From positions 62,001 through 126,000 of the forward strand of contig CAMWSM010000002.1 in assembly GCA_947176915.1 (NCBI GenBank): a stretch of 64,000 bases of DNA, given 5' to 3'. This DNA is from an uncultured Porphyromonadaceae bacterium (lineage in GTDB: Bacteria > Bacteroidota > Bacteroidia > Bacteroidales > Muribaculaceae). Shown in pieces: positions 1 through 64,000 of this stretch (within the stretch, counting starts at the first letter, position 1; every line of letters begins with the position of its first letter). A program made the position numbers and the translations under genes. The notes under the pieces were generated by a model, which saw only the letters and a program-made list of their open reading frames with translations, did not search any database and was not told where the DNA came from.

Positions 1-1680
1 CTTGAGGAACAGCGTGATCTGCTTGCCGACCAACGCGACCGTCTTTCAGAACAGCGCGATCTTCTTGAGGACCAAAGAGATAGGGAAGTGGCTCTGAACG
101 AAAAGCTTACGGAGGCAACCAACTCCAAGCTCGCCTTCTTCACAAATGTCTCACATGATTTGCGCACTCCGTTGACTCTCATAGCCGAGCCTGTGTCGCA
201 GATGATTGAGTCAAAAAATCTGACACCCCGGCAACAGCATCTCATGCATCTCGCTGATAAAAATGTCAAAATTCTCGGACGTCTTATCAATCAGATTCTT
301 GATTTCAGGAAATATGAAAATGACAAACTAAATCTACATCTGACAGAGGTGGATTTCCGGAAATGTGTCGACGACTGGATGGAGTCGTTCTACGGAATAG
401 CGAGGAAACGGGATATAACTCTGACGCTTAACGATTCATCCCGACCATTGCCGATAGCAATTGATGTTGAAAAGATAGAGAGGGTTTTCTTCAATCTCCT
501 TTCCAATGCCCTTAAATATACACCCGCCAACGGCAAGATAGAAGTGGGGTATGGAGAAAAGGATGGAATGCTCACATTCTATGTGGCTGACAACGGAAAT
601 GGAATCAGCAAAGATGATCTCGGAATGATTTTCGATCGTTTTTTCCAGGTAGACAGAGTTCATCCGAAAGGATCCGGCATAGGGCTGTCGCTTGCCAAAG
701 CGTTCGTGGAACTGCATGGAGGAAGCATATCTGTGGAAAGTGAATTGAAAAAGGGGGCGAGATTTACGGTTGAACTTCCCGTCAAGCATATTTCCGAAAT
801 AGTTGAGGAGGTGGAGAAGAATATTGATTCGCACACTGTCGCCTCCGAATTGGAGACTGTAGAAGGGGAGATTGTCTTTGAAAATGATCGTCCGTTGGTA
901 TTGATTATTGATGATAACCGCGACATCCGTGAACTTGTAAGCACGATTCTTAACGATGAATATAACATAATCACCGCTTCTAATGGAGCGGAAGGTATAA
1001 AGAAGGCAGTGAAATATGTGCCCGACGTAGTGGTGTGTGATGTAATGATGCCGGGTATGAACGGAATGGAATGTTGTCGTAAGCTTAAAGAGGAGGTTTC
1101 AACATCCCATATTCCTGTCTTATTGCTGACCGCATGTATTCAGGATGAGCAGCGCATAGAGGGGTATAATTGCGGTGCGGACGGCTATCTGTCTAAACCC
1201 TTCTCAGGAGCCGTTCTGAAATCGCGCATAGCGAGCCTTATTGCCAATCGCTATCGCATTCGCCGTCTGTGGCAGAATCCTGCCGAAGTTGTCAAAGAGA
1301 GGAAGGAGAAGCCGGTGGCACAACGGAAAGGTGAGCTTAAGGATATCGACAGCAGCTTCTACCAGCGATTCCTTGAATATTTCTCTCAGGAGATAGGAAA
1401 TCCGGATCTTACTGTAGACAGCATAGCCGCCAAGATGGGACTTGAGCGCACGCAATTCTATAGAAAGATAAAGTCGCTGACGAATTATTCTCCCGTTGAG
1501 CTTATACGCACTCTGCGTCTGAAGCAGGCTCGCATAATCGTCACTTCGACCGACAAGTCAATAAGTGAGGTCGCATACGAAATTGGATTCTCCAATCCTG
1601 CGTATTTTACTAAATGTTATCGCGAGGTATATGGAGAGACACCTACGGAGACACGCCAGAAACTTTCCGAAAAGGGCTGA
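1..1680 (+). CDS. Hybrid two-component system sensor/regulator (HTCS), 5' truncated by window edge
   Basis: The C-terminal part of a one-protein two-component system that would sense a glycan breakdown product and activate the adjacent susC/susD genes. The frame is open from base 1, so the sensor and membrane part lie outside the window; the GTG at 88 is not the real start. Visible in order are a coiled coil of four 7-residue QRD repeats (bases 10-93), a histidine kinase dimerisation domain with the FFTNVSHDLRTPL H-box (His codon 154-156), an HATPase (NLLSNALKYT, DNGNGIS, GSGIGLSLAKAF), a receiver with the phosphoacceptor Asp in VVCDVMMPG (codon 1039-1041), and a C-terminal AraC helix-turn-helix (about 1340-1660). 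It is clearly paralogous to the HTCS at 10804. Its place directly upstream of SusC at 1862 suggests that it controls that operon (inference). Confidence 0.95.
   Translation, partial: LEEQRDLLADQRDRLSEQRDLLEDQRDREVALNEKLTEATNSKLAFFTNVSHDLRTPLTLIAEPVSQMIESKNLTPRQQHLMHLADKNVKILGRLINQILDFRKYENDKLNLHLTEVDFRKCVDDWMESFYGIARKRDITLTLNDSSRPLPIAIDVEKIERVFFNLLSNALKYTPANGKIEVGYGEKDGMLTFYVADNGNGISKDDLGMIFDRFFQVDRVHPKGSGIGLSLAKAFVELHGGSISVESELKKGARFTVELPVKHISEIVEEVEKNIDSHTVASELETVEGEIVFENDRPLVLIIDDNRDIRELVSTILNDEYNIITASNGAEGIKKAVKYVPDVVVCDVMMPGMNGMECCRKLKEEVSTSHIPVLLLTACIQDEQRIEGYNCGADGYLSKPFSGAVLKSRIASLIANRYRIRRLWQNPAEVVKERKEKPVAQRKGELKDIDSSFYQRFLEYFSQEIGNPDLTVDSIAAKMGLERTQFYRKIKSLTNYSPVELIRTLRLKQARIIVTSTDKSISEVAYEIGFSNPAYFTKCYREVYGETPTETRQKLSEKG
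10..93 (+). repeat. Four in-frame 21-bp heptad repeats in the HTCS signalling helix
   Basis: Four consecutive 21-base units each encode a heptad beginning QRD (QRDLLAD, QRDRLSE, QRDLLED, QRDREVA). They form the coiled coil just before the kinase dimerisation domain. Codon usage differs between units, so this is an old protein repeat and not a fresh tandem duplication. Confidence 0.8.
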
Positions 1681-1822
1681 GGATTTAGAAAAAATCGTCA
1701 AAAGCTTGTAAAAAATAGATGCTCGTAATAACAGATGTTGCGATGTGTATTAAAAAACGTGCATTTTACAAATATTAATACAAACCTCAACAAATGTTAT
1801 AGTTGATGGTGAGAAGGTTGTC

Positions 1823-1868
1823 TAATTTTGCAGCAGAAATTTTCACCAAAACTAACATAGCATGAAAA
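1823..1868 (+). promoter_or_regulatory. Promoter and leader of the first SusC operon, identical to 13771-13816
   Basis: TAATTTTG at 1823-1830 matches the Bacteroidetes -7 element TAnnTTTG, and a TTG at 1803-1805 is a plausible -33 with 17-bp spacing. The following leader, start codon at 1862 and first codons are identical over 46 bp to those in front of the second SusC. The predicted 5' UTR is short, about 25 nt. Confidence 0.7.
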
Positions 1869-4800
1869 AAGTAATCTTAAGCGCATTGCTCATGTTGATC
1901 ATGGCATTCGCTGCCCAAGCCCAGGAAATAACGGTGCAAGGCACGGTTCTTTCCCGCTTAGATGACGAGCCCCTAATCGGCGCCACCGTCATGTGTGAGG
2001 TCACAAAACAAGGCACAGCCACGGATATAGATGGCAAGTTTGTTTTGAAGGTGCCCTCCGGCTCACTCCTTAAAGTCTCTTATATCGGCTATCAGCCGGT
2101 TGAGGTGAAAGCAGAGCCCGAGATGACAATTTTCCTTGAAGAGGAGACAGGCGCGCTTGACGAAGTAGTGGTTATCGGTTACCAGACTGTCCGTAAAGCG
2201 GATCTTACGGGTGCAGTTTCTGTAATGAATATGAAGGAGCCACTAAGCGAAAACTCCGGCAACATCATGAACTCAATGGCAGGCAAGCTGCCGGGTGTTA
2301 ACGTAGTTCCCGATGCAGCTCCCGGTGGCACCGGCTCAATCCGTGTGCGCGGTATGTCAACTGCCAATTCAAGCAATGATCCTCTCTATATTATAGACGG
2401 AGTGCCTACCGACAATATCAACTGCATCAACCCCTCTGATATTGAGACAATGCAGGTGCTCAAGGATGCTGCTTCAGCCTCAATCTACGGTTCACGCGCA
2501 GCCAACGGTGTTGTAATCATCACTACCAAGCATGGCAAAGGCGACCGTCTCTCAGTAAACGTAAATTATGCCGTATCTGCGCAGACTATAGCCAAGCGCT
2601 ATAAAGTCATGAATGCAGACCAATGGGGTCAGGCCTACTGGATGGCATCGAATAATTCCGGCATCAAGCCTTCTCATATCCTTTATGGCGACGGACCTAC
2701 TCCTGTTCTTCAGCAATATGCTGACGGCAATCCCAACTTCCCCACTACAAACACAGACTGGCAGGATGAGGTTTACCACACTGCATGGACCAACAATCTC
2801 ACGGCAACCGTTTCCAACAACTCAGAGAAAGGATCAGTGCTCTTCTCAGCAAACTATATCAATCAGAACGGTAATATCAAGGATACCTTCTACGAGCGTT
2901 ACTCAGCCCGTGTAAACTCTCGCTATTCATTAGGCAGATATGTTGCCATAGGTGAGAATCTTGTAGTGGCACGCTGGAGCAACCGCGGTATGGACGTTGC
3001 AGGCGACCGTGGTATCCCTTTCACAGCTCTTTCCCAGATGCCGGCACTTCCTGTAAAGGGTGTTAACGGTGAATGGGCAAACCCGATGACCCTTATCAAG
3101 TCAGACCTTGCCAACCCCGTGCAGCTCATCTCGAACGCAGCCGACAACTCCTCGACTTCATGGAGAATCCTTGGCAACGCATTCCTTGAGGTTTATCCTA
3201 TTGAAGGACTTATCCTGAAGACCAATATCGGTATAGAGCACAGCCAGTATCTCAACCAGACTCTCAACCGTCGCGTGAATGTCAACGATGTTAACTCAGT
3301 GGATGAGGTCTACGGTCAGGGCGATACATGGACATGGACCAACACTGCCAACTACAACAAGACATTCGCTGAGAAACATCATCTGATGGCTCTTATCGGT
3401 ACAGAAGCAATCGGCTACACCTTCAAGGATCTTTCAGGTTTCCGCAACGGTTATGCTTTTGAGGATACAGATTATATGCAGGTAGGCGCCGGCACAGGCA
3501 CACGCTCAAGCGGCGGCGGCAAGACTCAGTGGGCAGTGTTCTCACTCTTCGGCAAAATCGACTACAACTATGCCGATCGTTACCTTGCATCTTTCACAAT
3601 CCGTCGTGATGAGAACTCCCGTTTCGCAAAAGGCCATCGTTCAGGCGTATTCCCCGCATTCTCATTGGCATGGCGTCCTACAGCGGAAGATTTCTGGCCG
3701 CAGAATGAGATTCTTACGGACATGAAGATTCGTTACTCCTGGGGTCAGAACGGTAACGCCAATATCCCCGCGCTTTATCCGGCTTATTCAACATACGTAT
3801 TCAATACCGGCAACGGCGCATACGATATCGCCGGAACCAACTCCTCCACAACATCAGGTATAACGCTTGCTTCTACAGGCAATCCTGATCTGAAATGGGA
3901 GACAACGACTCAGAATAACATCGGTATCGATCTCCAGTTCCTCAGCGGAGCCATCAACCTTTCAGCTGACTACTATATAAAGAAGACCACCGATATGCTT
4001 ACCATTCCGCCGGCACTGAGTGTGGCAGGCGAGAATGCCTCAACATGGCTTAATACAGGTTCTATGCGCAACAACGGTTGGGAAATATCTCTCGGCTATA
4101 ACTCTCCGATGTATGGAGATTTCTCCTGGAACGGTTCTATCAACATCTCTCAATATAAGAATAAGCTTCTTGAACTCAACAACCGTCAGGAATTTATCGG
4201 CGGCGACACTCGCCTTGTTCCGGGCAAGCCGATGGGCATCTACTACGGCTACGTATGCGACGGAATCTTCCAGAGCATGGAGGAGGTTGCCAACCATGCC
4301 AACCAGCAGGGCGCCGCTCCGGGCCGTCTGATGTATCGCGACCTTAACGGCGACGGTGTAATCTCTGACGCAGACCGCTGCTATATCGGTGATCCGAACC
4401 CGGATGTCTCAATGGGTATCAATCTTGCCTTCAAATATAAGGCATTCACTCTTGACATGTTCTTCTCAGGCGACTTCGGTCAGGATATCATAAACCGCAT
4501 GAAGGGTCAGCTCTATAGCTTCGGCCGCGCAAACACCAACACTAACCATGCTGCCGACATCCTCAATGCATGGACTCCTTCTAACCGCAACACAGACATT
4601 CCCGCTCTTTCATTGACTGATGCCAATAATGAGGCTCGCTTCTCAACTTATTATGTAGAGAACGGCTCATACATGAAGATGAAATACATGAAGCTTTCTT
4701 ACACTCTCCCCCAGAGCATCACTCAGAAGTTTGCTTGCGAGAACTTCAACGTATTCGCTCAGATCGAGAATGTCTTCACAATGACAAAATACAAAGGACT

Positions 4801-4900
4801 TGATCCTGAAATCCTACCCGGCGGTTATGGCGCACTTGAGGATAACGGTGCATATCCGCGTCCGCGTACAATCACTATCGGCGTAAACCTCCAGTTCTAA
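1862..4900 (+). CDS. SusC/RagA-family TonB-dependent outer-membrane transporter (fructan locus, first copy)
   Basis: A 1012-residue TonB-dependent oligosaccharide importer. It has a signal peptide (about residues 1-20, ending AQAQ), a carboxypeptidase-regulatory-like beta-sandwich (about 23-105), the DEVVVIGYQ segment that precedes the plug in SusC proteins, a plug with the family motif DAASASIYGSRAANGV, and a long beta-barrel ending in Phe (VNLQF). No STN domain is present, so signalling through an anti-sigma factor is unlikely. The SusD partner starts 21 bases after its stop. The first 130 residues are very similar to SusC at 13810, while the barrels differ more, as expected for paralogs handling different chain lengths or linkages. 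Substrate assignment to fructans rests on the neighbouring GH32 gene. Confidence 0.95.
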   Translation: MKKVILSALLMLIMAFAAQAQEITVQGTVLSRLDDEPLIGATVMCEVTKQGTATDIDGKFVLKVPSGSLLKVSYIGYQPVEVKAEPEMTIFLEEETGALDEVVVIGYQTVRKADLTGAVSVMNMKEPLSENSGNIMNSMAGKLPGVNVVPDAAPGGTGSIRVRGMSTANSSNDPLYIIDGVPTDNINCINPSDIETMQVLKDAASASIYGSRAANGVVIITTKHGKGDRLSVNVNYAVSAQTIAKRYKVMNADQWGQAYWMASNNSGIKPSHILYGDGPTPVLQQYADGNPNFPTTNTDWQDEVYHTAWTNNLTATVSNNSEKGSVLFSANYINQNGNIKDTFYERYSARVNSRYSLGRYVAIGENLVVARWSNRGMDVAGDRGIPFTALSQMPALPVKGVNGEWANPMTLIKSDLANPVQLISNAADNSSTSWRILGNAFLEVYPIEGLILKTNIGIEHSQYLNQTLNRRVNVNDVNSVDEVYGQGDTWTWTNTANYNKTFAEKHHLMALIGTEAIGYTFKDLSGFRNGYAFEDTDYMQVGAGTGTRSSGGGKTQWAVFSLFGKIDYNYADRYLASFTIRRDENSRFAKGHRSGVFPAFSLAWRPTAEDFWPQNEILTDMKIRYSWGQNGNANIPALYPAYSTYVFNTGNGAYDIAGTNSSTTSGITLASTGNPDLKWETTTQNNIGIDLQFLSGAINLSADYYIKKTTDMLTIPPALSVAGENASTWLNTGSMRNNGWEISLGYNSPMYGDFSWNGSINISQYKNKLLELNNRQEFIGGDTRLVPGKPMGIYYGYVCDGIFQSMEEVANHANQQGAAPGRLMYRDLNGDGVISDADRCYIGDPNPDVSMGINLAFKYKAFTLDMFFSGDFGQDIINRMKGQLYSFGRANTNTNHAADILNAWTPSNRNTDIPALSLTDANNEARFSTYYVENGSYMKMKYMKLSYTLPQSITQKFACENFNVFAQIENVFTMTKYKGLDPEILPGGYGALEDNGAYPRPRTITIGVNLQF

Positions 4901-4921
4901 ACCTATCAAGAAACAAACGAA

Positions 4922-6601
4922 ATGAAAACAATAAAATCATTCATATTTAAATCTGCACTTGCAGCATCAGTGCTTGCATTGGGCATGGGCGCAGTGTCCT
5001 GCAACGATATGCTCGACACCAAACCACAGGGACAGTTCACCGCCGGGCAGATTGGCGATGATGAGGCAATCGACCTTATGACGTCGGCATACGCTACTCT
5101 TCTCTGCCATTATTTCGGCAATAACGAATCTTTTGCCGGACCTATCAACAACTGGGTGTTTGACATTCGTTCAGATGATGCCCAGAAAGGTGGCGGCGAG
5201 CTTGGCTACGAAGTTTACATGCACGAATTCTCAATCGGAAATGTTCAGAGCGATAACCCCATTCTCGACTATAAATGGCGTAACGATTATTTCTCAATCT
5301 CACGTTGCAACACAGCCATCAAGGCCCTTCAGTCAGCCGGTAACCTTTCGGAGGAAAACCGTAAGGCTTATATAGCGGAGATGAAGACGCTCCGCGCCTA
5401 CTACTATTTCGATCTTTACCGCATTTTCAAGAAATTCCCCTATTTCGACGAGACTGTAGCCGATCCCTCATCACTGAGCGCGAGCCAGTATTCACGTGAA
5501 GAGATTGCAGGTTTCATTGTCGCTGACCTTGAAAGCGCATACGCCGATAACGTGGCAACTCAGTCTTCACCGGGACGCTTCAATAAATATGTCGCCGCAG
5601 CCATTCTTGCAAAAGTGGCTCTCTTCATCCACGACTATCAGATGGCTGAGAAATACTCTGACTATGTAATAGCAAGCAACCAGTATCAGCTCTATCCTAA
5701 CTTCCTGGATATATCCAAGCCTGAGATGAACAATATGTATGAGTCAGTGATGGCTGTTCAATTCTCCTCAGCCAATTCACCCGACCAATACAACTTCAAC
5801 AACTGTCTTAACTGTACAGTATCCGAAGGTGATGTTTACGGCAATGGCGACGATTTCTATACAGGCAGCCAGGATCTCGTCAATGCATTCCGCACGGATG
5901 CGACAGGACTTCCTTATCTTGACGCCGCTTCCGCTCCCTCAGAGAATCTTGACCATGCAGATTACGCCGGCAATGTTGACCCCCGCGTTGACTTTACTTT
6001 CGGACGTATAGGTATGCCCTGGAGAGGTTATCAATACAATGAAAAATGGTGTCGCAACCTTAACAACTACAGCCAATTTTCAGGTAAGAAACCTTATCCT
6101 TCACCTGATTCTCCCTACGTAGAGGTCGGAATCGTGCCCTGGGGAGCAAGCTCACTCAACTATATCATCATCCGTTATGCTGATGTGCTCCTTATGAAAG
6201 CTGAGGCTCTGATCGAGCAGAATAAGAATCTTGATGAAGCACGTGATCTCATCAATCAAATTCGTGCAAAGGCTAACCGCTCGGTAGATCCTTCTTACAC
6301 TCCGGTGGATTGTAATCCTTTGGTCGCTACTTATCTTGTACGCGAATATGGCGCTCAGGGTTGGAGTCAGGATTATGCACGCAAGGCAGTGCGTATGGAA
6401 CGCCGTCTTGAACTCGCTATGGAGGGACACCGCTGGTTTGACCTCGTGCGCTGGGGAGAAGCTGTCAACACTGTCAACGCTTACTATGCCAAGGAGAAAA
6501 GCCTTTTCCATTATCTTGACAATGCTCACCTTAATGAGGCTGATATCTACTGCCCGATTCCGTTGAATCAGGTTGACAATGCAGGAGATCTTTATAAATA
6601 A
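4922..6601 (+). CDS. SusD/RagB-family surface glycan-binding lipoprotein (first copy)
   Basis: A 559-residue SusD-like lipoprotein that caps the SusC barrel and binds the oligosaccharide at the cell surface. The signal peptide ends in a lipobox (GAVSC, lipidated Cys27), followed by NDMLDTKPQG, typical of mature SusD N-termini. Helical TPR-like segments such as KTLRAYYYFDLYRIF and the C-terminal ERRLELAMEGHRWFDLVRWG signature identify the family. It follows SusC by 21 bases and precedes the third-position lipoprotein by 30 bases, consistent with one operon. Confidence 0.95.
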   Translation: MKTIKSFIFKSALAASVLALGMGAVSCNDMLDTKPQGQFTAGQIGDDEAIDLMTSAYATLLCHYFGNNESFAGPINNWVFDIRSDDAQKGGGELGYEVYMHEFSIGNVQSDNPILDYKWRNDYFSISRCNTAIKALQSAGNLSEENRKAYIAEMKTLRAYYYFDLYRIFKKFPYFDETVADPSSLSASQYSREEIAGFIVADLESAYADNVATQSSPGRFNKYVAAAILAKVALFIHDYQMAEKYSDYVIASNQYQLYPNFLDISKPEMNNMYESVMAVQFSSANSPDQYNFNNCLNCTVSEGDVYGNGDDFYTGSQDLVNAFRTDATGLPYLDAASAPSENLDHADYAGNVDPRVDFTFGRIGMPWRGYQYNEKWCRNLNNYSQFSGKKPYPSPDSPYVEVGIVPWGASSLNYIIIRYADVLLMKAEALIEQNKNLDEARDLINQIRAKANRSVDPSYTPVDCNPLVATYLVREYGAQGWSQDYARKAVRMERRLELAMEGHRWFDLVRWGEAVNTVNAYYAKEKSLFHYLDNAHLNEADIYCPIPLNQVDNAGDLYK

Positions 6602-6631
6602 AGGAATCAAGAATAGAAATACGACTTAACA

Positions 6632-8104
6632 ATGAAATTCACAAAACTGACATATCTTGCTGCCGGACTTTGCCTTTTGGCGAGCAGCTGCTCGGAATAT
6701 ACTCCGACAGGCTATACAGAGGAACCCTCTCTTCCGGTGGTATCATCAATGGCTTACAATGTAACCGGAGCTGCCAACCATGATGTCAATATCAGCTGGA
6801 CACTTCCCAATGATAAAGACGTTACCGGCTGTATTCTCTACCGTAATGCCACAGAGATAGAGAACTTTGATCTGAATGCTGATCGCCAGTATAACTATAC
6901 AGTGCTCGGCACCCCTCTTGGTGAGGAGATTGTATATACTGTAAAGGTAAAATATGAGAATGGTTACCTTTCGACAGGCAAGTCTGTAATAATCAACCTT
7001 CCATCCGAGACATTCGACGGTGTTGCCAATCTTCAGGGCTCTGTTGACGGACGTGCTGTAACATTGAGCTGGACGCTTCCTTCTCAGGCTAACCGCACAG
7101 GGGTGCGTATAATCACTAATGGAGAGACCGAGAAAGCAATAACTCTTGATGCAGACGCCACATCCTACGTACTCAAGGCACAGCCTATGGAACAAACCCT
7201 GACATACGGTGTGGAAGTGGTATATGACACATATTACTATTCACCGGTAGTTTCAGTAGAGGAGACCATCCCTTATATCGAGCCCAAGATGCTCTATCTC
7301 CTTCCCGAGGATGTGGCGACATACAGCGATCTTGATGATGACGATGAGTATGCAGCTGCCAAATGGTTTGCCGCTCAGCCAAACGCTGAATTTGTTCATC
7401 CTTCCGAAATTTCAGATTATGACCCGGGTATTTATTCCGTAATGTGGATAGAGGTGGATAGAGTAGGAATCGGCTATGGCTGGCAGAACCTCCCATTCTC
7501 ATCTGATGAATGCATCTCTGCGCTCAAGGAATATTCCGCAAACGGCGGTAGTCTCTATCTTGCCAACATGGCAACTCAGCTTACGGTTCCTCTGGAGATA
7601 GTGCCCTCTGATATGGGTCCGACAGTCTTTGGCGACGGCAACGGAGGAAGCGGTGATGACGTATGGGTTATCAATCCATATCTCGGCTGGGACTTCAAGG
7701 ATGGTGCAGATCAAGGTTTCTACGACCGTACCGCCCATGCAATTTATGAAGGATTGACTCTCGAAGATCCTAATGGCTATGGTTATCCCAACCTTCCTCT
7801 TATCGGTCCCGGTCAGCGCGAAGACCATAACTGTCTGTGGGATTGTAATCTCTATGGCAGAGGAAGTTATCCTGACGTTATCAAGAATTTCGAGGTAACC
7901 ACAAATTCACTTGTACTCGCTACCTGGGGACACGTCCGCGACCACTGTGTTGCAGGTCTTGTAGAGTTCTACTCTAATTCGACCCACGGTCGTTGCATCG
8001 CCAATGGTCTTGCCGCATACGAATGGAATCAAAATTCCGGAGAAAACCCATATCAGGGTAATGTTGAGAAACTCACTGAAAATATCCTCAATTATTTGAA
8101 ATAA
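6632..8104 (+). CDS. Surface lipoprotein with FnIII-like repeats and DUF4960-like C-terminus, third gene of the SusCD operon
   Basis: A 490-residue protein with a lipobox (LLASSC, Cys20). Two fibronectin-III-like modules follow (about residues 38-120 and 128-215; each has a WTLP motif). An acidic, aromatic-rich C-terminal domain (about 220-490) resembles the DUF4960 proteins that sit after susCD in levan loci of Bacteroides, such as BT1761 of the B. thetaiotaomicron levan locus (from memory, not searched). The likely role is an additional surface glycan-binding protein. No catalytic motif is recognised. The gene lies between susD and GH32 in the same direction. Confidence 0.7.
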   Translation: MKFTKLTYLAAGLCLLASSCSEYTPTGYTEEPSLPVVSSMAYNVTGAANHDVNISWTLPNDKDVTGCILYRNATEIENFDLNADRQYNYTVLGTPLGEEIVYTVKVKYENGYLSTGKSVIINLPSETFDGVANLQGSVDGRAVTLSWTLPSQANRTGVRIITNGETEKAITLDADATSYVLKAQPMEQTLTYGVEVVYDTYYYSPVVSVEETIPYIEPKMLYLLPEDVATYSDLDDDDEYAAAKWFAAQPNAEFVHPSEISDYDPGIYSVMWIEVDRVGIGYGWQNLPFSSDECISALKEYSANGGSLYLANMATQLTVPLEIVPSDMGPTVFGDGNGGSGDDVWVINPYLGWDFKDGADQGFYDRTAHAIYEGLTLEDPNGYGYPNLPLIGPGQREDHNCLWDCNLYGRGSYPDVIKNFEVTTNSLVLATWGHVRDHCVAGLVEFYSNSTHGRCIANGLAAYEWNQNSGENPYQGNVEKLTENILNYLK

Positions 8105-8140
8105 ACGTTTGACAATTACGTTTATATAATAAATACGGGT

Positions 8141-8189
8141 GTTCCGCGGATGGGAGAAACCCACTCATCCGCGGAACCTCTCTTTATTC
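8141..8189. terminator. Hairpin between the DUF4960-like gene and GH32 (terminator or attenuator)
   Basis: A 12-bp perfect stem (8141-8152 with 8166-8177, GTTCCGCGGATG and its complement) is followed by a pyrimidine-rich CTCTCTTTATTC. It lies inside an apparently continuous operon, so it may lower GH32 expression or protect the upstream mRNA. It overlaps the 5' end of an ORF extension that I reject as coding. Confidence 0.6.
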
Positions 8190-8258
8190 AACATCATAGA
8201 AGAGTCCGATCCTTCCGGCAATCCGAGGAGTAGAAAACGACAACCTAACTACCAACAA

Positions 8259-10628
8259 ATGAAAGCAAACCTATACTTATTGACTATTGCGGGAATGGTT
8301 CTGACCGCAAACACAATTAAAGCAGAACAATTGCTTCATCTTCCGATGGAAGCAAACAAGCATGGAGAGCTTGCTGAAAATATCGGAAAGGGAACTCTCC
8401 GAATTTACGGCCACAATACGAATGAAAACATGCCCGGTGCTGTCGGGAAGGCACTTCGTTTCGACGGATATTCAACCTACGCGCAGGGTAGCGTAAAAGG
8501 GATGAATGATTTGTCCGGGGCAACCTTTTCTATGTGGGTGGCTCCTGAGACGTATCCTGTTATCGAGCAGGACACCCCTACAACAAAAAAGACCACTCTT
8601 GCGGGCACTTTCGATGAGACAGCAAAACAGGGATGGGCTTTCTGTATGGGATATACGGGTAAATACTCGTTTAAAATATATTCCGGAGGCTGGCCTGTTG
8701 AGGTTGAGGCAGATGATATAATACCCTGCTATGAATGGAGCCGGCTGACAGCGGTGTTCGACGGAGCAAACGAGAAACTCACTCTCTATCGCAACGGAAA
8801 AAAGGTTGGAGAGAAAAAAGTGATGGCAACTTTTAACGGCAATGCGACTAAGCTTACTGTCGGAAAAAACGCTGATTCGAAAGGGGGTATCTTCGCTCTT
8901 GATACTTTCAACGGCCTTATTGACGAAATCATTGTAACCGATCAGGTTGCAACTCCGGAGGAGATTGCCTCAGCCAAGGCTGAGAATGAAGCGGATCTCA
9001 CCATACCAGCAAGTCGTTTTGAAGAGGATATCCTACGGCCTAAATTTCACGGCATGCCGGGAGCAAACTGGACTAATGAGACTCACGGCATGACCTATTC
9101 CAACGGAAGGTATCACGTATTTTTTCAGAAAAATGCCAATGGTCCTTACATGACACGTCTTCATTGGGGCCATATCTCAAGTGATAATCTTTATGATTGG
9201 AGGGAGGAGCCGATAGCGATAGCTCCGGGGGCTGACTTTGATATCAAGGGATGCTGGAGCGGAGCTGTCTTTACAGATGATGAGATTACGGAAGGAAAGC
9301 CGAATGTCATATACACTGCCGTAGACTATGCCAGGGCAACCATAGCACAAGCCTCTCCCCTTGATGATGATCTTTTGAAATGGGAAAAGGGGAATGCCCC
9401 TATAATCAACGGACGCCCTGCCGGCTTGTCTGACGATTTCCGTGATCCTTATTTCTTCCGTAACGGCGAGAATGCCTATATCGTTGTGGGCACTTCGAAG
9501 GGGAACGTAGGGGCTGCCACACTACATCGCTACAATCCGCAGACCAAGGCATGGAGCAATAATGGAGATATATTCTTCAAAGGTAGTTCCAAAGCTTCCG
9601 ACGGGCGTTTCTGGGAGATGCCTACCGTAACCAAAATGGCAGACGGCAAGTGGCTTGTTACAGTTACTCCCCTTGAGACAGCAAAAGGGGTTCATACCCT
9701 CTATTGGACCGGAGATATAAATTCTGACGGCACTTTCTCGCCCGATGCGGCGTCTGCTCAGCCGCGCGATTTTGAATTGATCAGCGAGGATGGCTACGGA
9801 CTTTTGTCGCCTACTATCTATAATCATGAGGGAAAAATAATTACGATGGGCATTGTCCCTGACAAGGTTTCCACCTCCGACAATTGCAGCTGGGGTTGGG
9901 CCCATCTCTATTCCTTTCCGCGTGAAATAAGTCTTGATGCGTCCGGGAATCTTGTGCAGAAACCATATTCGGGATTACGCGGCTTGCGCTCAGAGAAATG
10001 TGATCTCTTTACTGAAAAGAGCATAGACGGCACTATTCCTTTTGTCAATGCGGAAGGAAGGCAACTCGAACTGTTCGGTAAATTCATAATCGGAGACTCC
10101 GCTTTCGGATTCACTTTCTTTAAAGGAGCCGGCGGGGAAGCCTCTGTAAGCTATAATCCTGCCACAAACGAACTGACAGCAGATTTTTCCAAATTATCAA
10201 GAATATCCAATGACGGCCATCTCTACAATGGGGTCTATACGGAGAAACTTCCTGCAGAGCCCGCTAAGGGTTCGGAGCTGACTCTGAATGTATTCGTTGA
10301 CGGATCAATAGTGGATATTTTCGTGAATGATACCTACGCCACTTCGATTCGTGTTTTCCCTAAAGAATCAGAGGCTGTGGCAGCAGAGGCATTCAGTCGT
10401 AACGGAAGCGTCATGGCGACTCAGTTGGGCGCCTGGCAATTGAAATCAACAGGTTCGACAGGAGTTGAGAGCCTCCCTTTCGGGTCGGGAGCTGCCTTAG
10501 ATGATAAGGTGGATGTGGTTTCGATTTCCGGAATGCTCCTTAAAAGAGGAGTGTCAAGAGAAGTGGCTTCAAAAGGGCTGGAGAAGGGAATCTATCTTAT
10601 CGGAGGAAAAAAAGTTGCGGTAAGATGA
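8259..10628 (+). CDS. Secreted LamG-GH32 glycosidase (levanase/inulinase-like) with T9SS-type C-terminal signal
   Basis: A 789-residue secreted enzyme from the ATG at 8259, chosen because a clear signal peptide starts there (MKANLYLLTI..., cleavage after TIKA). An in-frame extension to 8139 would read through the upstream hairpin. Domains are a LamG/concanavalin-like module (about 25-235), a GH32 five-bladed propeller (about 260-570), a GH32 C-terminal beta-sandwich (about 580-715), and a tail ending EKGIYLIGGKKVAVR that looks like a T9SS sorting domain. The GH32 landmarks HWGHISSDNL, FRDP (Asp396) and FWEMP (Glu453, acid/base) are present. The nucleophile block normally reads WMNDPNG; here it reads WTNETHG, with Glu274 where the Asp nucleophile is expected. 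There is no lipobox, unlike many surface GH32 enzymes. Fructan specificity is inferred; activity with Glu at that position is uncertain. Confidence 0.88.
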   Translation: MKANLYLLTIAGMVLTANTIKAEQLLHLPMEANKHGELAENIGKGTLRIYGHNTNENMPGAVGKALRFDGYSTYAQGSVKGMNDLSGATFSMWVAPETYPVIEQDTPTTKKTTLAGTFDETAKQGWAFCMGYTGKYSFKIYSGGWPVEVEADDIIPCYEWSRLTAVFDGANEKLTLYRNGKKVGEKKVMATFNGNATKLTVGKNADSKGGIFALDTFNGLIDEIIVTDQVATPEEIASAKAENEADLTIPASRFEEDILRPKFHGMPGANWTNETHGMTYSNGRYHVFFQKNANGPYMTRLHWGHISSDNLYDWREEPIAIAPGADFDIKGCWSGAVFTDDEITEGKPNVIYTAVDYARATIAQASPLDDDLLKWEKGNAPIINGRPAGLSDDFRDPYFFRNGENAYIVVGTSKGNVGAATLHRYNPQTKAWSNNGDIFFKGSSKASDGRFWEMPTVTKMADGKWLVTVTPLETAKGVHTLYWTGDINSDGTFSPDAASAQPRDFELISEDGYGLLSPTIYNHEGKIITMGIVPDKVSTSDNCSWGWAHLYSFPREISLDASGNLVQKPYSGLRGLRSEKCDLFTEKSIDGTIPFVNAEGRQLELFGKFIIGDSAFGFTFFKGAGGEASVSYNPATNELTADFSKLSRISNDGHLYNGVYTEKLPAEPAKGSELTLNVFVDGSIVDIFVNDTYATSIRVFPKESEAVAAEAFSRNGSVMATQLGAWQLKSTGSTGVESLPFGSGAALDDKVDVVSISGMLLKRGVSREVASKGLEKGIYLIGGKKVAVR

Positions 10629-10700
10629 TCATAAAGGAAAAAGATTAAGGTAAATAGATTACACATAGGTATAGTAAGTAAATAATTTGTACACGAGAGA

Positions 10701-10740
10701 GGGTTGCCGATTGTGAAATCGGCGACCCTTGTCTTTATTC
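10701..10740 (+). terminator. Terminator of the first fructan operon, duplicated at 18820
   Basis: A 12-bp stem GGGTTGCCGATT/AATCGGCGACCC (10701-10712 with 10717-10728, one G-U pair) has a GTGA tetraloop and is followed by TTGTCTTTATTC. About 30 bases upstream and the whole hairpin recur nearly unchanged at 18788-18856. Confidence 0.85.
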
Positions 10741-10743
10741 AAA

Positions 10744-10775
10744 TTTGCTGAAATTTCAAAAAAGTATTATCTTCG
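10744..10775 (+). promoter_or_regulatory. Promoter of the second HTCS gene
   Basis: TTTG at 10744-10747, 20 bases, then TATCTTCG at 10768-10775. This matches the Bacteroidetes sigma consensus and gives a short leader before the ATG at 10804. Confidence 0.75.
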
Positions 10776-10803
10776 CCGGGATTAACTTAAAATCTAAAAT
10801 CTT

Positions 10804-13551
10804 ATGAAACGTCTCAATTCTTTTTTGTTGATATTCCTCCTTCCCATAATGGCGTTGATGCTCTTATGCAGCTGTGAAAATAAGGGAAAAAGGAAATATA
10901 GGATAGGTGTGTCGCAATGCAGCAATGACTATTGGAGAGTTAAGACGATAGAGGATCTCCGAAGGGAGCTTCTGCTTACTGATGAAGCCGAGTTGTCGGT
11001 GAGGATGGCAAACTCTGACAATACCACTCAGATAGCCGACATCAGATATTTTATTGAAAATGGGTTTGATCTGATCATTGTTTCTCCCAATGAATCTTCC
11101 GCGATAGCTCCTGTCGTCAAGGAAGCTATAAATAAGGGGATACCGGTTTTGACATTTGACCGAATGGTAGAGGGAGATGATTTTACAGCCCATATAGAGG
11201 TGGATAATCGTGCCTTGGGAAACGCTGTGGCAAAATATGGAGCGTCAATATTAAGGATGCCCATAAGAGTATTGGAGATACAGGGTCCCGCTTCCGCTTC
11301 TCCGGCTCAGCTCCGACACGCCGGTTTCACAGAAACCATGATTTCGAAACCTGAAGCGTCAATCATAGAGAGTGTGTATGCCGACTGGGACGGGGATAAG
11401 GCATATCGTCTTGCGGATTCAATCATAAAAGTGCACCCTGAAATAAATTTTGTCTTCGCCCATACGGATCACATGGCAATCAAAGCTGCGGAGGCTCTTG
11501 CAGCTAACGGAAGAAAGGATGTGAAGGTGGTGGGAATTGACGGTTTTCCAAATATCGGACTTAAGGCCGTAAAAGATAGTGTAATTGATGCTACCTTCAT
11601 ATATTCAACCGAAGGAGATCGGATTATACACACATCTCTTGACATTCTGAATGGAAGGAAATATGACCGTATAACTAAAGTGAACCCTCTGTCGCCGATC
11701 GACCTCTCCAACGCTGATATTCTGATAAGTCAGGATTCCCTTTTGACTAAGGAGACTGAAAAGATAAATCTGTTAAGGGGAAAGCTGGATGAATATTGGG
11801 AAAGACATTCAATGCAGACTTGGCTTCTTTATTCAATGATTATTATTCTCGTGCTGGCAGCCGGAGTTGTGGCTCTTCTTTTGCGTGCGGTGATATCAAA
11901 CAGGAAGCATAAGGAGATTTTATTGCAGAAAAACAATCTTTTGGAAGACGAAAAGGAGAAGCAGAAGATACTTTATGAGCAATTGCAGGAGGCGACTCGT
12001 TCGAAACTCATGTTCTTTACTAATGTCTCGCATGATTTGCGTACTCCTCTCGCACTGATTTCAGGACCGGTTGAGGAGATTGCAAAATCGGAGGGGCTGA
12101 AGCCACGCGAGCGAACTCTGGTAAAGCTTGCCCAAAAGAATATCAGCATTCTCCGGAGGCTCATAAATCAGATTCTCGATTTCAGGAAATATGAAAACGG
12201 GAAGAGTGAGCTGAAATTGCAGGAGGTGGATTTACCTCGTCTCCTGAAGGATTGGACTGATTCATTCAGGGAGGTGGCTCGGCAAAGGGATATAAAGCTG
12301 AGCTTTTCATATAACGGAGATGCCGGGCAGACTTTGGCGATTGACCCTGAAAAAATGGAGAGGGTGTTCTTCAATCTTATGAGCAACGCATTCAAGCATA
12401 CTCTTCCGAATGGGAAAATATCTGTTACAGCGTGTTGCGAGCAAGATATTTTCACATTCAGTGTCAAAGATACGGGGAAGGGTATTTCTCCTGATGATTG
12501 CGCGAAGATATTCGATCGGTTCTATCAGGCGGACACTGTTTCCCCCAAGGGCTCCGGGATAGGACTCGCCCTGACCAAAGCATTCATAGAACTTCACGCC
12601 GGGTCAATTTCAGTGGACAGCACCCCGGGGGTGGGAAGTGAATTTAAGGTTGCCATCCCTGTAAGACATAGTAAGGAACCGGCAGGTCAGCCCCTTTCCA
12701 CAATAACTGCGAATGAAATAGCAACTGAACTTTCAGTTCCGGAAAGAGAGGAGAGAGAATTCGACGCCTCTTATCCCATAGTCCTTGTGATTGACGATAA
12801 CAAGGATGTAAGGGACATGATTGGATTGCTGCTCGGAGAAAACTATAATATGATTTTTGCCTCTGACGGATACAAAGGATTGAGAATGGCAATCAAATAT
12901 GTGCCGGATCTTATTATATGCGACGTGATGATGCCTGTTATGGATGGGATGGAGTGCGTGAAACATCTTAAGAAGGAGATCACTACTTCTCATATTCCCG
13001 TACTGATGCTGACCGCCTGTTCTCTTGAGGAGCAACAGAAGCAGGGTTATGACAGTGGCGCTGACGGTTATCTTCCCAAGCCCTTTAATAATGAGGTGTT
13101 TTTAGCTCAGTGCAATTCTTTGCTTCTAAACCGGCGCAGAGTGATGGATAATCTCGGCAAACAGAAAACGGGAGGCTTGGAAATAAAAAGAGATAAGGCT
13201 GTTTCAGCTCCAAATACTCATGACATTGAAAGCGAGTTTTATAATCGTTTCCTAAATATTGTCAGGGAGCGTCTTTCAGATTCCAAGCTAAGTGTGGAGG
13301 AGATAGCCTCTGAAATGAGTCTGAGCCAATCACAGTTGACAAGAAAAATCAAGGCTCTGACAAATTATACTCCGGTGGAGATAATACGCAATTACCGACT
13401 GAAACGAGCCAAGAGAGAACTTGAGACAACGGAAAAAAGCATAAGTGAGATAGCCTTTGAGATGGGCTTTTCCTCCCTTGCATATTTTTCGAGATGCTAT
13501 AAGGAGGCATACGGCGTTCCTCCGACAGAAGCCAGAATGGGAGGTAGGTAA
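10804..13551 (+). CDS. HTCS with periplasmic sugar-binding-protein sensor (fructose-type sensor)
   Basis: A 915-residue complete hybrid two-component regulator. Order: N-terminal signal/anchor (1-24, LLCSC), type-1 periplasmic binding protein domain (about 31-300; KYRIGVSQ, GFDLIIVSPNESSA, GIPVLTFDR, FVFAHTDHMAIKAAEAL), transmembrane segment (about 340-364), helical linker, kinase dimerisation domain with His410 in NVSHDLRTPL, HATPase (NLMSNAFKHT, DTGKGIS, GSGIGLALTKAF), receiver with Asp707 in IICDVMMPV, and AraC output domain (about 810-915). Binding-protein-type sensors, in place of Reg_prop propellers, are the architecture of BT1754, the fructose-sensing regulator of the Bacteroides levan locus (known family fact, recalled). 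With GH32 next door, fructose or a fructo-oligosaccharide is the likely ligand (inference). Confidence 0.95.
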   Translation: MKRLNSFLLIFLLPIMALMLLCSCENKGKRKYRIGVSQCSNDYWRVKTIEDLRRELLLTDEAELSVRMANSDNTTQIADIRYFIENGFDLIIVSPNESSAIAPVVKEAINKGIPVLTFDRMVEGDDFTAHIEVDNRALGNAVAKYGASILRMPIRVLEIQGPASASPAQLRHAGFTETMISKPEASIIESVYADWDGDKAYRLADSIIKVHPEINFVFAHTDHMAIKAAEALAANGRKDVKVVGIDGFPNIGLKAVKDSVIDATFIYSTEGDRIIHTSLDILNGRKYDRITKVNPLSPIDLSNADILISQDSLLTKETEKINLLRGKLDEYWERHSMQTWLLYSMIIILVLAAGVVALLLRAVISNRKHKEILLQKNNLLEDEKEKQKILYEQLQEATRSKLMFFTNVSHDLRTPLALISGPVEEIAKSEGLKPRERTLVKLAQKNISILRRLINQILDFRKYENGKSELKLQEVDLPRLLKDWTDSFREVARQRDIKLSFSYNGDAGQTLAIDPEKMERVFFNLMSNAFKHTLPNGKISVTACCEQDIFTFSVKDTGKGISPDDCAKIFDRFYQADTVSPKGSGIGLALTKAFIELHAGSISVDSTPGVGSEFKVAIPVRHSKEPAGQPLSTITANEIATELSVPEREEREFDASYPIVLVIDDNKDVRDMIGLLLGENYNMIFASDGYKGLRMAIKYVPDLIICDVMMPVMDGMECVKHLKKEITTSHIPVLMLTACSLEEQQKQGYDSGADGYLPKPFNNEVFLAQCNSLLLNRRRVMDNLGKQKTGGLEIKRDKAVSAPNTHDIESEFYNRFLNIVRERLSDSKLSVEEIASEMSLSQSQLTRKIKALTNYTPVEIIRNYRLKRAKRELETTEKSISEIAFEMGFSSLAYFSRCYKEAYGVPPTEARMGGR

Positions 13552-13605
13552 CAAATGTTACATTTATAATAAAATTTTAGGCATCATTAAAATAATTATA
13601 TATTT

Positions 13606-13650
13606 AACAGGCTGATATTTAAGAATAATATCAGCCTGTTTGTTTTTTTA
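13606..13650 (+). terminator. Terminator after the second HTCS gene
   Basis: A perfect 14-bp stem AACAGGCTGATATT (13606-13619) and its complement (13627-13640) with a 7-base loop, followed by TGTTTTTTTA. A strong intrinsic terminator separating the regulator from the next SusC operon. Confidence 0.9.
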
Positions 13651-13770
13651 TACACTGAGGGTAGAGGAGGCGGCTTATAATAAAACCGCAATGATTTTCA
13701 CAAATCAGGATTCTTGAAAAAATGATATTGTAGGCAACAAATCTTATATGCGACAGGAATGGTGAGCGAT

Positions 13771-13816
13771 TAATTTTGCAGCAGAAATTTTCACCAAAAC
13801 TAACATAGCATGAAAA
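13771..13816 (+). promoter_or_regulatory. Promoter and leader of the second SusC operon, identical to 1823-1868
   Basis: TAATTTTG at 13771-13778 fits the -7 element. The leader, ATG at 13810 and first codons are identical over 46 bp to the first operon. The -33 region differs and lacks a clear TTTG, which suggests activator dependence (inference). Confidence 0.7.
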
Positions 13817-16800
13817 AATCAATCCTCAGCGCATTGCTTATCATTTTTATGGCAATAGCGGTCCATGCACAAGAAATTACAGTGCATGGCACGGTTATTT
13901 CTCGCACCGACGACGAGCCCCTGATTGGCGCTACCGTTATGTGTGAAGTTACGAAAAAAGGTACGGCTACCGATATTGACGGACAGTTTGTGCTTAGTGT
14001 TCCGGAGGGATCTCTCCTCAAAGTCTCCTATATCGGTTATATGCCGATTGAGGTGAAGGCGGAGCCGGAGATGACAATTTATCTTGATGAAGAATCCGGC
14101 GCGCTTGATGAAGTTGTCGTGGTTGGTTACCAGACAATGAAGAAAGCTGATCTTACCGGTTCAGTATCCGTTGTTTCCACAAAATCATTGGAGACATCTT
14201 CCGACAGCGACCCTATGCGTGCTCTTCAGGGTCAGGTGCCGGGCATGACAATTACTGCCAATGGTTCGCCGAGTGGGGTAGGGTCTGTAAGAATCCGTGG
14301 TATTGGCTCCTTCAATGCCTCTCAGGACCCCTTGTTTATTATTGACGGCGTTCCGACCACTGCAACGCTCAACTCGCTCAATGCAAATGATATTGAGAGT
14401 ATGCAGGTATTGAAAGATGCTGCTTCCGCCTCTATCTACGGATCAAGGGCTGCCAACGGTGTGATCATCATCACCACAAAAAAGGGTAAAAACAGTGGAG
14501 ATGGAAAGGTGAATGTAAGTTTCTCTGCAAATTTCACAGCCCAGTTCTATAATGGACAGTCGAAGATGAAACTTCTTAATACTCCCGGCTATGCCACAGC
14601 CATGGCTCAGGCTGCCCTCAACGACGGACTTGATCCCGTGGCATACGCCTCAAGCTACGGCCTTAACCTGAATGCTCCTTCCGGCTATCCTATCTCGGTC
14701 TATAATATTGCCACGGGTCAATACCAGAACTATACAGTGAATGGTCTTTATGATGGCTTTATCAACGCCAAGAAGACAATGAGAATGAGTGATACTGACT
14801 GGCTGGATGAAATTTCACGTACAGGTTTTTCCCAACACTACGATGCAGCCGTATCAAGGGCCTCTGACAAAGGAACTGTCTTCTTCTCGTTAGGATATAA
14901 GAAAAATGACGGTATCCTTAAATATACAAGCTTTGAGAATATCGCCGGACGTTTCAACTCCTCCTTCCATATCGGACCATACGTAACTGTCGGAGAGAAC
15001 TTCACCTTGACCTACACTGATCAGGTAGACTGCCAGCCGCTTGAAAATGCTCTCAAGATGCCTTCCATCGTGCCGGTCTTCGAGATTGACGGTGTTACGT
15101 ATGCAGGACCGGTAGGTAGTATGGCAGACCGCCAGAACCCTTTGCGCGAACTTGCCTTCAACCGCGACAATGCTCTCAAGATATGGCGTCTTTTCGGAAA
15201 TGCTTATATCGATATCAAGCCGATAAAGGGTCTTCTGTTGCGTAGTAATTTCGGTCTGGATTATGATGCTGCCTTTATCCACAGCTATAATTACACTTTC
15301 CATAGCGACATCGTTAACAATGACACCAACTCCACAACTCTATCGCAGGCTAACGATTCAAAATGGACATGGACTAATACTGCCAACTATAATTTCACCA
15401 TAAAGGATGACCATACTTTCACAGTGCTTGCCGGTATGGAGCTGTTCCGCCAGAATAGAATAGATTTTGCCGGGTATAACGAGAATTACGATGTGGAGAA
15501 CCCTAATTACATGTATCCTGATGCTTCATCAGGTGTGGAACGTGCCACAGGTAATAAGTCGGCTTATGCACTTGCCTCTTTCTTCGGTAAAGTAGACTAT
15601 AATTGGCGTAATCTCCTCCTCGCTTCCTTTACAATCCGTCATGACGGTTCTTCAAGATTCGGTTCAAATAATCGTTACGGTACATTCCCCGCAGCCACAG
15701 TAGGCTACCGTCTTTCTGAAAACATCAACAAGAAATGGCTCGATGATTTGAAAATACGCCTCTCCTGGGGTAAGACAGGTAACCAGGCAATCTCCAATAC
15801 CGCCCGTTATGCCCTTTATATCGCTGATTACGGTAATGACCGTGTAACCTCCACCGCCTACGACCTTCTCCTTCAGCAAAGCGGTGTGTTCCCTTCAGGC
15901 TACTATGCAAGCCAGACAGCCAATCCCAATCTTAAATGGGAAACTACGATACAGTATAATGCCGGTATCGATTACGGGTTCCTCGGCAATAAGCTGACAG
16001 GTTCTTTGGATGCCTATATTAAGGATGTAAAAGATATGCTCATCATTCCCGCTTATCTCGGTTCTATGGGTGAGGGTGGCGCTTCATGGCTCAACGGTCC
16101 CTCTCTACGTAACTGGGGTATGGAGTTTCAGGCAAACTGGAGAGATGAGCTCGCTTGCGGACTTTACTACAAGGTGGGTTTGAATTTCGACTTCTACCGC
16201 AACCGTGTTACATACCTGCCCTCTACCACAACCGGTTCATACGCTCACACTACCACTCAGAATCTTGTTGAGGCTCGTCAGCCTTACGGCTCAATAGTAG
16301 GTTACGTATTCGATGGTCTTTTCCAGAATGAGGAGGAGGTTAGAAGTTACGGACAGGAGAATGCCCGCGTTGGTGGAATGAAGTATGCCGACCTGAACCA
16401 CGACGGCAAGATCACAGCCGACGACCAGACATGGATTTTCAATCCGGTGCCCGATCTCTCTTTCGGTCTCAATGTGGAACTTGCTTATAAGAATTTCGAT
16501 TTCCAGATGTTCTGGCAGGGTGTTCTCGGACAGGATGTCTACAACTATCAGAAATTCCAGAACGATTTCTGGAGTGTAACAGACGCCGGCAGCAACAAGG
16601 GTGTGCGTGTGCTTGACGCTTGGCTTCCTAACGTGAACACAGGCTCTACAATTCCTATGCTGACTACAAACAATAAGGGTGATGAAGGGCGCACCTCTTC
16701 CTATTTCGTTGAGAATGGCTCATACGCTAAGCTTCGCACGCTGCAGTTAGGCTACACACTTCCTCAGAGCGTACTTGAGCGTCTTCGTCTGAATAAGGCA

Positions 16801-16932
16801 CGTGTATATGTCTCAGGGCAGAATATTCTCACGATAAAGAGTCCGAAGCTCACTTGCACGGATCCGGAGAACCCAAGCTTTGCCTATCCTATTCCAACCT
16901 CTATCTCTTTTGGTTTGCAGGTTGATTTCTAA
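13810..16932 (+). CDS. SusC/RagA-family TonB-dependent outer-membrane transporter (fructan locus, second copy)
   Basis: A 1040-residue SusC paralog of the transporter at 1862. Signal peptide (ends VHAQ), regulatory beta-sandwich (about 23-105), DEVVVVGYQ, plug with DAASASIYGSRAANGV and a barrel ending in QVDF. The N-terminal 130 residues are close to those of the first copy, while the barrel and extracellular loops have diverged. It follows its own HTCS and is followed by its SusD after 24 bases. The two transporters may import different fructans or different products of one fructan (inference). Confidence 0.95.
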   Translation: MKKSILSALLIIFMAIAVHAQEITVHGTVISRTDDEPLIGATVMCEVTKKGTATDIDGQFVLSVPEGSLLKVSYIGYMPIEVKAEPEMTIYLDEESGALDEVVVVGYQTMKKADLTGSVSVVSTKSLETSSDSDPMRALQGQVPGMTITANGSPSGVGSVRIRGIGSFNASQDPLFIIDGVPTTATLNSLNANDIESMQVLKDAASASIYGSRAANGVIIITTKKGKNSGDGKVNVSFSANFTAQFYNGQSKMKLLNTPGYATAMAQAALNDGLDPVAYASSYGLNLNAPSGYPISVYNIATGQYQNYTVNGLYDGFINAKKTMRMSDTDWLDEISRTGFSQHYDAAVSRASDKGTVFFSLGYKKNDGILKYTSFENIAGRFNSSFHIGPYVTVGENFTLTYTDQVDCQPLENALKMPSIVPVFEIDGVTYAGPVGSMADRQNPLRELAFNRDNALKIWRLFGNAYIDIKPIKGLLLRSNFGLDYDAAFIHSYNYTFHSDIVNNDTNSTTLSQANDSKWTWTNTANYNFTIKDDHTFTVLAGMELFRQNRIDFAGYNENYDVENPNYMYPDASSGVERATGNKSAYALASFFGKVDYNWRNLLLASFTIRHDGSSRFGSNNRYGTFPAATVGYRLSENINKKWLDDLKIRLSWGKTGNQAISNTARYALYIADYGNDRVTSTAYDLLLQQSGVFPSGYYASQTANPNLKWETTIQYNAGIDYGFLGNKLTGSLDAYIKDVKDMLIIPAYLGSMGEGGASWLNGPSLRNWGMEFQANWRDELACGLYYKVGLNFDFYRNRVTYLPSTTTGSYAHTTTQNLVEARQPYGSIVGYVFDGLFQNEEEVRSYGQENARVGGMKYADLNHDGKITADDQTWIFNPVPDLSFGLNVELAYKNFDFQMFWQGVLGQDVYNYQKFQNDFWSVTDAGSNKGVRVLDAWLPNVNTGSTIPMLTTNNKGDEGRTSSYFVENGSYAKLRTLQLGYTLPQSVLERLRLNKARVYVSGQNILTIKSPKLTCTDPENPSFAYPIPTSISFGLQVDF

Positions 16933-16956
16933 TCATAATTTTAAAATAATAGAATC

Positions 16957-18747
16957 ATGAAATCACTAAAGATATATCTACTCTCACTCGTTGCTTTGGG
17001 CATGACTGCATGCAACGATTTCATTGAAGTGCCTCCCACAGGCGTGATAGATGGAGAAACAGCCTATTCCGAGCCTGACAAAATGGTGAATGCGGCGTAT
17101 GCCTCTCTCGGAGACTGCTGGTTTGAATATCCTTTCAATCTCTGGCCTTACGGCGATCTCGGTTCCGACGACTGTCTGAAGGGTGGAGGAGGAACGACCG
17201 ACACGGGTTATCATCCGATGGAAATATGGTCGACACTCACTTCTACAGCAGGAGAACTTGACCAGTTGTGGTATCGTCTCTATTGCAATATCTCGCGCTG
17301 CAACCGTGCCCTCGTCGCCCTTGATGAGTATGGGGATGCCAAATTAGGTAAGGAGACTGCCGACCGCCGTCGCGGTGAGGTCCATTTCCTAAGAGGACAC
17401 AGTTATTTCAAGCTCCTCACGATGTTCCGTCAGATTCCCTGGGTTGACGAGTATGTATTCAATAACAATCTTCAGGAACAGACTCCCAACAATCAGTTCA
17501 CATACGAGGAGTTGTTTGGAAAGGTTATTAATGAGTTTGAGATGGCCTATAATGCTCTTCCGGCTGAAATGCCCGATGGGGGAGGTCGTGCCAATAAGAT
17601 AGCGGCTGCTGCCTATCTTGCCAAATGCTATCTGACTCTTGCATGGGGCGACGGTTACGAGGCAACTGATGGAGTTAACTTCATCAACACCGAATATATG
17701 AACAAGGTGGTGGAGTATACAGGCGTTGTTGAAAACTCTCAGTATGGCTATCTTGCCGACTACGGCGATATCTTTCTTCCGGAATATAAGAATAGCGTGG
17801 AGTCAGTCTTTGCAGTGCAGACCTCACAATACACGGAGGACAATACACGTTTCGGACGTGCCAACTGGTCGAATATGCTTAACGGCTGCTGGGGTATGTG
17901 GTCTTGCGGATGGGATTTCCATAAACCCTCTCAAAATCTTGTGAATGCCTTCAAGACTAAGGATGGTCTCCCCTTATTCGATGAATATGACGCTACGAAT
18001 GATTATCCGGTACAGGGTCAGCCCTCCACTCAGAAATGGGATCCGCGTCTTTTCCACACCGTAGGAATGCCCTCTTTCCCTTACAAATATGAGGAGGAAT
18101 ATATGATGACTACTGCCAACAGCCGCACCCCTTACACTTATGGTTTCTACACTTCTCTTAAAGATGTGCCGCAGCGTAGCGGAGGCGAAACTTTCGAGGG
18201 GTCATGGCAGGCATTTGCGATGAATGATTACGTGTTCCGTTACACTGATGTAATGCTTATGCGTGCCGAGGCGCTTGTTGAGCTGGGACGTCTTGAGGAG
18301 GCACGTACCATCATTAATGATATCCGTCAGCGTGCTGCCAACTCGATTGAGAAACATATTGACTATGCAGCTGATTTCTGCGAGATAGCCCTTTATCCTT
18401 CGACAGATTTTGCTACAAAAGAGCAAGCCCGTGAGCGTCTTCGCTGGGAACGCCGTCTGGAGATGGCTATGGAGAGCAGCCGCTATTTCGATCTCCGTCG
18501 CTGGGGGATAGCTTCTACAGTGCTCAACGCTTATTTTGCAAAGGAGGCTAAGTCGGTTTATAAATACATGGAAAGGGAAGATCCTGACAGTCCTGACAAC
18601 ATGACTATGAAAGAGGTGTCCGTCCCATACGGCCAGTATTATGACGATGCTCATTACACAGCCGGTAAGAACGAGTTCTATCCCGTGCCGTACAACCAGC
18701 TCTACTATGTGCCCGGTCTGTATGTACAGAACAAAGGTTATAATTAA
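16957..18747 (+). CDS. SusD/RagB-family surface glycan-binding lipoprotein (second copy)
   Basis: A 596-residue SusD-like lipoprotein with lipobox LGMTAC (Cys19) followed by NDFIEVPPTG. The family landmarks LRGHSYFKLLTMFRQ and the C-terminal ERRLEMAMESSRYFDLRRWG are present. It is the last gene of the second SusC/SusD operon; unlike the first, this operon has no third lipoprotein or glycosidase, and it ends at the duplicated GTGA-loop terminator. Confidence 0.95.
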   Translation: MKSLKIYLLSLVALGMTACNDFIEVPPTGVIDGETAYSEPDKMVNAAYASLGDCWFEYPFNLWPYGDLGSDDCLKGGGGTTDTGYHPMEIWSTLTSTAGELDQLWYRLYCNISRCNRALVALDEYGDAKLGKETADRRRGEVHFLRGHSYFKLLTMFRQIPWVDEYVFNNNLQEQTPNNQFTYEELFGKVINEFEMAYNALPAEMPDGGGRANKIAAAAYLAKCYLTLAWGDGYEATDGVNFINTEYMNKVVEYTGVVENSQYGYLADYGDIFLPEYKNSVESVFAVQTSQYTEDNTRFGRANWSNMLNGCWGMWSCGWDFHKPSQNLVNAFKTKDGLPLFDEYDATNDYPVQGQPSTQKWDPRLFHTVGMPSFPYKYEEEYMMTTANSRTPYTYGFYTSLKDVPQRSGGETFEGSWQAFAMNDYVFRYTDVMLMRAEALVELGRLEEARTIINDIRQRAANSIEKHIDYAADFCEIALYPSTDFATKEQARERLRWERRLEMAMESSRYFDLRRWGIASTVLNAYFAKEAKSVYKYMEREDPDSPDNMTMKEVSVPYGQYYDDAHYTAGKNEFYPVPYNQLYYVPGLYVQNKGYN

Positions 18748-18819
18748 TGAAAGAGTTTTTTATCCTATATAAGAATGGTTACAATAGGTTTAGTAAGTAA
18801 ATAATTTGTACGCGAGAAA

Positions 18820-18856
18820 GGGTTGCCGATTGTGAAATCGGCGACCCTTGTCTTTT
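18820..18856 (+). terminator. Terminator of the second fructan operon, copy of 10701
   Basis: The same 12-bp stem and GTGA loop as at 10701 (18820-18831 with 18836-18847), followed by TTGTCTTTT. The preceding 30 bases are also almost identical to those before 10701. Confidence 0.85.
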
Positions 18857-18859
18857 CAA

Positions 18860-18898
18860 AATAAGAAAGGCGCCGAGGAAATCGACGCCTTTCTTATT
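18860..18898. terminator. Bidirectional hairpin serving purC
   Basis: A 13-bp stem AATAAGAAAGGCG (18860-18872) with its complement at 18886-18898 and a 13-base loop. A/T-rich flanks on both sides make it usable for purC on the minus strand. An AT-rich tract with a repeated TTTCAAATTTCAATT lies between it and the purC stop. Confidence 0.7.
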
Positions 18899-18920
18899 AT
18901 AAATTTTCAAATTTCAATTT

Positions 18921-19880
18921 TCAAATTTCAATTTGAAGATTGAGTATGCAATTTGTTACGTTGTCTTCAATTCGTGCAGCGAGGTCAGGACAGTCTGCCT
19001 TTACGAACTTCTGGCCTGTTACATGTTCGAAGAGTTCTATGTAGCGTTCGGAAACGCTTTCGATAAATTCCGGGGTCATCTCAGGCATCTTCTGACCTTC
19101 CTGACCCATGAAGCCGTGGTCGATCAACCATTGACGAACAAATTCCTTGCTGAGCTGACGCTGAGGCTCACCTTTCTCGAAACGTTCCTGATAGCCGTCG
19201 GCATAGAAATAGCGGGAGGAGTCGGGAGTATGAATTTCATCGATAAGAATTACCTTACCGTCGCAAAGGCCGAATTCATATTTTGTGTCAACGAGGATAA
19301 GCCCCTTTTCAGCTGCCATTTTCGTGCCAAGCTCAAAAAGCTTGCGCGTATATTCCTCCATAACTTTATAGTTTTCCTCACTTACCAGCCCTTGAGCAAT
19401 AATTTCCTCACGCGAGATATTCTCATCATGCCCCTCGGCTGCTTTGGTTGTAGGGGTGATGATTGGCTCAGGGAATTTCTCATTTTCACGCATACCGTCG
19501 GGAAGCTTGACACCACAAAGTTCACGTGCGCCATTCTTATATTCACGCCATGCGCTGCCGGTGAGATAGCCTCTGATTATCATTTCAACGGGGAAAGACT
19601 CAGCCTTGCGCCCTACGGTAACCATAGGATCGGGCACCGCAAGTTTCCAGTTAGGCACTATCTCAGCGGAGGCGTCAAGGAAATATGCTGCAATCTGATT
19701 CAATACCTGTCCTTTGTAAGGGATTCCTTCGGGAAGGATGACATCAAAAGCTGAAATACGATCAGTCGCAACCATCACCATCACATTATCATTAATGGTA
19801 TAAACATCGCGCACCTTTCCATGATATACCGCTGTCTGACCGGGAAATTCAAAATCGGTCTTTACCAAAGTTGTTGCCAT
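18921..19880 (-). CDS. purC: Phosphoribosylaminoimidazole-succinocarboxamide (SAICAR) synthase
   Basis: A 319-residue cytosolic purine-biosynthesis enzyme that joins aspartate to CAIR using ATP. Family motifs are GKVRDVY (21-27), DRISAFDV (40-47), [13 protein letters not shown] (102-114), LVDTKYEFG and [12 protein letters not shown]. It is longer than the roughly 237-residue E. coli type and resembles the larger class of about 300 residues also seen in yeast Ade1. It is monocistronic, transcribed against the upstream SusD operon, and shares a bidirectional hairpin with it. Confidence 0.97.
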
Positions 19881-19914
19881 TTTTTAATAAAATCAATTGG
19901 TTGTTTTTATGATG

Positions 19915-19922
19915 CGAAATTA
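19915..19922 (-). promoter_or_regulatory. Probable -7 element of purC
   Basis: On the minus strand this reads TAATTTCG, matching TAnnTTCG, about 35 bases before the purC start at 19880. No convincing -33 element was seen. Confidence 0.5.
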
Positions 19923-20049
19923 CTAAAAATCCATGAGAAATTGAATTAATTGGTATTATCAAAGTGCAAAAGCATGAATATTTATATTATAATTGATTAA
20001 TAATGTATGTTTTTATATAAATATGACTTATTATTACAATTAAAATCCT

Positions 20050-20057
20050 TAAATTCG
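20050..20057 (+). promoter_or_regulatory. Probable -7 element of the trpB-like gene
   Basis: TAAATTCG fits TAnnTTCG. It predicts transcription starting at about 20063, almost on the ATG at 20065, which argues for translation starting at the in-frame ATG at 20110. Confidence 0.5.
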
Positions 20058-20109
20058 CGAAATAATGCTGTTCCCCTTATCGGGACAACTCATAAATGCA
20101 ACCTTATTC

Positions 20110-21471
20110 ATGGATTCAAAAAAGTTTATTCTACAGGAAAAAGACATACCTACAGCATGGTATAATGTGATGGCAGAGATGCCTGTGAAACCGCGCCCGA
20201 TGCTTAATCCGGCAACCAAACAGCCTTTGACAGCGGAAGACCTTTTCCCTCTTTTTACGGAGGAGGCAGCCCGTCAGGAACTCAATGATAAAGATAATTG
20301 GATTGAGATCCCGGAGGAGGTGAGGGATATGTATCGTATTTGGCGTCCGACTCCTTTAGTAAGAGCGCGCGGTTTGGAGAAAGCTCTCGGCACTAAGGCA
20401 CACATCTATTTCAAGAATGAAAGTGTGAGCCCCGTCGGATCACATAAGCTGAATTCTGCCATTCCCCAGGCTTATTATGCCAAGAAGCAGGGGGTAACCA
20501 ATATCACCACAGAGACGGGCGCCGGACAATGGGGTGCAGCCCTCTCTCTGGCAGCAAAGCATTTCGGGCTTGACCTGGCGGTCTATATGGTTAAGGTAAG
20601 TTATCATCAGAAGCCTTACCGTCGTTCAATAATGGAGACATACGGTGCGGAAGTTATCGCCTCTCCAAGTATGTCTACCAAGGCAGGACGAAAGATCATT
20701 ACTGAGCATCCCAACTATCAAGGTTCTCTGGGCACTGCTATTTCAGAGGCTGTTGAGCTGGCTATGTCAACGCCGAACTGTAAGTATGCTCTTGGCTCGG
20801 TTCTCAATCATGTTGCGCTCCATCAGACTGTGATCGGTCTTGAGGCAGAGAAGCAGATGGAGATGGCAGGTGAGATGCCTGACGTTGTGATCGGATGTTT
20901 CGGAGGCGGAAGCAACTTCTCGGGAATAGCTTTCCCATTCATGCGTCATAATTTCAGCGGCGAACGAAACACACGCTTTATTGCAGCCGAGCCTCAGTCA
21001 TGTCCGAAACTTACACGCGGTGTGCTTCAGTATGACTTCGGAGATGAGGCGGGGTACACTCCTCTCATCCCTATGTACACCCTCGGTCATAATTTCGCCC
21101 CTGCAAATATTCACGCCGGAGGCTTGCGTTATCATGGCGCGGGTGCGGTAGTGAGCCAGCTTCGTTCACAAGGCTTGATTGAGGCGGTGGATATACCGCA
21201 GACAGAGACATTCGAGGCTGCTCATCTTTTTGCCCGTAGCGAAGGAATCATTCCTGCCCCTGAGAGCAGTCATGCGATAGCGGCAGCCATCCGGGAGGCG
21301 AAGAAAGCTAATGAAGAGGGCACGGCTCCGGTGATTCTGTTCAATCTTTCAGGCCATGGCTTGATCGACATGACAGCCTACGATCAGTTCCACAGTGGTG
21401 ATCTTTCCGACTATTCCGTGCCTGAGGAGGAGATTAAGGCGAATACTGAATCTCTTGAGAAAATCATCTGA
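20110..21471 (+). CDS. TrpB2-type tryptophan synthase beta-like PLP enzyme, stand-alone
   Basis: About 453 residues from the ATG at 20110 (an in-frame ATG at 20065 adds 15 residues but lies on the predicted transcription start). A fold-type II PLP enzyme: PLP-lysine Lys113 in SPVGSHKLNSA, phosphate-binding CFGGGSNFSG, TETGAGQWG and LFNLSGHGLIDM. Length and sequence fit the TrpB2 class, distinct from the TrpB1 that pairs with TrpA. TrpB2 enzymes make tryptophan from indole and serine; some may use phosphoserine. No trpA or other trp gene is adjacent, so it may salvage free indole, abundant in the gut (inference). Confidence 0.9.
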   Translation: MDSKKFILQEKDIPTAWYNVMAEMPVKPRPMLNPATKQPLTAEDLFPLFTEEAARQELNDKDNWIEIPEEVRDMYRIWRPTPLVRARGLEKALGTKAHIYFKNESVSPVGSHKLNSAIPQAYYAKKQGVTNITTETGAGQWGAALSLAAKHFGLDLAVYMVKVSYHQKPYRRSIMETYGAEVIASPSMSTKAGRKIITEHPNYQGSLGTAISEAVELAMSTPNCKYALGSVLNHVALHQTVIGLEAEKQMEMAGEMPDVVIGCFGGGSNFSGIAFPFMRHNFSGERNTRFIAAEPQSCPKLTRGVLQYDFGDEAGYTPLIPMYTLGHNFAPANIHAGGLRYHGAGAVVSQLRSQGLIEAVDIPQTETFEAAHLFARSEGIIPAPESSHAIAAAIREAKKANEEGTAPVILFNLSGHGLIDMTAYDQFHSGDLSDYSVPEEEIKANTESLEKII

Positions 21472-21518
21472 TTCCCGAGGAATCAAATTGTCTTATTACA
21501 AATAAGCAAAGTTCTCGT

Positions 21519-21620
21519 AATGCTTGGGAGGGGATTGCTCCGCAATCCCGCTATGCAATAAGAGGAAACTCCTTTTTTGCTGACATAGCGGGATTGCGGA
21601 GCAATCCCCTCCCAAGCATT
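21519..21620. repeat. 102-bp element with perfect 37-bp inverted arms
   Basis: The arm at 21519-21555 is exactly complementary to 21584-21620, with a 28-base centre. Each arm also contains a small internal hairpin (GGATTGC-TCC-GCAATCC). It lies between convergent genes (trpB-like and the 88-residue ORF) and could act as a bidirectional terminator. Its composition differs from nearby spacers, and it looks like a palindromic repeat element or miniature mobile sequence. Confidence 0.85.
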
Positions 21621-21641
21621 ATGTCTCTTTTTATTTCTGCT

Positions 21642-21908
21642 TCAGTCAGTGAAGACATATTCTGCTGCAACTTCCGCAATCGCATCTTCATCCGGTTCCC
21701 ACTGTCCGGGAGCAGTAGTGCTCATGCTCACTAAATCCATTATCGGATAATAGTCGCAATTGGGGAGATCATCTTCCGGATCAGCAATGTCGATTTGCCA
21801 GTTGGTAGTATTTATGCGCAGCTGCACATCGTCGCTGTATGCTTCCTCATCAGCAATGTATTCCTTGACAACTGACCGTAAAGATTTGATAAATTCTTTT
21901 GTATTCAT
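21642..21908 (-). CDS. Conserved-looking acidic hypothetical protein, 88 aa
   Basis: A small, acidic, soluble protein without signal peptide or membrane segment, beginning MNTKEFIKSL with a likely N-terminal helix and ending in an acidic tail (EDAIAEVAAEYVFTD). No family is recognised. It starts 11 bases after the stop of the outer-membrane barrel gene in the same direction, so it is probably the last gene of an MFS/barrel/small-protein operon that ends at the 37-bp inverted repeat. Confidence 0.65.
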   Translation of the reverse strand: MNTKEFIKSLRSVVKEYIADEEAYSDDVQLRINTTNWQIDIADPEDDLPNCDYYPIMDLVSMSTTAPGQWEPDEDAIAEVAAEYVFTD

Positions 21909-21919
21909 TTAATTATAAT

Positions 21920-22519
21920 TTAGAAATCGAATATTATGTTTGCGGCTACGTTCCAGCCGTTGGTATGGAGATTCATCCCTTCCGGAGAACTCTCTCTCAC
22001 TGCGTTTCCAAGACCGAAACGGTAACCGGCGGTGAGCTGGATAAAGTTGATGATATCAATACCTACTCCTAAATCCCAGCCGGGTTGAACGATTTTTGTC
22101 GACAACGGGACGGCATCCTTATGATCAAGACGGAACATGAGCGATGGACCGGTGTAAAGCATCGGCGCCACGAGATTATTGGTCTTTGACAGATAAAATT
22201 TATATTTGAGATGAAGTGGCACTTCAATGAAATTTCTTCCGAACGAACGTGTTTCTCCATCGCCATTCCGGAGTTGAGTATTATAACGCGTGTATAATAT
22301 CGCTATGTCAGGAGCAAAACCATTTTTCTCCATTTGCCATTCGAGGAGCATACCTCCGCTGAATCCGCTGCGGTTTTTAAGCGATATGCCCGGGGCATCT
22401 TTAAGAGTAGCTTTTGCGAATGACCCACCCAGTCTGAAGCCATAACGTAACTGCGCCTCAGCAGAAAGTGAAAGCAGAAGTGTGATAAGGAGAAAGATAT
22501 ATTTTGCTATTTTCTTCAT
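21920..22519 (-). CDS. Outer-membrane beta-barrel protein, PorT-like family
   Basis: About 199 residues from the ATG at 22519 (MKKIAKYIFLL...), which gives a proper signal peptide cleaved after SAEA; a start at 22540 would add seven basic residues. The mature part alternates hydrophobic/polar strands (LRYGFRLGGSFAKA, GFSGGMLLEW, VPLHLKYKF, LTAGYRFGLG) and ends in Phe (NIIFDF), typical of an eight-stranded outer-membrane barrel (OMP_b-brl_2/PorT-like). It lies 31 bases downstream of the MFS gene. Its role is unknown. Confidence 0.75.
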   Translation of the reverse strand: MKKIAKYIFLLITLLLSLSAEAQLRYGFRLGGSFAKATLKDAPGISLKNRSGFSGGMLLEWQMEKNGFAPDIAILYTRYNTQLRNGDGETRSFGRNFIEVPLHLKYKFYLSKTNNLVAPMLYTGPSLMFRLDHKDAVPLSTKIVQPGWDLGVGIDIINFIQLTAGYRFGLGNAVRESSPEGMNLHTNGWNVAANIIFDF

Positions 22520-22550
22520 CGTTCTTATTTTTATCCGCAAATTTAGTCAA

Positions 22551-23855
22551 TTATTTTGAATTGCCATTCTTTGATGAGGCTGATTCCGATGAGGGCACTC
22601 CCGTAGCGGTTGCGCTTTGGGGATCTGCCATTAGATCGGCCGGTAAAATCCGAGACATACGGGTGAATATTAACACAATTACACTCAAGATAAGAATAGC
22701 TATGGCAGTGGAGTGAAGTATGTTTCCGAGTCCTACAAGCGGACTGACCGTAGCGCCGAAGACGTAGCCCATAAGTCCGATAAGAGCTGAAGCATCGCCG
22801 GCACATTGTCTTCCTTCGTTCATAGCGAGGGTGTTTCCCACTGTGAAAAGCATCCCCAGACAGAATATCATGGGTAGATTTAGTGCCTCATAAACCCAGA
22901 CATTGTCTACGGTATAGAAACAGATGAACTGGGCGATAGCTACAAGCAGCAGCCCTCTTCCTCCATAAACAGCAGCTCGCTTAAGGGGTTTGAACCGGAG
23001 TGCTACCATAGAGCCGAAGGCTACGAACAAGGCATTGAATCCCATGAACAGTCCGAACTGAAGTTGCGTGAAGCCATAATGGTCTTGGATTATAAACGGT
23101 GCAGAGGATATGTAAGCGAAAAGCACACCGAGAGCCGATCCTTTGAGCATTACGTGGATAATAAAATGTTTATTTCGGGAGAGAACAAGATAGTTTTTAA
23201 ATGCAGTGCCGAAATGTCCGGTTACCCGTCTTGCTTTCGGAAGAGATTCTTTAAGTGCGGGGGAGAGGAGGAGAAGCAGGGCGCTGAAACCGAACAGGAT
23301 CCAGAAAATACCTTGCCAGCCTACTGAACGCGCTACGAGACCGCCTATCACCGGAGCACTTGCCGGAGCGAATCCGTTGATGGCTCCTACGAGTGCCATT
23401 ACTTTTGCCAATGCACGTCCTTTATAGAGATCGGCAGGTATGGTGCGGGCAAGGAAGTAGCCGCCGGACGCTCCGAGACCCTGCACAAGACGCCACCAAA
23501 TAAACACATGGATTGTCTTTGACCATACGCTGCACATTGCCCCGATGCAGAAAACTATCAACGCGCCAATCAGAATGGGTTTCCGTCCGAATCGGTCGCT
23601 GAGGGGTCCGAGAATCAACTCGCCGAATCCGAGTCCGATCATGCCGAAGGTGAGCCCGAGCTGCACGGTAGAGGTGGTGGTATGGAATGAACGTACCATT
23701 TCCGGGAGGGTCGGAAGGTACATATCATTTACAAATGAGCCGAATGCACTTAAGAGAACAAGATAAATTATAAGGAACACGTAATATCCTCCCGAAGGAC
23801 CTTGCTGAGGGAGGGCAGATGTGGAAGCGGAGCTGGTGTTATTCATATTTTTCAT
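22551..23855 (-). CDS. MFS multidrug exporter, Bcr/CflA type
   Basis: A 434-residue inner-membrane transporter of the major facilitator superfamily with about 12 hydrophobic segments. The loop 2-3 signature GPLSDRFGRKPILIG and the strand FVNDMYLPTLPEM are typical of Bcr/CflA drug:proton antiporters (14-TMS-like N-terminal pattern YLPTLP). A Ser/Ala/Gln-rich N-terminus and a Ser-rich C-terminus (ATGVPSSESASSKNG) flank the core. First gene of a short minus-strand group with the barrel protein and the 88-residue ORF. Substrate unknown. Confidence 0.88.
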   Translation of the reverse strand: MKNMNNTSSASTSALPQQGPSGGYYVFLIIYLVLLSAFGSFVNDMYLPTLPEMVRSFHTTTSTVQLGLTFGMIGLGFGELILGPLSDRFGRKPILIGALIVFCIGAMCSVWSKTIHVFIWWRLVQGLGASGGYFLARTIPADLYKGRALAKVMALVGAINGFAPASAPVIGGLVARSVGWQGIFWILFGFSALLLLLSPALKESLPKARRVTGHFGTAFKNYLVLSRNKHFIIHVMLKGSALGVLFAYISSAPFIIQDHYGFTQLQFGLFMGFNALFVAFGSMVALRFKPLKRAAVYGGRGLLLVAIAQFICFYTVDNVWVYEALNLPMIFCLGMLFTVGNTLAMNEGRQCAGDASALIGLMGYVFGATVSPLVGLGNILHSTAIAILILSVIVLIFTRMSRILPADLMADPQSATATGVPSSESASSKNGNSK

Positions 23856-24036
23856 AGTTTATACGAAGTAAAAACAATTCCTCAATCAGATAAGTTCAGG
23901 AAAGAATAATGATGAAGAATAAAGATAGGAATATGCACTTTTCGTTATTTTTTATTTGAGTAGAGAATTGATAATGGGGTAATAAGTAACCGTTCTTATC
24001 GTTTAAACTATATACACAAATAACTATAAAAAGGAT

Positions 24037-24246
24037 ATGGCAACCTCAGTATTAACTCCGACCCAGCGTGAGCTTCTTAAACTTTTTGCATACGATCACA
24101 GTGAAGAATTTGCATTGGAATTGAAAAAGGTTATAAATGCTCATCTGCAAAATATCATTGATGCAGAATCGGAAAGATTATGGGATGAAGGAATTCTTAA
24201 TCAGGAGCAGTTGGATGAATTAAGAAAACAGGAGGAACTAAATTGA
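24037..24246 (+). CDS. Small antitoxin-like protein, 69 aa, without a toxin
   Basis: Starts MATSVLTPTQRELLKLF and ends RLWDEGILNQEQLDELRKQ. This predicted all-helical shape, with a W-(D/E)-x-G-x-L motif near the C-terminus, resembles from memory the small partner often found before PIN-family toxins in Bacteroidales. No toxin ORF follows: a terminator begins 15 bases after the stop and the next gene is convergent tyrA. It may be a solitary antitoxin remnant or a different small regulator; the family is not confirmed. Confidence 0.6.
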   Translation: MATSVLTPTQRELLKLFAYDHSEEFALELKKVINAHLQNIIDAESERLWDEGILNQEQLDELRKQEELN

Positions 24247-24260
24247 TTTGAGTGGGTGAT

Positions 24261-24290
24261 AAAAAAGGATTGCATTTGCAATCCTTTTTT
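24261..24290. terminator. Bidirectional terminator between the small ORF and tyrA
   Basis: AAAAAAGGATTGCA (24261-24274) pairs with 24277-24290, giving A-run and T-run on opposite sides. It serves the convergent genes ending at 24246 and 24307. Confidence 0.88.
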
Positions 24291-24306
24291 ATGTATCGGG
24301 CAGGTT

Positions 24307-25080
24307 CTATTTTATATTGTTGCGAAGTTTTGTCAGAAATGATTTCATGGCATCCGTATCATGGTTTTCTACAATTTGCTGCAACTCTCCGAGCTGCGTC
24401 CTTATCTTCTCAAGTTGCTGAGGTGTGTATGGATTGAACATTATTTCGCTCAACAGATGATCATCTTCTCCCAGCACTCCCCGCGCTATGTCGTGATGGC
24501 GCTTGAAAGTTGTTCCCGGGGCATCCTGATGTTTCATTATTCCTGCGAAAACGAAGGTTGAGGCGAAAGGTATTCCGAGGGAATATGCCATAGTTTCGTC
24601 GTGTTCATCGAAAGTGTATTCCACTACATTCAACTTTAGTTCGTTGTATATATCCTTGAAGAACACTCTTCCGAGATGGTCTCCCTCTTTAATAATAACT
24701 GCATTCTCATTGCGCAAATTGGAGAGAGAGGCGAATGTGGGACCGAACATTGGATGTGTGCTCACGAAGGGATGTCCTGCTTTTGCATAAAATTCCGGGA
24801 GCCCGGTCTTCACAGAGGCAATGTCGCTGAGGATAGCACTTTCGCGGATATATGGCAGGATGTTCTCAAATGCCTGGATGGTATATTTTACCGTAGCGGC
24901 ATTCAGCACCATGTCAGGATCGAACGCCTTTATTTCTTCGGGGTCAGAGAAACGTTGCACATTGAAGGTGAAACGCAGTCGCTGAGGGTCCGGGTCAAAT
25001 ATAGCCACATCGTGGCGGAAAGAGAGGAGGTCGCAGAAAAAGGAGCCCATCTTTCCGGCCCCCAGGATCAGAATTTTCAT
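24307..25080 (-). CDS. tyrA: Prephenate dehydrogenase
   Basis: A 257-residue NAD(P)-dependent enzyme of tyrosine synthesis that oxidatively decarboxylates prephenate. N-terminal Rossmann motif ILGAGKMGSFF (GxGxxG, residues 7-12), SDIASVKTGLPEF, THPMFGPTFASL (the substrate-site His/Pro-Met-Phe-Gly block of the family) and a helical C-terminal dimerisation part. There is no fused chorismate mutase or ACT domain. It is a single gene, not next to other aromatic genes, although a TrpB2 lies 3 kb away. Confidence 0.9.
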   Translation of the reverse strand: MKILILGAGKMGSFFCDLLSFRHDVAIFDPDPQRLRFTFNVQRFSDPEEIKAFDPDMVLNAATVKYTIQAFENILPYIRESAILSDIASVKTGLPEFYAKAGHPFVSTHPMFGPTFASLSNLRNENAVIIKEGDHLGRVFFKDIYNELKLNVVEYTFDEHDETMAYSLGIPFASTFVFAGIMKHQDAPGTTFKRHHDIARGVLGEDDHLLSEIMFNPYTPQQLEKIRTQLGELQQIVENHDTDAMKSFLTKLRNNIK

Positions 25081-25202
25081 AATTATCGACTTTCAGATAA
25101 ATTTTTGCAAAGTTAATAAATAATTTTAAAGTTTCAGATTTTTAGAATATAGAGTGATTAATTAGAATTTGATGGTGTTTTATAATTTTTTCATAATTGG
25201 GA

Positions 25203-25234
25203 TTTGTTAACTTTTGAAGAATTTATTATCTTCG
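25203..25234 (+). promoter_or_regulatory. Promoter of the Rpn-type nuclease gene
   Basis: TTTG at 25203-25206, 20 bases, TATCTTCG at 25227-25234. It lies over the in-frame ATG at 25214 and thus supports the ATG at 25259. Confidence 0.75.
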
Positions 25235-25258
25235 CACATAATCTATTACCCCTTGTTT

Positions 25259-26221
25259 ATGGACACTACACCTTCAGGAATAATAAACCCTATATATGAC
25301 GAGGGTTTTAAGTTAATTTTCGGTCGTGAAAATATATCAGAAATCCTCCTTATAGATCTCCTGAATAATGTTTTCTTAGGAGATCCGATTTTTGGCAATA
25401 TAACTTCTCTAAAATTTATCAATTCGGAACGACCCAACGAGATAATAGAAGGGAAGGGAGTGAGATATGATGTCTGCTGTCGGACTGCCTCCGGTCATCA
25501 ATATATTGTTGAGATGCAGAAAGGGTATCAGAAACATTTTATTGAAAGATGTCAATACTATGTCAGTCGTGGAATTTCAGAGCAGGGATATAAGGGAGCC
25601 GACAGTGATTGTGAGGTATGGGATTTTTCTTTAGTCCCGGTTGTAGGAGTTTTCTTCTGCAATTTCAATGTGAATGGATTGGAACCCAAGCCTGTTGTGA
25701 AAGGGAGTCTGCGGGATGATGAAAGTGGTCAACCAATAGGACATTGGCAACGTTATGCATTTATACAATTGCCTTGTTTTAAGAAAGAGGAGGCATATTG
25801 CGAATCAAAACTTGAAAAATGGATTTATAACATAAAGAATATGGGAACAACACAATCAGTAGCATTCACAACAGACAGCGATATATTTTCATACTTAAGG
25901 AGTGTAAGTAATGTAGCTGCCTTGTCACGACCGGAAAGAGAGCATTATGAAGCATGCCTGAAGAGGGCCCGTGACTATAATGCAGTGCTGAAATCGGCAA
26001 AGGAGCTTGCTATGGAGGAGGGTCTTGCGGAGGGACGCGCGGAGGGACGCGCAGAGGGACACGCGATAGGTCTTGCGGAGGGACGTGCGGAGGGACGTGC
26101 GGAAGCGAATCGTATTACTGCTTTAAATCTGCTTGGTATGAATTTAGCTCCGGATGTTGTAGCGAAAGCCACAGGCCTTTCTGTTGAAGAGGTGGAAGCT
26201 TTGAAGAAAACATTGGAATAA
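25259..26221 (+). CDS. Rpn/PDDEXK_2-family nuclease (transposase-like) with AEGR repeat tail
   Basis: About 320 residues from the ATG at 25259. The N-terminal part matches the Rpn/YhgA-like PD-(D/E)XK family often annotated as transposase: YDEGFKLIFGRE, LLIDLLNNVFLG, then the catalytic Asp and Glu-x-Gln in VRYDVCC and YIVEMQKG. The C-terminal part has a low-complexity stretch of AEGR-type tetrapeptides (about residues 255-283), followed by a short helical tail ending GLSVEEVEALKKTLE. Such proteins may promote RecA-independent recombination in E. coli (RpnA, known) but their role in Bacteroidales is unclear. No terminal inverted repeats or target duplications were seen. Confidence 0.85.
   Translation: MDTTPSGIINPIYDEGFKLIFGRENISEILLIDLLNNVFLGDPIFGNITSLKFINSERPNEIIEGKGVRYDVCCRTASGHQYIVEMQKGYQKHFIERCQYYVSRGISEQGYKGADSDCEVWDFSLVPVVGVFFCNFNVNGLEPKPVVKGSLRDDESGQPIGHWQRYAFIQLPCFKKEEAYCESKLEKWIYNIKNMGTTQSVAFTTDSDIFSYLRSVSNVAALSRPEREHYEACLKRARDYNAVLKSAKELAMEEGLAEGRAEGRAEGHAIGLAEGRAEGRAEANRITALNLLGMNLAPDVVAKATGLSVEEVEALKKTLE
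26020..26106 (+). repeat. In-frame 12-bp repeat tract encoding AEGR units
   Basis: Imperfect 12-base units of the type GCGGAGGGACG(C/T) encode AEGRAEGRAEGHAIGLAEGR and following units. Gain or loss of units would keep the frame, so length variants of the nuclease are expected. Confidence 0.85.
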
Positions 26222-26238
26222 GAAACATTCATACATTA

Positions 26239-26304
26239 GTCTGCCTTCATCAAGGCAGACATATAAAAACTAAAAAGGGTGTGCCATCGTTTTGGCACAC
26301 CCTT
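26239..26304. terminator. Two hairpins between convergent Rpn-type gene and SusD
   Basis: Stem 1: GTCTGCCTT at 26239-26247 with 26252-26260. Stem 2: AAGGGTGTGCC at 26275-26285 with 26294-26304. The genes on either side converge here (ends 26221 and 26331), so each hairpin probably terminates one of them. Confidence 0.8.
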
Positions 26305-26330
26305 AATGTTATTGTCATCTACGTAGAGAA

Positions 26331-28010
26331 TTACTCGAAAGCAGTTACAAACTCATTGTAGTTTGTTTCCAACTGAGGAATGACTTTAGTCCAGTTGTTG
26401 GCAGCTGTAGGAGTCTGTTCTATGGCAAATACGGAATTCCAGTTACCACCTTCTGTCCAGCCTTTGCGATTAAGAGTTTCGCCACGACGCTTCATGTCAT
26501 ACCAGCTGTGTCCCTCTCCCCAGAGGTCGAAAGCACGATAATTGCATATTTCCTCATAGAGTGCGTCTCCTGAAAGAGTACATGTGTAATCGGGCTGATA
26601 AGGTTGTGTAGCTTTTTCCAGAGCGGCTATTGCAGCTGTCTCATTGCCAAGTTTGAACTCAGCTTCAGCCTCATTATATAGCATCTCAGCCATACGGTAC
26701 ATCAGAACCTGACCTACACCCGGATTGGATAGATTTTGGAATTTGGTTGCGTGATAATAGTATAAAGTACCATTGGATACAATACGTCCGTTCAGGAAGC
26801 CTCCTTTAGTACGGATGCGATTGTAAAACTTATTGATGGGCTCTACATTATCAATCTGACCCTGGAGTTGAGCTTGCTTCTTGGGATCTGTCTCCTTGGC
26901 GAGTGCATCCTGAAGATCTTTCAGATCATCCTCGTCAGTGAAGAGGGCCTTACCGGCACCCACCACATTCTCCAGACTTACCGGCATTTCGTCAGCTGTG
27001 GGAATTGCATAAAGCTTCAGGCGAGTATCAGCAGGATTGATCTTTTCAACAACCTGTCGGCTTATTTCCAGAGGATAGGTGCGGTTACTTGAAGAGGTGG
27101 CGTTAGAAGCGCAGTAGGAGAAGAAGGAATAATAGTAGATATCCTGCTGAGAGCTGTTGTAGGCACACCAGATCCATTCATCATTTGGAGTATTGAAGCC
27201 TGCCTCATATTGAGCCTGCGTCATAAGTTTTGACTTTGCGCAAGCAAGTTTAGCCTCGCTTGATGCCTTTGCCCAATCTTCACGTGTGAGAGCAGCGCGG
27301 GAATATACTGCATGGGCAACTTCTTCACTTGGGAGCCAGGTGTCAGAACGTTTCTCGCTGCTATTCTTGAAAAGTGTGATGGCTTCGTCAAGGTCAGCGT
27401 AAATCTGATCATAAACCTCCTTTAGAGTTGAGCAAGGCTTAGGATCGGTTGAACGGTCAAGACGGAGCACTACACCGCGAGAAGTACCGTTTGAATCACT
27501 CCAGCGGCGAGAGTATATCTGAACAAGGCGAAGGTAAGAATGAGCACGATATACAAGAGCCTGCGCCTTTATATATCCCCATTCCTCTTTCAAGCTTTCG
27601 TCCATACCGTCAAGATCAGGAATGCTTGAGATCACAAGATTGGCGTTGCCTATGATACGATAGCAGTATGACCATGGAAAAACGTTGTTGGTAGAGGTGG
27701 CGTTCGTGTTCCATGTTGAATTGATCAGAGAAGACCAACCTGTAAGGTCTGATTTCATTGTGCCGCTGCCGGGGTATTCTCCATAATAGAGAAGCATGGT
27801 GCCCTCGCCATTCAGACCCTGGGTACCGTTATATTGGCTTACCATAAGTCGGCCGATGCCATTGATGGCATACTGGGCATCGGATGGTTTCTGGAACATA
27901 GTCTCGGGCGTAACCTGATTTTCCGGCTCCAGATCAAGATAGGAATCAGAGCAGGCAGTCATCAGAGGAAATGCCACTGCGAGAAATCCGTATATTAATG
28001 TTTTCTTCAT
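26331..28010 (-). CDS. SusD/RagB-family lipoprotein (pair 3, minus strand)
   Basis: A 559-residue SusD-like lipoprotein with lipobox LMTAC (Cys20) and mature start SDSYLDLEPENQV. The family segments QALVYRAHSYLRLVQIYSRRW and FDLWGEGHSWYDMKRRG are present. It follows its SusC by 12 bases and is closely similar to the SusD at 37510. No CAZyme lies beside this pair, so the substrate cannot be read from context. Confidence 0.95.
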   Translation of the reverse strand: MKKTLIYGFLAVAFPLMTACSDSYLDLEPENQVTPETMFQKPSDAQYAINGIGRLMVSQYNGTQGLNGEGTMLLYYGEYPGSGTMKSDLTGWSSLINSTWNTNATSTNNVFPWSYCYRIIGNANLVISSIPDLDGMDESLKEEWGYIKAQALVYRAHSYLRLVQIYSRRWSDSNGTSRGVVLRLDRSTDPKPCSTLKEVYDQIYADLDEAITLFKNSSEKRSDTWLPSEEVAHAVYSRAALTREDWAKASSEAKLACAKSKLMTQAQYEAGFNTPNDEWIWCAYNSSQQDIYYYSFFSYCASNATSSSNRTYPLEISRQVVEKINPADTRLKLYAIPTADEMPVSLENVVGAGKALFTDEDDLKDLQDALAKETDPKKQAQLQGQIDNVEPINKFYNRIRTKGGFLNGRIVSNGTLYYYHATKFQNLSNPGVGQVLMYRMAEMLYNEAEAEFKLGNETAAIAALEKATQPYQPDYTCTLSGDALYEEICNYRAFDLWGEGHSWYDMKRRGETLNRKGWTEGGNWNSVFAIEQTPTAANNWTKVIPQLETNYNEFVTAFE

Positions 28011-28022
28011 GTCTGTAATTGT

Positions 28023-31000
28023 TTAGAGTTCGAAAGAAAGTCCGAATGTAAATACTCTTGCCGGAACAAGATAGTTATTCTGACCGCCGCCACGACCCTG
28101 CTGCGGGTTAAGACCTTTGCGGTGTGTGGCAAGGAAAAGGTTCTCTGCCGAGAAGGATGCCTTCACATTGCTTACGCTGATTGCACGAAGGAGATTCTTC
28201 GGTAATGAATAAGTGAAGTTGATATTCTTGAAGCAAAGATAATCGCGTGAAATCAGCCAGCGGTCTGAATATGTATAGAAGCTGTTGGAATCACCCTTGT
28301 CAAGAAGCGGGCTGATATTGGGATTGATACGGTCAGGACTGTCTGCAGTCATACCTTCCGGTGCTCCGTTCCATGTATTAAGGATATCGGCGCTGCAAGC
28401 TCTCGGGCCGCTTGAAGGAGACATGAGCGACTGATAGGTATAGTCGATCAATTTACCGCCAAGACTGTAAGTGAAGAGTGCGGACAGAGTGAAGTCTTTC
28501 CAAGAGATACCGGCGCTGAAAGAACCATCAATTTTGGGAAGAGCTGAGCCTTTCCATGATTTCTCAGCATAGTTGTAATCATATACATAGTATTCTCCAT
28601 TGATGAGCTGATAGTTGCTCTTGGTCAATTCCTTACTTCTCTCACTGTCTATCACTAACTGACCGGCATCATTCTTAGTGTAGATACCACCTAAGATTGT
28701 TCCATCGGCTTGCTTCACATAGTAGTCCGAGAGATTCGCTTTATAGAGAGACTTACCATTGGTCATGTCTACGCCTGCCCATGAATAGAGGTAGTAAGAG
28801 TAGTAGCTCTTCCCTTCTGCAATTTTGTAAGGTGTGCTGGTATAACCGTTCTCCCATAATTCGCTTCCATCAGGATTATAACCGATAAAATATTTGTACT
28901 CATCCGGAAGTTTGGTTACTTTATTGTCGTTGTAGCCTAATGACAGTCCGAGGTTTACCTTCCAATCCTTATTGCGGAATACGTCAACGTCAGTATTGAT
29001 CTCAAAACCTTGGTTGCGGATAGTACCGATATTTCTCATAATACGTGAGTAGAGGGTCTCGCTTGCATAATCGTTAGGACCTGCTGATGCCGGAAGACTT
29101 ACATTATAGATCTGATCCTTATTATTACGCATGTAATACTCTATACCGATATTCCAACGGTTGAAGAGTGTAGCCTCTATACCTACACCTATTGCTTCCT
29201 GACCCTCCCATTTCAGATCTTTCGCTCCAAGCTGATAGATATAGTATGCGGGGAGCTGGTTCTGAGCGGTAGAAGTAAGGAGGTCATAATAATTGTAGTA
29301 GTCAGCGGAAGCATCGTTACCAACGATACCCCAGTTGGCATAAAGTTTACCTGCATTCAGCCAGTTGCCTGCTTTTGAGCGGATGAACTCCTCGTTAGAG
29401 AATACCCAGTTGGCACCTACTGAACCGAAGTTACCCCAGCGCACATCTTTTGCAAATCGGGAGCTTCCGTCGCGACGGAATGAAGCTTCAAGAGTATATC
29501 TGTCGTCAAAGTTATATGACACACGACCCAGATATGATTCGATATTATTGCCGTTCCTGTAACCTGACATACTCTTCATTTCGGAGAAGTTTGACAGAGC
29601 CGGTATTCCTTCGAAAGCCTGCACACGCTTGCTGTCGTAGGTATAATCGTAATGATAGGAATAATTTTCATGAGCAAGAAGCACATTGAGATTATGCTTT
29701 TCGTTGAAAGTATGATTCCATGTCAACTGTTGCTGGAAAGTGTAGTTCTTATAAGTGTATATAGTCTTATTCAATGAACCCTGACCTACAGCATCACCTA
29801 CAAGAGCTGATGAATAATCATAATTATCGGAATTTCGGGTATTGAGGTTTCCGCGTAGTGAAGCAACGAATCCGTATGGAAGGAGGATGTCAACGTATGC
29901 TGTACCATTCATTGTATTACGGATGGTTTTACGCTTATTTACCTGAGATTCCCAAATCACGTTACGGTTGGCATTCTGGTTACGGGTAGTAATCTGCTGC
30001 TCGCTGCCGTCAGGATTAACCTGAGTGTAGTAACCTATATCGTAAACTTTCTCACCGTTCTCAAGCACATACTCGCCGGTTGCCGGATTATGTAAGTGCA
30101 CCGGATAGATTGGCGACATATAGCGGCAGAAGTAGAACGCATTGTTGTAGCTTGAACTACCGTCGCCCACACCATTCATTGTGCCGTGGTTAGTCTGATG
30201 AGAGACATTAACCTTTAATCCGGTCTTCAACCAGCTTACGGGATTGACATTGATATTTGTACTGGCAGTAATACGCTGATAATCGTTGTCGCGCATATAG
30301 CCATTCTCGTTGAGGTAGCCGAGAGAGAAACGATAGTCACTCTTATTTGTAGCACCCATCACGTTGAGGTTATACTCTCCACGATAACCGTTACGTGTAG
30401 CTTGATCCCACCAGTCGAGGTCTTCACCGTATGTGCCTAATAATGTTGCCGCAGTATTGAAATTTCCTTCATTGAACAATGCGTTGTTAGGCACGTTGAA
30501 TGGATTAAGGTCGAGCCATTGGCTGACCAGATTGTTGGCAGCCCATGTGTTTGCATCAGAAATAGCAGTCGGGTCGTTAAAATTCAGTTTATTCTTTACG
30601 AGGTAGTCAGAATTTCGGACAATGAGGAACTGAGCCTGCATCCATTCCGGAATGCCGGCTTTCTCATAATCAGAAATACCTCTTTCATACCAACCCTGAG
30701 TTGTCTTGAAGTTAACTCGGATTTTACCTTTTTCTTTGGCTGTCTTTGTTGTGATGAGTACAACGCCGGCAGATGCACGGTTACCGTAGAGGGCAGCGGA
30801 AGCGGCATCCTTGAGGATAGACATAGACTCGATGTCGTCAGGATTAAGGTCGGAAAGATTACCGCCGTAAGGCACACCGTCAATCACATAGAGGGGTGTG
30901 TTTGAGCCGTTGATGGATGTAATGCCTCGGATGGTGATTACAGGGTCATTACCAGCTTCACCATAATTGCCGGAAACTGTAATACCGGAGGTACTACCCT

Positions 31001-31421
31001 CAAGTGCGGAAGCGACACTTGATACCGGACGTTCAGCAATCTTGTCGGCATTCACCTGAGAAACGGAACCTGTTACAGCTGATTTCTTCTGCTGACCGTA
31101 GGCTACCACCACGAGTTCATCAAGACTCTCGGCTGTGTTCTGCAGATAGACCTTCATGTCGGGGCGGAGATCTACGGTTGCAGGATTGTAGCCCACATAA
31201 GTAAACTTTGCTTTGGTTACGTTCTGAGGCACTCTGAGCGTAAAGTTACCCTCCACGTCAGTAGGCACGGCCTGTCCACCACCTATGGGGGCTACCGTAA
31301 CGCCGATCAGAGGCTCATTCGTGGTAGCGTCAAGCACTGTGCCTGAATACGTGCGCAACTGGGCATTAATGCCGAATGTACACGCCAACACTGCCATCAT
31401 AATGAAAAATAGTCTTCTCAT
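28023..31421 (-). CDS. SusC/RagA-family TonB-dependent transporter (pair 3, minus strand)
   Basis: A 1132-residue SusC protein: signal peptide (MRRLFFIMMAVLACTFG, cleaved near NAQ), regulatory beta-sandwich (about 24-105), DELVVVAYGQQKK, plug with DAASAALYGNRASAGV and a barrel ending FGLSFEL. The first 131 coding bases and about 89 bases of leader are identical, in inverted orientation, to those of SusC at 34089; the N-terminal 250 residues remain highly similar and the barrels have diverged. No STN domain. Pair 3 and pair 4 are divergently transcribed around an AAA/ogt cassette. Confidence 0.95.
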   Translation of the reverse strand: MRRLFFIMMAVLACTFGINAQLRTYSGTVLDATTNEPLIGVTVAPIGGGQAVPTDVEGNFTLRVPQNVTKAKFTYVGYNPATVDLRPDMKVYLQNTAESLDELVVVAYGQQKKSAVTGSVSQVNADKIAERPVSSVASALEGSTSGITVSGNYGEAGNDPVITIRGITSINGSNTPLYVIDGVPYGGNLSDLNPDDIESMSILKDAASAALYGNRASAGVVLITTKTAKEKGKIRVNFKTTQGWYERGISDYEKAGIPEWMQAQFLIVRNSDYLVKNKLNFNDPTAISDANTWAANNLVSQWLDLNPFNVPNNALFNEGNFNTAATLLGTYGEDLDWWDQATRNGYRGEYNLNVMGATNKSDYRFSLGYLNENGYMRDNDYQRITASTNINVNPVSWLKTGLKVNVSHQTNHGTMNGVGDGSSSYNNAFYFCRYMSPIYPVHLHNPATGEYVLENGEKVYDIGYYTQVNPDGSEQQITTRNQNANRNVIWESQVNKRKTIRNTMNGTAYVDILLPYGFVASLRGNLNTRNSDNYDYSSALVGDAVGQGSLNKTIYTYKNYTFQQQLTWNHTFNEKHNLNVLLAHENYSYHYDYTYDSKRVQAFEGIPALSNFSEMKSMSGYRNGNNIESYLGRVSYNFDDRYTLEASFRRDGSSRFAKDVRWGNFGSVGANWVFSNEEFIRSKAGNWLNAGKLYANWGIVGNDASADYYNYYDLLTSTAQNQLPAYYIYQLGAKDLKWEGQEAIGVGIEATLFNRWNIGIEYYMRNNKDQIYNVSLPASAGPNDYASETLYSRIMRNIGTIRNQGFEINTDVDVFRNKDWKVNLGLSLGYNDNKVTKLPDEYKYFIGYNPDGSELWENGYTSTPYKIAEGKSYYSYYLYSWAGVDMTNGKSLYKANLSDYYVKQADGTILGGIYTKNDAGQLVIDSERSKELTKSNYQLINGEYYVYDYNYAEKSWKGSALPKIDGSFSAGISWKDFTLSALFTYSLGGKLIDYTYQSLMSPSSGPRACSADILNTWNGAPEGMTADSPDRINPNISPLLDKGDSNSFYTYSDRWLISRDYLCFKNINFTYSLPKNLLRAISVSNVKASFSAENLFLATHRKGLNPQQGRGGGQNNYLVPARVFTFGLSFEL

Positions 31422-31510
31422 CTGATAAATGTTAAGTAGTTAAAAATGTATATTCCTTTGTCTCTCTTAAGTCGCGGCGGGTTTGTTCCGCGAGGTTTTC
31501 AGGTATTGAT
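31291..31510 (-). repeat. Perfect 220-bp inverted repeat, copy 1 (SusC pair 3 leader and start)
   Basis: Reverse complement of 34000-34219 with no mismatch over 220 bases by direct reading; weaker identity continues on both sides (to about 31553 outward and through the plug-coding region inward). It contains the untranslated leader and the first 131 bases of SusC. Confidence 0.93.
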
Positions 31511-31795
31511 TTCTCTCCGAGAAATTTAATAACTTGCGCCCAAGTTATTATTTTTATCGGTTAGGTTTGGATAGATAGAATTAAAGTACATTGGAGGGAG
31601 ATTAGAATGATGTGCTTTAATACTTTTTTGCAAATTTATAAAACTTTTTCACTTAATTAATGAAACGTTGTATTAAAAAATGTTAATTAACGCTGTATGG
31701 AAGACTATTTTTGTAACAAATTATGAAAACAAGCATTAATGATTATATAGGCAAATGTGAGAATAGTTCTTAATTAAATTCTTTATCCCTATCAA
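31422..31795. promoter_or_regulatory. Intergenic region with SusC pair 3 leader, promoter and AT-rich spacer
   Basis: The minus-strand -7 candidate TAAATTTG lies at 31631-31638, predicting a leader of about 200 nt. The leader has a perfect 9-bp dyad AATAACTTG-CGCC-CAAGTTATT (31528-31549) and a CGCGG/CCGCG hairpin nearer the start codon. Bases 31640-31795 are AT-rich with no gene, and hold no clear terminator for ogt. Confidence 0.6.
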
Positions 31796-32305
31796 TCATA
31801 AAGATAAAGAAAAAAGACCGGAAGCCTTACCTTCCATTTCAAGCAGGAACAATTTTTTTTCAATTCCACCATTATATCCTCCCCAAGTGCCGCCGGATCC
31901 TACTACCCTATGACAGGGAATAAATAATCCTATCGGATTTTTCTTACATGCCATTCCTACAGCTCTTACAGACTTTGGATTTCCTATACGCCGGGCAATC
32001 TCCCCGTATGTGGCAGTGCAACCGTATGGGATTTTCAATAATTCTTTCCATACCTTCATCTCAAATTCCGTCCCTGAAGGATTGACAGGAATTGAAAAAG
32101 ATGTCAGCTTGCCTTGGAAATAGGCATCAATCTCTTTTTCAATTCCTATAGCTTTTTTCATTTTTTTACCGGAAAAGAAATTTCTATCCGTAAGTGCTAT
32201 GGCTTGATCTTTAATCCACCGGCATGCAACTATATCTATTTCTGAAAACTCAACTCTCAGAAATCCTATAGGTGTCTTTTTTATGAACCACTGAAGATTA
32301 TTCAT
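31796..32305 (-). CDS. ogt: Methylated-DNA--protein-cysteine S-methyltransferase (O6-alkylguanine repair)
   Basis: A 169-residue suicide repair protein that moves the methyl group from O6-methylguanine in DNA to its own cysteine. The active site IPCHRVVGSGG contains Cys131; the helix-turn-helix and Arg finger region PYGCTATYGEIARRIG and NPKSVRAVGMACKKNP precede it. Full length for the Ogt class, without an Ada regulatory domain. Its ATG overlaps the last 4 bases of the upstream AAA/nuclease gene, so the two are translationally coupled, an unusual partnership for a repair protein. Confidence 0.93.
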   Translation of the reverse strand: MNNLQWFIKKTPIGFLRVEFSEIDIVACRWIKDQAIALTDRNFFSGKKMKKAIGIEKEIDAYFQGKLTSFSIPVNPSGTEFEMKVWKELLKIPYGCTATYGEIARRIGNPKSVRAVGMACKKNPIGLFIPCHRVVGSGGTWGGYNGGIEKKLFLLEMEGKASGLFSLSL

Positions 32306-33858
32306 TCAATCGTGCTTATTTTCCAGCCGTCGATTGTTCTCTTTTCAGTTGAGAAATTCACTCCAGCAAGAATCTTTTGTCTTGGGTCCACCTCAAACCG
32401 CTCAGCATATCCCTTTTCTATAATCTGATCAAGAGCATCCGCCGGAGTTGAATTAACCTTAAATTCAAATATATAGATAAAGTTGGGAGTCTCGACAGTG
32501 AGGTCGCATCTCCCTCGGGAGCTGTGTGATTCCGCCTGTGCGATATAGCCCAATAGTTTGACAAATATAGCAAACATGTTTTGGAAATGAATCTCCTTGT
32601 TTGGCTCGTATTCGGAGTTTGTATCAGCCATCAGACTTTTTAGACGTCTTAGGAATCCCTCAATATCTCCTTTAGAGAGACTATCTCTGAAATTCTCTAT
32701 TGCAAACAATCTCGGAGTAGTTTCCGGCTGAAAGAAATGATTGATAAGGGAATTCCAGAAGCTCCTATAGACTTCTAAATTAGGAATTCCTAATGTATAT
32801 TCATCAAATTCCTCATCATAACCTTTTATTGTCAGGTAACCTGCTTGATATAATAAAGGAACGAGATCCTGTTTCATAGATCCTATATTATTCAGTTGGG
32901 ATGCAGTTCTAACCGGATGTTTCAATTGTGAAAGGTCAAAATGATTTGTCTCTAAAATTTTTATAAGATGTGTGGGAGAACCGGACTCATACCAGTAATC
33001 CCTTATCTTTTTTTTATCAAAAGCCAAGAGCACACAAAACGGATTATATATACCCTCTCCATATTCGGAGAACATATAGCCATCATAATTGTCCTTGAAT
33101 AGTGTCCACACCTGCTCTTCCGGAATATTTCTCACTTTGGAAAATTCCGCTACAGATTCTTGAAAGCTATTTCTGAATTCAGTTTCTGATATTCCGCAGA
33201 CGGTATTATATCTCGGATCAAGCGTTATATCCGTCAAATTATTGAGCCCACTGAAAATATTAATTTTTCCAAACTTGGTAATGCCTGTAAGCATTCCGAA
33301 TTTTATATATTCATCGCTCTGCTTCAATACTCCATAGAATCCTCTCAATTCATTTTTTAGAACTGAATTGAGTTCTGCATCATGGAGAGAATCTATAAGT
33401 GGCTTATCATATTCATCAACCAATACTACTACCTGTTTACCTGTTGATGTAGCAACTCCCGTAATCAAGGAAAAAAAACGTATTCCAAGGTCAAGACTCC
33501 TATCTTTCTCTGACAATCCATATTTCTTTTCATAAAAACTTATGTACTCTATCAACTTATCGCGAATTGTTTCTACTCCTGAATAAGAAGCGCCGCTTAA
33601 GTCAAATCTAAGCACAGGATATGACTTCCATTCCTTTTCAAGATCATATATAGCAAGTCCCTCAAAAAGAGTCTTTTTACCTTCGAAATATGATTGAAGT
33701 GTGGAGACAAGAAGGCTCTTCCCGAAGCGCCGGGGTCGGCTTAGGAAAACGTACTTATTACTCTTTACCAATTTATAGACAGATGCGGTCTTATCCACAT
33801 AGAGATAATTGTCTTCCCTTATCTCTGAAAATGTCTGTATGCCTACCGGGTATCTCAT
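32302..33858 (-). CDS. AAA-ATPase-like/PD-(D/E)XK (DUF1703) protein, copy 1
   Basis: A 518-residue protein. N-terminal AAA-ATPase_like domain: VDKT at about 21, Walker A-like RPRRFGKS (41-48), Walker B VVVLVDEYDKPL (Asp148, Glu149), TGITKFGK. The C-terminal domain has a PD-(D/E)XK-type core (GRCDL then FEFK, near residues 450-475). This large family is expanded in gut Bacteroidales and anaerobes and its function is not established; nuclease or defence/mobility roles have been suggested. A GGAGG lies before the ATG, and a -7 element TATATTTG is at 33884-33891 on the minus strand. It is paralogous to the gene at 42632. Confidence 0.9.
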   Translation of the reverse strand: MRYPVGIQTFSEIREDNYLYVDKTASVYKLVKSNKYVFLSRPRRFGKSLLVSTLQSYFEGKKTLFEGLAIYDLEKEWKSYPVLRFDLSGASYSGVETIRDKLIEYISFYEKKYGLSEKDRSLDLGIRFFSLITGVATSTGKQVVVLVDEYDKPLIDSLHDAELNSVLKNELRGFYGVLKQSDEYIKFGMLTGITKFGKINIFSGLNNLTDITLDPRYNTVCGISETEFRNSFQESVAEFSKVRNIPEEQVWTLFKDNYDGYMFSEYGEGIYNPFCVLLAFDKKKIRDYWYESGSPTHLIKILETNHFDLSQLKHPVRTASQLNNIGSMKQDLVPLLYQAGYLTIKGYDEEFDEYTLGIPNLEVYRSFWNSLINHFFQPETTPRLFAIENFRDSLSKGDIEGFLRRLKSLMADTNSEYEPNKEIHFQNMFAIFVKLLGYIAQAESHSSRGRCDLTVETPNFIYIFEFKVNSTPADALDQIIEKGYAERFEVDPRQKILAGVNFSTEKRTIDGWKISTIE

Positions 33859-33883
33859 ATTGCCTCCAGCTTTTAATTTCTTG

Positions 33884-33891
33884 CAAATATA
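33884..33891 (-). promoter_or_regulatory. Probable -7 element of the AAA/ogt operon
   Basis: Minus-strand TATATTTG matches TAnnTTTG, 25 bases before the start at 33858. The -33 element is not clear. Confidence 0.55.
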
Positions 33892-33961
33892 ATGATTATT
33901 TTACTGATATTCTCTCTGTTTTTGTGAAAAATGGAGAATGTCTTTGGTCTTTGCTCAAAAT

Positions 33962-34088
33962 AATAACTTGGGCGCAAGTTATTGGATTTCTCGGAGAGAA
34001 TCAATACCTGAAAACCTCGCGGAACAAACCCGCCGCGACTTAAGAGAGACAAAGGAATATACATTTTTAACTACTTAACATTTATCAG
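33962..34088 (+). promoter_or_regulatory. Structured leader of SusC pair 4
   Basis: A perfect dyad AATAACTTG-GGCG-CAAGTTATT (33962-33983) and a GCGG/CCGC hairpin (34018-34037) precede the ATG at 34089. The homology with the pair 3 leader begins right at the dyad. No good promoter consensus was found upstream on this strand (best weak match GGTCTTTG near 33946). Confidence 0.55.
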
Positions 34089-34219
34089 ATGAGAAGACTA
34101 TTTTTCATTATGATGGCAGTGTTGGCGTGTACATTCGGCATTAATGCCCAGTTGCGCACGTATTCAGGCACAGTGCTTGACGCTACCACGAATGAGCCTC
34201 TGATCGGCGTTACGGTAGC
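34000..34219 (+). repeat. Perfect 220-bp inverted repeat, copy 2 (SusC pair 4 leader and start)
   Basis: Reverse complement of 31291-31510. The two copies face each other across 2.5 kb carrying ogt and the AAA/nuclease gene. Confidence 0.93.
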
Positions 34220-37200
34220 TCCCCAGGGGGGCGGTCAGGCCACAGCTACTGACGTTGAAGGTAAATTCACCCTCAGAGTGCCTCAGAACGTAACCAAAGC
34301 CAAATTTACTTATGTGGGATACAATCCTGCAACCGTAGATCTCCGTCCCGATATGAAGGTCTATCTGCAGAACACATCCGAGAATCTTGATGAACTCGTG
34401 GTGGTAGCTTACGGCCAGCAGAAGAAATCTTCGATTACGGGGTCTGTATCTCAGGTAAATGCCGACAAGATTTCAGAGCGTCCCGTATCAAGTGTTGCTT
34501 CCGCGTTGGAAGGAACGACATCAGGCATCACAATTTCAGGTAACTACGGTGAGGCAGGTAGCAGTCCTACGATCACTATCCGCGGTTTAGGTTCAATCAA
34601 TGGTACCAATACACCGCTCTACGTGATTGACGGCGTGCCTTTCGGTGGTAATGTAACCGACCTCAATCCAGATGATATCGAATCTATGTCTGTGCTTAAG
34701 GATGCCGCTTCCGCAGCACTTTATGGCAACAGGGCATCCAATGGTGTCATCCTCATCACAACAAAGACTGCCAAGGAGAAAGGGAAGATTCGCGTGAACT
34801 TCAAGACTACTCAGGGTTGGTATGAAAGAGGTATCCCAGAGTATGAACGAGCAGGAATTTCAGATTGGATGCAGGCACAGTATTACAATTATAGGAATGC
34901 CGCTTACATGACTAAAAACAAACTGGCGTATACTCCTGAAAATTTAGCAAAGGGAAATGATTTTGCAAATATCAATTTTGTAGATAAGTGGATTTATTCC
35001 AATATTTTCGATATGGGTCCCGATGGTGACTACGAACTGTTCTCGGAGGACGGTGTATTCAATCGTAATTTGGCCATCAAAGGGACTTATGCTGAAGACC
35101 TTGATTGGTGGGATCAGGCTATCCGTAATGGCTACCGTGGAGAATACACTCTCAACGTAATGGGCGCTACCACCAAAAGCGACTACCGGTTCTCACTTGG
35201 CTATCTTTCAGAGGACGGTTATATGCGCGATAACACCTATAATCGTATCACAGCTGCAGCCAATATCAATGTCAATCCTGTCAACTGGTTGAAGACCGGT
35301 TTGAAACTCAATGTCTCCCACCAGAATATCCGGGGAACCATGAATGGTGTAGGTGATGGAAACACATCCTACAATAATGCTTTTTATGTTTGCCGTTATA
35401 TCTCCCCAATTTATCCCGTACATATCCATAATCAGGAAACCGGAGAATATCTTCTTGACGGAGCAGGAGGATTACAATATGACCCGGGTTATTACACATA
35501 CGTAAATGATGCAGGTAAACTAACTCAGGTTAACACACGTAACCAGTTCTCAAACCGTAATGTCATTTGGGAGTCTGAAGTTAATAAGCGTAAGAATATC
35601 CGTAACACAATCAATGGTACGGCATACGTGGATTTCATACTTCCTTTTGGTTTCGTGGCTACAATCAGAGGTAACCTCAACACCAGAAATCAGGATGCCT
35701 ATTCCTATGGGTCAGCACTTGTAGGAGATGCTGTTGGTGAGGGTTCTCTTTCAAAAACAATCTATACGTATAAGAACTGGACATTCCAGCAGCAACTTAA
35801 CTGGAACCGTACTTTTAATGAGAAGCATTCTTTCAATGTGTTGTTAGCACACGAAAATTATTCTTATCAGTACGACTACACCTACGACAGCAAACGCAAT
35901 CAGGCATTCGAAGGACTTGCCGCCCTCTCAAATTTTGCAGAAATGAAGAGCATGAGCGGCTATCGTTCAATGCAACGCACAGAGTCCTATCTCGCACGTG
36001 TTCAATATAATTTCGATGATCGCTACAATATCGAAGGTTCTTTCCGCCGCGACGGTACTTCAAGATTCTATAAGAAGGTACGTTGGGGTAACTTCGGTTC
36101 AGTAGGTGCCAACTGGGTGTTCTCAAATGAGGATTTCGTACGCTCGAAGACAGCTGATTGGTTGAATCTCGGTAAGCTATATGTCAACTGGGGTCAGGTA
36201 GGTAATGATGCTTCAGCAGGCTACTATTCATATATGATGCTCGAAAGTTTTGCAACACAGGATAAGGATAATGCATTCTGGCTCACTCAGCTTGCCGCTC
36301 CTACTCTGAAATGGGAAACTTCAGAATCATTCGGTGTAGGTTTTGAAACAAGATTCTTTAACCGATGGAATTTGAGTGCGGAATATTATCTCAAGAATAA
36401 TAAGGACCTTATCTTCTCTCAAGGCTTCGCTTCCTCAGGAGGTGCTACCGGCACGGATGTCAATCGTCCTTATCTTGACACAAATATAGGTTCTATCCGA
36501 AATCAGGGTTTTGAAATCTCCACTGATGTTGATGTATTCGTAAATAAAGATTGGAAAATCAATATCGGAGCGAATCTGAACTTCAACGATAATAAGATCA
36601 CCAAACTTCCGGATGAATACAAGTATTTCATAGGTTATGATCAGAATGGGAACGAACTGAATGAGAACGGTTATCTGAGCAGTCCTTACAAACTTGCCGA
36701 GGGGCACGGACGCTATGACTACTATACATACCATTGGGCAGGTGTGGATCAGATGACAGGTAAATCTCTTTATACCGCTAATCTACAGGATTACTATATT
36801 CAGAAATCTGACGGCACAATAGTGGGTGGTACGTACTCAAAAGATGAGGGTGGCAACCTGGTTCTTGACAAATCAAAGAGCTCAAAACTTTCTGCTTCAA
36901 ATTATGTCGAGATCAATGGTGAATATTACGTAAACAATTATACGTATGCGGCTAAATCCTGGGCGGGTTCTGCTCTCCCCAAAGTGAACGGTGCGTTCAA
37001 TGCAAACATCTCTTTCCGTGATTTCAGTCTTACCGCACTCTTCACATATAGTCTGGGTGGAAAATTGATGGATTATACCTATCAGAGTCTTATGTCTCCG
37101 GGAAACGGTCCGACAGCATTAAGCGCTGATATCCTCAACTCATGGATGGGTATTCCGGAAGGGATGACAGCCGACAGCCCTAACCGTATCTCTACCGATA

Positions 37201-37490
37201 TAGCTCCTCTTATCGACTATAACGATTCTTACAGCAACACTACAAGCGACCGCTGGTTGATTTCAAGAAACTATCTCTGTTTCAAGAATATCAATTTCAG
37301 TTATTCACTCCCCAAGAAGATTATCCGTCCCGCAGGTCTGAGCAGTGTCAAAGCCTCTTTCTCTGCTGAAAATCTCTTCCTGGCTACTCACAGAAAAGGT
37401 TTGAATCCTCAACAGGGAAGCGGTGGCGCCCAAAGCAACTATCTCGTGCCTGCAAGAGTATTCACTTTCGGTCTTGCGCTTGAACTATAA
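34089..37490 (+). CDS. SusC/RagA-family TonB-dependent transporter (pair 4)
   Basis: A 1133-residue SusC protein, the head-to-head partner of the transporter at 28023. Same signal peptide, DELVVVAYGQQKK block and plug motif DAASAALYGNRASNGV; the two diverge from about residue 265 onwards in exposed regions (for example FSEDGVFNRN here against FNEGNFNTAA) and share the ending VPARVFTFGL. The last residues are LALEL. It is followed after 19 bases by its SusD. The pattern of an identical 5' end and divergent barrel is what recombination or gene conversion between the copies would produce. Confidence 0.95.
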   Translation: MRRLFFIMMAVLACTFGINAQLRTYSGTVLDATTNEPLIGVTVAPQGGGQATATDVEGKFTLRVPQNVTKAKFTYVGYNPATVDLRPDMKVYLQNTSENLDELVVVAYGQQKKSSITGSVSQVNADKISERPVSSVASALEGTTSGITISGNYGEAGSSPTITIRGLGSINGTNTPLYVIDGVPFGGNVTDLNPDDIESMSVLKDAASAALYGNRASNGVILITTKTAKEKGKIRVNFKTTQGWYERGIPEYERAGISDWMQAQYYNYRNAAYMTKNKLAYTPENLAKGNDFANINFVDKWIYSNIFDMGPDGDYELFSEDGVFNRNLAIKGTYAEDLDWWDQAIRNGYRGEYTLNVMGATTKSDYRFSLGYLSEDGYMRDNTYNRITAAANINVNPVNWLKTGLKLNVSHQNIRGTMNGVGDGNTSYNNAFYVCRYISPIYPVHIHNQETGEYLLDGAGGLQYDPGYYTYVNDAGKLTQVNTRNQFSNRNVIWESEVNKRKNIRNTINGTAYVDFILPFGFVATIRGNLNTRNQDAYSYGSALVGDAVGEGSLSKTIYTYKNWTFQQQLNWNRTFNEKHSFNVLLAHENYSYQYDYTYDSKRNQAFEGLAALSNFAEMKSMSGYRSMQRTESYLARVQYNFDDRYNIEGSFRRDGTSRFYKKVRWGNFGSVGANWVFSNEDFVRSKTADWLNLGKLYVNWGQVGNDASAGYYSYMMLESFATQDKDNAFWLTQLAAPTLKWETSESFGVGFETRFFNRWNLSAEYYLKNNKDLIFSQGFASSGGATGTDVNRPYLDTNIGSIRNQGFEISTDVDVFVNKDWKINIGANLNFNDNKITKLPDEYKYFIGYDQNGNELNENGYLSSPYKLAEGHGRYDYYTYHWAGVDQMTGKSLYTANLQDYYIQKSDGTIVGGTYSKDEGGNLVLDKSKSSKLSASNYVEINGEYYVNNYTYAAKSWAGSALPKVNGAFNANISFRDFSLTALFTYSLGGKLMDYTYQSLMSPGNGPTALSADILNSWMGIPEGMTADSPNRISTDIAPLIDYNDSYSNTTSDRWLISRNYLCFKNINFSYSLPKKIIRPAGLSSVKASFSAENLFLATHRKGLNPQQGSGGAQSNYLVPARVFTFGLALEL

Positions 37491-37509
37491 TTAAAAATAA
37501 TCGAGCTTT

Positions 37510-39216
37510 ATGAAAACAAAATTTATATATGGTCTTTTAGCCCTGGGGTTGACTGCATCTCTTTCCTCCTGTTCTGAGAATTATCTTGACACGGTGCCAC
37601 AGAGTTCAGTTTCACTTCCCACCCTTTTCAATGATCCAGACGGGGCCCAGAACGCTATCAATGGTCTTGGCAAGTTGATGTGTTCCCAATATATGAGCAC
37701 ACAGGGTCAGAATGGAGAAGGTACCATGCAACTTTACTTTGGTGATTATCCAGGCATGGCACTCCAAAAATGTGACTATACCGGCTGGATGAACACCATC
37801 AACGGGAAATATCATTCCAACAATTCGAATGGCAACATGGCTTTCTCCTGGCATTATCCTTACCGTTTAATAGCCAATGCCAATATCATCATCAACAACA
37901 TTCCTAAAGAACCTAAAGAGGAGGATAAGGCTGCATGGGGCTATATCAAGGCCCAGGCGCTTTGCTATCGTGCTCATTCCTATCTTTATCTGGTTCAGCT
38001 CTATTCCCGTCGTTGGGGCTATCGGGATGGTGAGTCGAGAGGTGTGATAATCCGCGATGATGCTGAGTATGGTGTAGATCCTGAATACACAATTACTCCG
38101 AAGGCTGCTTCGTCTCTTAAGGAGGTCTATGAGTATATTTATACTGATCTTGAGGAGGCAATCACACTCTTCCAGGCTTCAACCCAGAATCGTCCTTCAT
38201 CAAAGCGTTGGCTTCCGGCAGAATCTGTAGCTCACGCTATCTATGCAAGAGCTGCTCTTACTCGCGAAGATTGGGCAACTGCCTCCGCTCAAGCTAAACT
38301 TGCTTGTAAAGGTGCAAGCCTGATGACCGCCGAAGAGTATGAGGCTGGTTTCAACACTCCCAACAATGAGTGGATATGGGCTGCCTTCAATAGTGAGGAG
38401 CAAGACGTTTACTACTATTCTTTCTTCGCATACGTGGGCTCCAATTCAAAGTCATCAAGCTGTCGCACAAATCCAGTAGCGATAAGCCGCCAATTGGTTG
38501 AAAAGATTCCGGCAAATGATAGCCGTCTGCGTATTTACGCAATTCCGACCGAGGAGGAACTTCCCAAATATCCTGAGCAGGTTTCAGGTTCGGGAAAAGT
38601 AACTCTGACAAGCACAGCTAATCTTAAGAAATTGAAAGCCGCTGCAGAAGAGGATCCTGATAAAAATGGACCCGCCTATGAAAATGCTCTTCAATGTAAC
38701 GCCTTCTATAATCGTATCAAAGGAGACTCTTTCTATACCGGAAGAATGTACAGCACCACAACACTTTATTATTATCTTTGTACAAAATTCCTTGCTCAGA
38801 ATGATCTTGGTGTCGGTCAGCTTTGTCTTTACAGAATGGCTGAGATGCTATATATTCAAGCTGAGGCAGAGTATATGTTAGGGAACGAGGCGACTGCCCG
38901 TCAAGTGCTTGAAAGCGCGGTGGCACCATATCAGGATAACTATACATGCACTCTTACAGGTGATGAGCTTCTTGAGGAGATACTTACTTACAGAGAGTTC
39001 GATCTCTGCGGAGAGGGTCACTCCTGGTTTGACATCAAACGTAGAGGTGCCTCCTTTGAGAGAAAATCCTGGCTTGATGGTGGTAGTTGGAATGAATCAT
39101 TTGCTATCGAGGGTGGACCGAACTACGAAAATGACATGACTTTCGTTTATCCTCAGATCGAGACTAATTATAATCAATTAGTGCAGAGCACTGAGAGCCC
39201 GACTTGGCCTAATTAA
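37510..39216 (+). CDS. SusD/RagB-family lipoprotein (pair 4)
   Basis: A 568-residue SusD-like lipoprotein with lipobox LSSC (Cys21) and mature start SENYLDTVPQSSV. Shares with the SusD at 26331 the order of motifs MCSQY-GQNGEGTM, KAQALCYRAHSYLYLVQLYSRRW and FDLCGEGHSWFDIKRRG. It ends the pair 4 operon; no glycosidase or sulfatase follows before the terminator at 39247. Confidence 0.95.
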   Translation: MKTKFIYGLLALGLTASLSSCSENYLDTVPQSSVSLPTLFNDPDGAQNAINGLGKLMCSQYMSTQGQNGEGTMQLYFGDYPGMALQKCDYTGWMNTINGKYHSNNSNGNMAFSWHYPYRLIANANIIINNIPKEPKEEDKAAWGYIKAQALCYRAHSYLYLVQLYSRRWGYRDGESRGVIIRDDAEYGVDPEYTITPKAASSLKEVYEYIYTDLEEAITLFQASTQNRPSSKRWLPAESVAHAIYARAALTREDWATASAQAKLACKGASLMTAEEYEAGFNTPNNEWIWAAFNSEEQDVYYYSFFAYVGSNSKSSSCRTNPVAISRQLVEKIPANDSRLRIYAIPTEEELPKYPEQVSGSGKVTLTSTANLKKLKAAAEEDPDKNGPAYENALQCNAFYNRIKGDSFYTGRMYSTTTLYYYLCTKFLAQNDLGVGQLCLYRMAEMLYIQAEAEYMLGNEATARQVLESAVAPYQDNYTCTLTGDELLEEILTYREFDLCGEGHSWFDIKRRGASFERKSWLDGGSWNESFAIEGGPNYENDMTFVYPQIETNYNQLVQSTESPTWPN

Positions 39217-39246
39217 TCTTGAGATAAGCAATCGAAAACTATGATA

Positions 39247-39282
39247 CGAGGGGTGTTGCAATGTGAATTGCGACACCCCTCG
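39247..39282 (+). terminator. Terminator of SusC/SusD pair 4
   Basis: A 16-bp stem (39247-39262 with 39267-39282, CGAGGGGTGTTGCAAT side) with a GTGA tetraloop, the same loop and a related stem as the fructan-locus terminators at 10701 and 18820. Confidence 0.85.
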
Positions 39283-39351
39283 TTCGTGTTCTCGCTCAGA
39301 GGATGAGATTTTAAAAGTCAATAATCTGTCTCAAATCTGCAGGGAGCCTGA

Positions 39352-40617
39352 TCAGGCGAGACAGGCATCGAGAGCAGCCATAATGGCAGGCTTGTCAAGC
39401 TTCTGACCGATGAAGACGAGTTTCTGCATACGGTCGCCATACTCCTCATCCCAGTCTTTTGCGAGTCCGGGTTCTGTGGCGAGCATACGCATCAGTTCAT
39501 CTTCCGGAGCGGTGGCATACCATAGCCCGGCTTCAGTGAGTTTTTTCTGCACTCCGGCCTGTTCAAAAAGATATGACATATCCGTATTGTCATTGAAATA
39601 ACAGATTCCTTTGGCACGGATGATATTTTTAGGCCATTGCTTGGCTACGAAGTAGTCGAATTTGTTGATGTCGAACGGACGGCGGGCGAAGTAGACAAAC
39701 GTGCCTATTCCGTATTCTTCAGCTTCTCCTTCGCCGTGGTGATGATGGTGATGATGGCATACTCCATGCTCATGGTCGCAATGAGAATGATCTTCATGCT
39801 CATGCTCATGCGCATGCTCATGATGGTGTTCATGCTCATGGTGATGCTGATGCTGATGTTCTTCGCGCTCTTTCTCTATCTCTTCTATAGGCTTCTCAAT
39901 TTGCTGTATCCAGGTTGCGGAGGTTACTGTATTTTCAAAATTAAAGAGATGAGTGTCAAGAATCTTGTCGAGGTCGAAGTCGCAATAGTCACATTCAATG
40001 ATCTCAGCTTTTGGCTGAAGTGCGCGAACCACTTCCTTGATGTGCTTTGCCTCTTCGGGTATTACCTCTGAGATTTTGTTGAGGACAATGATGTTGCAGA
40101 ATTCAATCTGCTGGATAACGAGACTTTCAATATCCTCCTCCCCGATATTTGGAGAAGTGAGGCGATCTCCCTTGTCAAATTCGCTTTTCAGGCGCAAGGC
40201 ATCCACTACAGTCACTATGCAGTCGAGCACAGGCACTCCATGACGCACAAGATTAGGAGCCATGAAAGGCATAGAGCATATTGTCTGAGCGATTGGCTCA
40301 GGCTCGCAAATGCCGCTTGCCTCGATAACGATATAGTCGAAATCTGCCTCCATAAGGTCTGAAAGCTGTTGCATAAGGTCAGTTTTCAAAGTGCAGCAGA
40401 TGCAGCCGTTCTGGAGGGCTACGAGGGAGTCGTCGCTATTGCCAACTATGCCACCCTTGGCAATGAGGTCTGCGTCTATATTGACTTCCCCTATGTCATT
40501 AACGATTACAGCAAATTTTATACCTTTTCTGTTATTTAGAATGCGGTTGAGGAGAGTGGTTTTTCCGCTTCCGAGATACCCGGTGAGCAGAAGCACCGGA
40601 GTTTGTTTATTTTTCAT
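39352..40617 (-). CDS. COG0523/CobW-family GTPase, putative zinc or metal chaperone with His-rich loop
   Basis: A 421-residue SIMIBI-class GTPase that would insert or deliver a metal to a target protein. Walker A GYLGSGKTT (13-21), the metal-binding CxCC motif GCICCTL (Cys72, 74, 75), IVLNK for guanine recognition (about 177-181) and a CobW C-terminal domain (about 303-418). Between them lies a tract (about 253-294) with 24 histidines and 2 cysteines. Such tracts are known in zinc-linked COG0523 members (YjiA/ZNG1 relatives); nickel, cobalt or iron cannot be excluded. It starts inside the 3' end of the lipoprotein gene (11-base overlap), so it is coupled to it. Confidence 0.9.
   Translation of the reverse strand: MKNKQTPVLLLTGYLGSGKTTLLNRILNNRKGIKFAVIVNDIGEVNIDADLIAKGGIVGNSDDSLVALQNGCICCTLKTDLMQQLSDLMEADFDYIVIEASGICEPEPIAQTICSMPFMAPNLVRHGVPVLDCIVTVVDALRLKSEFDKGDRLTSPNIGEEDIESLVIQQIEFCNIIVLNKISEVIPEEAKHIKEVVRALQPKAEIIECDYCDFDLDKILDTHLFNFENTVTSATWIQQIEKPIEEIEKEREEHQHQHHHEHEHHHEHAHEHEHEDHSHCDHEHGVCHHHHHHHGEGEAEEYGIGTFVYFARRPFDINKFDYFVAKQWPKNIIRAKGICYFNDNTDMSYLFEQAGVQKKLTEAGLWYATAPEDELMRMLATEPGLAKDWDEEYGDRMQKLVFIGQKLDKPAIMAALDACLA
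39736..39858 (-). repeat. Histidine-codon-rich tract in the CobW-family gene
   Basis: About 41 codons of which 24 are His, mixed CAT/CAC with Glu and Asp. On the plus strand this reads as ATG-rich repeats that create a spurious Met-rich ORF. Confidence 0.85.
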
Positions 40618-41125
40618 AATCTATATCCTTAAGATAGGTATTTATATCTGAAATGTGATATTGCGCTTCATTGATTGTATAAGGAAGTTGCACAATCTGA
40701 GTTACTTTCGCTCCCGGAATGACCGCCTCAAGCAATTGAGCTACTGAAGGAACGGAGGGAAGTTGGGAATATTCCGAGAAAGTATAAGAAGTGAATACAG
40801 AATTTCCACTTACACCCTGACGGTTTAGCCACCACCCGTTGTCAAGTTTAAGGGGGGCGGAGGATGCCGAGATGTCGGTAGGAGCAGGATAATAGAGAAG
40901 TCCTCCATCACTGTTGAGCGTGATCGCCACGTTGTTCGCGTAGTCGCCGCTCATGCGGAAAGCGGTGGCTTTCGGAATTTTAGATTTCACTATCATAGGA
41001 TCCATTTTTTTAACCTTGGGGGCTTCTGTAGAAGGGGAGGGGGCAGTAGCCACATATTGCTTGGAAGTGCAGGAAGCGAAAAGAGCCACTGCAGGTAGCG
41101 TATAAAGAAGAAGTCGAGAATTCAT
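40607..41125 (-). CDS. Uncharacterised lipoprotein, 172 aa
   Basis: Signal peptide with lipobox LFASC (Cys19), then a Ser/Pro/Ala/Thr linker (TAPSPSTEAP) and a compact domain of about 130 residues (AFRMSGDYANNVAITL, YYPAPTDISASS, GWWLNRQGVS). No family is recognised. It lies 73 bases downstream of the porin-like gene and overlaps the CobW-family gene by 11 bases, all on the minus strand, so it probably belongs to the same metal-linked operon and sits in the envelope. Confidence 0.75.
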   Translation of the reverse strand: MNSRLLLYTLPAVALFASCTSKQYVATAPSPSTEAPKVKKMDPMIVKSKIPKATAFRMSGDYANNVAITLNSDGGLLYYPAPTDISASSAPLKLDNGWWLNRQGVSGNSVFTSYTFSEYSQLPSVPSVAQLLEAVIPGAKVTQIVQLPYTINEAQYHISDINTYLKDIDYEK

Positions 41126-41198
41126 ATTCTAATATGTTTAGATAATATTCAATACTTACTTATATGCAAATATAACAAATTTTTTCTTTAAAGCCAAA

Positions 41199-42497
41199 TC
41201 AGAAACTTACTTTGAGCATAGCTTCGATTCGATTGTCGTGTGATTGGGTGCCGCTGTAGTCCACTCGTCTTCCGTATAGATATTCGAGTCCGACCTGCAC
41301 GATGCTGTTGACATTGCAGAAAATATTAGCTACAGCATATTGGGCATATTTGTAGCCTGTCTTCCAATCTGAAGATGAATCTGAGAAGGGATGATCGTAG
41401 GTGCGGACATGGCCGTATGCCGTAGAGCAGAACCATTTCGGATTGAAATTATATTGAAGGCCTCCGTATGCTCCCCATACTTCCACAGGGTCAAGCGCGG
41501 AACTATTGTCGGGATCCGGCATAAGATCCATTCCTAGTCCGGTTAAATCCTGAATATAGCTTGCTATGCCTTTGCCGTAAACCCCTTGCCAGCATGCCGA
41601 GAGACCTCCGGCTATAGGGGTGGTGCCGCTTGTTTTAATACCCCATCCGACAACATCCACATTTCGTGAGGCAGTCAGATCTCGATAGTATAGATTACGG
41701 ATAATAGCAGAGAAACGCAGCCATCCCGATCCTTTTGCCCAATTTTTCTGTAGATAGAAGGGAATGTCGGGCACACGTTGTGACACGGTAGCCGTATTGG
41801 AGGCGTTTGTGAATGAATAGGTGGGCATATCAAGTCCGATACCGGCTTTCCAACCCTGATTCTTGCCAAATGTTTTCTCATAACCGATCATGCCATGAGT
41901 AACACATGTGAAGGCATTTACCCCTTCATAATCGATAGTGGTCGGTGATGCTCCTGCATCGGTAAAAAGTGAATATGTATAGCCGGCGGTGATGCCACGG
42001 TATTTCAGATATGCATGATTAAGGGATGGTGCATAATTATTCCCCACGAAGTTGATTGAGACGTATGCTCCGAGCTGGTTCACATTCCCCGGAAGCGCAA
42101 CGACATTGAGATATATGTTGCTCTGTTGGGCGGTAAATTTGAATTGAGCTCCGTTGCCGGGAGTTTTTGTCATCGGAATGCCTGAAGTTGCGAACAAGAT
42201 AGGGGATGGGATAGGATTTCCTATATCATACACCCCTTCAGTAAGGATGTTCGCACCTATGCCCATGTAGAACTTACCCTCCTTCCCAAGCATTGCAAAA
42301 CGCGGCACATCCGGGATATTGTAAACGTGCGGGGCATTCTGATGAAGAGTTTCATAGAGGGAGTCTCCCGGCTCCATCATTTTTATGCCTCCTTCATGGA
42401 GATGGCTTGACGGATGTGTGTGCGGAGGAACTGAATCCTGTCCAAAACCTGTTAGTGTCGCGGAGAGGAGAAGTGGAAGTAGCAGGGCTTTTTTCAT
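41199..42497 (-). CDS. Outer-membrane porin-like beta-barrel with His-rich N-terminus
   Basis: A 432-residue exported protein: signal peptide (about 1-19, ending TGFGQ), a short histidine-rich mature N-terminus (HTHPSSHLHEGG), a coil with DSLYETL, then a region of alternating strands (GKFYMGIGANI, FKFTAQQSNIYLNVV, GAYVSINFVG, ITAGYTYSLF) ending in Phe (LKVSF). This fits a 16-strand-class porin such as the DcaP/OprO type; the exact family is uncertain. It heads the operon with the lipoprotein and the metal GTPase, and the His-rich N-terminus supports a metal-acquisition or metal-export role (inference). Confidence 0.75.
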   Translation of the reverse strand: MKKALLLPLLLSATLTGFGQDSVPPHTHPSSHLHEGGIKMMEPGDSLYETLHQNAPHVYNIPDVPRFAMLGKEGKFYMGIGANILTEGVYDIGNPIPSPILFATSGIPMTKTPGNGAQFKFTAQQSNIYLNVVALPGNVNQLGAYVSINFVGNNYAPSLNHAYLKYRGITAGYTYSLFTDAGASPTTIDYEGVNAFTCVTHGMIGYEKTFGKNQGWKAGIGLDMPTYSFTNASNTATVSQRVPDIPFYLQKNWAKGSGWLRFSAIIRNLYYRDLTASRNVDVVGWGIKTSGTTPIAGGLSACWQGVYGKGIASYIQDLTGLGMDLMPDPDNSSALDPVEVWGAYGGLQYNFNPKWFCSTAYGHVRTYDHPFSDSSSDWKTGYKYAQYAVANIFCNVNSIVQVGLEYLYGRRVDYSGTQSHDNRIEAMLKVSF

Positions 42498-42513
42498 ATT
42501 TGAAATAAGTTGA

Positions 42514-42546
42514 TGTTTTACAATTATAACAGAGTAACCAAAGTTA
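42514..42546 (-). promoter_or_regulatory. Promoter with overlapping dyad in front of the porin/lipoprotein/GTPase operon
   Basis: Minus-strand TAACTTTG (42539-42546) matches TAnnTTTG. Just downstream, over the predicted start site, lies a near-palindrome TTATAATTGTAA (10 of 12 positions symmetric), reminiscent of Zur/Fur-type operators. The operator reading is inference. Confidence 0.5.
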
Positions 42547-42585
42547 AGTTTAATTAAATAAATAAGTGCCGGAAAATAGTTTAAT

Positions 42586-42615
42586 TGAGCATAACGGAAA
42601 TTTATATTACCTTTG
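42586..42615 (+). promoter_or_regulatory. Promoter of AAA/nuclease copy 2
   Basis: TTG at 42586-42588, 19 bases, TACCTTTG at 42608-42615. It places transcription start near 42621 and so favours the ATG at 42632 over the one at 42566. Confidence 0.75.
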
Positions 42616-42631
42616 CAAAAACAACATAACT

Positions 42632-44203
42632 ATGGAAATGAACCATCTCCCTAAATATCCTGTAAGCACTGCCGATTTTGAAAGGATCCGCACAAGAGAT
42701 TATATATATGTGGATAAAACAGCGTATATCCACACATTAGTAACGAGGGGGGTATATTATTTTTTGAGTCGTCCACGCCGCTTCGGGAAAAGTCTTCTTA
42801 TCTCCACTCTTGAAGCATATTTTCATGGGAAAAGGAACCTATTTAAAGGTCTGGCAATAGAGAGGCTTCAGCCGGATGAATGGAATGTCTATCCTGTGCT
42901 TCGATTTGATATGAGCCGGGGGATATTTATCGATAGAACCGGAATAAATACAGTTTTGGATGGATTTCTGAAAGAGTATGAAAAGGAATATGGAATTGAA
43001 AAGGAGGATGAGGCTCCTTCCGCCAGACTGGCTCATATTATAAAGTCTATCAATAGCAGGACTAAAAAACGTGTGGTTGTCCTGATAGACGAGTATGACA
43101 GTCCGCTTTCGGGAGTGGTTGATAATCCTGAATTATTCGAATATAACCGCGGTGTGCTTCACGGATTTTATTCGGTGTTGAAAGCTATGGATCCATATAT
43201 TCATTTCTGTATGCTTACGGGAGTAACCAAATTTGGAAAAATGTCTGTCTTCAGCGGATTGAATAATCTTGAAGATATATCAATGGATAACCGTTACGCA
43301 GGTATTTGTGGAATCACCAATAAAGAACTACATGATTATTTCGAGAAAAGTATAAGCTATTTGGGCATTAGTTGTGGTTGGGATATTAAACAGACTTATG
43401 AAAACCTAAAATTTAATTATGATGGGTATCATTTCTCTGATAGTATGGAGGATGTCTACAATCCTTATAGTGTCTTAAATTGTCTTGAGAGTAGAAAAAT
43501 CGGACCTTATTGGTCTATGTCAGGGATGCCTACTCTTCTTGTCAGATTGTTGAAAGAAAATGATTTCGATATAAATGAATTGAATGGCGCTGAGGTAACG
43601 GCAGATCAACTGAGCGCACTTATATATGAAAATATAGATCCGATAGCTCTTTTTTACCAAACCGGTTATCTGTCTATAAAAGGATATGACAGGGAGTTTG
43701 ACCTATACACGGTAGGTTATCCTAACCGGGAAGTAGAGAAAAGTTTGTTGTCAGGCATACTTACCGGATATTGCCCTTCAATAAATAGGGTAGAGGGTAT
43801 CGTTTCCAAAATGACTCAATATCTTAGAAAGGGATTGCCGGGGGAGTTTGTAAAGGAACTCAAGTCTTTTTTGGCAGGCATCCCGTTGCAGTTGCGTAAA
43901 AAAGTGGGTGTGTATGAGAATTATTATCATACAATTTTTTATTGCGTAACACGTCTTCTGGGACTTAATGTGAAAGCGGAGTATTCTACTTCGGAGGGTT
44001 TTATAGATATATTGATAGAGACAAAAAAATATATTTACATAGTAGAGCTGAAGGTCAACGGTAATGCTGCAGCAGCTTTGCGGCAAATTGAAGAGAAGCA
44101 CTATAGCGCCTCTTTTGAATCTGACTCCAGAATGGTGTATAAAATAGGAATAGGATTTTCAAAACAGAGCGGAACCATTGATTCTGTAGAGATAGCCGGA
44201 TAG
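42632..44203 (+). CDS. AAA-ATPase-like/PD-(D/E)XK (DUF1703) protein, copy 2
   Basis: About 523 residues from the ATG at 42632. Paralog of the gene at 32302: YVDKTAYI, Walker A-like RPRRFGKS, Walker B VVVLIDEYDSPL, TGVTKFGKMSVFSGLNNL, and a C-terminal PD-(D/E)XK core (FIDILIE then YIVELK). It is a single gene with its own promoter and a shared convergent terminator. Codon use is rather AT-rich compared with the neighbouring SusC genes, as is copy 1, which may reflect horizontal spread. Function not established. Confidence 0.9.
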   Translation: MEMNHLPKYPVSTADFERIRTRDYIYVDKTAYIHTLVTRGVYYFLSRPRRFGKSLLISTLEAYFHGKRNLFKGLAIERLQPDEWNVYPVLRFDMSRGIFIDRTGINTVLDGFLKEYEKEYGIEKEDEAPSARLAHIIKSINSRTKKRVVVLIDEYDSPLSGVVDNPELFEYNRGVLHGFYSVLKAMDPYIHFCMLTGVTKFGKMSVFSGLNNLEDISMDNRYAGICGITNKELHDYFEKSISYLGISCGWDIKQTYENLKFNYDGYHFSDSMEDVYNPYSVLNCLESRKIGPYWSMSGMPTLLVRLLKENDFDINELNGAEVTADQLSALIYENIDPIALFYQTGYLSIKGYDREFDLYTVGYPNREVEKSLLSGILTGYCPSINRVEGIVSKMTQYLRKGLPGEFVKELKSFLAGIPLQLRKKVGVYENYYHTIFYCVTRLLGLNVKAEYSTSEGFIDILIETKKYIYIVELKVNGNAAAALRQIEEKHYSASFESDSRMVYKIGIGFSKQSGTIDSVEIAG

Positions 44204-44245
44204 AATAAGCCACGTTGGATAAGAGTCAAATATCTTTTGTAAAAA

Positions 44246-44282
44246 AACAGGGATTGAAAGTCGGAAACTTTCAATCCCTGTT
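44246..44282. terminator. Bidirectional terminator between AAA copy 2 and the antiporter
   Basis: AACAGGGATTGAAAGT (44246-44261) pairs with 44267-44282 over 16 bp, with an A-run on the left; convergent genes end at 44203 and 44318. Confidence 0.88.
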
Positions 44283-44317
44283 GATGAATTATTTTTCAAA
44301 TAATAATTATTTTAACC

Positions 44318-45943
44318 TTATGATAAGCGGCTCACATCGTTGTTGGTGCGGACGTCGCCTTCTGCGATGCCCTCTTTCATAGCTGCTTGAATTTCTGCTT
44401 CAGTAGGCTGATAGTTGGCTGCCCATTTGGACACCTGATCGGGCTTACGGCCCTCAATCTGCCAGTTGAAGGGATAGAAGTCATTGTCAGGATCTCTCCA
44501 TGATGGTTTACGCTTTGCATAAACTATGAATGGGAATGCTACAAAAACTACAACTCCGATAAGGATAATACCTACGTAGACTACAGGAGAACCGGTGGTA
44601 ATCTGGGCTGGCGGGACAAAGCTGATCACCAATGCTACGAGAGCACCAAGAACGCCAAGAATAAAGACGAACCATTTGCCGAAATTGCCGCAAGGCACAC
44701 GGAAACCTCTCTTTACATTAGGTTCGGTTCTGCGAAGTCTCAGGAATGCACCATATATGATGATTACCATGATAAGATACAATACGGTAGACATTTGGCT
44801 AAGAACCTGATAGGCTGACTCAACACTCGGCATTATAACCAAGGCAAGTGCCAATACGGTTACAAATATACCCTGTACCCAGAGGATAGGAACCTGAATG
44901 CCGTTTTTATTGACTTTCTGGAGACCACGGGGGAGGAAGCCTGCACGACCTACGGCGAGAATACCTGTAGAGGGGGCTGAAATCACCACAGTAACCTGTG
45001 CAAGCGCACCGATTGTAATCAACAGTGCCATAACATTACCCAACCAAGGCACACCCATGGCAGCCCAAAGGCGATTGTATGCTACAAGCAGCGATTGGAG
45101 AAGATTGATATCTTTTTCAGGAACGGCTGCGCCGATAGCAAGGGTGGAGAAGACGAAGATTGCAAGAATCATCACCACGGCTATAAAGCAGGCACGCGGG
45201 AAATTCTTTGCCGGATTGACCATTGAAGGAACATGCACTGCCTGCATCTCCATTCCCGCATAGAAAAGGAAGATTGACGCTGCAAGCACTATATCACCGA
45301 ATTTTGAGAAGTTCGGGAAGAAAGGCTGGTCGGTCGGGATATAAATCTTATGGCCGAGAGCCACATAGAGTATACCAAGAACAATAAGGATTGCGGCCGG
45401 GATAATCGTACCGGTCAAACCTCCGAATGTTGAAAGTTTATTTGCATATTTCTGACCTTTGAAGGTTACGAAAGTCGCAATCCAGTAGACAGCCAATACT
45501 ACGATAAGAGTGTAGATCACATTCTTCGCAAGTTTTTCGTCGAAAGTTTCAGGCCAGAAAATAAATGCGAGAGAAACAGCGGCGAACATCAGCACGGCAG
45601 GGAACCATATAACGACCATCTGCCATTCCAAATACATCGCCACCCAGCCCCATTTCGGACCGAATGCCTCGGAACACCATCTGAAAAGACCTCCCGAGCG
45701 AGTATAAGCTGAAGCTAATTCTGCACAGACAAGTGCATAAGGAACGAGAAAAACAAGGGCAGCAAACACATAATAGAAAATTGAGCCGTAGCCATATTCC
45801 GCCTGTGATGCCATGCCACGCATACTGACGATATTGGTCACTATCATGATTGCCATGGCACCCATGGTAAGCGTAGCTACCTTTTTCCCGGTCGGTATTT
45901 TTCCGGCACCTGCCGGCGTGGGCTTAGTTTGAGTGGTATCCAT
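44318..45943 (-). CDS. APC-family amino acid:amine antiporter, GadC-like
   Basis: A 541-residue inner-membrane transporter with about 12 transmembrane segments. The unwound TM1 region (IVTNIVSMRGMA), ELASAYTRSGGLFRWCSEAFGPKWGW and the TM6 region FLFYAGMEMQAVHV resemble glutamate:GABA antiporters. A long soluble C-terminus (FNWQIEGRKPDQVSKW onwards, about 40 residues) could correspond to the GadC pH-gated C-plug. It lies 134 bases downstream of, and in the same direction as, a decarboxylase-family gene, the usual layout of decarboxylation/antiport acid-resistance or energy systems. Which amino acid and amine it exchanges is unknown. Confidence 0.85.
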   Translation of the reverse strand: MDTTQTKPTPAGAGKIPTGKKVATLTMGAMAIMIVTNIVSMRGMASQAEYGYGSIFYYVFAALVFLVPYALVCAELASAYTRSGGLFRWCSEAFGPKWGWVAMYLEWQMVVIWFPAVLMFAAVSLAFIFWPETFDEKLAKNVIYTLIVVLAVYWIATFVTFKGQKYANKLSTFGGLTGTIIPAAILIVLGILYVALGHKIYIPTDQPFFPNFSKFGDIVLAASIFLFYAGMEMQAVHVPSMVNPAKNFPRACFIAVVMILAIFVFSTLAIGAAVPEKDINLLQSLLVAYNRLWAAMGVPWLGNVMALLITIGALAQVTVVISAPSTGILAVGRAGFLPRGLQKVNKNGIQVPILWVQGIFVTVLALALVIMPSVESAYQVLSQMSTVLYLIMVIIIYGAFLRLRRTEPNVKRGFRVPCGNFGKWFVFILGVLGALVALVISFVPPAQITTGSPVVYVGIILIGVVVFVAFPFIVYAKRKPSWRDPDNDFYPFNWQIEGRKPDQVSKWAANYQPTEAEIQAAMKEGIAEGDVRTNNDVSRLS

Positions 45944-45971
45944 AATTACATAGAATGATAGTTTAAAAATA

Positions 45972-46062
45972 GAGTCCGACGTAACGAACGAGACACAACT
46001 CGTTGTTTCACGTCGGACTCGGTTATCTATAATTATCTCTCAATCCTTTTTGTAGAGGATTG
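45972..46062. terminator. Two hairpins between the decarboxylase-like gene and the antiporter
   Basis: Stem 1: GAGTCCGACGT at 45972-45982 with 46010-46020, extended by an inner ACGAG/CTCGT. Stem 2: CAATCCT at 46041-46047 with AGGATTG at 46056-46062. They could end decarboxylase transcription or set the relative levels of the two proteins. Confidence 0.65.
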
Positions 46063-46077
46063 GGTTTTCACTCTTAT

Positions 46078-47232
46078 TTATTTACGAACACGAAGTGCGG
46101 GATATGCCTGACCTACCTTTGTTCCAACTTTGTAGTGAACTCCGGGATGTGCAGTTATTTCCACGTTGGAAGCACGTTCATAAACAGTAACGATATCTGA
46201 ACCACCGAACTGGAAGTAGCTGATTTCCTCACCTTTCTGAAGTGTTACACCCTCTTCTGCAGTAAGAATGATAGAGCTTACCTGAGCCATACCCATCGGG
46301 AGAACTGCAACAAGACCAACCGGACTGTCAATTACTACAAGACCACGAGTCTGCATGAATTCGTAACCGGCATCATCAGGAGCATCAAATACTCTCTTAG
46401 CCTTAATCACTGAACGTCCGAAAGGATCATTAGGTATAGGTTCGGGAACGACCTGCAGATAAGTTGTGCCCTGGATTACTCTTGCCTCGACAACACGACC
46501 TCCTACAGGTGCATGCTGACGGTGGTAATCGTATGTGTTAAGGAATGAGTGGGTCCAATGACCTCCTTTGAAACGATCTGCGTATGGGCTTCCTTCGAGA
46601 AGTTCTTCAATCTTCCAGTCAAGACCCTTGATGTCTACGTGTGAGTCGCTGTTGATTTCCCACTGACCGTCAAATGTGCAGTCTGCAGGCGATACAATGA
46701 TTGAGTCATCCCAAGGAGCTGCGATAGGACGGTAACCCGGTTTTGTGCGACGTGCGAAAAGCTGGTTATAGCTCTTCCAACCGCCACGCGGACGGATATA
46801 CTCATTCATGTTATAGAGAGGTGATTCATAGAATGTACGCTCTGATTCCGGTGTGAGTGAACCCGGCTGATCCATCCAGTTTCCAAGTTCGGTAACGAAT
46901 TTACGCATCCAAGCTGAAAGTGGAGTCAGAGGCTGCATCTGGTCATGAGGTACTACTGCGTTCTGAAGCTCCTTGACAGGTGACTGATCAAGAACGAAGT
47001 AGAACATACATACATGTTTGTAGACTTCTTTACCGTAGCGGTCCTCTACAGGTACCCAGCTAAGCTGTGCGTTACACCAATCGATGTAGTCATCAAGATT
47101 CTTGATGTTCTCAAAGCCGTAAATATTATAGCTGATAGCTTTCTTTACTGCCTCTTCGAATTTGTCACGCCAGCCGTTGTTGTTGATCATGTCAACCAAT
47201 TCCTGTACTACAGGATGCAATGTTTTTTCCAT
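46078..47232 (-). CDS. Phosphatidylserine-decarboxylase-family pyruvoyl enzyme, likely acting on a free amino acid
   Basis: A 384-residue soluble protein. The C-terminal two thirds are the PSD fold: Asp184 in SPADCTF, catalytic His237 in TYDYHRQHAP, and the self-cleavage site FQFGGSDIV, where Ser345 would become the pyruvoyl cofactor. The N-terminal 150 residues (LHPVVQELVDMI..., CMFYFVLDQSP, YNQLFARRTKPG) resemble the extra domain of PSD-like proteins such as the tryptophan decarboxylase PsiD, and do not look like the membrane-bound N-terminus of bacterial Psd. There is no transmembrane helix. With the GadC-like antiporter next to it, a role as PLP-independent amino-acid decarboxylase is more attractive than phospholipid synthesis (inference). 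A true phosphatidylserine decarboxylase is the alternative. Confidence 0.85.
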   Translation of the reverse strand: MEKTLHPVVQELVDMINNNGWRDKFEEAVKKAISYNIYGFENIKNLDDYIDWCNAQLSWVPVEDRYGKEVYKHVCMFYFVLDQSPVKELQNAVVPHDQMQPLTPLSAWMRKFVTELGNWMDQPGSLTPESERTFYESPLYNMNEYIRPRGGWKSYNQLFARRTKPGYRPIAAPWDDSIIVSPADCTFDGQWEINSDSHVDIKGLDWKIEELLEGSPYADRFKGGHWTHSFLNTYDYHRQHAPVGGRVVEARVIQGTTYLQVVPEPIPNDPFGRSVIKAKRVFDAPDDAGYEFMQTRGLVVIDSPVGLVAVLPMGMAQVSSIILTAEEGVTLQKGEEISYFQFGGSDIVTVYERASNVEITAHPGVHYKVGTKVGQAYPALRVRK

Positions 47233-47852
47233 AATATAATTATTTTTAAAAGACGTGTGAGTAAAAATTGATCGAAACTAATCAGGGAAATTCCTTACCT
47301 TTTTAAGGTTATGTCCTTGCCATATCGAAGAAATTCTAAACACATTAAATTCGAGAACTATTGTTTTCAGAAATATAGCAATTATTCAAAAATTATCAAA
47401 GTAGGGGTCTTCGACTTTTTAATCAGTAATGTTATTGTTCTGACTACGTTAATATAACATTCCCTATGGAGAAATTGTTTTGGGAATGAGTTTTTTTAAT
47501 GAATTTCAAAAAATAGCGTTGTTTTACGAGGCTGCGGAGCGGTTAAAGTTATAGTTTGGGGGTCATCTATTATTGGTCATCTATTATTAAGGAGTAAGAA
47601 TTGGATCTATGGAAGACTAAGTTTCTTGCTGCTTCAATAGTTAAAATTTAGATTCATAAATTTTTTATCAGGTAGCCTTGAAACAATATAGGAACTTATC
47701 GTGTTAAAAAATTAATATGAATTTGGAGGAATCCAATCATTTAAACATAATTCGGAAGGATCTGATATGAGGAGTGAAAGCAGGATTATGATTTAAACAG
47801 CAACAGAGGAATCCAAACATTAATGAATTATTAACTTTTAAAGCCTTTATCT
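47233..47852. other. 620-bp gene-free divergent spacer with direct repeats
   Basis: AT-rich spacer between the decarboxylase-like gene (minus) and the MFS gene (plus). It holds an exact tandem 14-bp duplication GGTCATCTATTATT (47561-47574 and 47575-47588), and a 15-bp direct repeat GAGGAATCCAA(T/A)CAT at 47726-47740 and 47806-47820, 80 bp apart. TAACTTTT at 47832 is a weak -7 candidate for the MFS gene. No ORF or RNA gene was recognised. Confidence 0.6.
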
Positions 47853-49142
47853 ATGAAGTATGTTAACTCCGGCGAAGGTAAGATTCCTCTAATAACTCTC
47901 ATCTCCATTCTTACTATCTCTTTGGCTGTAAACCTTCCGGGTCTTGCAATTTCCCCTATTTTGGGAAAGTTAGATCAGGTTTTCCATCATGTTACAGAGC
48001 TTGAGGTGCAGCTGCTGACTGTCTTGCCTAATCTCGTAACAATACCGTTTATTTTATGCTCAGGTAAGATATGCAGTGAGAAAAATCAGATATTCGTACT
48101 CGGTTTAGGGCTTGTAATCTATACAGTGACAGGCATCCTGTATTTTTTCGCGGGCAGTATGACCGAGCTTATCATTCTCAGTTGTGTTCTCGGAATGGGA
48201 TGCGGTCTTATTATACCTTTGGCAGCGAGCCTTATCTCGCAGAACTTCACAGGAAAGGCACGTACGAAGCAGTTGGGTATGAAGTCCTCTCTTTCTAACT
48301 TCTCGATTATATTTGCAACTCTCTTTGTAGGTTGGGCTGCCTCGATTGACTGGCACTTGTCATTCCTGGTTTATCTTGTGCCGATCATACCGTTGGTATT
48401 GATTTATTTCATGAGCAACAGGTATATCCAAAAACATAGGATTCTTGATTCAGTGGCTCCGGCGTCTTCAACCGGTCAGACTGTTTCCGTGAGTTCCGGA
48501 GCAAGCGGAACGGGTGGAACACCTGCTTCAAATTCTGTTGCTCAGAGATTCACCAAAAAGCAAGCTCTTTGGCTTCTCATCGGCATAATGGTGCTTTATT
48601 TCGTTATCACGTACGCTACTGACATGGTAAGCTATTATCTTCCGTTCACAATGGAGCATTATCATTTTTCTACAGATGATGTCGGGGTGGCAACTTCCCT
48701 TTATTTTGCCGGAATCACTCTCGGAGGTTTCTTGCTTACCCATGTGATAGCGATTTTGCGACAATATACAATGCAGGTGACGATTGCGTTATGTATAATA
48801 GGTCTCTTCATGGTTGGATTCCTACATGCCTACTGGTCGTTTATCCTCGGAGTTTTCCTTATGGGATTTGGATATGGCGTGATTCAGCCCGTTTTTTACG
48901 ATAAAACTTCTGACATTGCCCCCACTCCTGCGAAGTCAACAGCATATTTCTCTTATCTTCTCGCCTGCAATTATGTCGGCATAGCAATAGTGCCTTTCAT
49001 AATCGGAGGAGCCGAGAAATTGTTTAAGGCACAAAACGACCCCAACTTCGCAGCGATATTCAACGGATGTGTCCTCGTTGGAGTATTGATTATCGCAATA
49101 TTTAAATTCAGGAGTTTCGCCTTCAAGGCTGAAGAAAAATAA
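47853..49142 (+). CDS. MFS transporter of unknown substrate
   Basis: A 429-residue inner-membrane protein with about 12 hydrophobic segments and a Ser/Gly/Thr-rich central loop (about 203-228: SSTGQTVSVSSGASGTGG). N-terminal half: AVNLPGLAISPILGKL, GMGCGLIIPLAASLISQNF. C-terminal half: GFGYGVIQPVFYDKTSDIA and ACNYVGIAIVPFIIGG. The pattern fits MFS exporters. It is divergent from the decarboxylase/antiporter genes over a long spacer and may be co-regulated with them, but nothing in the sequence proves this. Confidence 0.85.
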   Translation: MKYVNSGEGKIPLITLISILTISLAVNLPGLAISPILGKLDQVFHHVTELEVQLLTVLPNLVTIPFILCSGKICSEKNQIFVLGLGLVIYTVTGILYFFAGSMTELIILSCVLGMGCGLIIPLAASLISQNFTGKARTKQLGMKSSLSNFSIIFATLFVGWAASIDWHLSFLVYLVPIIPLVLIYFMSNRYIQKHRILDSVAPASSTGQTVSVSSGASGTGGTPASNSVAQRFTKKQALWLLIGIMVLYFVITYATDMVSYYLPFTMEHYHFSTDDVGVATSLYFAGITLGGFLLTHVIAILRQYTMQVTIALCIIGLFMVGFLHAYWSFILGVFLMGFGYGVIQPVFYDKTSDIAPTPAKSTAYFSYLLACNYVGIAIVPFIIGGAEKLFKAQNDPNFAAIFNGCVLVGVLIIAIFKFRSFAFKAEEK

Positions 49143-49152
49143 GAAATAAATA

Positions 49153-49188
49153 AAAAAGGAGGATTCGAATCCTCCTTTTTTATTTTTT
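49153..49188. terminator. Terminator after the MFS gene
   Basis: A perfect 28-bp palindrome (AAAAAGGAGGATTC and its complement, 49153-49180) followed by TATTTTTTTA. Confidence 0.92.
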
Positions 49189-49201
49189 TAAGCTGGAGTT
49201 A

Positions 49202-49238
49202 CGCCGGGAGTGGGGTCAGTCCCCTGACCCCGGGGGCG
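49202..49238. repeat. GC-rich palindromic hairpin between MFS and panB
   Basis: GGGGTCAG (49212-49219) pairs with CTGACCCC (49224-49231), and CGCC (49202-49205) with GGCG (49235-49238). Much richer in GC than its surroundings and lacking a T-run; a REP-like palindromic element or part of the panB terminator. Confidence 0.6.
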
Positions 49239-49259
49239 ACGAAGAGCGATGATTAAGAA

Positions 49260-50081
49260 TCAGTATGATTCCTTTTCGTTGGGGAAGTCCCCGCTTTTCA
49301 CATCATTGATATAGTTTTGCACTGCATCTGTCATTATGCCGGCAAGGTCGGCATATCTACGTAGAAAACGGGGAGAGAAGCCTTTGTTGATGCCCAGCAT
49401 ATCATGCATGACCAGTACTTGACCATCCACTCCACCGCCGGCTCCAATACCGATCACCGGAATTGAAAGCTGATCGGCAACCCTTTTTGCCAATTCAGCG
49501 GGAATCTTTTCAAGCACCAGGGCAAAGCAGCCGATCTCCTCCAGAAGACGTGCGTCTTCGATAAGCTTATTGGCTTCAGCCTCTTCGCGGGCACGCACGT
49601 TGTAAGTGCCGAATTTATTGATACTTTGGGGGGTTAAGCCCAGATGCCCCATAACCGGTATTCCGGCAGAAAGTATGCGCTCCACTGATTCACGAATTTC
49701 ACTTCCTCCTTCAATCTTTACTGCTTCGGCATGGCTTTCTTTCATTATTCTCACAGCGGAAGCGAGCGCCTCTTTGGAATTGCCCTGGTAAGAACCGAAT
49801 GGCAGATCCACTACGACGAGGGCACGTTTAGTGCCTTTCATCACCGACTTTGCATGATAGATCATCTGATCGAGAGTTATGGGGAGGGTGGTCATATTTC
49901 CTGCCATCACATTTGAGGCTGAATCACCTACAAGAAGGACATCAATTCCTGCTTCATCAAGAATTTTTGCAGAGGAGAAATCGTAGGCTGTGAGCATAGA
50001 AATTTTTTCTCCACGGCTTTTCATTTCGACAAGACGGCGGGTCGTAACCTTGCGCGTATTATCAATGGTATTCGTTGACAT
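49260..50081 (-). CDS. panB: 3-methyl-2-oxobutanoate hydroxymethyltransferase
   Basis: A 273-residue cytosolic TIM-barrel enzyme that makes ketopantoate from ketoisovalerate and methylenetetrahydrofolate, the first step of pantothenate and CoA synthesis. Motifs: [12 protein letters not shown], metal-site VGDSASNVM (51-59), [37 protein letters not shown] and [21 protein letters not shown]. Length is typical. Single gene, divergent from leuS; no panC/panD nearby. Confidence 0.97.
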
Positions 50082-50192
50082 ATTTTAATTTGGAGAGAGA
50101 ATAAATTTATTTATTTGGGTTGTTTTCGGGTTGCAAGGATGAGAGGCGTTGCAAAATTACAAAAAGAGTGTGAATTATGAAAATATGTGTTG

Positions 50193-50223
50193 TTGTGGAA
50201 ATTAACGGAAATTGTTAACTTTG
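50193..50223 (+). promoter_or_regulatory. Promoter of leuS
   Basis: TTG at 50193-50195, 20 bases, TAACTTTG at 50216-50223, followed by a leader of about 55 nt. Confidence 0.75.
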
Positions 50224-50284
50224 CACAATAATTGGTGCAAATCTCACAGAGTTTTGCAGATAGACAAGATAACAACATAAAGAT

Positions 50285-53047
50285 ATGGAATATAATCACC
50301 GCGAAATTGAACAACGCTGGCAGCAGTACTGGCGCGATAACGAGACTTATCGCGCAACGGAGAAACCCGGAAAAAAGAAATTTTATGTTCTTGACATGTT
50401 TCCTTATCCTTCAGGAGCGGGTTTGCATGTAGGACATCCCTTGGGTTACATAGCGAGCGACATCTATTCGCGCTTCAAGCGTCAGCAAGGTTTTAACGTG
50501 CTCCATCCAATGGGTTATGATGCTTACGGTCTTCCTGCAGAACAATATGCCATCCAGACCGGTCAGCATCCTGAGAAGACCACTATGGCTAATATAGCGC
50601 GTTACCGTGAACAGCTTGACAAAATAGGCTTCTCATTCGACTGGAGTCGTGAGATCAGGACCTGTGATCCTGAATACTACAAATGGACCCAGTGGGCTTT
50701 CATCCGGATGTTCAATTCCTATTACGACCGTAAGGAGCAGAAAGCCCGTCCGATTTCTGAGCTTGTGGCTCATTTTGCAGAGAAAGGCACGGAGGGAGTT
50801 GACGCTGCTTGTTCAAAAGAGCTTCACTTCACTGCCGCAGAATGGAATGCGATGAGCGAAAAGGAGAAGGCTGACACATTGATGAACTATCGCATCGCCT
50901 ATCAGGGGGAGACAATGGTGAACTGGTGTGAGGCTCTCGGCACTGTGCTTGCAAATGATGAAGTGAGCGAGGGTGTCAGCGTTCGCGGAGGGCATCCGGT
51001 TGAGCAGAAGGTTATGAATCAATGGTGTCTGCGTGTGTCCGCATACGCCCCGCGCCTTCTTGATGATCTAAACACTATCGAATGGAGTGATTCCCTGAAA
51101 GAGACACAGCGCAACTGGATAGGGCGCAGCGAGGGTGCTGAGATGAGATTCCCGGTGGTAGGAAAAGATTTCGACCTTGAGATATTCACTACGAGAGCAG
51201 ACACAAGTTTCGGGGTAACATTCATGGTTCTTGCTCCCGAATCGAAATACGTGCAGCAGTTGGTGACTCCTGAGCAGAAGGAAGCAGTCGATGCTTATCT
51301 TGCCGAGGTGAGCCATAAGACGGAGCGTGAACGCCAGATAGAGAAAAAGGTGTCGGGTGTGTTCACCGGAAGTTATGCGGTTAATCCTATTTCGGGAAAG
51401 GAAATTCCGATTTGGGTGAGTGATTATGTTCTTGCCGGATATGGAACCGGAGCAATCATGGCAGTTCCGGCACACGATTCACGCGACTATGCCTTCGCCA
51501 AGCATTTCAACCTTCCGATCATTCCTTTGATAGAGGGTGCGGATGTAAGCGAGGAGAGCTTTGACGCAAAGGAGGGGAAGATGATAAACTCCGCTAATGA
51601 GAAACTGAATCTCAACGGACTTGAGGTGAAGGAAGCCATAGCCAAAACAAAAAGATTTATTGAAGAGGAGGGTATCGGTAGAGTTAAGGTTAACTATCGC
51701 CTCCGCGATGCCATCTTCTCCCGCCAAAGATATTGGGGCGAGCCCTTCCCGGTCTATTATAAAGACGGAATTGCTCATGTTATGGATGAGTCAGACCTCC
51801 CGTTGATGCTTCCTGAAGTGGACGCTTATCTTCCGACCTCTACAGGAGAGCCACCCTTGGGGCGTGCAAAGAATTGGGTTACAAAAGAGGGTTATCCGAT
51901 AGAGCTTTGCACGATGCCGGGTTTTGCCGGATCAAGCGCCTACTATCTACGCTACATGGACCCGCGCAACAACGATGCTTTGGTGAGCAAGGAGGCTGAT
52001 GAATATTGGCGCAATGTGGATCTTTATGTAGGAGGATCCGAACATGCCACAGGCCACCTTATTTACTCGCGCTTTTGGAATAAATTCCTTTATGACCTTG
52101 GTCTGGTTGTGGAGCCGGAGCCATTCCGCAAGCTTGTGAACCAAGGCATGATTCAGGGAAGGAGCAGTTTTGTTTACCGTGTGAAGGACACCAATACATT
52201 TGTGAGCAAGGGGCTGAAGAATCAATATGACGTTACCCCGATACGTGTGGATATCAACATGGTGAGCAATGATGTCCTGGATATTGATAAGTTCAGAAGC
52301 TGGCGCCCTGAATTTGCTGACGCCGAGTTTATCCTTGAAGATGGAAAGTATGTCTGTGGCTATGCCGTAGAGAAGATGTCTAAATCTATGTTCAACGTCG
52401 TTAATCCGGATGATATTGTAGACCGCTACGGCGCGGACACCCTCCGTCTGTATGAGATGTTCCTTGGCCCTATCGAGCAGTCGAAGCCTTGGGATACTAA
52501 CGGCATTGACGGAGCCAACCGTTTCCTCAAGAAACTTTGGGGACACTTCGGCAAACTTGATCTCAGCAAGAGGGAACCGATGACAAAGGGTGAACTCAAG
52601 ACAATGCATAAGCTGATAAAGAAGGTTACTCAAGATATTGAAAATTTCTCTTTCAACACATCGGTTGCGGCATTTATGGTGGCGCTCAACGAACTGACAG
52701 CCCAGAAATCTACAAATGTAGAGGCAATGGAGATATTCACCCGTCTGATAGCTCCCTTTGCGCCACACCTTGCGGAGGAGTTTTGGCATCAGCTTGGCAA
52801 AGAGGGGTCGGTGGTGGATTCCGAATGGCCCGTATATGACGAGGCGAATCTGAAGGAGGACACCGTAAAATATCCTGTCAGCTTCAATGGAAAGACACGC
52901 TTCATGCTTGACGTGCCGGCAGAAGCCGACAAAGCTGCAGTAGAGGCTGCTGCCCTCTCCGCCCCTGACGCTGAAAAATGGCTTTCCGGCAAAACTCCTA
53001 AAAAAGTAATAGTTGTCCCCGGCAAGATCGTCAACATCGTTATATAA
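50285..53047 (+). CDS. leuS: Leucyl-tRNA synthetase
   Basis: A 920-residue class I aminoacyl-tRNA synthetase charging tRNA-Leu. HIGH-box HVGH at 48-51, the CP1 editing domain (about 230-500; includes [18 protein letters not shown] and [17 protein letters not shown]), KMSKS at 697-701 and a C-terminal anticodon-binding and RNA-contact part. It is longer than the E. coli enzyme (860), as is usual for Bacteroidetes. The terminator at 53090 follows 43 bases after its stop. Confidence 0.98.
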
Positions 53048-53089
53048 GGAGATGTAAGATTTATAAGAGGAAAACGATTGAGTTATAAT

Positions 53090-53117
53090 AAAACGCACCA
53101 TCGGTGCGTTTTTTTTA
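53090..53117 (+). terminator. Intrinsic terminator after leuS, abutting the rdgB start codon
   Basis: AAAACGCACC (53090-53099) pairs with GGTGCGTTTT (53103-53112), with a continuous T-run to about 53116. The ATG chosen for rdgB begins at 53120, three bases later, so the hairpin occupies the region where a ribosome would land. Confidence 0.85.
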
Positions 53118-53119
53118 TT

Positions 53120-53716
53120 ATGAAAAAAGAACTTCCGAAAATAGTTTTTGCAACCAATAATCCCCATAAACTTGAAGAGGCGCGAGCTCTCGCAGAGGGG
53201 AAAATACGGATATTGTCATTGGGAGACATTGATTGTCATGATGAAATTCCTGAGACTGCCGACACTCTTGAGGGGAATGCCCTTCAAAAGGCGCGTTGGA
53301 TAAAGGCGCGTTATGGTTATGACTGTTTTGCCGATGACACGGGCTTGATGGTCGATGCTCTTGATGGAGCGCCGGGCGTCTACAGCGCGCGATTCGCAGG
53401 TCCTGAGTGCAATCCGACTGCCAATCTGCATCTCCTTCTTGAGAAGATGGAAGGGGAGAGGAACAGGAGTGCCAGGTTTGCCACAGTGGTGGCGCTCGTT
53501 ATTGGCGAAAAGGAATATCTTTTCAAAGGGGAGGTCGAGGGAACAATTGCGACCGAGCCTCATGGAAAGGGAGGATTCGGTTATGATCCTATCTTTATCC
53601 CCGTAGAATCCGGGGTGGCATTCGCGGAGATGACTCCGGAAGAAAAAAATGCAATATCACATCGTGGACGCGCCATGCGCAAATTTATTGATTTTCTTAT
53701 CAAACAGGATATTTAA
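53120..53716 (+). CDS. rdgB: dITP/XTP pyrophosphatase (RdgB/HAM1 family)
   Basis: About 198 residues from the ATG at 53120; the ATG at 53078 would place the terminator hairpin inside the coding region. House-cleaning enzyme that hydrolyses non-canonical purine nucleoside triphosphates such as ITP, dITP and XTP to monophosphates. Motifs: [12 protein letters not shown] (nucleotide/phosphate contact), [13 protein letters not shown] (metal-binding acidic residues), [18 protein letters not shown] and SHRGRAM. Its stop codon directly abuts the next ATG, so it is coupled to the porZ-like gene. Confidence 0.95.
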
Positions 53717-56185
53717 ATGAGAAGACTGATTCCTCTTTCCTTTCTTCTCGTGGCTTTTTCAGCCATGAGCAATCCGTCGTGGATTATTCATCCTACTTTT
53801 GACGGAGAGATCACGCATATAATAGAAACTCCCGAATATGTCTATTATACAAGCCGCACTCTCCCCCCTGATAATAACATAACCCCTAATTACGTATCGC
53901 TTTTCCGTTATGACAAGGAGGGGGAGGAGACAATTGCGCTTTCCAATGCCAATCTCCTTAATAACGGAGTGATTTTTGATGTCATACGCAATCCTGAGAA
54001 AGGATATATCTTTACAGTTGATTGTGATTTCGGAATAAACATCATATATGATGATGGGAAGAATATTTATATCCCTGACTACAAGAATGCGAATATCTCA
54101 CAAAGCAAGAGTGTGAGAACCCTTACTCCGGATCAATCCAAGGGTCATATCTATATGGCGACTGACTTCGGATACGTGGTTATAAACGACGTGAAACATG
54201 AGATTGCCGACAGCCGCAACTATGGGGTGGCTGTTCAGTCGGTGGCACGCCTCGGAAAGCATCTCCTCCTGCTGAGTGGCAACAAGCTTTTGGTAGCCCC
54301 TGTGGATGAGCCTCGGTTCTCATTGTCGGATTACACCGGTGTGAAGGAATTTTATGTTCCTATAGGTCTTTATCCCTTAAGTGAGAATAAGTGTCTTCTT
54401 CTTTCGAATGGAGGAGCGCCGCATTATCTTTATCTTCTCTCTGTTAATGAAAATGGAGAGATCGAGATTGGGGAGCCCTGGGTGGGTAATTTTTCCGGAT
54501 TGGAATATACTGACGATGGAGTCATAATGACCACTCCCGACTTTCTTATGAGGATTGACAAGGAGGGGCAACAGACGACGGCAAACTGGCCTGAAACACT
54601 CTCGACCGGTAAGGGCACCTCCGGAAATTTCAGAGATTTCTGGATTGCCGATTCTCGGAAAGGGCTTAAGGGTCTTAAGCTCGATCAGGAGAAAGGGTGG
54701 AGCCTGACTTTCGACTACATAGCTCCTAATGCTCCATCTCCGTTTCTCTCTTCATGTATGGCGCAGCATCCCACAGAGGGTTTGCTGGTCGGCAATTTAG
54801 GACGGGATAGAGCTAATATGGACTATGTAGGTAAAAGCCCTATCCTTATTAGCGCCTATAAGGATGGGAGATGGAGCAACCTATCGGCTGCATATACCGC
54901 CCCGGAAGAGCCTGTAGTGATTGAAGATCCCTACGGCTTCTCGATAGATCCTGATAATCCGGATTATATCTATGCCTCTTCGTTACATTCCGGATTTGCG
55001 CGTATTAATCTAAGAGATGCAAAAGATGTGATTCATTTCGTCGCTCCATCCCATAAAAATGAGAATGAAACAGGTTATGTTCCATTGTTGCCGGATGTGG
55101 CAAGTCTTGAAAATTGGTCAAGCAGTTGCTCCACACCACGTTTTGACAGTTATGGTAATCTGTGGACAATTTATGCCAACTATGACTTGGCTAAAGAATA
55201 CAAGCTTCCTCTTTACTGCTGGGAGGCTTCCGACAGAAAGGCGAGTAAGACGGCAGCCGATGTAATGCTCCCGAAAATCCTGTACGTAGACAATATCGCC
55301 CCTATTCATGGAGAGGATCTTTTCCCCCTTGTTACCTCGCGCAACCGGAACTATCTTCTCTATGCTTCTCTCTTATGGGACAGCCTCATAGTGCTGATAG
55401 ATACAGCCGGGACTCCGACTGATCCTTCTGACGACCGGAACGTGTTCTGGGACCATTTTGTAGATCAGGATGGAAATGAGTTTGAAGTGCATAATATTGA
55501 GCAGATATATGAGGATCCTGCCACCGGTTATGTATGGGTCGGACATTCTGCGGGAGTGTTTTATTTCGATCCCGGCACTCTTATTTCAGGTGCGCCAAGG
55601 GCTATAAGGATAAAGGTAGCGCGTAACGACGGAACGAATCTTGCGGACTATCTATTGCATAATGTGATAGTTAATGATATTGTTTCAGACAAGGAGGGGA
55701 ATAAGTGGTTGGCAACTTCAGGAGCCGGTTTGGTGCGCACCACATCAGACGGGAAAAAGATACTTGAGGAATATACCACTTCCAATTCACCGATTCCGGA
55801 CAATAATATCCTCAGTCTGGGCTATATCAGAGACACTAACTCTATTGTCGCCTCAACCTTGAAAGGGCTGGCAGAATACCGCATAGGCGACAATGGTGGG
55901 ATGGCGGCTGGTTCGGAGGTTAAGGTATATCCAAATCCGGTGAGACCCGGCTATTCAGGCTATATAACCATAGAAGGGCTTGAAGACGGTGCTCTTGTGA
56001 AGATTGTTGATGCCGGAGGAAATATGGTGAAAGAATTGGGTCCCGTTAACGGAGAAAAGATAGAATGGGATGGGACAAACCTTCATTTCAAGAAATTGAA
56101 CAGCGGGGTTTACTTTATCCTTGAATCAAGCGGAGACGGCACCAACAATTTTTCAAAAGTCGGAAAAATACTGATGATTAACTGA
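53717..56185 (+). CDS. porZ: PorZ-like T9SS component: beta-propeller protein with C-terminal sorting domain
   Basis: An 822-residue exported protein: signal peptide 1-18 (VAFSAMS), propeller-like repeats through about residue 725 (FDVIRNPEKGYIF, IYMATDFGYVVIND, YVWVGHSAGVFYFDP, NKWLATSGAGLVRTTSDGK), and a C-terminal beta-sandwich of about 85 residues (VKVYPNPVRPGYSG ... KLNSGVYFILESSG ... VGKILMIN), which is the T9SS sorting-domain pattern. Two propellers plus such a domain is the architecture of PorZ, a surface part of the T9SS attachment complex in Porphyromonas. It overlaps no other T9SS gene here. A generic Reg_prop-type T9SS cargo is the alternative. Confidence 0.75.
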   Translation: MRRLIPLSFLLVAFSAMSNPSWIIHPTFDGEITHIIETPEYVYYTSRTLPPDNNITPNYVSLFRYDKEGEETIALSNANLLNNGVIFDVIRNPEKGYIFTVDCDFGINIIYDDGKNIYIPDYKNANISQSKSVRTLTPDQSKGHIYMATDFGYVVINDVKHEIADSRNYGVAVQSVARLGKHLLLLSGNKLLVAPVDEPRFSLSDYTGVKEFYVPIGLYPLSENKCLLLSNGGAPHYLYLLSVNENGEIEIGEPWVGNFSGLEYTDDGVIMTTPDFLMRIDKEGQQTTANWPETLSTGKGTSGNFRDFWIADSRKGLKGLKLDQEKGWSLTFDYIAPNAPSPFLSSCMAQHPTEGLLVGNLGRDRANMDYVGKSPILISAYKDGRWSNLSAAYTAPEEPVVIEDPYGFSIDPDNPDYIYASSLHSGFARINLRDAKDVIHFVAPSHKNENETGYVPLLPDVASLENWSSSCSTPRFDSYGNLWTIYANYDLAKEYKLPLYCWEASDRKASKTAADVMLPKILYVDNIAPIHGEDLFPLVTSRNRNYLLYASLLWDSLIVLIDTAGTPTDPSDDRNVFWDHFVDQDGNEFEVHNIEQIYEDPATGYVWVGHSAGVFYFDPGTLISGAPRAIRIKVARNDGTNLADYLLHNVIVNDIVSDKEGNKWLATSGAGLVRTTSDGKKILEEYTTSNSPIPDNNILSLGYIRDTNSIVASTLKGLAEYRIGDNGGMAAGSEVKVYPNPVRPGYSGYITIEGLEDGALVKIVDAGGNMVKELGPVNGEKIEWDGTNLHFKKLNSGVYFILESSGDGTNNFSKVGKILMIN

Positions 56186-56225
56186 TGCTTTCTCCTAATA
56201 ATAATAAAAAAGATGAGAATACGGC

Positions 56226-56981
56226 ATGGGAAAGAATAAGTTGAAGAAATTTGCGGAAATGGAGACATTCAGTTGTGTCCTCCAATATCCTCGGGAAGTT
56301 TTGCTCCGTGATGGTTTTCCATATTTTGGGAAATGGAATGATTTTTTCAAAAATAATGGATTGATCACCCTCGAACTTGGATGTGGCAAGGGTGAATATA
56401 CCGTAGCTCTTGCAAAAGCAAATCCTGATCGCAACTATATCGGAGTGGATGTAAAGGGGGCGCGTATGTGGAGCGGAGCAAAAGAGGCGGAGGAAAACGG
56501 GATAGGAAATGCCTCTTTTCTGCGTGCTGAGATAGAGAATATAGATAAATTCTTTGCTCCGGAAGAGGTGGATGAAATTTGGATTACCTTCCCTGACCCT
56601 CAGATGCAAAAGACACGCAAACGGCTCACATCGACACGTTTCTTGAAGATGTATGGGAAGTTTCTTAAACCGGGAGGATTAATCAATCTGAAGACTGATT
56701 CCCCTTTCCTCTTTGAATACACAAAGAGATTGGCTGAATTAAATGGTTTTGAGATTGAATTCATAACCGACGACCTTTACGGAAGCGGTAAGGCAGACCC
56801 TGTTACATCTATAAAGACTTACTACGAAAGCCAATGGCTTTCCAGAGGTAAGAAGATTAAGTTGATAAAAATGCGTGTGAAGGATTTTGATGACCTTCAG
56901 GAGCCTGAGATTGATGATATAGAAAAGGATGATTATCGCGCTTATCCGCGCCATAGTGTGGATATGAAGGTTAAGGATTAA
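56226..56981 (+). CDS. trmB: tRNA (guanine-N7)-methyltransferase
   Basis: A 251-residue SAM-dependent enzyme that makes m7G46 in tRNA. SAM motif LELGCGKGEYTVALAKA, acidic motif IGVDVKGARMW, and the TrmB signature WITFPDPQMQKTRKRLTSTRF. A C-terminal extension (about residues 225-251, acidic and lysine-rich, EIDDIEKDDYRAYPRH) goes beyond the usual core. Forty bases after the PorZ-like gene and 68 before mrp, all on the plus strand, so it may be part of the rdgB-porZ-trmB-mrp run. Confidence 0.94.
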   Translation: MGKNKLKKFAEMETFSCVLQYPREVLLRDGFPYFGKWNDFFKNNGLITLELGCGKGEYTVALAKANPDRNYIGVDVKGARMWSGAKEAEENGIGNASFLRAEIENIDKFFAPEEVDEIWITFPDPQMQKTRKRLTSTRFLKMYGKFLKPGGLINLKTDSPFLFEYTKRLAELNGFEIEFITDDLYGSGKADPVTSIKTYYESQWLSRGKKIKLIKMRVKDFDDLQEPEIDDIEKDDYRAYPRHSVDMKVKD

Positions 56982-57049
56982 ATAAACTGGATTTATCGGG
57001 AATAATCAGGATTAAGATTGTTATAAAAAGAAAAAATAGAAATTTCAAT

Positions 57050-58168
57050 ATGACATTATATCCAAATCTGATTCTTGATGCGCTCAAGAATGTGAAATAT
57101 CCCGGCAACGGGAAAAGCATCGTTGAGAACAATATGGTGGAAGACGACATTCGTATTGACGGTAACAAGGTTAGTTTTTCTTTAATTTTCGAGAAACCTA
57201 CGGATCCGTTCATGAAGAGTGTGATGCGTTCGGCAGAGGCAGCGCTGAAAGCCTACATTTCCACAGACATTGAGGCAGACATCAATATGAAATATAGTCA
57301 GCCAGCTGCTTTAAAACCGGCTAATCCGTTGCCACAGGTCAAGAATATCATAGGAATATCCTCAGGCAAAGGAGGAGTAGGGAAATCAACGGTGGCGGCA
57401 AATGTGGCTATCTCATTGGCTGCGAAAGGCTACAAGGTAGGTCTGCTTGATGCCGATATTTTCGGTCCATCTATGCCCAAGATGTTCGGTGTAGAGGATG
57501 AACAGCTCTACATGGTTAACAAAGAGGGTCGAGATTGGATAGAACCTGTTGAGAAATATGGGGTGAAGATGCTGAGCATCGGGTTTGTGGTTGACAAGGA
57601 TAGCGCTGTGCTTTGGCGCGGAACCATGGCAAGCAACGCTTTGAAGCAGCTCATAACGGATGCATGGTGGGGAGAGCTTGATTATTTCCTCATTGACATG
57701 CCTCCCGGAACGAGCGATATTCATCTCACTCTCGTTCAGACTCTCGGAATAACCGGGGTTGTAGTTGTGTCAACTCCTCAGGAGGTGGCGTTGGCAGATG
57801 CAAGAAAGGGCATATCCATGTTCAGGGGTGAAAAAGTCAATGTGCCGGTGCTCGGCGTGGTTGAAAATATGGCTTGGTTCACTCCTGCGCCTCATCCCGA
57901 AGAGCGTTATTTTATTTTCGGTAATGGAGGAGCCGCACGTCTTGCAGAAGATTTAGGCGTGAAGCTCCTTGCGCAGATTCCTCTTGTGGCAGATATCTGC
58001 ATGACAGCCGACAATGGAGCGCCTACCGCCACTAAGCTTATCAAGACAGAGAATGAATTGCCTGATCCGGAAGCGGAGGCATTCTCTTCACTGGCTGACG
58101 CTATTGTAAAGGCATGTGAGGAGCGTAATCTGCAACTCCCTCCGACATTGAAGGTCGAGACACATTGA
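57050..58168 (+). CDS. mrp: Mrp/NBP35-family ATPase, iron-sulfur cluster carrier
   Basis: A 372-residue cytosolic P-loop ATPase that carries and transfers Fe-S clusters. An N-terminal MIP18/DUF59-like domain (about 1-85) precedes the deviant Walker A GISSGKGGVGKSTVAANVA (Lys107 and Lys112), DADIFGPSMPKMFG, DMPPGTSDIHLTL and ENMAWFTP. In E. coli Mrp/ApbC the last region carries a CxxC that bridges the cluster in a dimer; here it reads FTPAPHPEERYFIFGNGG with no cysteine. Related sequences in Bacteroidetes also lack it, as far as I recall. The stop codon abuts the convergent glycosyltransferase stop. Confidence 0.93.
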   Translation: MTLYPNLILDALKNVKYPGNGKSIVENNMVEDDIRIDGNKVSFSLIFEKPTDPFMKSVMRSAEAALKAYISTDIEADINMKYSQPAALKPANPLPQVKNIIGISSGKGGVGKSTVAANVAISLAAKGYKVGLLDADIFGPSMPKMFGVEDEQLYMVNKEGRDWIEPVEKYGVKMLSIGFVVDKDSAVLWRGTMASNALKQLITDAWWGELDYFLIDMPPGTSDIHLTLVQTLGITGVVVVSTPQEVALADARKGISMFRGEKVNVPVLGVVENMAWFTPAPHPEERYFIFGNGGAARLAEDLGVKLLAQIPLVADICMTADNGAPTATKLIKTENELPDPEAEAFSSLADAIVKACEERNLQLPPTLKVETH

Positions 58169-59374
58169 TCAGGCGAAGGTGTAATTCTTTTTACGCTGAC
58201 GAATATGGCGCAGACGGAATATAAGGTTCCCTATCGGTCGCCATAGAAAGAACAAGGGCAGCAGCAGCCACGGGGTGGAAGCCTCAAGGCGGTGGGCTGC
58301 CTTTTCATATATCACTATTTCTGTAATATTAAAAGCTAAAAGAATCACCAGGGCAATGGCAGCAGGCAGAAGATTAGGCAGAGGAAACAGAGCTGCTGCA
58401 AGGGCGGCAGCAGTTACAGTCCACTGCATGCAAGAGCCAAATCCGACTCTAAGAAAAGGAGTTTTCGGGAGAAAGGCTGCAGTGAATTGATAGCGTTCCT
58501 TCAGGTCGGCGTGCATGCGATTAGTGGCTTCTCCCCAATCGAGGGTGAGTATCCCGTCCTTGACGAGCATCACTTCTGTGTTAATCTCATCAGTGATATC
58601 ACATACAAACAAGTCGTCGTCACCATGGAGGAGATGAATGGTTTTTGAGAACCCTTTTTGCTCAAAGAAGAGATGGCGGCGATAGGCGAGATTATGCCCG
58701 TCTCCACGGTAAGTATAGCCTCTTAATGAAGCGCCTGTCCACTGGATTATACCTAATGTGCTGTCAAAAACCTTATACCATTTTGTCGGTCCGCTGAACA
58801 GGTTGGCATCCAGATGGGAGATTCCCAACACCACCTCCGTGAAACTATTTTCAATGAAGGGGGTCATCATAAGTGTAAGCCATGAGGAGGAGGGGATGAT
58901 ACAGTTAGAGGTTGTGGTGAGCACTATATCACCTTTCGCTGCCTTTATGCCCAAAGTGAGGGCAAGTTTTCTGCGGCTCAAATTGTGGGAACCCGGGGGT
59001 ATGAATGTAACATACAACCGGTCAGGATAAAGAGATGTGAGACGTTCGGCAAGTTCTGACGTTACTTCATTATTTCCTTCGTTGACCACGACCACCTCAA
59101 AATTGGGATAATCCTGAATCATGAGCCGGGAAAGATAGTCGGTGAGATCCTCTTCGCGAGTGTAGGCATACACCACGACAGACACTTTCGGACACTTGAC
59201 CGATGACAGGAAGTCTGACTCCTGACGAAACTCAAAATCCTCGGTCTGTTCATCGGCAGCCCGCACAATCCTGAGCATCGGCATAAAACGTACCTTAATT
59301 GCAAGAATGGCAGCTGCCACCGCTATGCCGAGGAGAATCCAGATGATTATAGGGATGTTTAAATCAAAAATCAT
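58169..59374 (-). CDS. Family 2 glycosyltransferase, membrane-anchored
   Basis: A 401-residue inner-membrane protein. An N-terminal transmembrane helix (about 8-27), a GT-A domain (VSVVVYAYTREEDL, FEVVVVNEGNNEV, DIVLTTTSNCIIP, LLHGDDDLFV with the DDD metal site) and two C-terminal hydrophobic segments (about 328-365) followed by a basic tail (RLRHIRQRKKN). The usual QxxRW motif of processive synthases is not obvious, so it probably adds a single sugar, perhaps to a lipid. It lies 35 bases downstream of pldA on the same strand. Substrate unknown. Confidence 0.87.
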   Translation of the reverse strand: MIFDLNIPIIIWILLGIAVAAAILAIKVRFMPMLRIVRAADEQTEDFEFRQESDFLSSVKCPKVSVVVYAYTREEDLTDYLSRLMIQDYPNFEVVVVNEGNNEVTSELAERLTSLYPDRLYVTFIPPGSHNLSRRKLALTLGIKAAKGDIVLTTTSNCIIPSSSWLTLMMTPFIENSFTEVVLGISHLDANLFSGPTKWYKVFDSTLGIIQWTGASLRGYTYRGDGHNLAYRRHLFFEQKGFSKTIHLLHGDDDLFVCDITDEINTEVMLVKDGILTLDWGEATNRMHADLKERYQFTAAFLPKTPFLRVGFGSCMQWTVTAAALAAALFPLPNLLPAAIALVILLAFNITEIVIYEKAAHRLEASTPWLLLPLFFLWRPIGNLIFRLRHIRQRKKNYTFA

Positions 59375-59409
59375 TATAGCTGAAATTAAAAAAAGATGAC
59401 CGGGGATTA

Positions 59410-60258
59410 TCAGAATTCAGAGAAGAAGTAAGGTTTGAAGACAATTCCGACCCTGAACATCGAATGAAATTTATTATAGTCGAGGAGACATTCTCCATAA
59501 CCGTTATAATATTGGGCGAAAAGATTCAGGTTCATTTTCGCATTCACTTTCCAGGCAGTCTCAAGGATGGTGTTATAGTTGAAGTTCCATCCTTTACGTT
59601 TAACAAGCGTAAGACCGAATGTGAATTTCTTATTGAATGTCATGGCGGTGATTCCCCACTGATATATGCCGCAATAGTTCAGTATATCCTTATTGTTCAT
59701 TCCGTCGATAATCGGAATCCAGATTTTTCCATGCACCATCAGAAATTCATCAATCATCGTGTGTCCGCAGAATGATACTCGGTTCCAGCTGCGTGAGGCT
59801 TCTCCGTCTCTTCCGTTGCTTTCATGCTCCAATAGGAGTGTGAGTTTGCCGACATATCTTCCCTTGCTATAGAAAGGCTTCGCCCAGCCTATGCCCGGAT
59901 TATAGTTGAGGTCGTGCATAGGGAGTGAGTTTTCGAACACGTTCCAGAAAGTTTTCTGGTTATACATTAGAAAAAGATATGATTTCCAAGGGAGCACGGC
60001 ATTGGTTATTCTGAAGGCGAGAGAAATCTGAAATTTCACGTCGGAATTGGTTCTTGTCGGTTTCTTGCCTACGGTTGTTCCAACTGTAAAGTAATTATCT
60101 TTATACAGTCCGAAATACGGACCATAGTCAAGAGTCTCCTTCAAGGAATCGGTAAATTCCTTTTCATTTTCGGCGGGGATGATCTGTGCATTCCCCTCGG
60201 CGGAAAATAACAGCGCGAAAAAGAATAAAAGGAATGAAGCAAAGCAACTTGATTTCAT
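59410..60258 (-). CDS. pldA: Outer-membrane phospholipase A (OMPLA)
   Basis: A 282-residue outer-membrane enzyme that hydrolyses phospholipids that have reached the outer leaflet. Signal peptide about 1-24 (ends GNAQ). The catalytic triad has the exact spacing of E. coli OMPLA: His145-x-Ser147 in HESNG and Asn159 in SWNR (E. coli His142, Ser144, Asn156). The remainder alternates beta strands and ends in Phe (FSEF). Upstream of and in the same direction as the GT2 gene, suggesting an envelope-maintenance pair. Confidence 0.9.
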   Translation of the reverse strand: MKSSCFASFLLFFFALLFSAEGNAQIIPAENEKEFTDSLKETLDYGPYFGLYKDNYFTVGTTVGKKPTRTNSDVKFQISLAFRITNAVLPWKSYLFLMYNQKTFWNVFENSLPMHDLNYNPGIGWAKPFYSKGRYVGKLTLLLEHESNGRDGEASRSWNRVSFCGHTMIDEFLMVHGKIWIPIIDGMNNKDILNYCGIYQWGITAMTFNKKFTFGLTLVKRKGWNFNYNTILETAWKVNAKMNLNLFAQYYNGYGECLLDYNKFHSMFRVGIVFKPYFFSEF

Positions 60259-60322
60259 AGGGGATGAATCTGTGAAAATGTTGGAATTTTTAACGGCATG
60301 TCAGCCGTGATGAATTAAAGTG

Positions 60323-60330
60323 CAAAATTA
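60323..60330 (-). promoter_or_regulatory. Probable -7 element of pldA
   Basis: Minus-strand TAATTTTG, 65 bases before the pldA start. The -33 is not well matched (TTG about 17 bases upstream). Confidence 0.5.
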
Positions 60331-60420
60331 GCAAATCTTTTTCAAATCAATGTGTAAAAGCAATAAAAGTTAGTTTTAAACTGATAAGGAGGTTGTGAAG
60401 TATAGAGATGAGGGGAATTA

Positions 60421-60452
60421 TTTGGAGAGGGTATGAAAAATTAGTAATTTTG
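60421..60452 (+). promoter_or_regulatory. Promoter of the MATE gene
   Basis: TTTG at 60421-60424, 20 bases, TAATTTTG at 60445-60452: a full consensus match, 31 bases before the ATG. Confidence 0.8.
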
Positions 60453-60482
60453 CCGTTATAATAAGAGTAATCTATAAACTAT

Positions 60483-61874
60483 ATGGGAACGTCAACAACC
60501 AACAATGCAGACAGACTGAAGGAATTAGGCACGGACAAGATATGGAGGCTGTTATTGAAGTATAGTCTTCCTGCCGTGGTCGGCACTGTCGTTATGGCAA
60601 TCTATAATATTATCGACTCCATAGTGATAGGTCATGCCATAGACGATCCCAATGTCGTGAGCGGTATTGCCGTGACTTTCCCTGTCATGAACCTTGCCAC
60701 GGCTCTTGGCATGCTGATAGGAGCCGGTTCGGCAACCAGAATAAGCATTGTCATGGGTCAGCAAAATAAAGAGCTGGCGGAGAAGATACTTGGAAATTCA
60801 GTGCAGCTTACCGTTATAATAGGATTATGCTATATCACGCTGTTTGCAATCTTCCTGACCCCGATTCTGAAAATATTCGGTGCTTCGGAAAATTCCCTTC
60901 CATACGCGCGCGAATTCCTGATGTGGGTGTTGCCGGGAATGGTGTTGATGAACCTTACCTTCTCCTATAATAATGTGATGCGTGCTACGGGCTATCCCGG
61001 CAAGGCTATGTATACCAATCTTATAGGGGCAGGATTGAACGCTATTCTCGCGCCGTTGTTTCTTTTCGGCTTTCATTGGGGCATCAAGGGGGCGGCGATA
61101 GCGACAGACATCTCGATGTTGATTACCGCTTTCTTCGTCATGTCTCATTTCTTTCAGAAAAAAAGCGAATTGCATTTTAAAAGAGGGACATTTAAATTTG
61201 ACTGGCAGGTCATCAAATCGATTCTTTATATCGGCATGTCGCCTTTCCTGATAAATGTGGCTGGCTCGGGAATAAATGCCATAATCAATAATTCCCTTCT
61301 GAAATATGGAGGAGATGATGCAATTGCGTCGGTAGTGGTGTTCAATCGGTTTGTAACTATATTTGTAATGATCGTAATGGGCATTTGTCAGGGTATGCAG
61401 CCTATTTTGGGTTATAACTATGGGTCAAGAAAATTCAAGCGACTTTTTGCCACCCTGCGGCTTGCCATTATATGTGCAGTCATATTCACTACTACAGGCA
61501 GCCTGATCGGTGCGTTTAACCCAAGGATAATAGCAGGGCTTTTCATGCAGGATGCCCAGCAGATAGAGTGTGCGGTGAACTGTCTGAGAATAACGACCCT
61601 TACTTTCTGGATAGTTGGATTTCAGATTGTGGGAACCAACTTTTTCCAATCTCTCGGCATGGCAGGGAAGGCTGTTTTCCTATCCCTTACGCGCCAGATT
61701 ATATTTATGATACCCATGCTTCTTATTCTTCCGCCACGCTACGGACTTGACGGAGTATGGAGCTGTTTCCCCGTGTGTGATTTTGCGGCTTCAGTAATCA
61801 CCGGGCTTATGCTTGCATGGCAGATACGGAAAATAAAAAGGATGGAGATTTTGCCCTCGGCAGGGAGAGTTTGA
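60483..61874 (+). CDS. MATE-family efflux transporter
   Basis: A 463-residue inner-membrane cation:drug antiporter with about 12 transmembrane segments arranged as two MatE domains (WRLLLKYSLPAVVGTVVMAIYNIIDSIVIG at the start, split here by helix breaks, and GSGINAIINNSLLKYGG in the second half). Motifs GICQGMQPILGYNYGS and LGMLIGAGSATRISI are typical of the DinF/NorM-like branch common in Bacteroidales. It is followed after 36 bases by the GH3-family gene, probably in one transcript. Substrate unknown. Confidence 0.92.
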   Translation: MGTSTTNNADRLKELGTDKIWRLLLKYSLPAVVGTVVMAIYNIIDSIVIGHAIDDPNVVSGIAVTFPVMNLATALGMLIGAGSATRISIVMGQQNKELAEKILGNSVQLTVIIGLCYITLFAIFLTPILKIFGASENSLPYAREFLMWVLPGMVLMNLTFSYNNVMRATGYPGKAMYTNLIGAGLNAILAPLFLFGFHWGIKGAAIATDISMLITAFFVMSHFFQKKSELHFKRGTFKFDWQVIKSILYIGMSPFLINVAGSGINAIINNSLLKYGGDDAIASVVVFNRFVTIFVMIVMGICQGMQPILGYNYGSRKFKRLFATLRLAIICAVIFTTTGSLIGAFNPRIIAGLFMQDAQQIECAVNCLRITTLTFWIVGFQIVGTNFFQSLGMAGKAVFLSLTRQIIFMIPMLLILPPRYGLDGVWSCFPVCDFAASVITGLMLAWQIRKIKRMEILPSAGRV

Positions 61875-61910
61875 GATAATAAAGCGGAAGAGAAAATAAT
61901 TGATGAGAAG

Positions 61911-63452
61911 ATGAAACTTGATTTCACTCCCATAGTCAGAAAAGGATTTGAGAAAATTGCATCGCGTACGGATAAGTGGGCTTCAGATAGTGATGAAATC
62001 CAGCGTGAGGTGTTACGCTCTTTGTTGAGCCGTGCTAAGGCTACCGAATTTGGCAGACGCCATGATTTCGAGGATTTGTCGCGTTCAGCCCACCCATATT
62101 CCAGATTTGCCTCTACGGTTGCCCCGGTCGTTTATGAAGACCTTCGTGCTGATGTTATGCGCATGATAAGAGGGGAACGAGATGTCCTATGGAGGGGGAT
62201 CTGCCGTGATTTTGCCCAGTCTTCGGGCACTTCGGGAGGAAAATCAAAATATATTCCGGTTACTGCCGAATCCTTAAAGGGAAATCATTATCCCGGAGGC
62301 GCGGATTGTGTAGCCCACTATCTCCGGCAGGTAAAGGATAGCCGTCTTTTTGCGGGGAAGGGGTTCATATTGGGAGGCTCGTTTTCCAATACTCTTGACC
62401 TTCCTACGACGGGAAGTGTCCATGTGGGGGATTTAAGTGCCACATTGATCAACCGGATAAACCCACTTGCAAATTTTGTGAGAATACCGGATAAGAAGAC
62501 CGCATTGCTCAGCGATTGGGAGGTGAAACTGCCTGCATTGGTTGAGAAGGCAAAGGATGAGGATGTAACTAATATCTCGGGAGTGCCCTCATGGTTCCTG
62601 ACGGTGTTAAGGAGGATAATGGAAGCCAAAGGAGTGGAAACTATTCAGGAGGTATGGCCAAACCTGGAGGTCTTTTTTCACGGAGGCATATCTTTTGAGC
62701 CTTACCGCGATGAATATCGGCGTATAACGGATAGTAGCCGAATGCACTTTCTTGAGACGTATAACGCTTCCGAAGGCTTTTTCGCTGTTCAGAACGATAT
62801 GGAAGAGGGGTCAATGCTTCTGATTATTGACAAGGATGTCTTTTATGAGTTTATGCCTGTGGAGGGTTATGACCGGCAGCCGCGCCCCATCTGGGAGGTG
62901 GAGAAGGGGAAGGTCTATGAGCTTGTCATTACTTCGAGCAACGGACTATGGCGTTATCGCCTCGGCGACACGGTGAGGATTGTCTCTACCTCTCCCGTGA
63001 AAATAACAATTGCGGGGCGGACCAGAAGTTTCATCAATGCCTTCGGAGAGGAACTCATGGAGGATAATGCTGAGAAGGGGATAGCAGCCGCCTGTGAACG
63101 CACGGGAAGCGCGATTCTAAACTATACCGCTGCTCCGGTGTTTGCCTCCGACGGAAGGAAAGGCCATCATCAATGGCTTATTGAATGGGAGACTCCCCCG
63201 ACGGATTTAAAAGTCTTCTCAGAGGTGCTTGATGAGGAGTTGCGGAAATTAAATTCCGACTATGATGCCAAGCGATCACATTCCATATTCCTGGACGGTC
63301 CGGAGATAGTAACGGCTGCTGACGGACTGTTTGATGCGTGGCTGCGTAGTGCAGGAAGCCATAAGTTAGGGGGGCAGCGTAAGGTGGTGAGATTGAGCAA
63401 CGACCGCGAAATGATGGAGAAATTACTTAAAATGATGAAAAAAACTGACTAA
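61911..63452 (+). CDS. GH3-family acyl-adenylate-forming enzyme (auxin-responsive GH3 homolog)
   Basis: A 513-residue cytosolic protein of the ANL superfamily, homologous to plant GH3 acyl-acid amido synthetases. ATP-binding motif AQSSGTSGGKSKYIPVT (about 103-119), the acyl-binding region with ISGVPSWFLTVL, LETYNASEGFFAVQ, VITSSNGLWRYRLGDTVRI and RTRSFINAFGEEL are all GH3 signatures. Plant members join amino acids to jasmonate or auxin; the substrates of bacterial members are largely unknown. Downstream of a MATE exporter, it might modify a small acid that is then exported (inference). Confidence 0.9.
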   Translation: MKLDFTPIVRKGFEKIASRTDKWASDSDEIQREVLRSLLSRAKATEFGRRHDFEDLSRSAHPYSRFASTVAPVVYEDLRADVMRMIRGERDVLWRGICRDFAQSSGTSGGKSKYIPVTAESLKGNHYPGGADCVAHYLRQVKDSRLFAGKGFILGGSFSNTLDLPTTGSVHVGDLSATLINRINPLANFVRIPDKKTALLSDWEVKLPALVEKAKDEDVTNISGVPSWFLTVLRRIMEAKGVETIQEVWPNLEVFFHGGISFEPYRDEYRRITDSSRMHFLETYNASEGFFAVQNDMEEGSMLLIIDKDVFYEFMPVEGYDRQPRPIWEVEKGKVYELVITSSNGLWRYRLGDTVRIVSTSPVKITIAGRTRSFINAFGEELMEDNAEKGIAAACERTGSAILNYTAAPVFASDGRKGHHQWLIEWETPPTDLKVFSEVLDEELRKLNSDYDAKRSHSIFLDGPEIVTAADGLFDAWLRSAGSHKLGGQRKVVRLSNDREMMEKLLKMMKKTD

Positions 63453-63521
63453 TAATACTATATTAAGTTGAATTTAACATATTTTAATAATTTATATTAT
63501 TAAGTTAGTAATAATTGGTTG

Positions 63522-63590
63522 TATTTTTGCATAATTATTAGAGCAAACCTCTATAAAGATTTGCCTATGGATCCTTAAAAATAAAGGATC
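63522..63590 (+). promoter_or_regulatory. Promoter and structured leader of the last gene
   Basis: TATTTTTG at 63522-63529 matches TAnnTTTG. The leader can form GCAAA/TTTGC (63543-63547 with 63560-63564) and GATCCTT/AAGGATC (63570-63576 with 63584-63590). No known riboswitch class was recognised. Confidence 0.45.
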
Positions 63591-63638
63591 TGCGAAGAGA
63601 GAAGACAAATAAAATAATAATAACCTAAATTATCAGAA

Positions 63639-64000
63639 ATGAAGAAGATCATTACATTACTTATGGCATTGCTTATGCTTGCCCCGGCTTATGCCGATCT
63701 GCAGAAAAAGCTTGACAAACAGCTTGAAAAGGCTCAGGCTAAGGAGATGAAGGAGAAGAAGAAAGCATACGAGAAAGGTGGTTGGGAAATTATGGGCAGC
63801 CGCACAATGGATGTGGCTCTTCTGAAACATTACAGCAAGCTTAACGAGCTTGGTGATGACGGCTCTGTATTTGACGGAACAGCGCAGAATACAAAGTCAA
63901 AGAATGTTGCGGAGCAGATGGCAATCAACAATGCTACTATCAAATATGCTCAGAAGGCAGGCAGCACAGTTAAGGGTCGTGTAATCAGCGACATAATGGC
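63639..64000 (+). CDS. Exported protein of unknown function, 3' truncated by window edge
   Basis: An ORF from the ATG at 63639, open to the window end (120 codons seen). Signal peptide MKKIITLLMALLMLAPAYA, then a charged coiled-coil-like stretch rich in Lys, Glu and Gln (LQKKLDKQLEKAQAKEMKEK), then a more globular region (GGWEIMGSRTMDVALLKHYSKL, MAINNATIKYAQKAG). No family is recognised. Periplasmic or outer-membrane location is likely. Confidence 0.8.
   Translation, partial: MKKIITLLMALLMLAPAYADLQKKLDKQLEKAQAKEMKEKKKAYEKGGWEIMGSRTMDVALLKHYSKLNELGDDGSVFDGTAQNTKSKNVAEQMAINNATIKYAQKAGSTVKGRVISDIM

Follow-up and report, generated by a model that had tools for sequence, protein, structure and literature searches.

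We describe a gene pair that very probably encodes a two-gene decarboxylation/antiport system: a self-processed pyruvoyl decarboxylase and an antiporter exchanging an amino acid for its amine. It lies in a 64,000-nucleotide stretch of DNA (hereafter the window) from an uncultured bacterium of the Muribaculaceae, where a decarboxylase-type gene is adjacent to, and co-occurs with, a gene for an APC antiporter. Self-processing, activity, exchange and a physiological role are inferred. The phosphatidylserine decarboxylase (PSD)-like protein would cleave itself at an FGGS motif, with conversion of Ser345 into the pyruvoyl cofactor. In the cytoplasm the enzyme would decarboxylate a free amino acid, with consumption of one proton, and the antiporter would carry amino acid in and amine out. 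Internal pH would be raised and, depending on charge, the proton-motive force may be helped. A decarboxylase/antiporter interpretation had been put forward in an earlier note, and the discovery of a second psd in the genome, the conserved linkage and the fold match of the N-terminal region now support it. Beyond what that note proposed, a PLP decarboxylase was found to replace the PSD-like gene upstream of the same type of antiporter.

The two genes and the spacer between them

Both open reading frames of the earlier note are present on the minus strand (Table 1), with the PSD-like gene upstream, the antiporter gene downstream and 134 bp between them. A Pfam profile search places PF02666 on residues 156–374 of the PSD-like protein (E 5e-44). 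Relatives were collected by a contig search, which gave 76 PSD-like loci among the matches listed; 62 were classed as Bacteroidales-type by title and similarity, and some of the MAG titles among these name other phyla, apparently wrongly. The catalytic set that had been claimed (Asp184, His237 and the serine of FGGS) is present and conserved in an alignment of 96 members, made up of the window protein and 95 different proteins from relatives' loci, three distant ones included. His237, Gly343, Gly344 and Ser345 are found in 96/96 each, Phe342 in 95/96, and position 184 is Asp in 88/96 and Glu in 8/96. The Glu184 members are later tandem copies from the loci of eight relatives; they may be active, since the Psilocybe L-tryptophan decarboxylase PsiD and the Aspergillus oryzae arginine decarboxylase (ADC) also appear to have Glu near this position in PDB profile alignments read by eye. 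At least two PSD-like genes (two or three) are seen at 13 of the 62 listed Bacteroidales-type loci (L021–L032, L034), mostly in tandem ahead of one antiporter gene, and eight of the 13 have a later Glu184 copy. In a plasmid collection, relatives of less than 60% identity occur in 57 records (25–35% for the best 15 of the 57).

Table 1. Features of the locus, in positions of the window
Feature	Position	Strand	Basis or remark
Outer-membrane porin-like protein	41199..42497	-	relatives at 14/62 listed loci and at GadBC loci; association only
GadC-like APC amino-acid antiporter, 541 aa, "type A"	44318..45943	-	PF13520, TIGR03813, 4dji
Structured spacer, 134 nt	45944..46077	-	folding z-scores, read by eye
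PSD-fold pyruvoyl-type decarboxylase proenzyme, 384 aa, PsiD/A. oryzae ADC-like architecture (predicted)	46078..47232	-	ORF, PF02666, fold
FGGS, residues 342–345, expected self-cleavage site	46198..46209	-	conservation; function by homology with PSD/PsiD
His237 codon, DYHRQH motif	46522..46524	-	96/96 aligned members
Asp184 codon, SPAD motif	46681..46683	-	D 88/96, E 8/96
MFS transporter, divergent in the window	47853..49142	+	similar genes at 20/62 listed loci and at GadBC loci; association only

The absence of a membrane anchor and the presence of an extra N-terminal domain, both proposed before, agree with our analysis. No N-terminal membrane segment was found in 19-residue stretches on the Kyte-Doolittle scale, on which the protein peaks at 1.95 from residue 305, within the beta domain; the canonical psd product of the same genome, by contrast, has its hydrophobic peak, 2.58, at residue 26 (counted in the open frame). 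In a structure model (pLDDT 84), residues 3–343 match PsiD (8x4q, 8zia) and ADC (9jer, 9jf5) by fold, and E. coli PSD, an enzyme with a lipid substrate, matches residues 80–343 only and has nothing corresponding to the first 79. The predicted fold supports an extra N-terminal region of the PsiD/ADC type on a PSD core. The comparison with the PsiD-type N-terminal domain, suggested in the earlier note, is positive by fold and not by Pfam profile: no N-terminal domain (PF12588 in PsiD/ADC-type decarboxylases) was matched at E 0.01, although the fold matches there. By sequence profile, PsiD, E. coli PSD and ADC score 79, 70 and 68 bits. The protein reaches none of the NCBIfam psd equivalog cut-offs listed (best 93 vs 307).

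The window genome has two PF02666 matches. The second, on contig 17 (locus L097), adjoins pssA and is the canonical psd that the earlier note had suggested looking for (psd 243.6 against a cut-off of 225, pssA 114 against 107; NCBIfam). The window protein is neither the sole psd of its genome nor pssA-linked. In a sample of the genus, a second PF02666 gene accompanies the PSD-like gene in seven of eight genomes; the eighth, G013, is 76% complete. The window genome has one GadC-type antiporter (TIGR03813 matches) and no match to group II PLP decarboxylases (PF00282), absences from this genome being less than certain because it is about 90% complete.

The antiporter matches PF13520 (E 1e-55, Pfam) and E. 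coli GadC (4dji, E 3e-60). Its best NCBIfam match is the Gln/GABA antiporter TIGR03813, at 611.7 bits and below the cut-off of 650; the GadB-linked antiporter of a congener (G022) scores 765.5. The GadC-like C-terminal plug that had been described was not confirmed: a tail of about 63 residues extends beyond the last hydrophobic segment and has a conserved motif of its own, and it could not be aligned with the plug of E. coli GadC.

Read by eye, the spacer contains an 11-bp stem (46020–46010/45982–45972) followed by a T-rich run. Mononucleotide shuffles give a mean folding z-score of -4.15 for 43 PSD–antiporter spacers of 80–250 nt; 48 other spacers between same-strand genes average -2.26, and 15 PSD–PSD spacers -2.21. 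The hairpin is a candidate attenuator, terminator or stabiliser; Rfam at gathering thresholds gave no match within 38000–51000.

Linkage of the pair and a PLP enzyme in the same position

At 47 of the 62 listed Bacteroidales-type loci the antiporter gene lies on the same strand, at most 700 bp downstream of the PSD-like gene; it is elsewhere in the locus at six and absent from the fetched stretch at nine. At L067, from the cultured strain Muribaculaceae bacterium Isolate-037 (Harlan) by its record title, antiporter and PSD-like gene are divergent. None was found at three aquatic Bacteroidetes and eleven other listed loci (0/14; the L064 stretch stops 56 bp past the gene), among the eleven being Methylobacter, Derxia, Riflebacteria and Holophagales loci. 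With no same-strand downstream partner at these 15/62 and 14/14 listed loci, the antiporter is evidently not required for the enzyme to occur. PSD-like genes of 57–61% identity in records of other phyla (L069, L070, L073, L076–L078, L080–L082, L085) show no type-A antiporter; by eye, their neighbours resemble metH and enolase genes, and in L078 an M36 peptidase gene. These genes may have another role or work with another transporter.

Conserved linkage across the Muribaculaceae, on which the earlier note had made its proposal depend, was found in 149 genomes drawn evenly from the family. The PSD-like gene was matched in 27; two distant matches, G101 (34%) and G196 (36%, with a stop), were left out, giving 25/149 at an identity of at least 53%. 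A type-A antiporter (at least 56% identity, the next antiporter group being at 45–49%) is present in 25/25 of these and in 3/124 of the others, and in the genus sample (37 genomes of 61 searched) the antiporter occurs in 8/8 genomes with the PSD-like gene and 0/29 without, counts that, with their Fisher p-values, overstate independence because the genomes are related. The genes form a linked pair in 24 of the 25 family genomes, with gaps of 90–318 bp, and are both present and unlinked in G173; they are same-strand neighbours in seven of the eight in the genus sample and divergent in G023. One of the 24 linked antiporter genes (G131) has an in-frame stop, perhaps from decay or assembly error. 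Pairwise distances of enzyme and antiporter over 47 linked pairs correlate with r 0.69 (0/999 permutations as high), as would also be expected from shared ancestry alone.

The three family genomes with a type-A antiporter and no PSD-like gene (G134, G154, G164) have another gene, C4, directly upstream on the same strand. Its product, about 583 aa long, is a group II PLP decarboxylase, PF00282 having been found for two other copies. C4 occurs in 7/149 family genomes, always upstream of a type-A antiporter, alone with it in three and with the PSD-like gene in between in four (G070, G136, G152, G189), and also at 11 of the 62 listed Bacteroidales-type loci. Its lysine motif is DFHK, as against SGHK of GadB, with a second match, NVHK, elsewhere in the protein; in G136 the gene is interrupted by an in-frame stop, perhaps again decay or assembly error. 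The best reading of this arrangement is that the PLP enzyme and the PSD-like enzyme are interchangeable upstream of one antiporter type. The strongest argument for a PSD-like enzyme that acts like a PLP amino-acid decarboxylase is that C4 takes the same position. Attempts to read the substrate of C4 from its fold gave only the family, the model being poor (pLDDT 64) and the E-values of Trp, Glu, Lys, CSA and Tyr decarboxylases spanning no more than about two orders of magnitude; searches by sequence in NCBIfam and the PDB were equally vague.

Seven type-A antiporters (L115–L121) have no adjacent PSD-like, C4 or GadB gene. Six of them share their genome with a linked pair, and L120 is that of G173, with its unlinked PSD-like gene. 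They speak against a strict rule. L098 is not counted as a lone antiporter, since upstream of it the contig ends after about 0.8 kb.

The antiporter pocket and the GadB-GlsA-GadC system

Substrate clues were sought in an alignment of 59 antiporters: 39 from the 58 relatives' stretches, after a length and near-duplicate filter (L033 out), together with those of the window, L098, L112–L121, seven GadB-linked ones and E. coli GadC. E218, Y378 and Y382 of the latter are residues known from work on GadC. E218 and Y378 are conserved in all 59. At the place of Y382, the 31 antiporters of PSD loci have Val (29), Ile (1) or Ala (1); Val is also found in those with C4 and PSD (6), with C4 only (3) and in other copies (8, L098 included), and Tyr in the seven GadB-linked antiporters, E. 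coli GadC and three C4-linked ones from Bacteroides. Position 234 is Gln in type A (Asn in two) and Ser in GadB-linked and E. coli antiporters; position 106 is Glu/Asp in type A, Gln in the GadB-linked and Bacteroides C4-linked ones and Gly in E. coli. With few exceptions, type A differs from GadB-linked antiporters and E. coli GadC at positions 234, 316, 393 and 397. In a tree, the GadB-linked antiporters group together on a long branch with SH-aLRT 100; as drawn, this group falls inside the others, and the rooting on E. coli GadC (branch 10) is unreliable. Since PSD-linked and C4-only antiporters carry the same signature, the pocket suggests one common substrate for both enzymes, probably not glutamate. 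At a guess, basic amino acids are candidates, in view of the acidic residue 106 and the fold relative ADC, and so are aromatic ones, in view of PsiD.

A "type B" antiporter, 45–47% identical to that of the window, is present in seven genomes of the genus, each time beside GadB and with GlsA in between (families checked on the G022 copies). Two genomes, G008 and G021, have both GadB-GlsA-GadC and the PSD-like pair. The slot leuS-panB-...-MFS-porin-cobW holds GadB-GlsA-GadC in G022 and the PSD-like–antiporter pair in G016, with flanks of 61% (MFS) and 71% (porin) identity. The window has the same slot flanks, but its MFS gene is divergent and an AAA-ATPase gene is inserted. The latter encodes an AAA-ATPase/PD-(D/E)XK protein (42566–44203, +) between porin and antiporter; it has a 41% identical stretch near 32314 (-) and perhaps belongs to a mobile or repeated family. 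In several relatives, as in the window, the far end of the slot is taken up by a gene for a CobW-like GTPase (by eye; 39352–40617, -) with a long His-rich stretch.

Alternative explanations and known systems

An ordinary or auxiliary phosphatidylserine decarboxylase with an incidental antiporter neighbour would account for the PF02666 membership, the full catalytic set, the weak matches to NCBIfam psd models and a profile score of E. coli PSD that differs little from the PsiD and ADC scores. It is nevertheless highly improbable, given the canonical psd beside pssA, the further PF02666 gene in seven of the eight PSD-like genomes of the genus sample, a fold nearer to PsiD and ADC, the conserved linkage and the displacement by a PLP enzyme. 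Another view is that the enzyme makes a biosynthetic amine and merely travels with an antiporter that serves another enzyme. The Methylobacter, Derxia, Riflebacteria and Holophagales genes, with no such antiporter nearby, speak for it; we consider it quite improbable, as 21 of the 25 family genomes with the PSD-like gene lack a C4 that the antiporter could serve (GadB was outside this search) and as enzyme and antiporter distances correlate.

A second glutamate decarboxylase, with a Glu(Gln)/GABA antiporter, is a special case of the decarboxylase/antiporter system, so that the probabilities of the two overlap; we regard it as unlikely. The top NCBIfam match of the antiporter and the ability of the locus to fill the GadB-GlsA-GadC slot fit this case. 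So does L044, where a glutaminase-like gene past the MFS gene (38% to GlsA, below glutaminase cut-offs) speaks for Gln/Glu, but the other 75 listed loci gave no glutaminase match (E 1e-8, at least 60 aa). Against it stand also the two genomes with both systems, the type-A residues at 234, 316, 393, 397 and 106, unlike those of GadB-linked antiporters and E. coli GadC, and the separate, long-branched GadB-linked group.

Decarboxylase plus antiporter systems and fungal PSD-fold amino-acid decarboxylases are already known. PsiD belongs to fungal secondary metabolism and shows 17–20% identity in fold alignments; we know of no antiporter partner for it. ADC, likewise fungal, is a pyruvoyl decarboxylase of arginine (primary paper on this Aspergillus oryzae enzyme, Murakami 2024). 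The histidine decarboxylase of Lactobacillus reuteri is of the pyruvoyl type, with a decarboxylase fold unrelated to PSD. In this species and others it is combined with a histidine/histamine exchanger (PMC6909576), likewise as enzyme plus exchanger. GadB-GlsA-GadC of the genus and GadBC of E. coli also have a decarboxylase followed by a GadC-type antiporter, and the former shares the slot and related MFS and porin genes with the pair in one congener. The GadBC systems differ in their PLP enzyme, glutaminase, antiporter group and pocket residues. In the sections available, a 2025 survey names three groups of pyruvoyl amino-acid decarboxylases (His, Asp, Arg) and is without the terms "PSD" or "phosphatidylserine decarboxylase" (PMC12484125). 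No description of a bacterial PSD-like/antiporter pairing or of its PLP exchange came up in the open literature searched, a weak negative, few subscription papers and preprints being covered.

On balance, we favour the reading that the pair represents a separate class of system in gut Bacteroidales, in which PSD-fold pyruvoyl and PLP enzymes swap on a single type of antiporter and the amine released into the gut would not be GABA but one unattributed to such genes in the available sections of PMC12484125; tandem copies may widen the range of substrates or form mixed enzymes. Plasmid-borne relatives carry the annotation "phosphatidylserine decarboxylase family protein", and surveys of amine producers are likely to overlook genes so annotated. 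If the decarboxylase/antiporter reading is true, roughly one genome in six in the family sample (25/149) would have an acid-stress or energy system and put out an amine so far unattributed, and the locus would be a clear case of pyruvoyl and PLP enzymes displacing each other at the same operon position.
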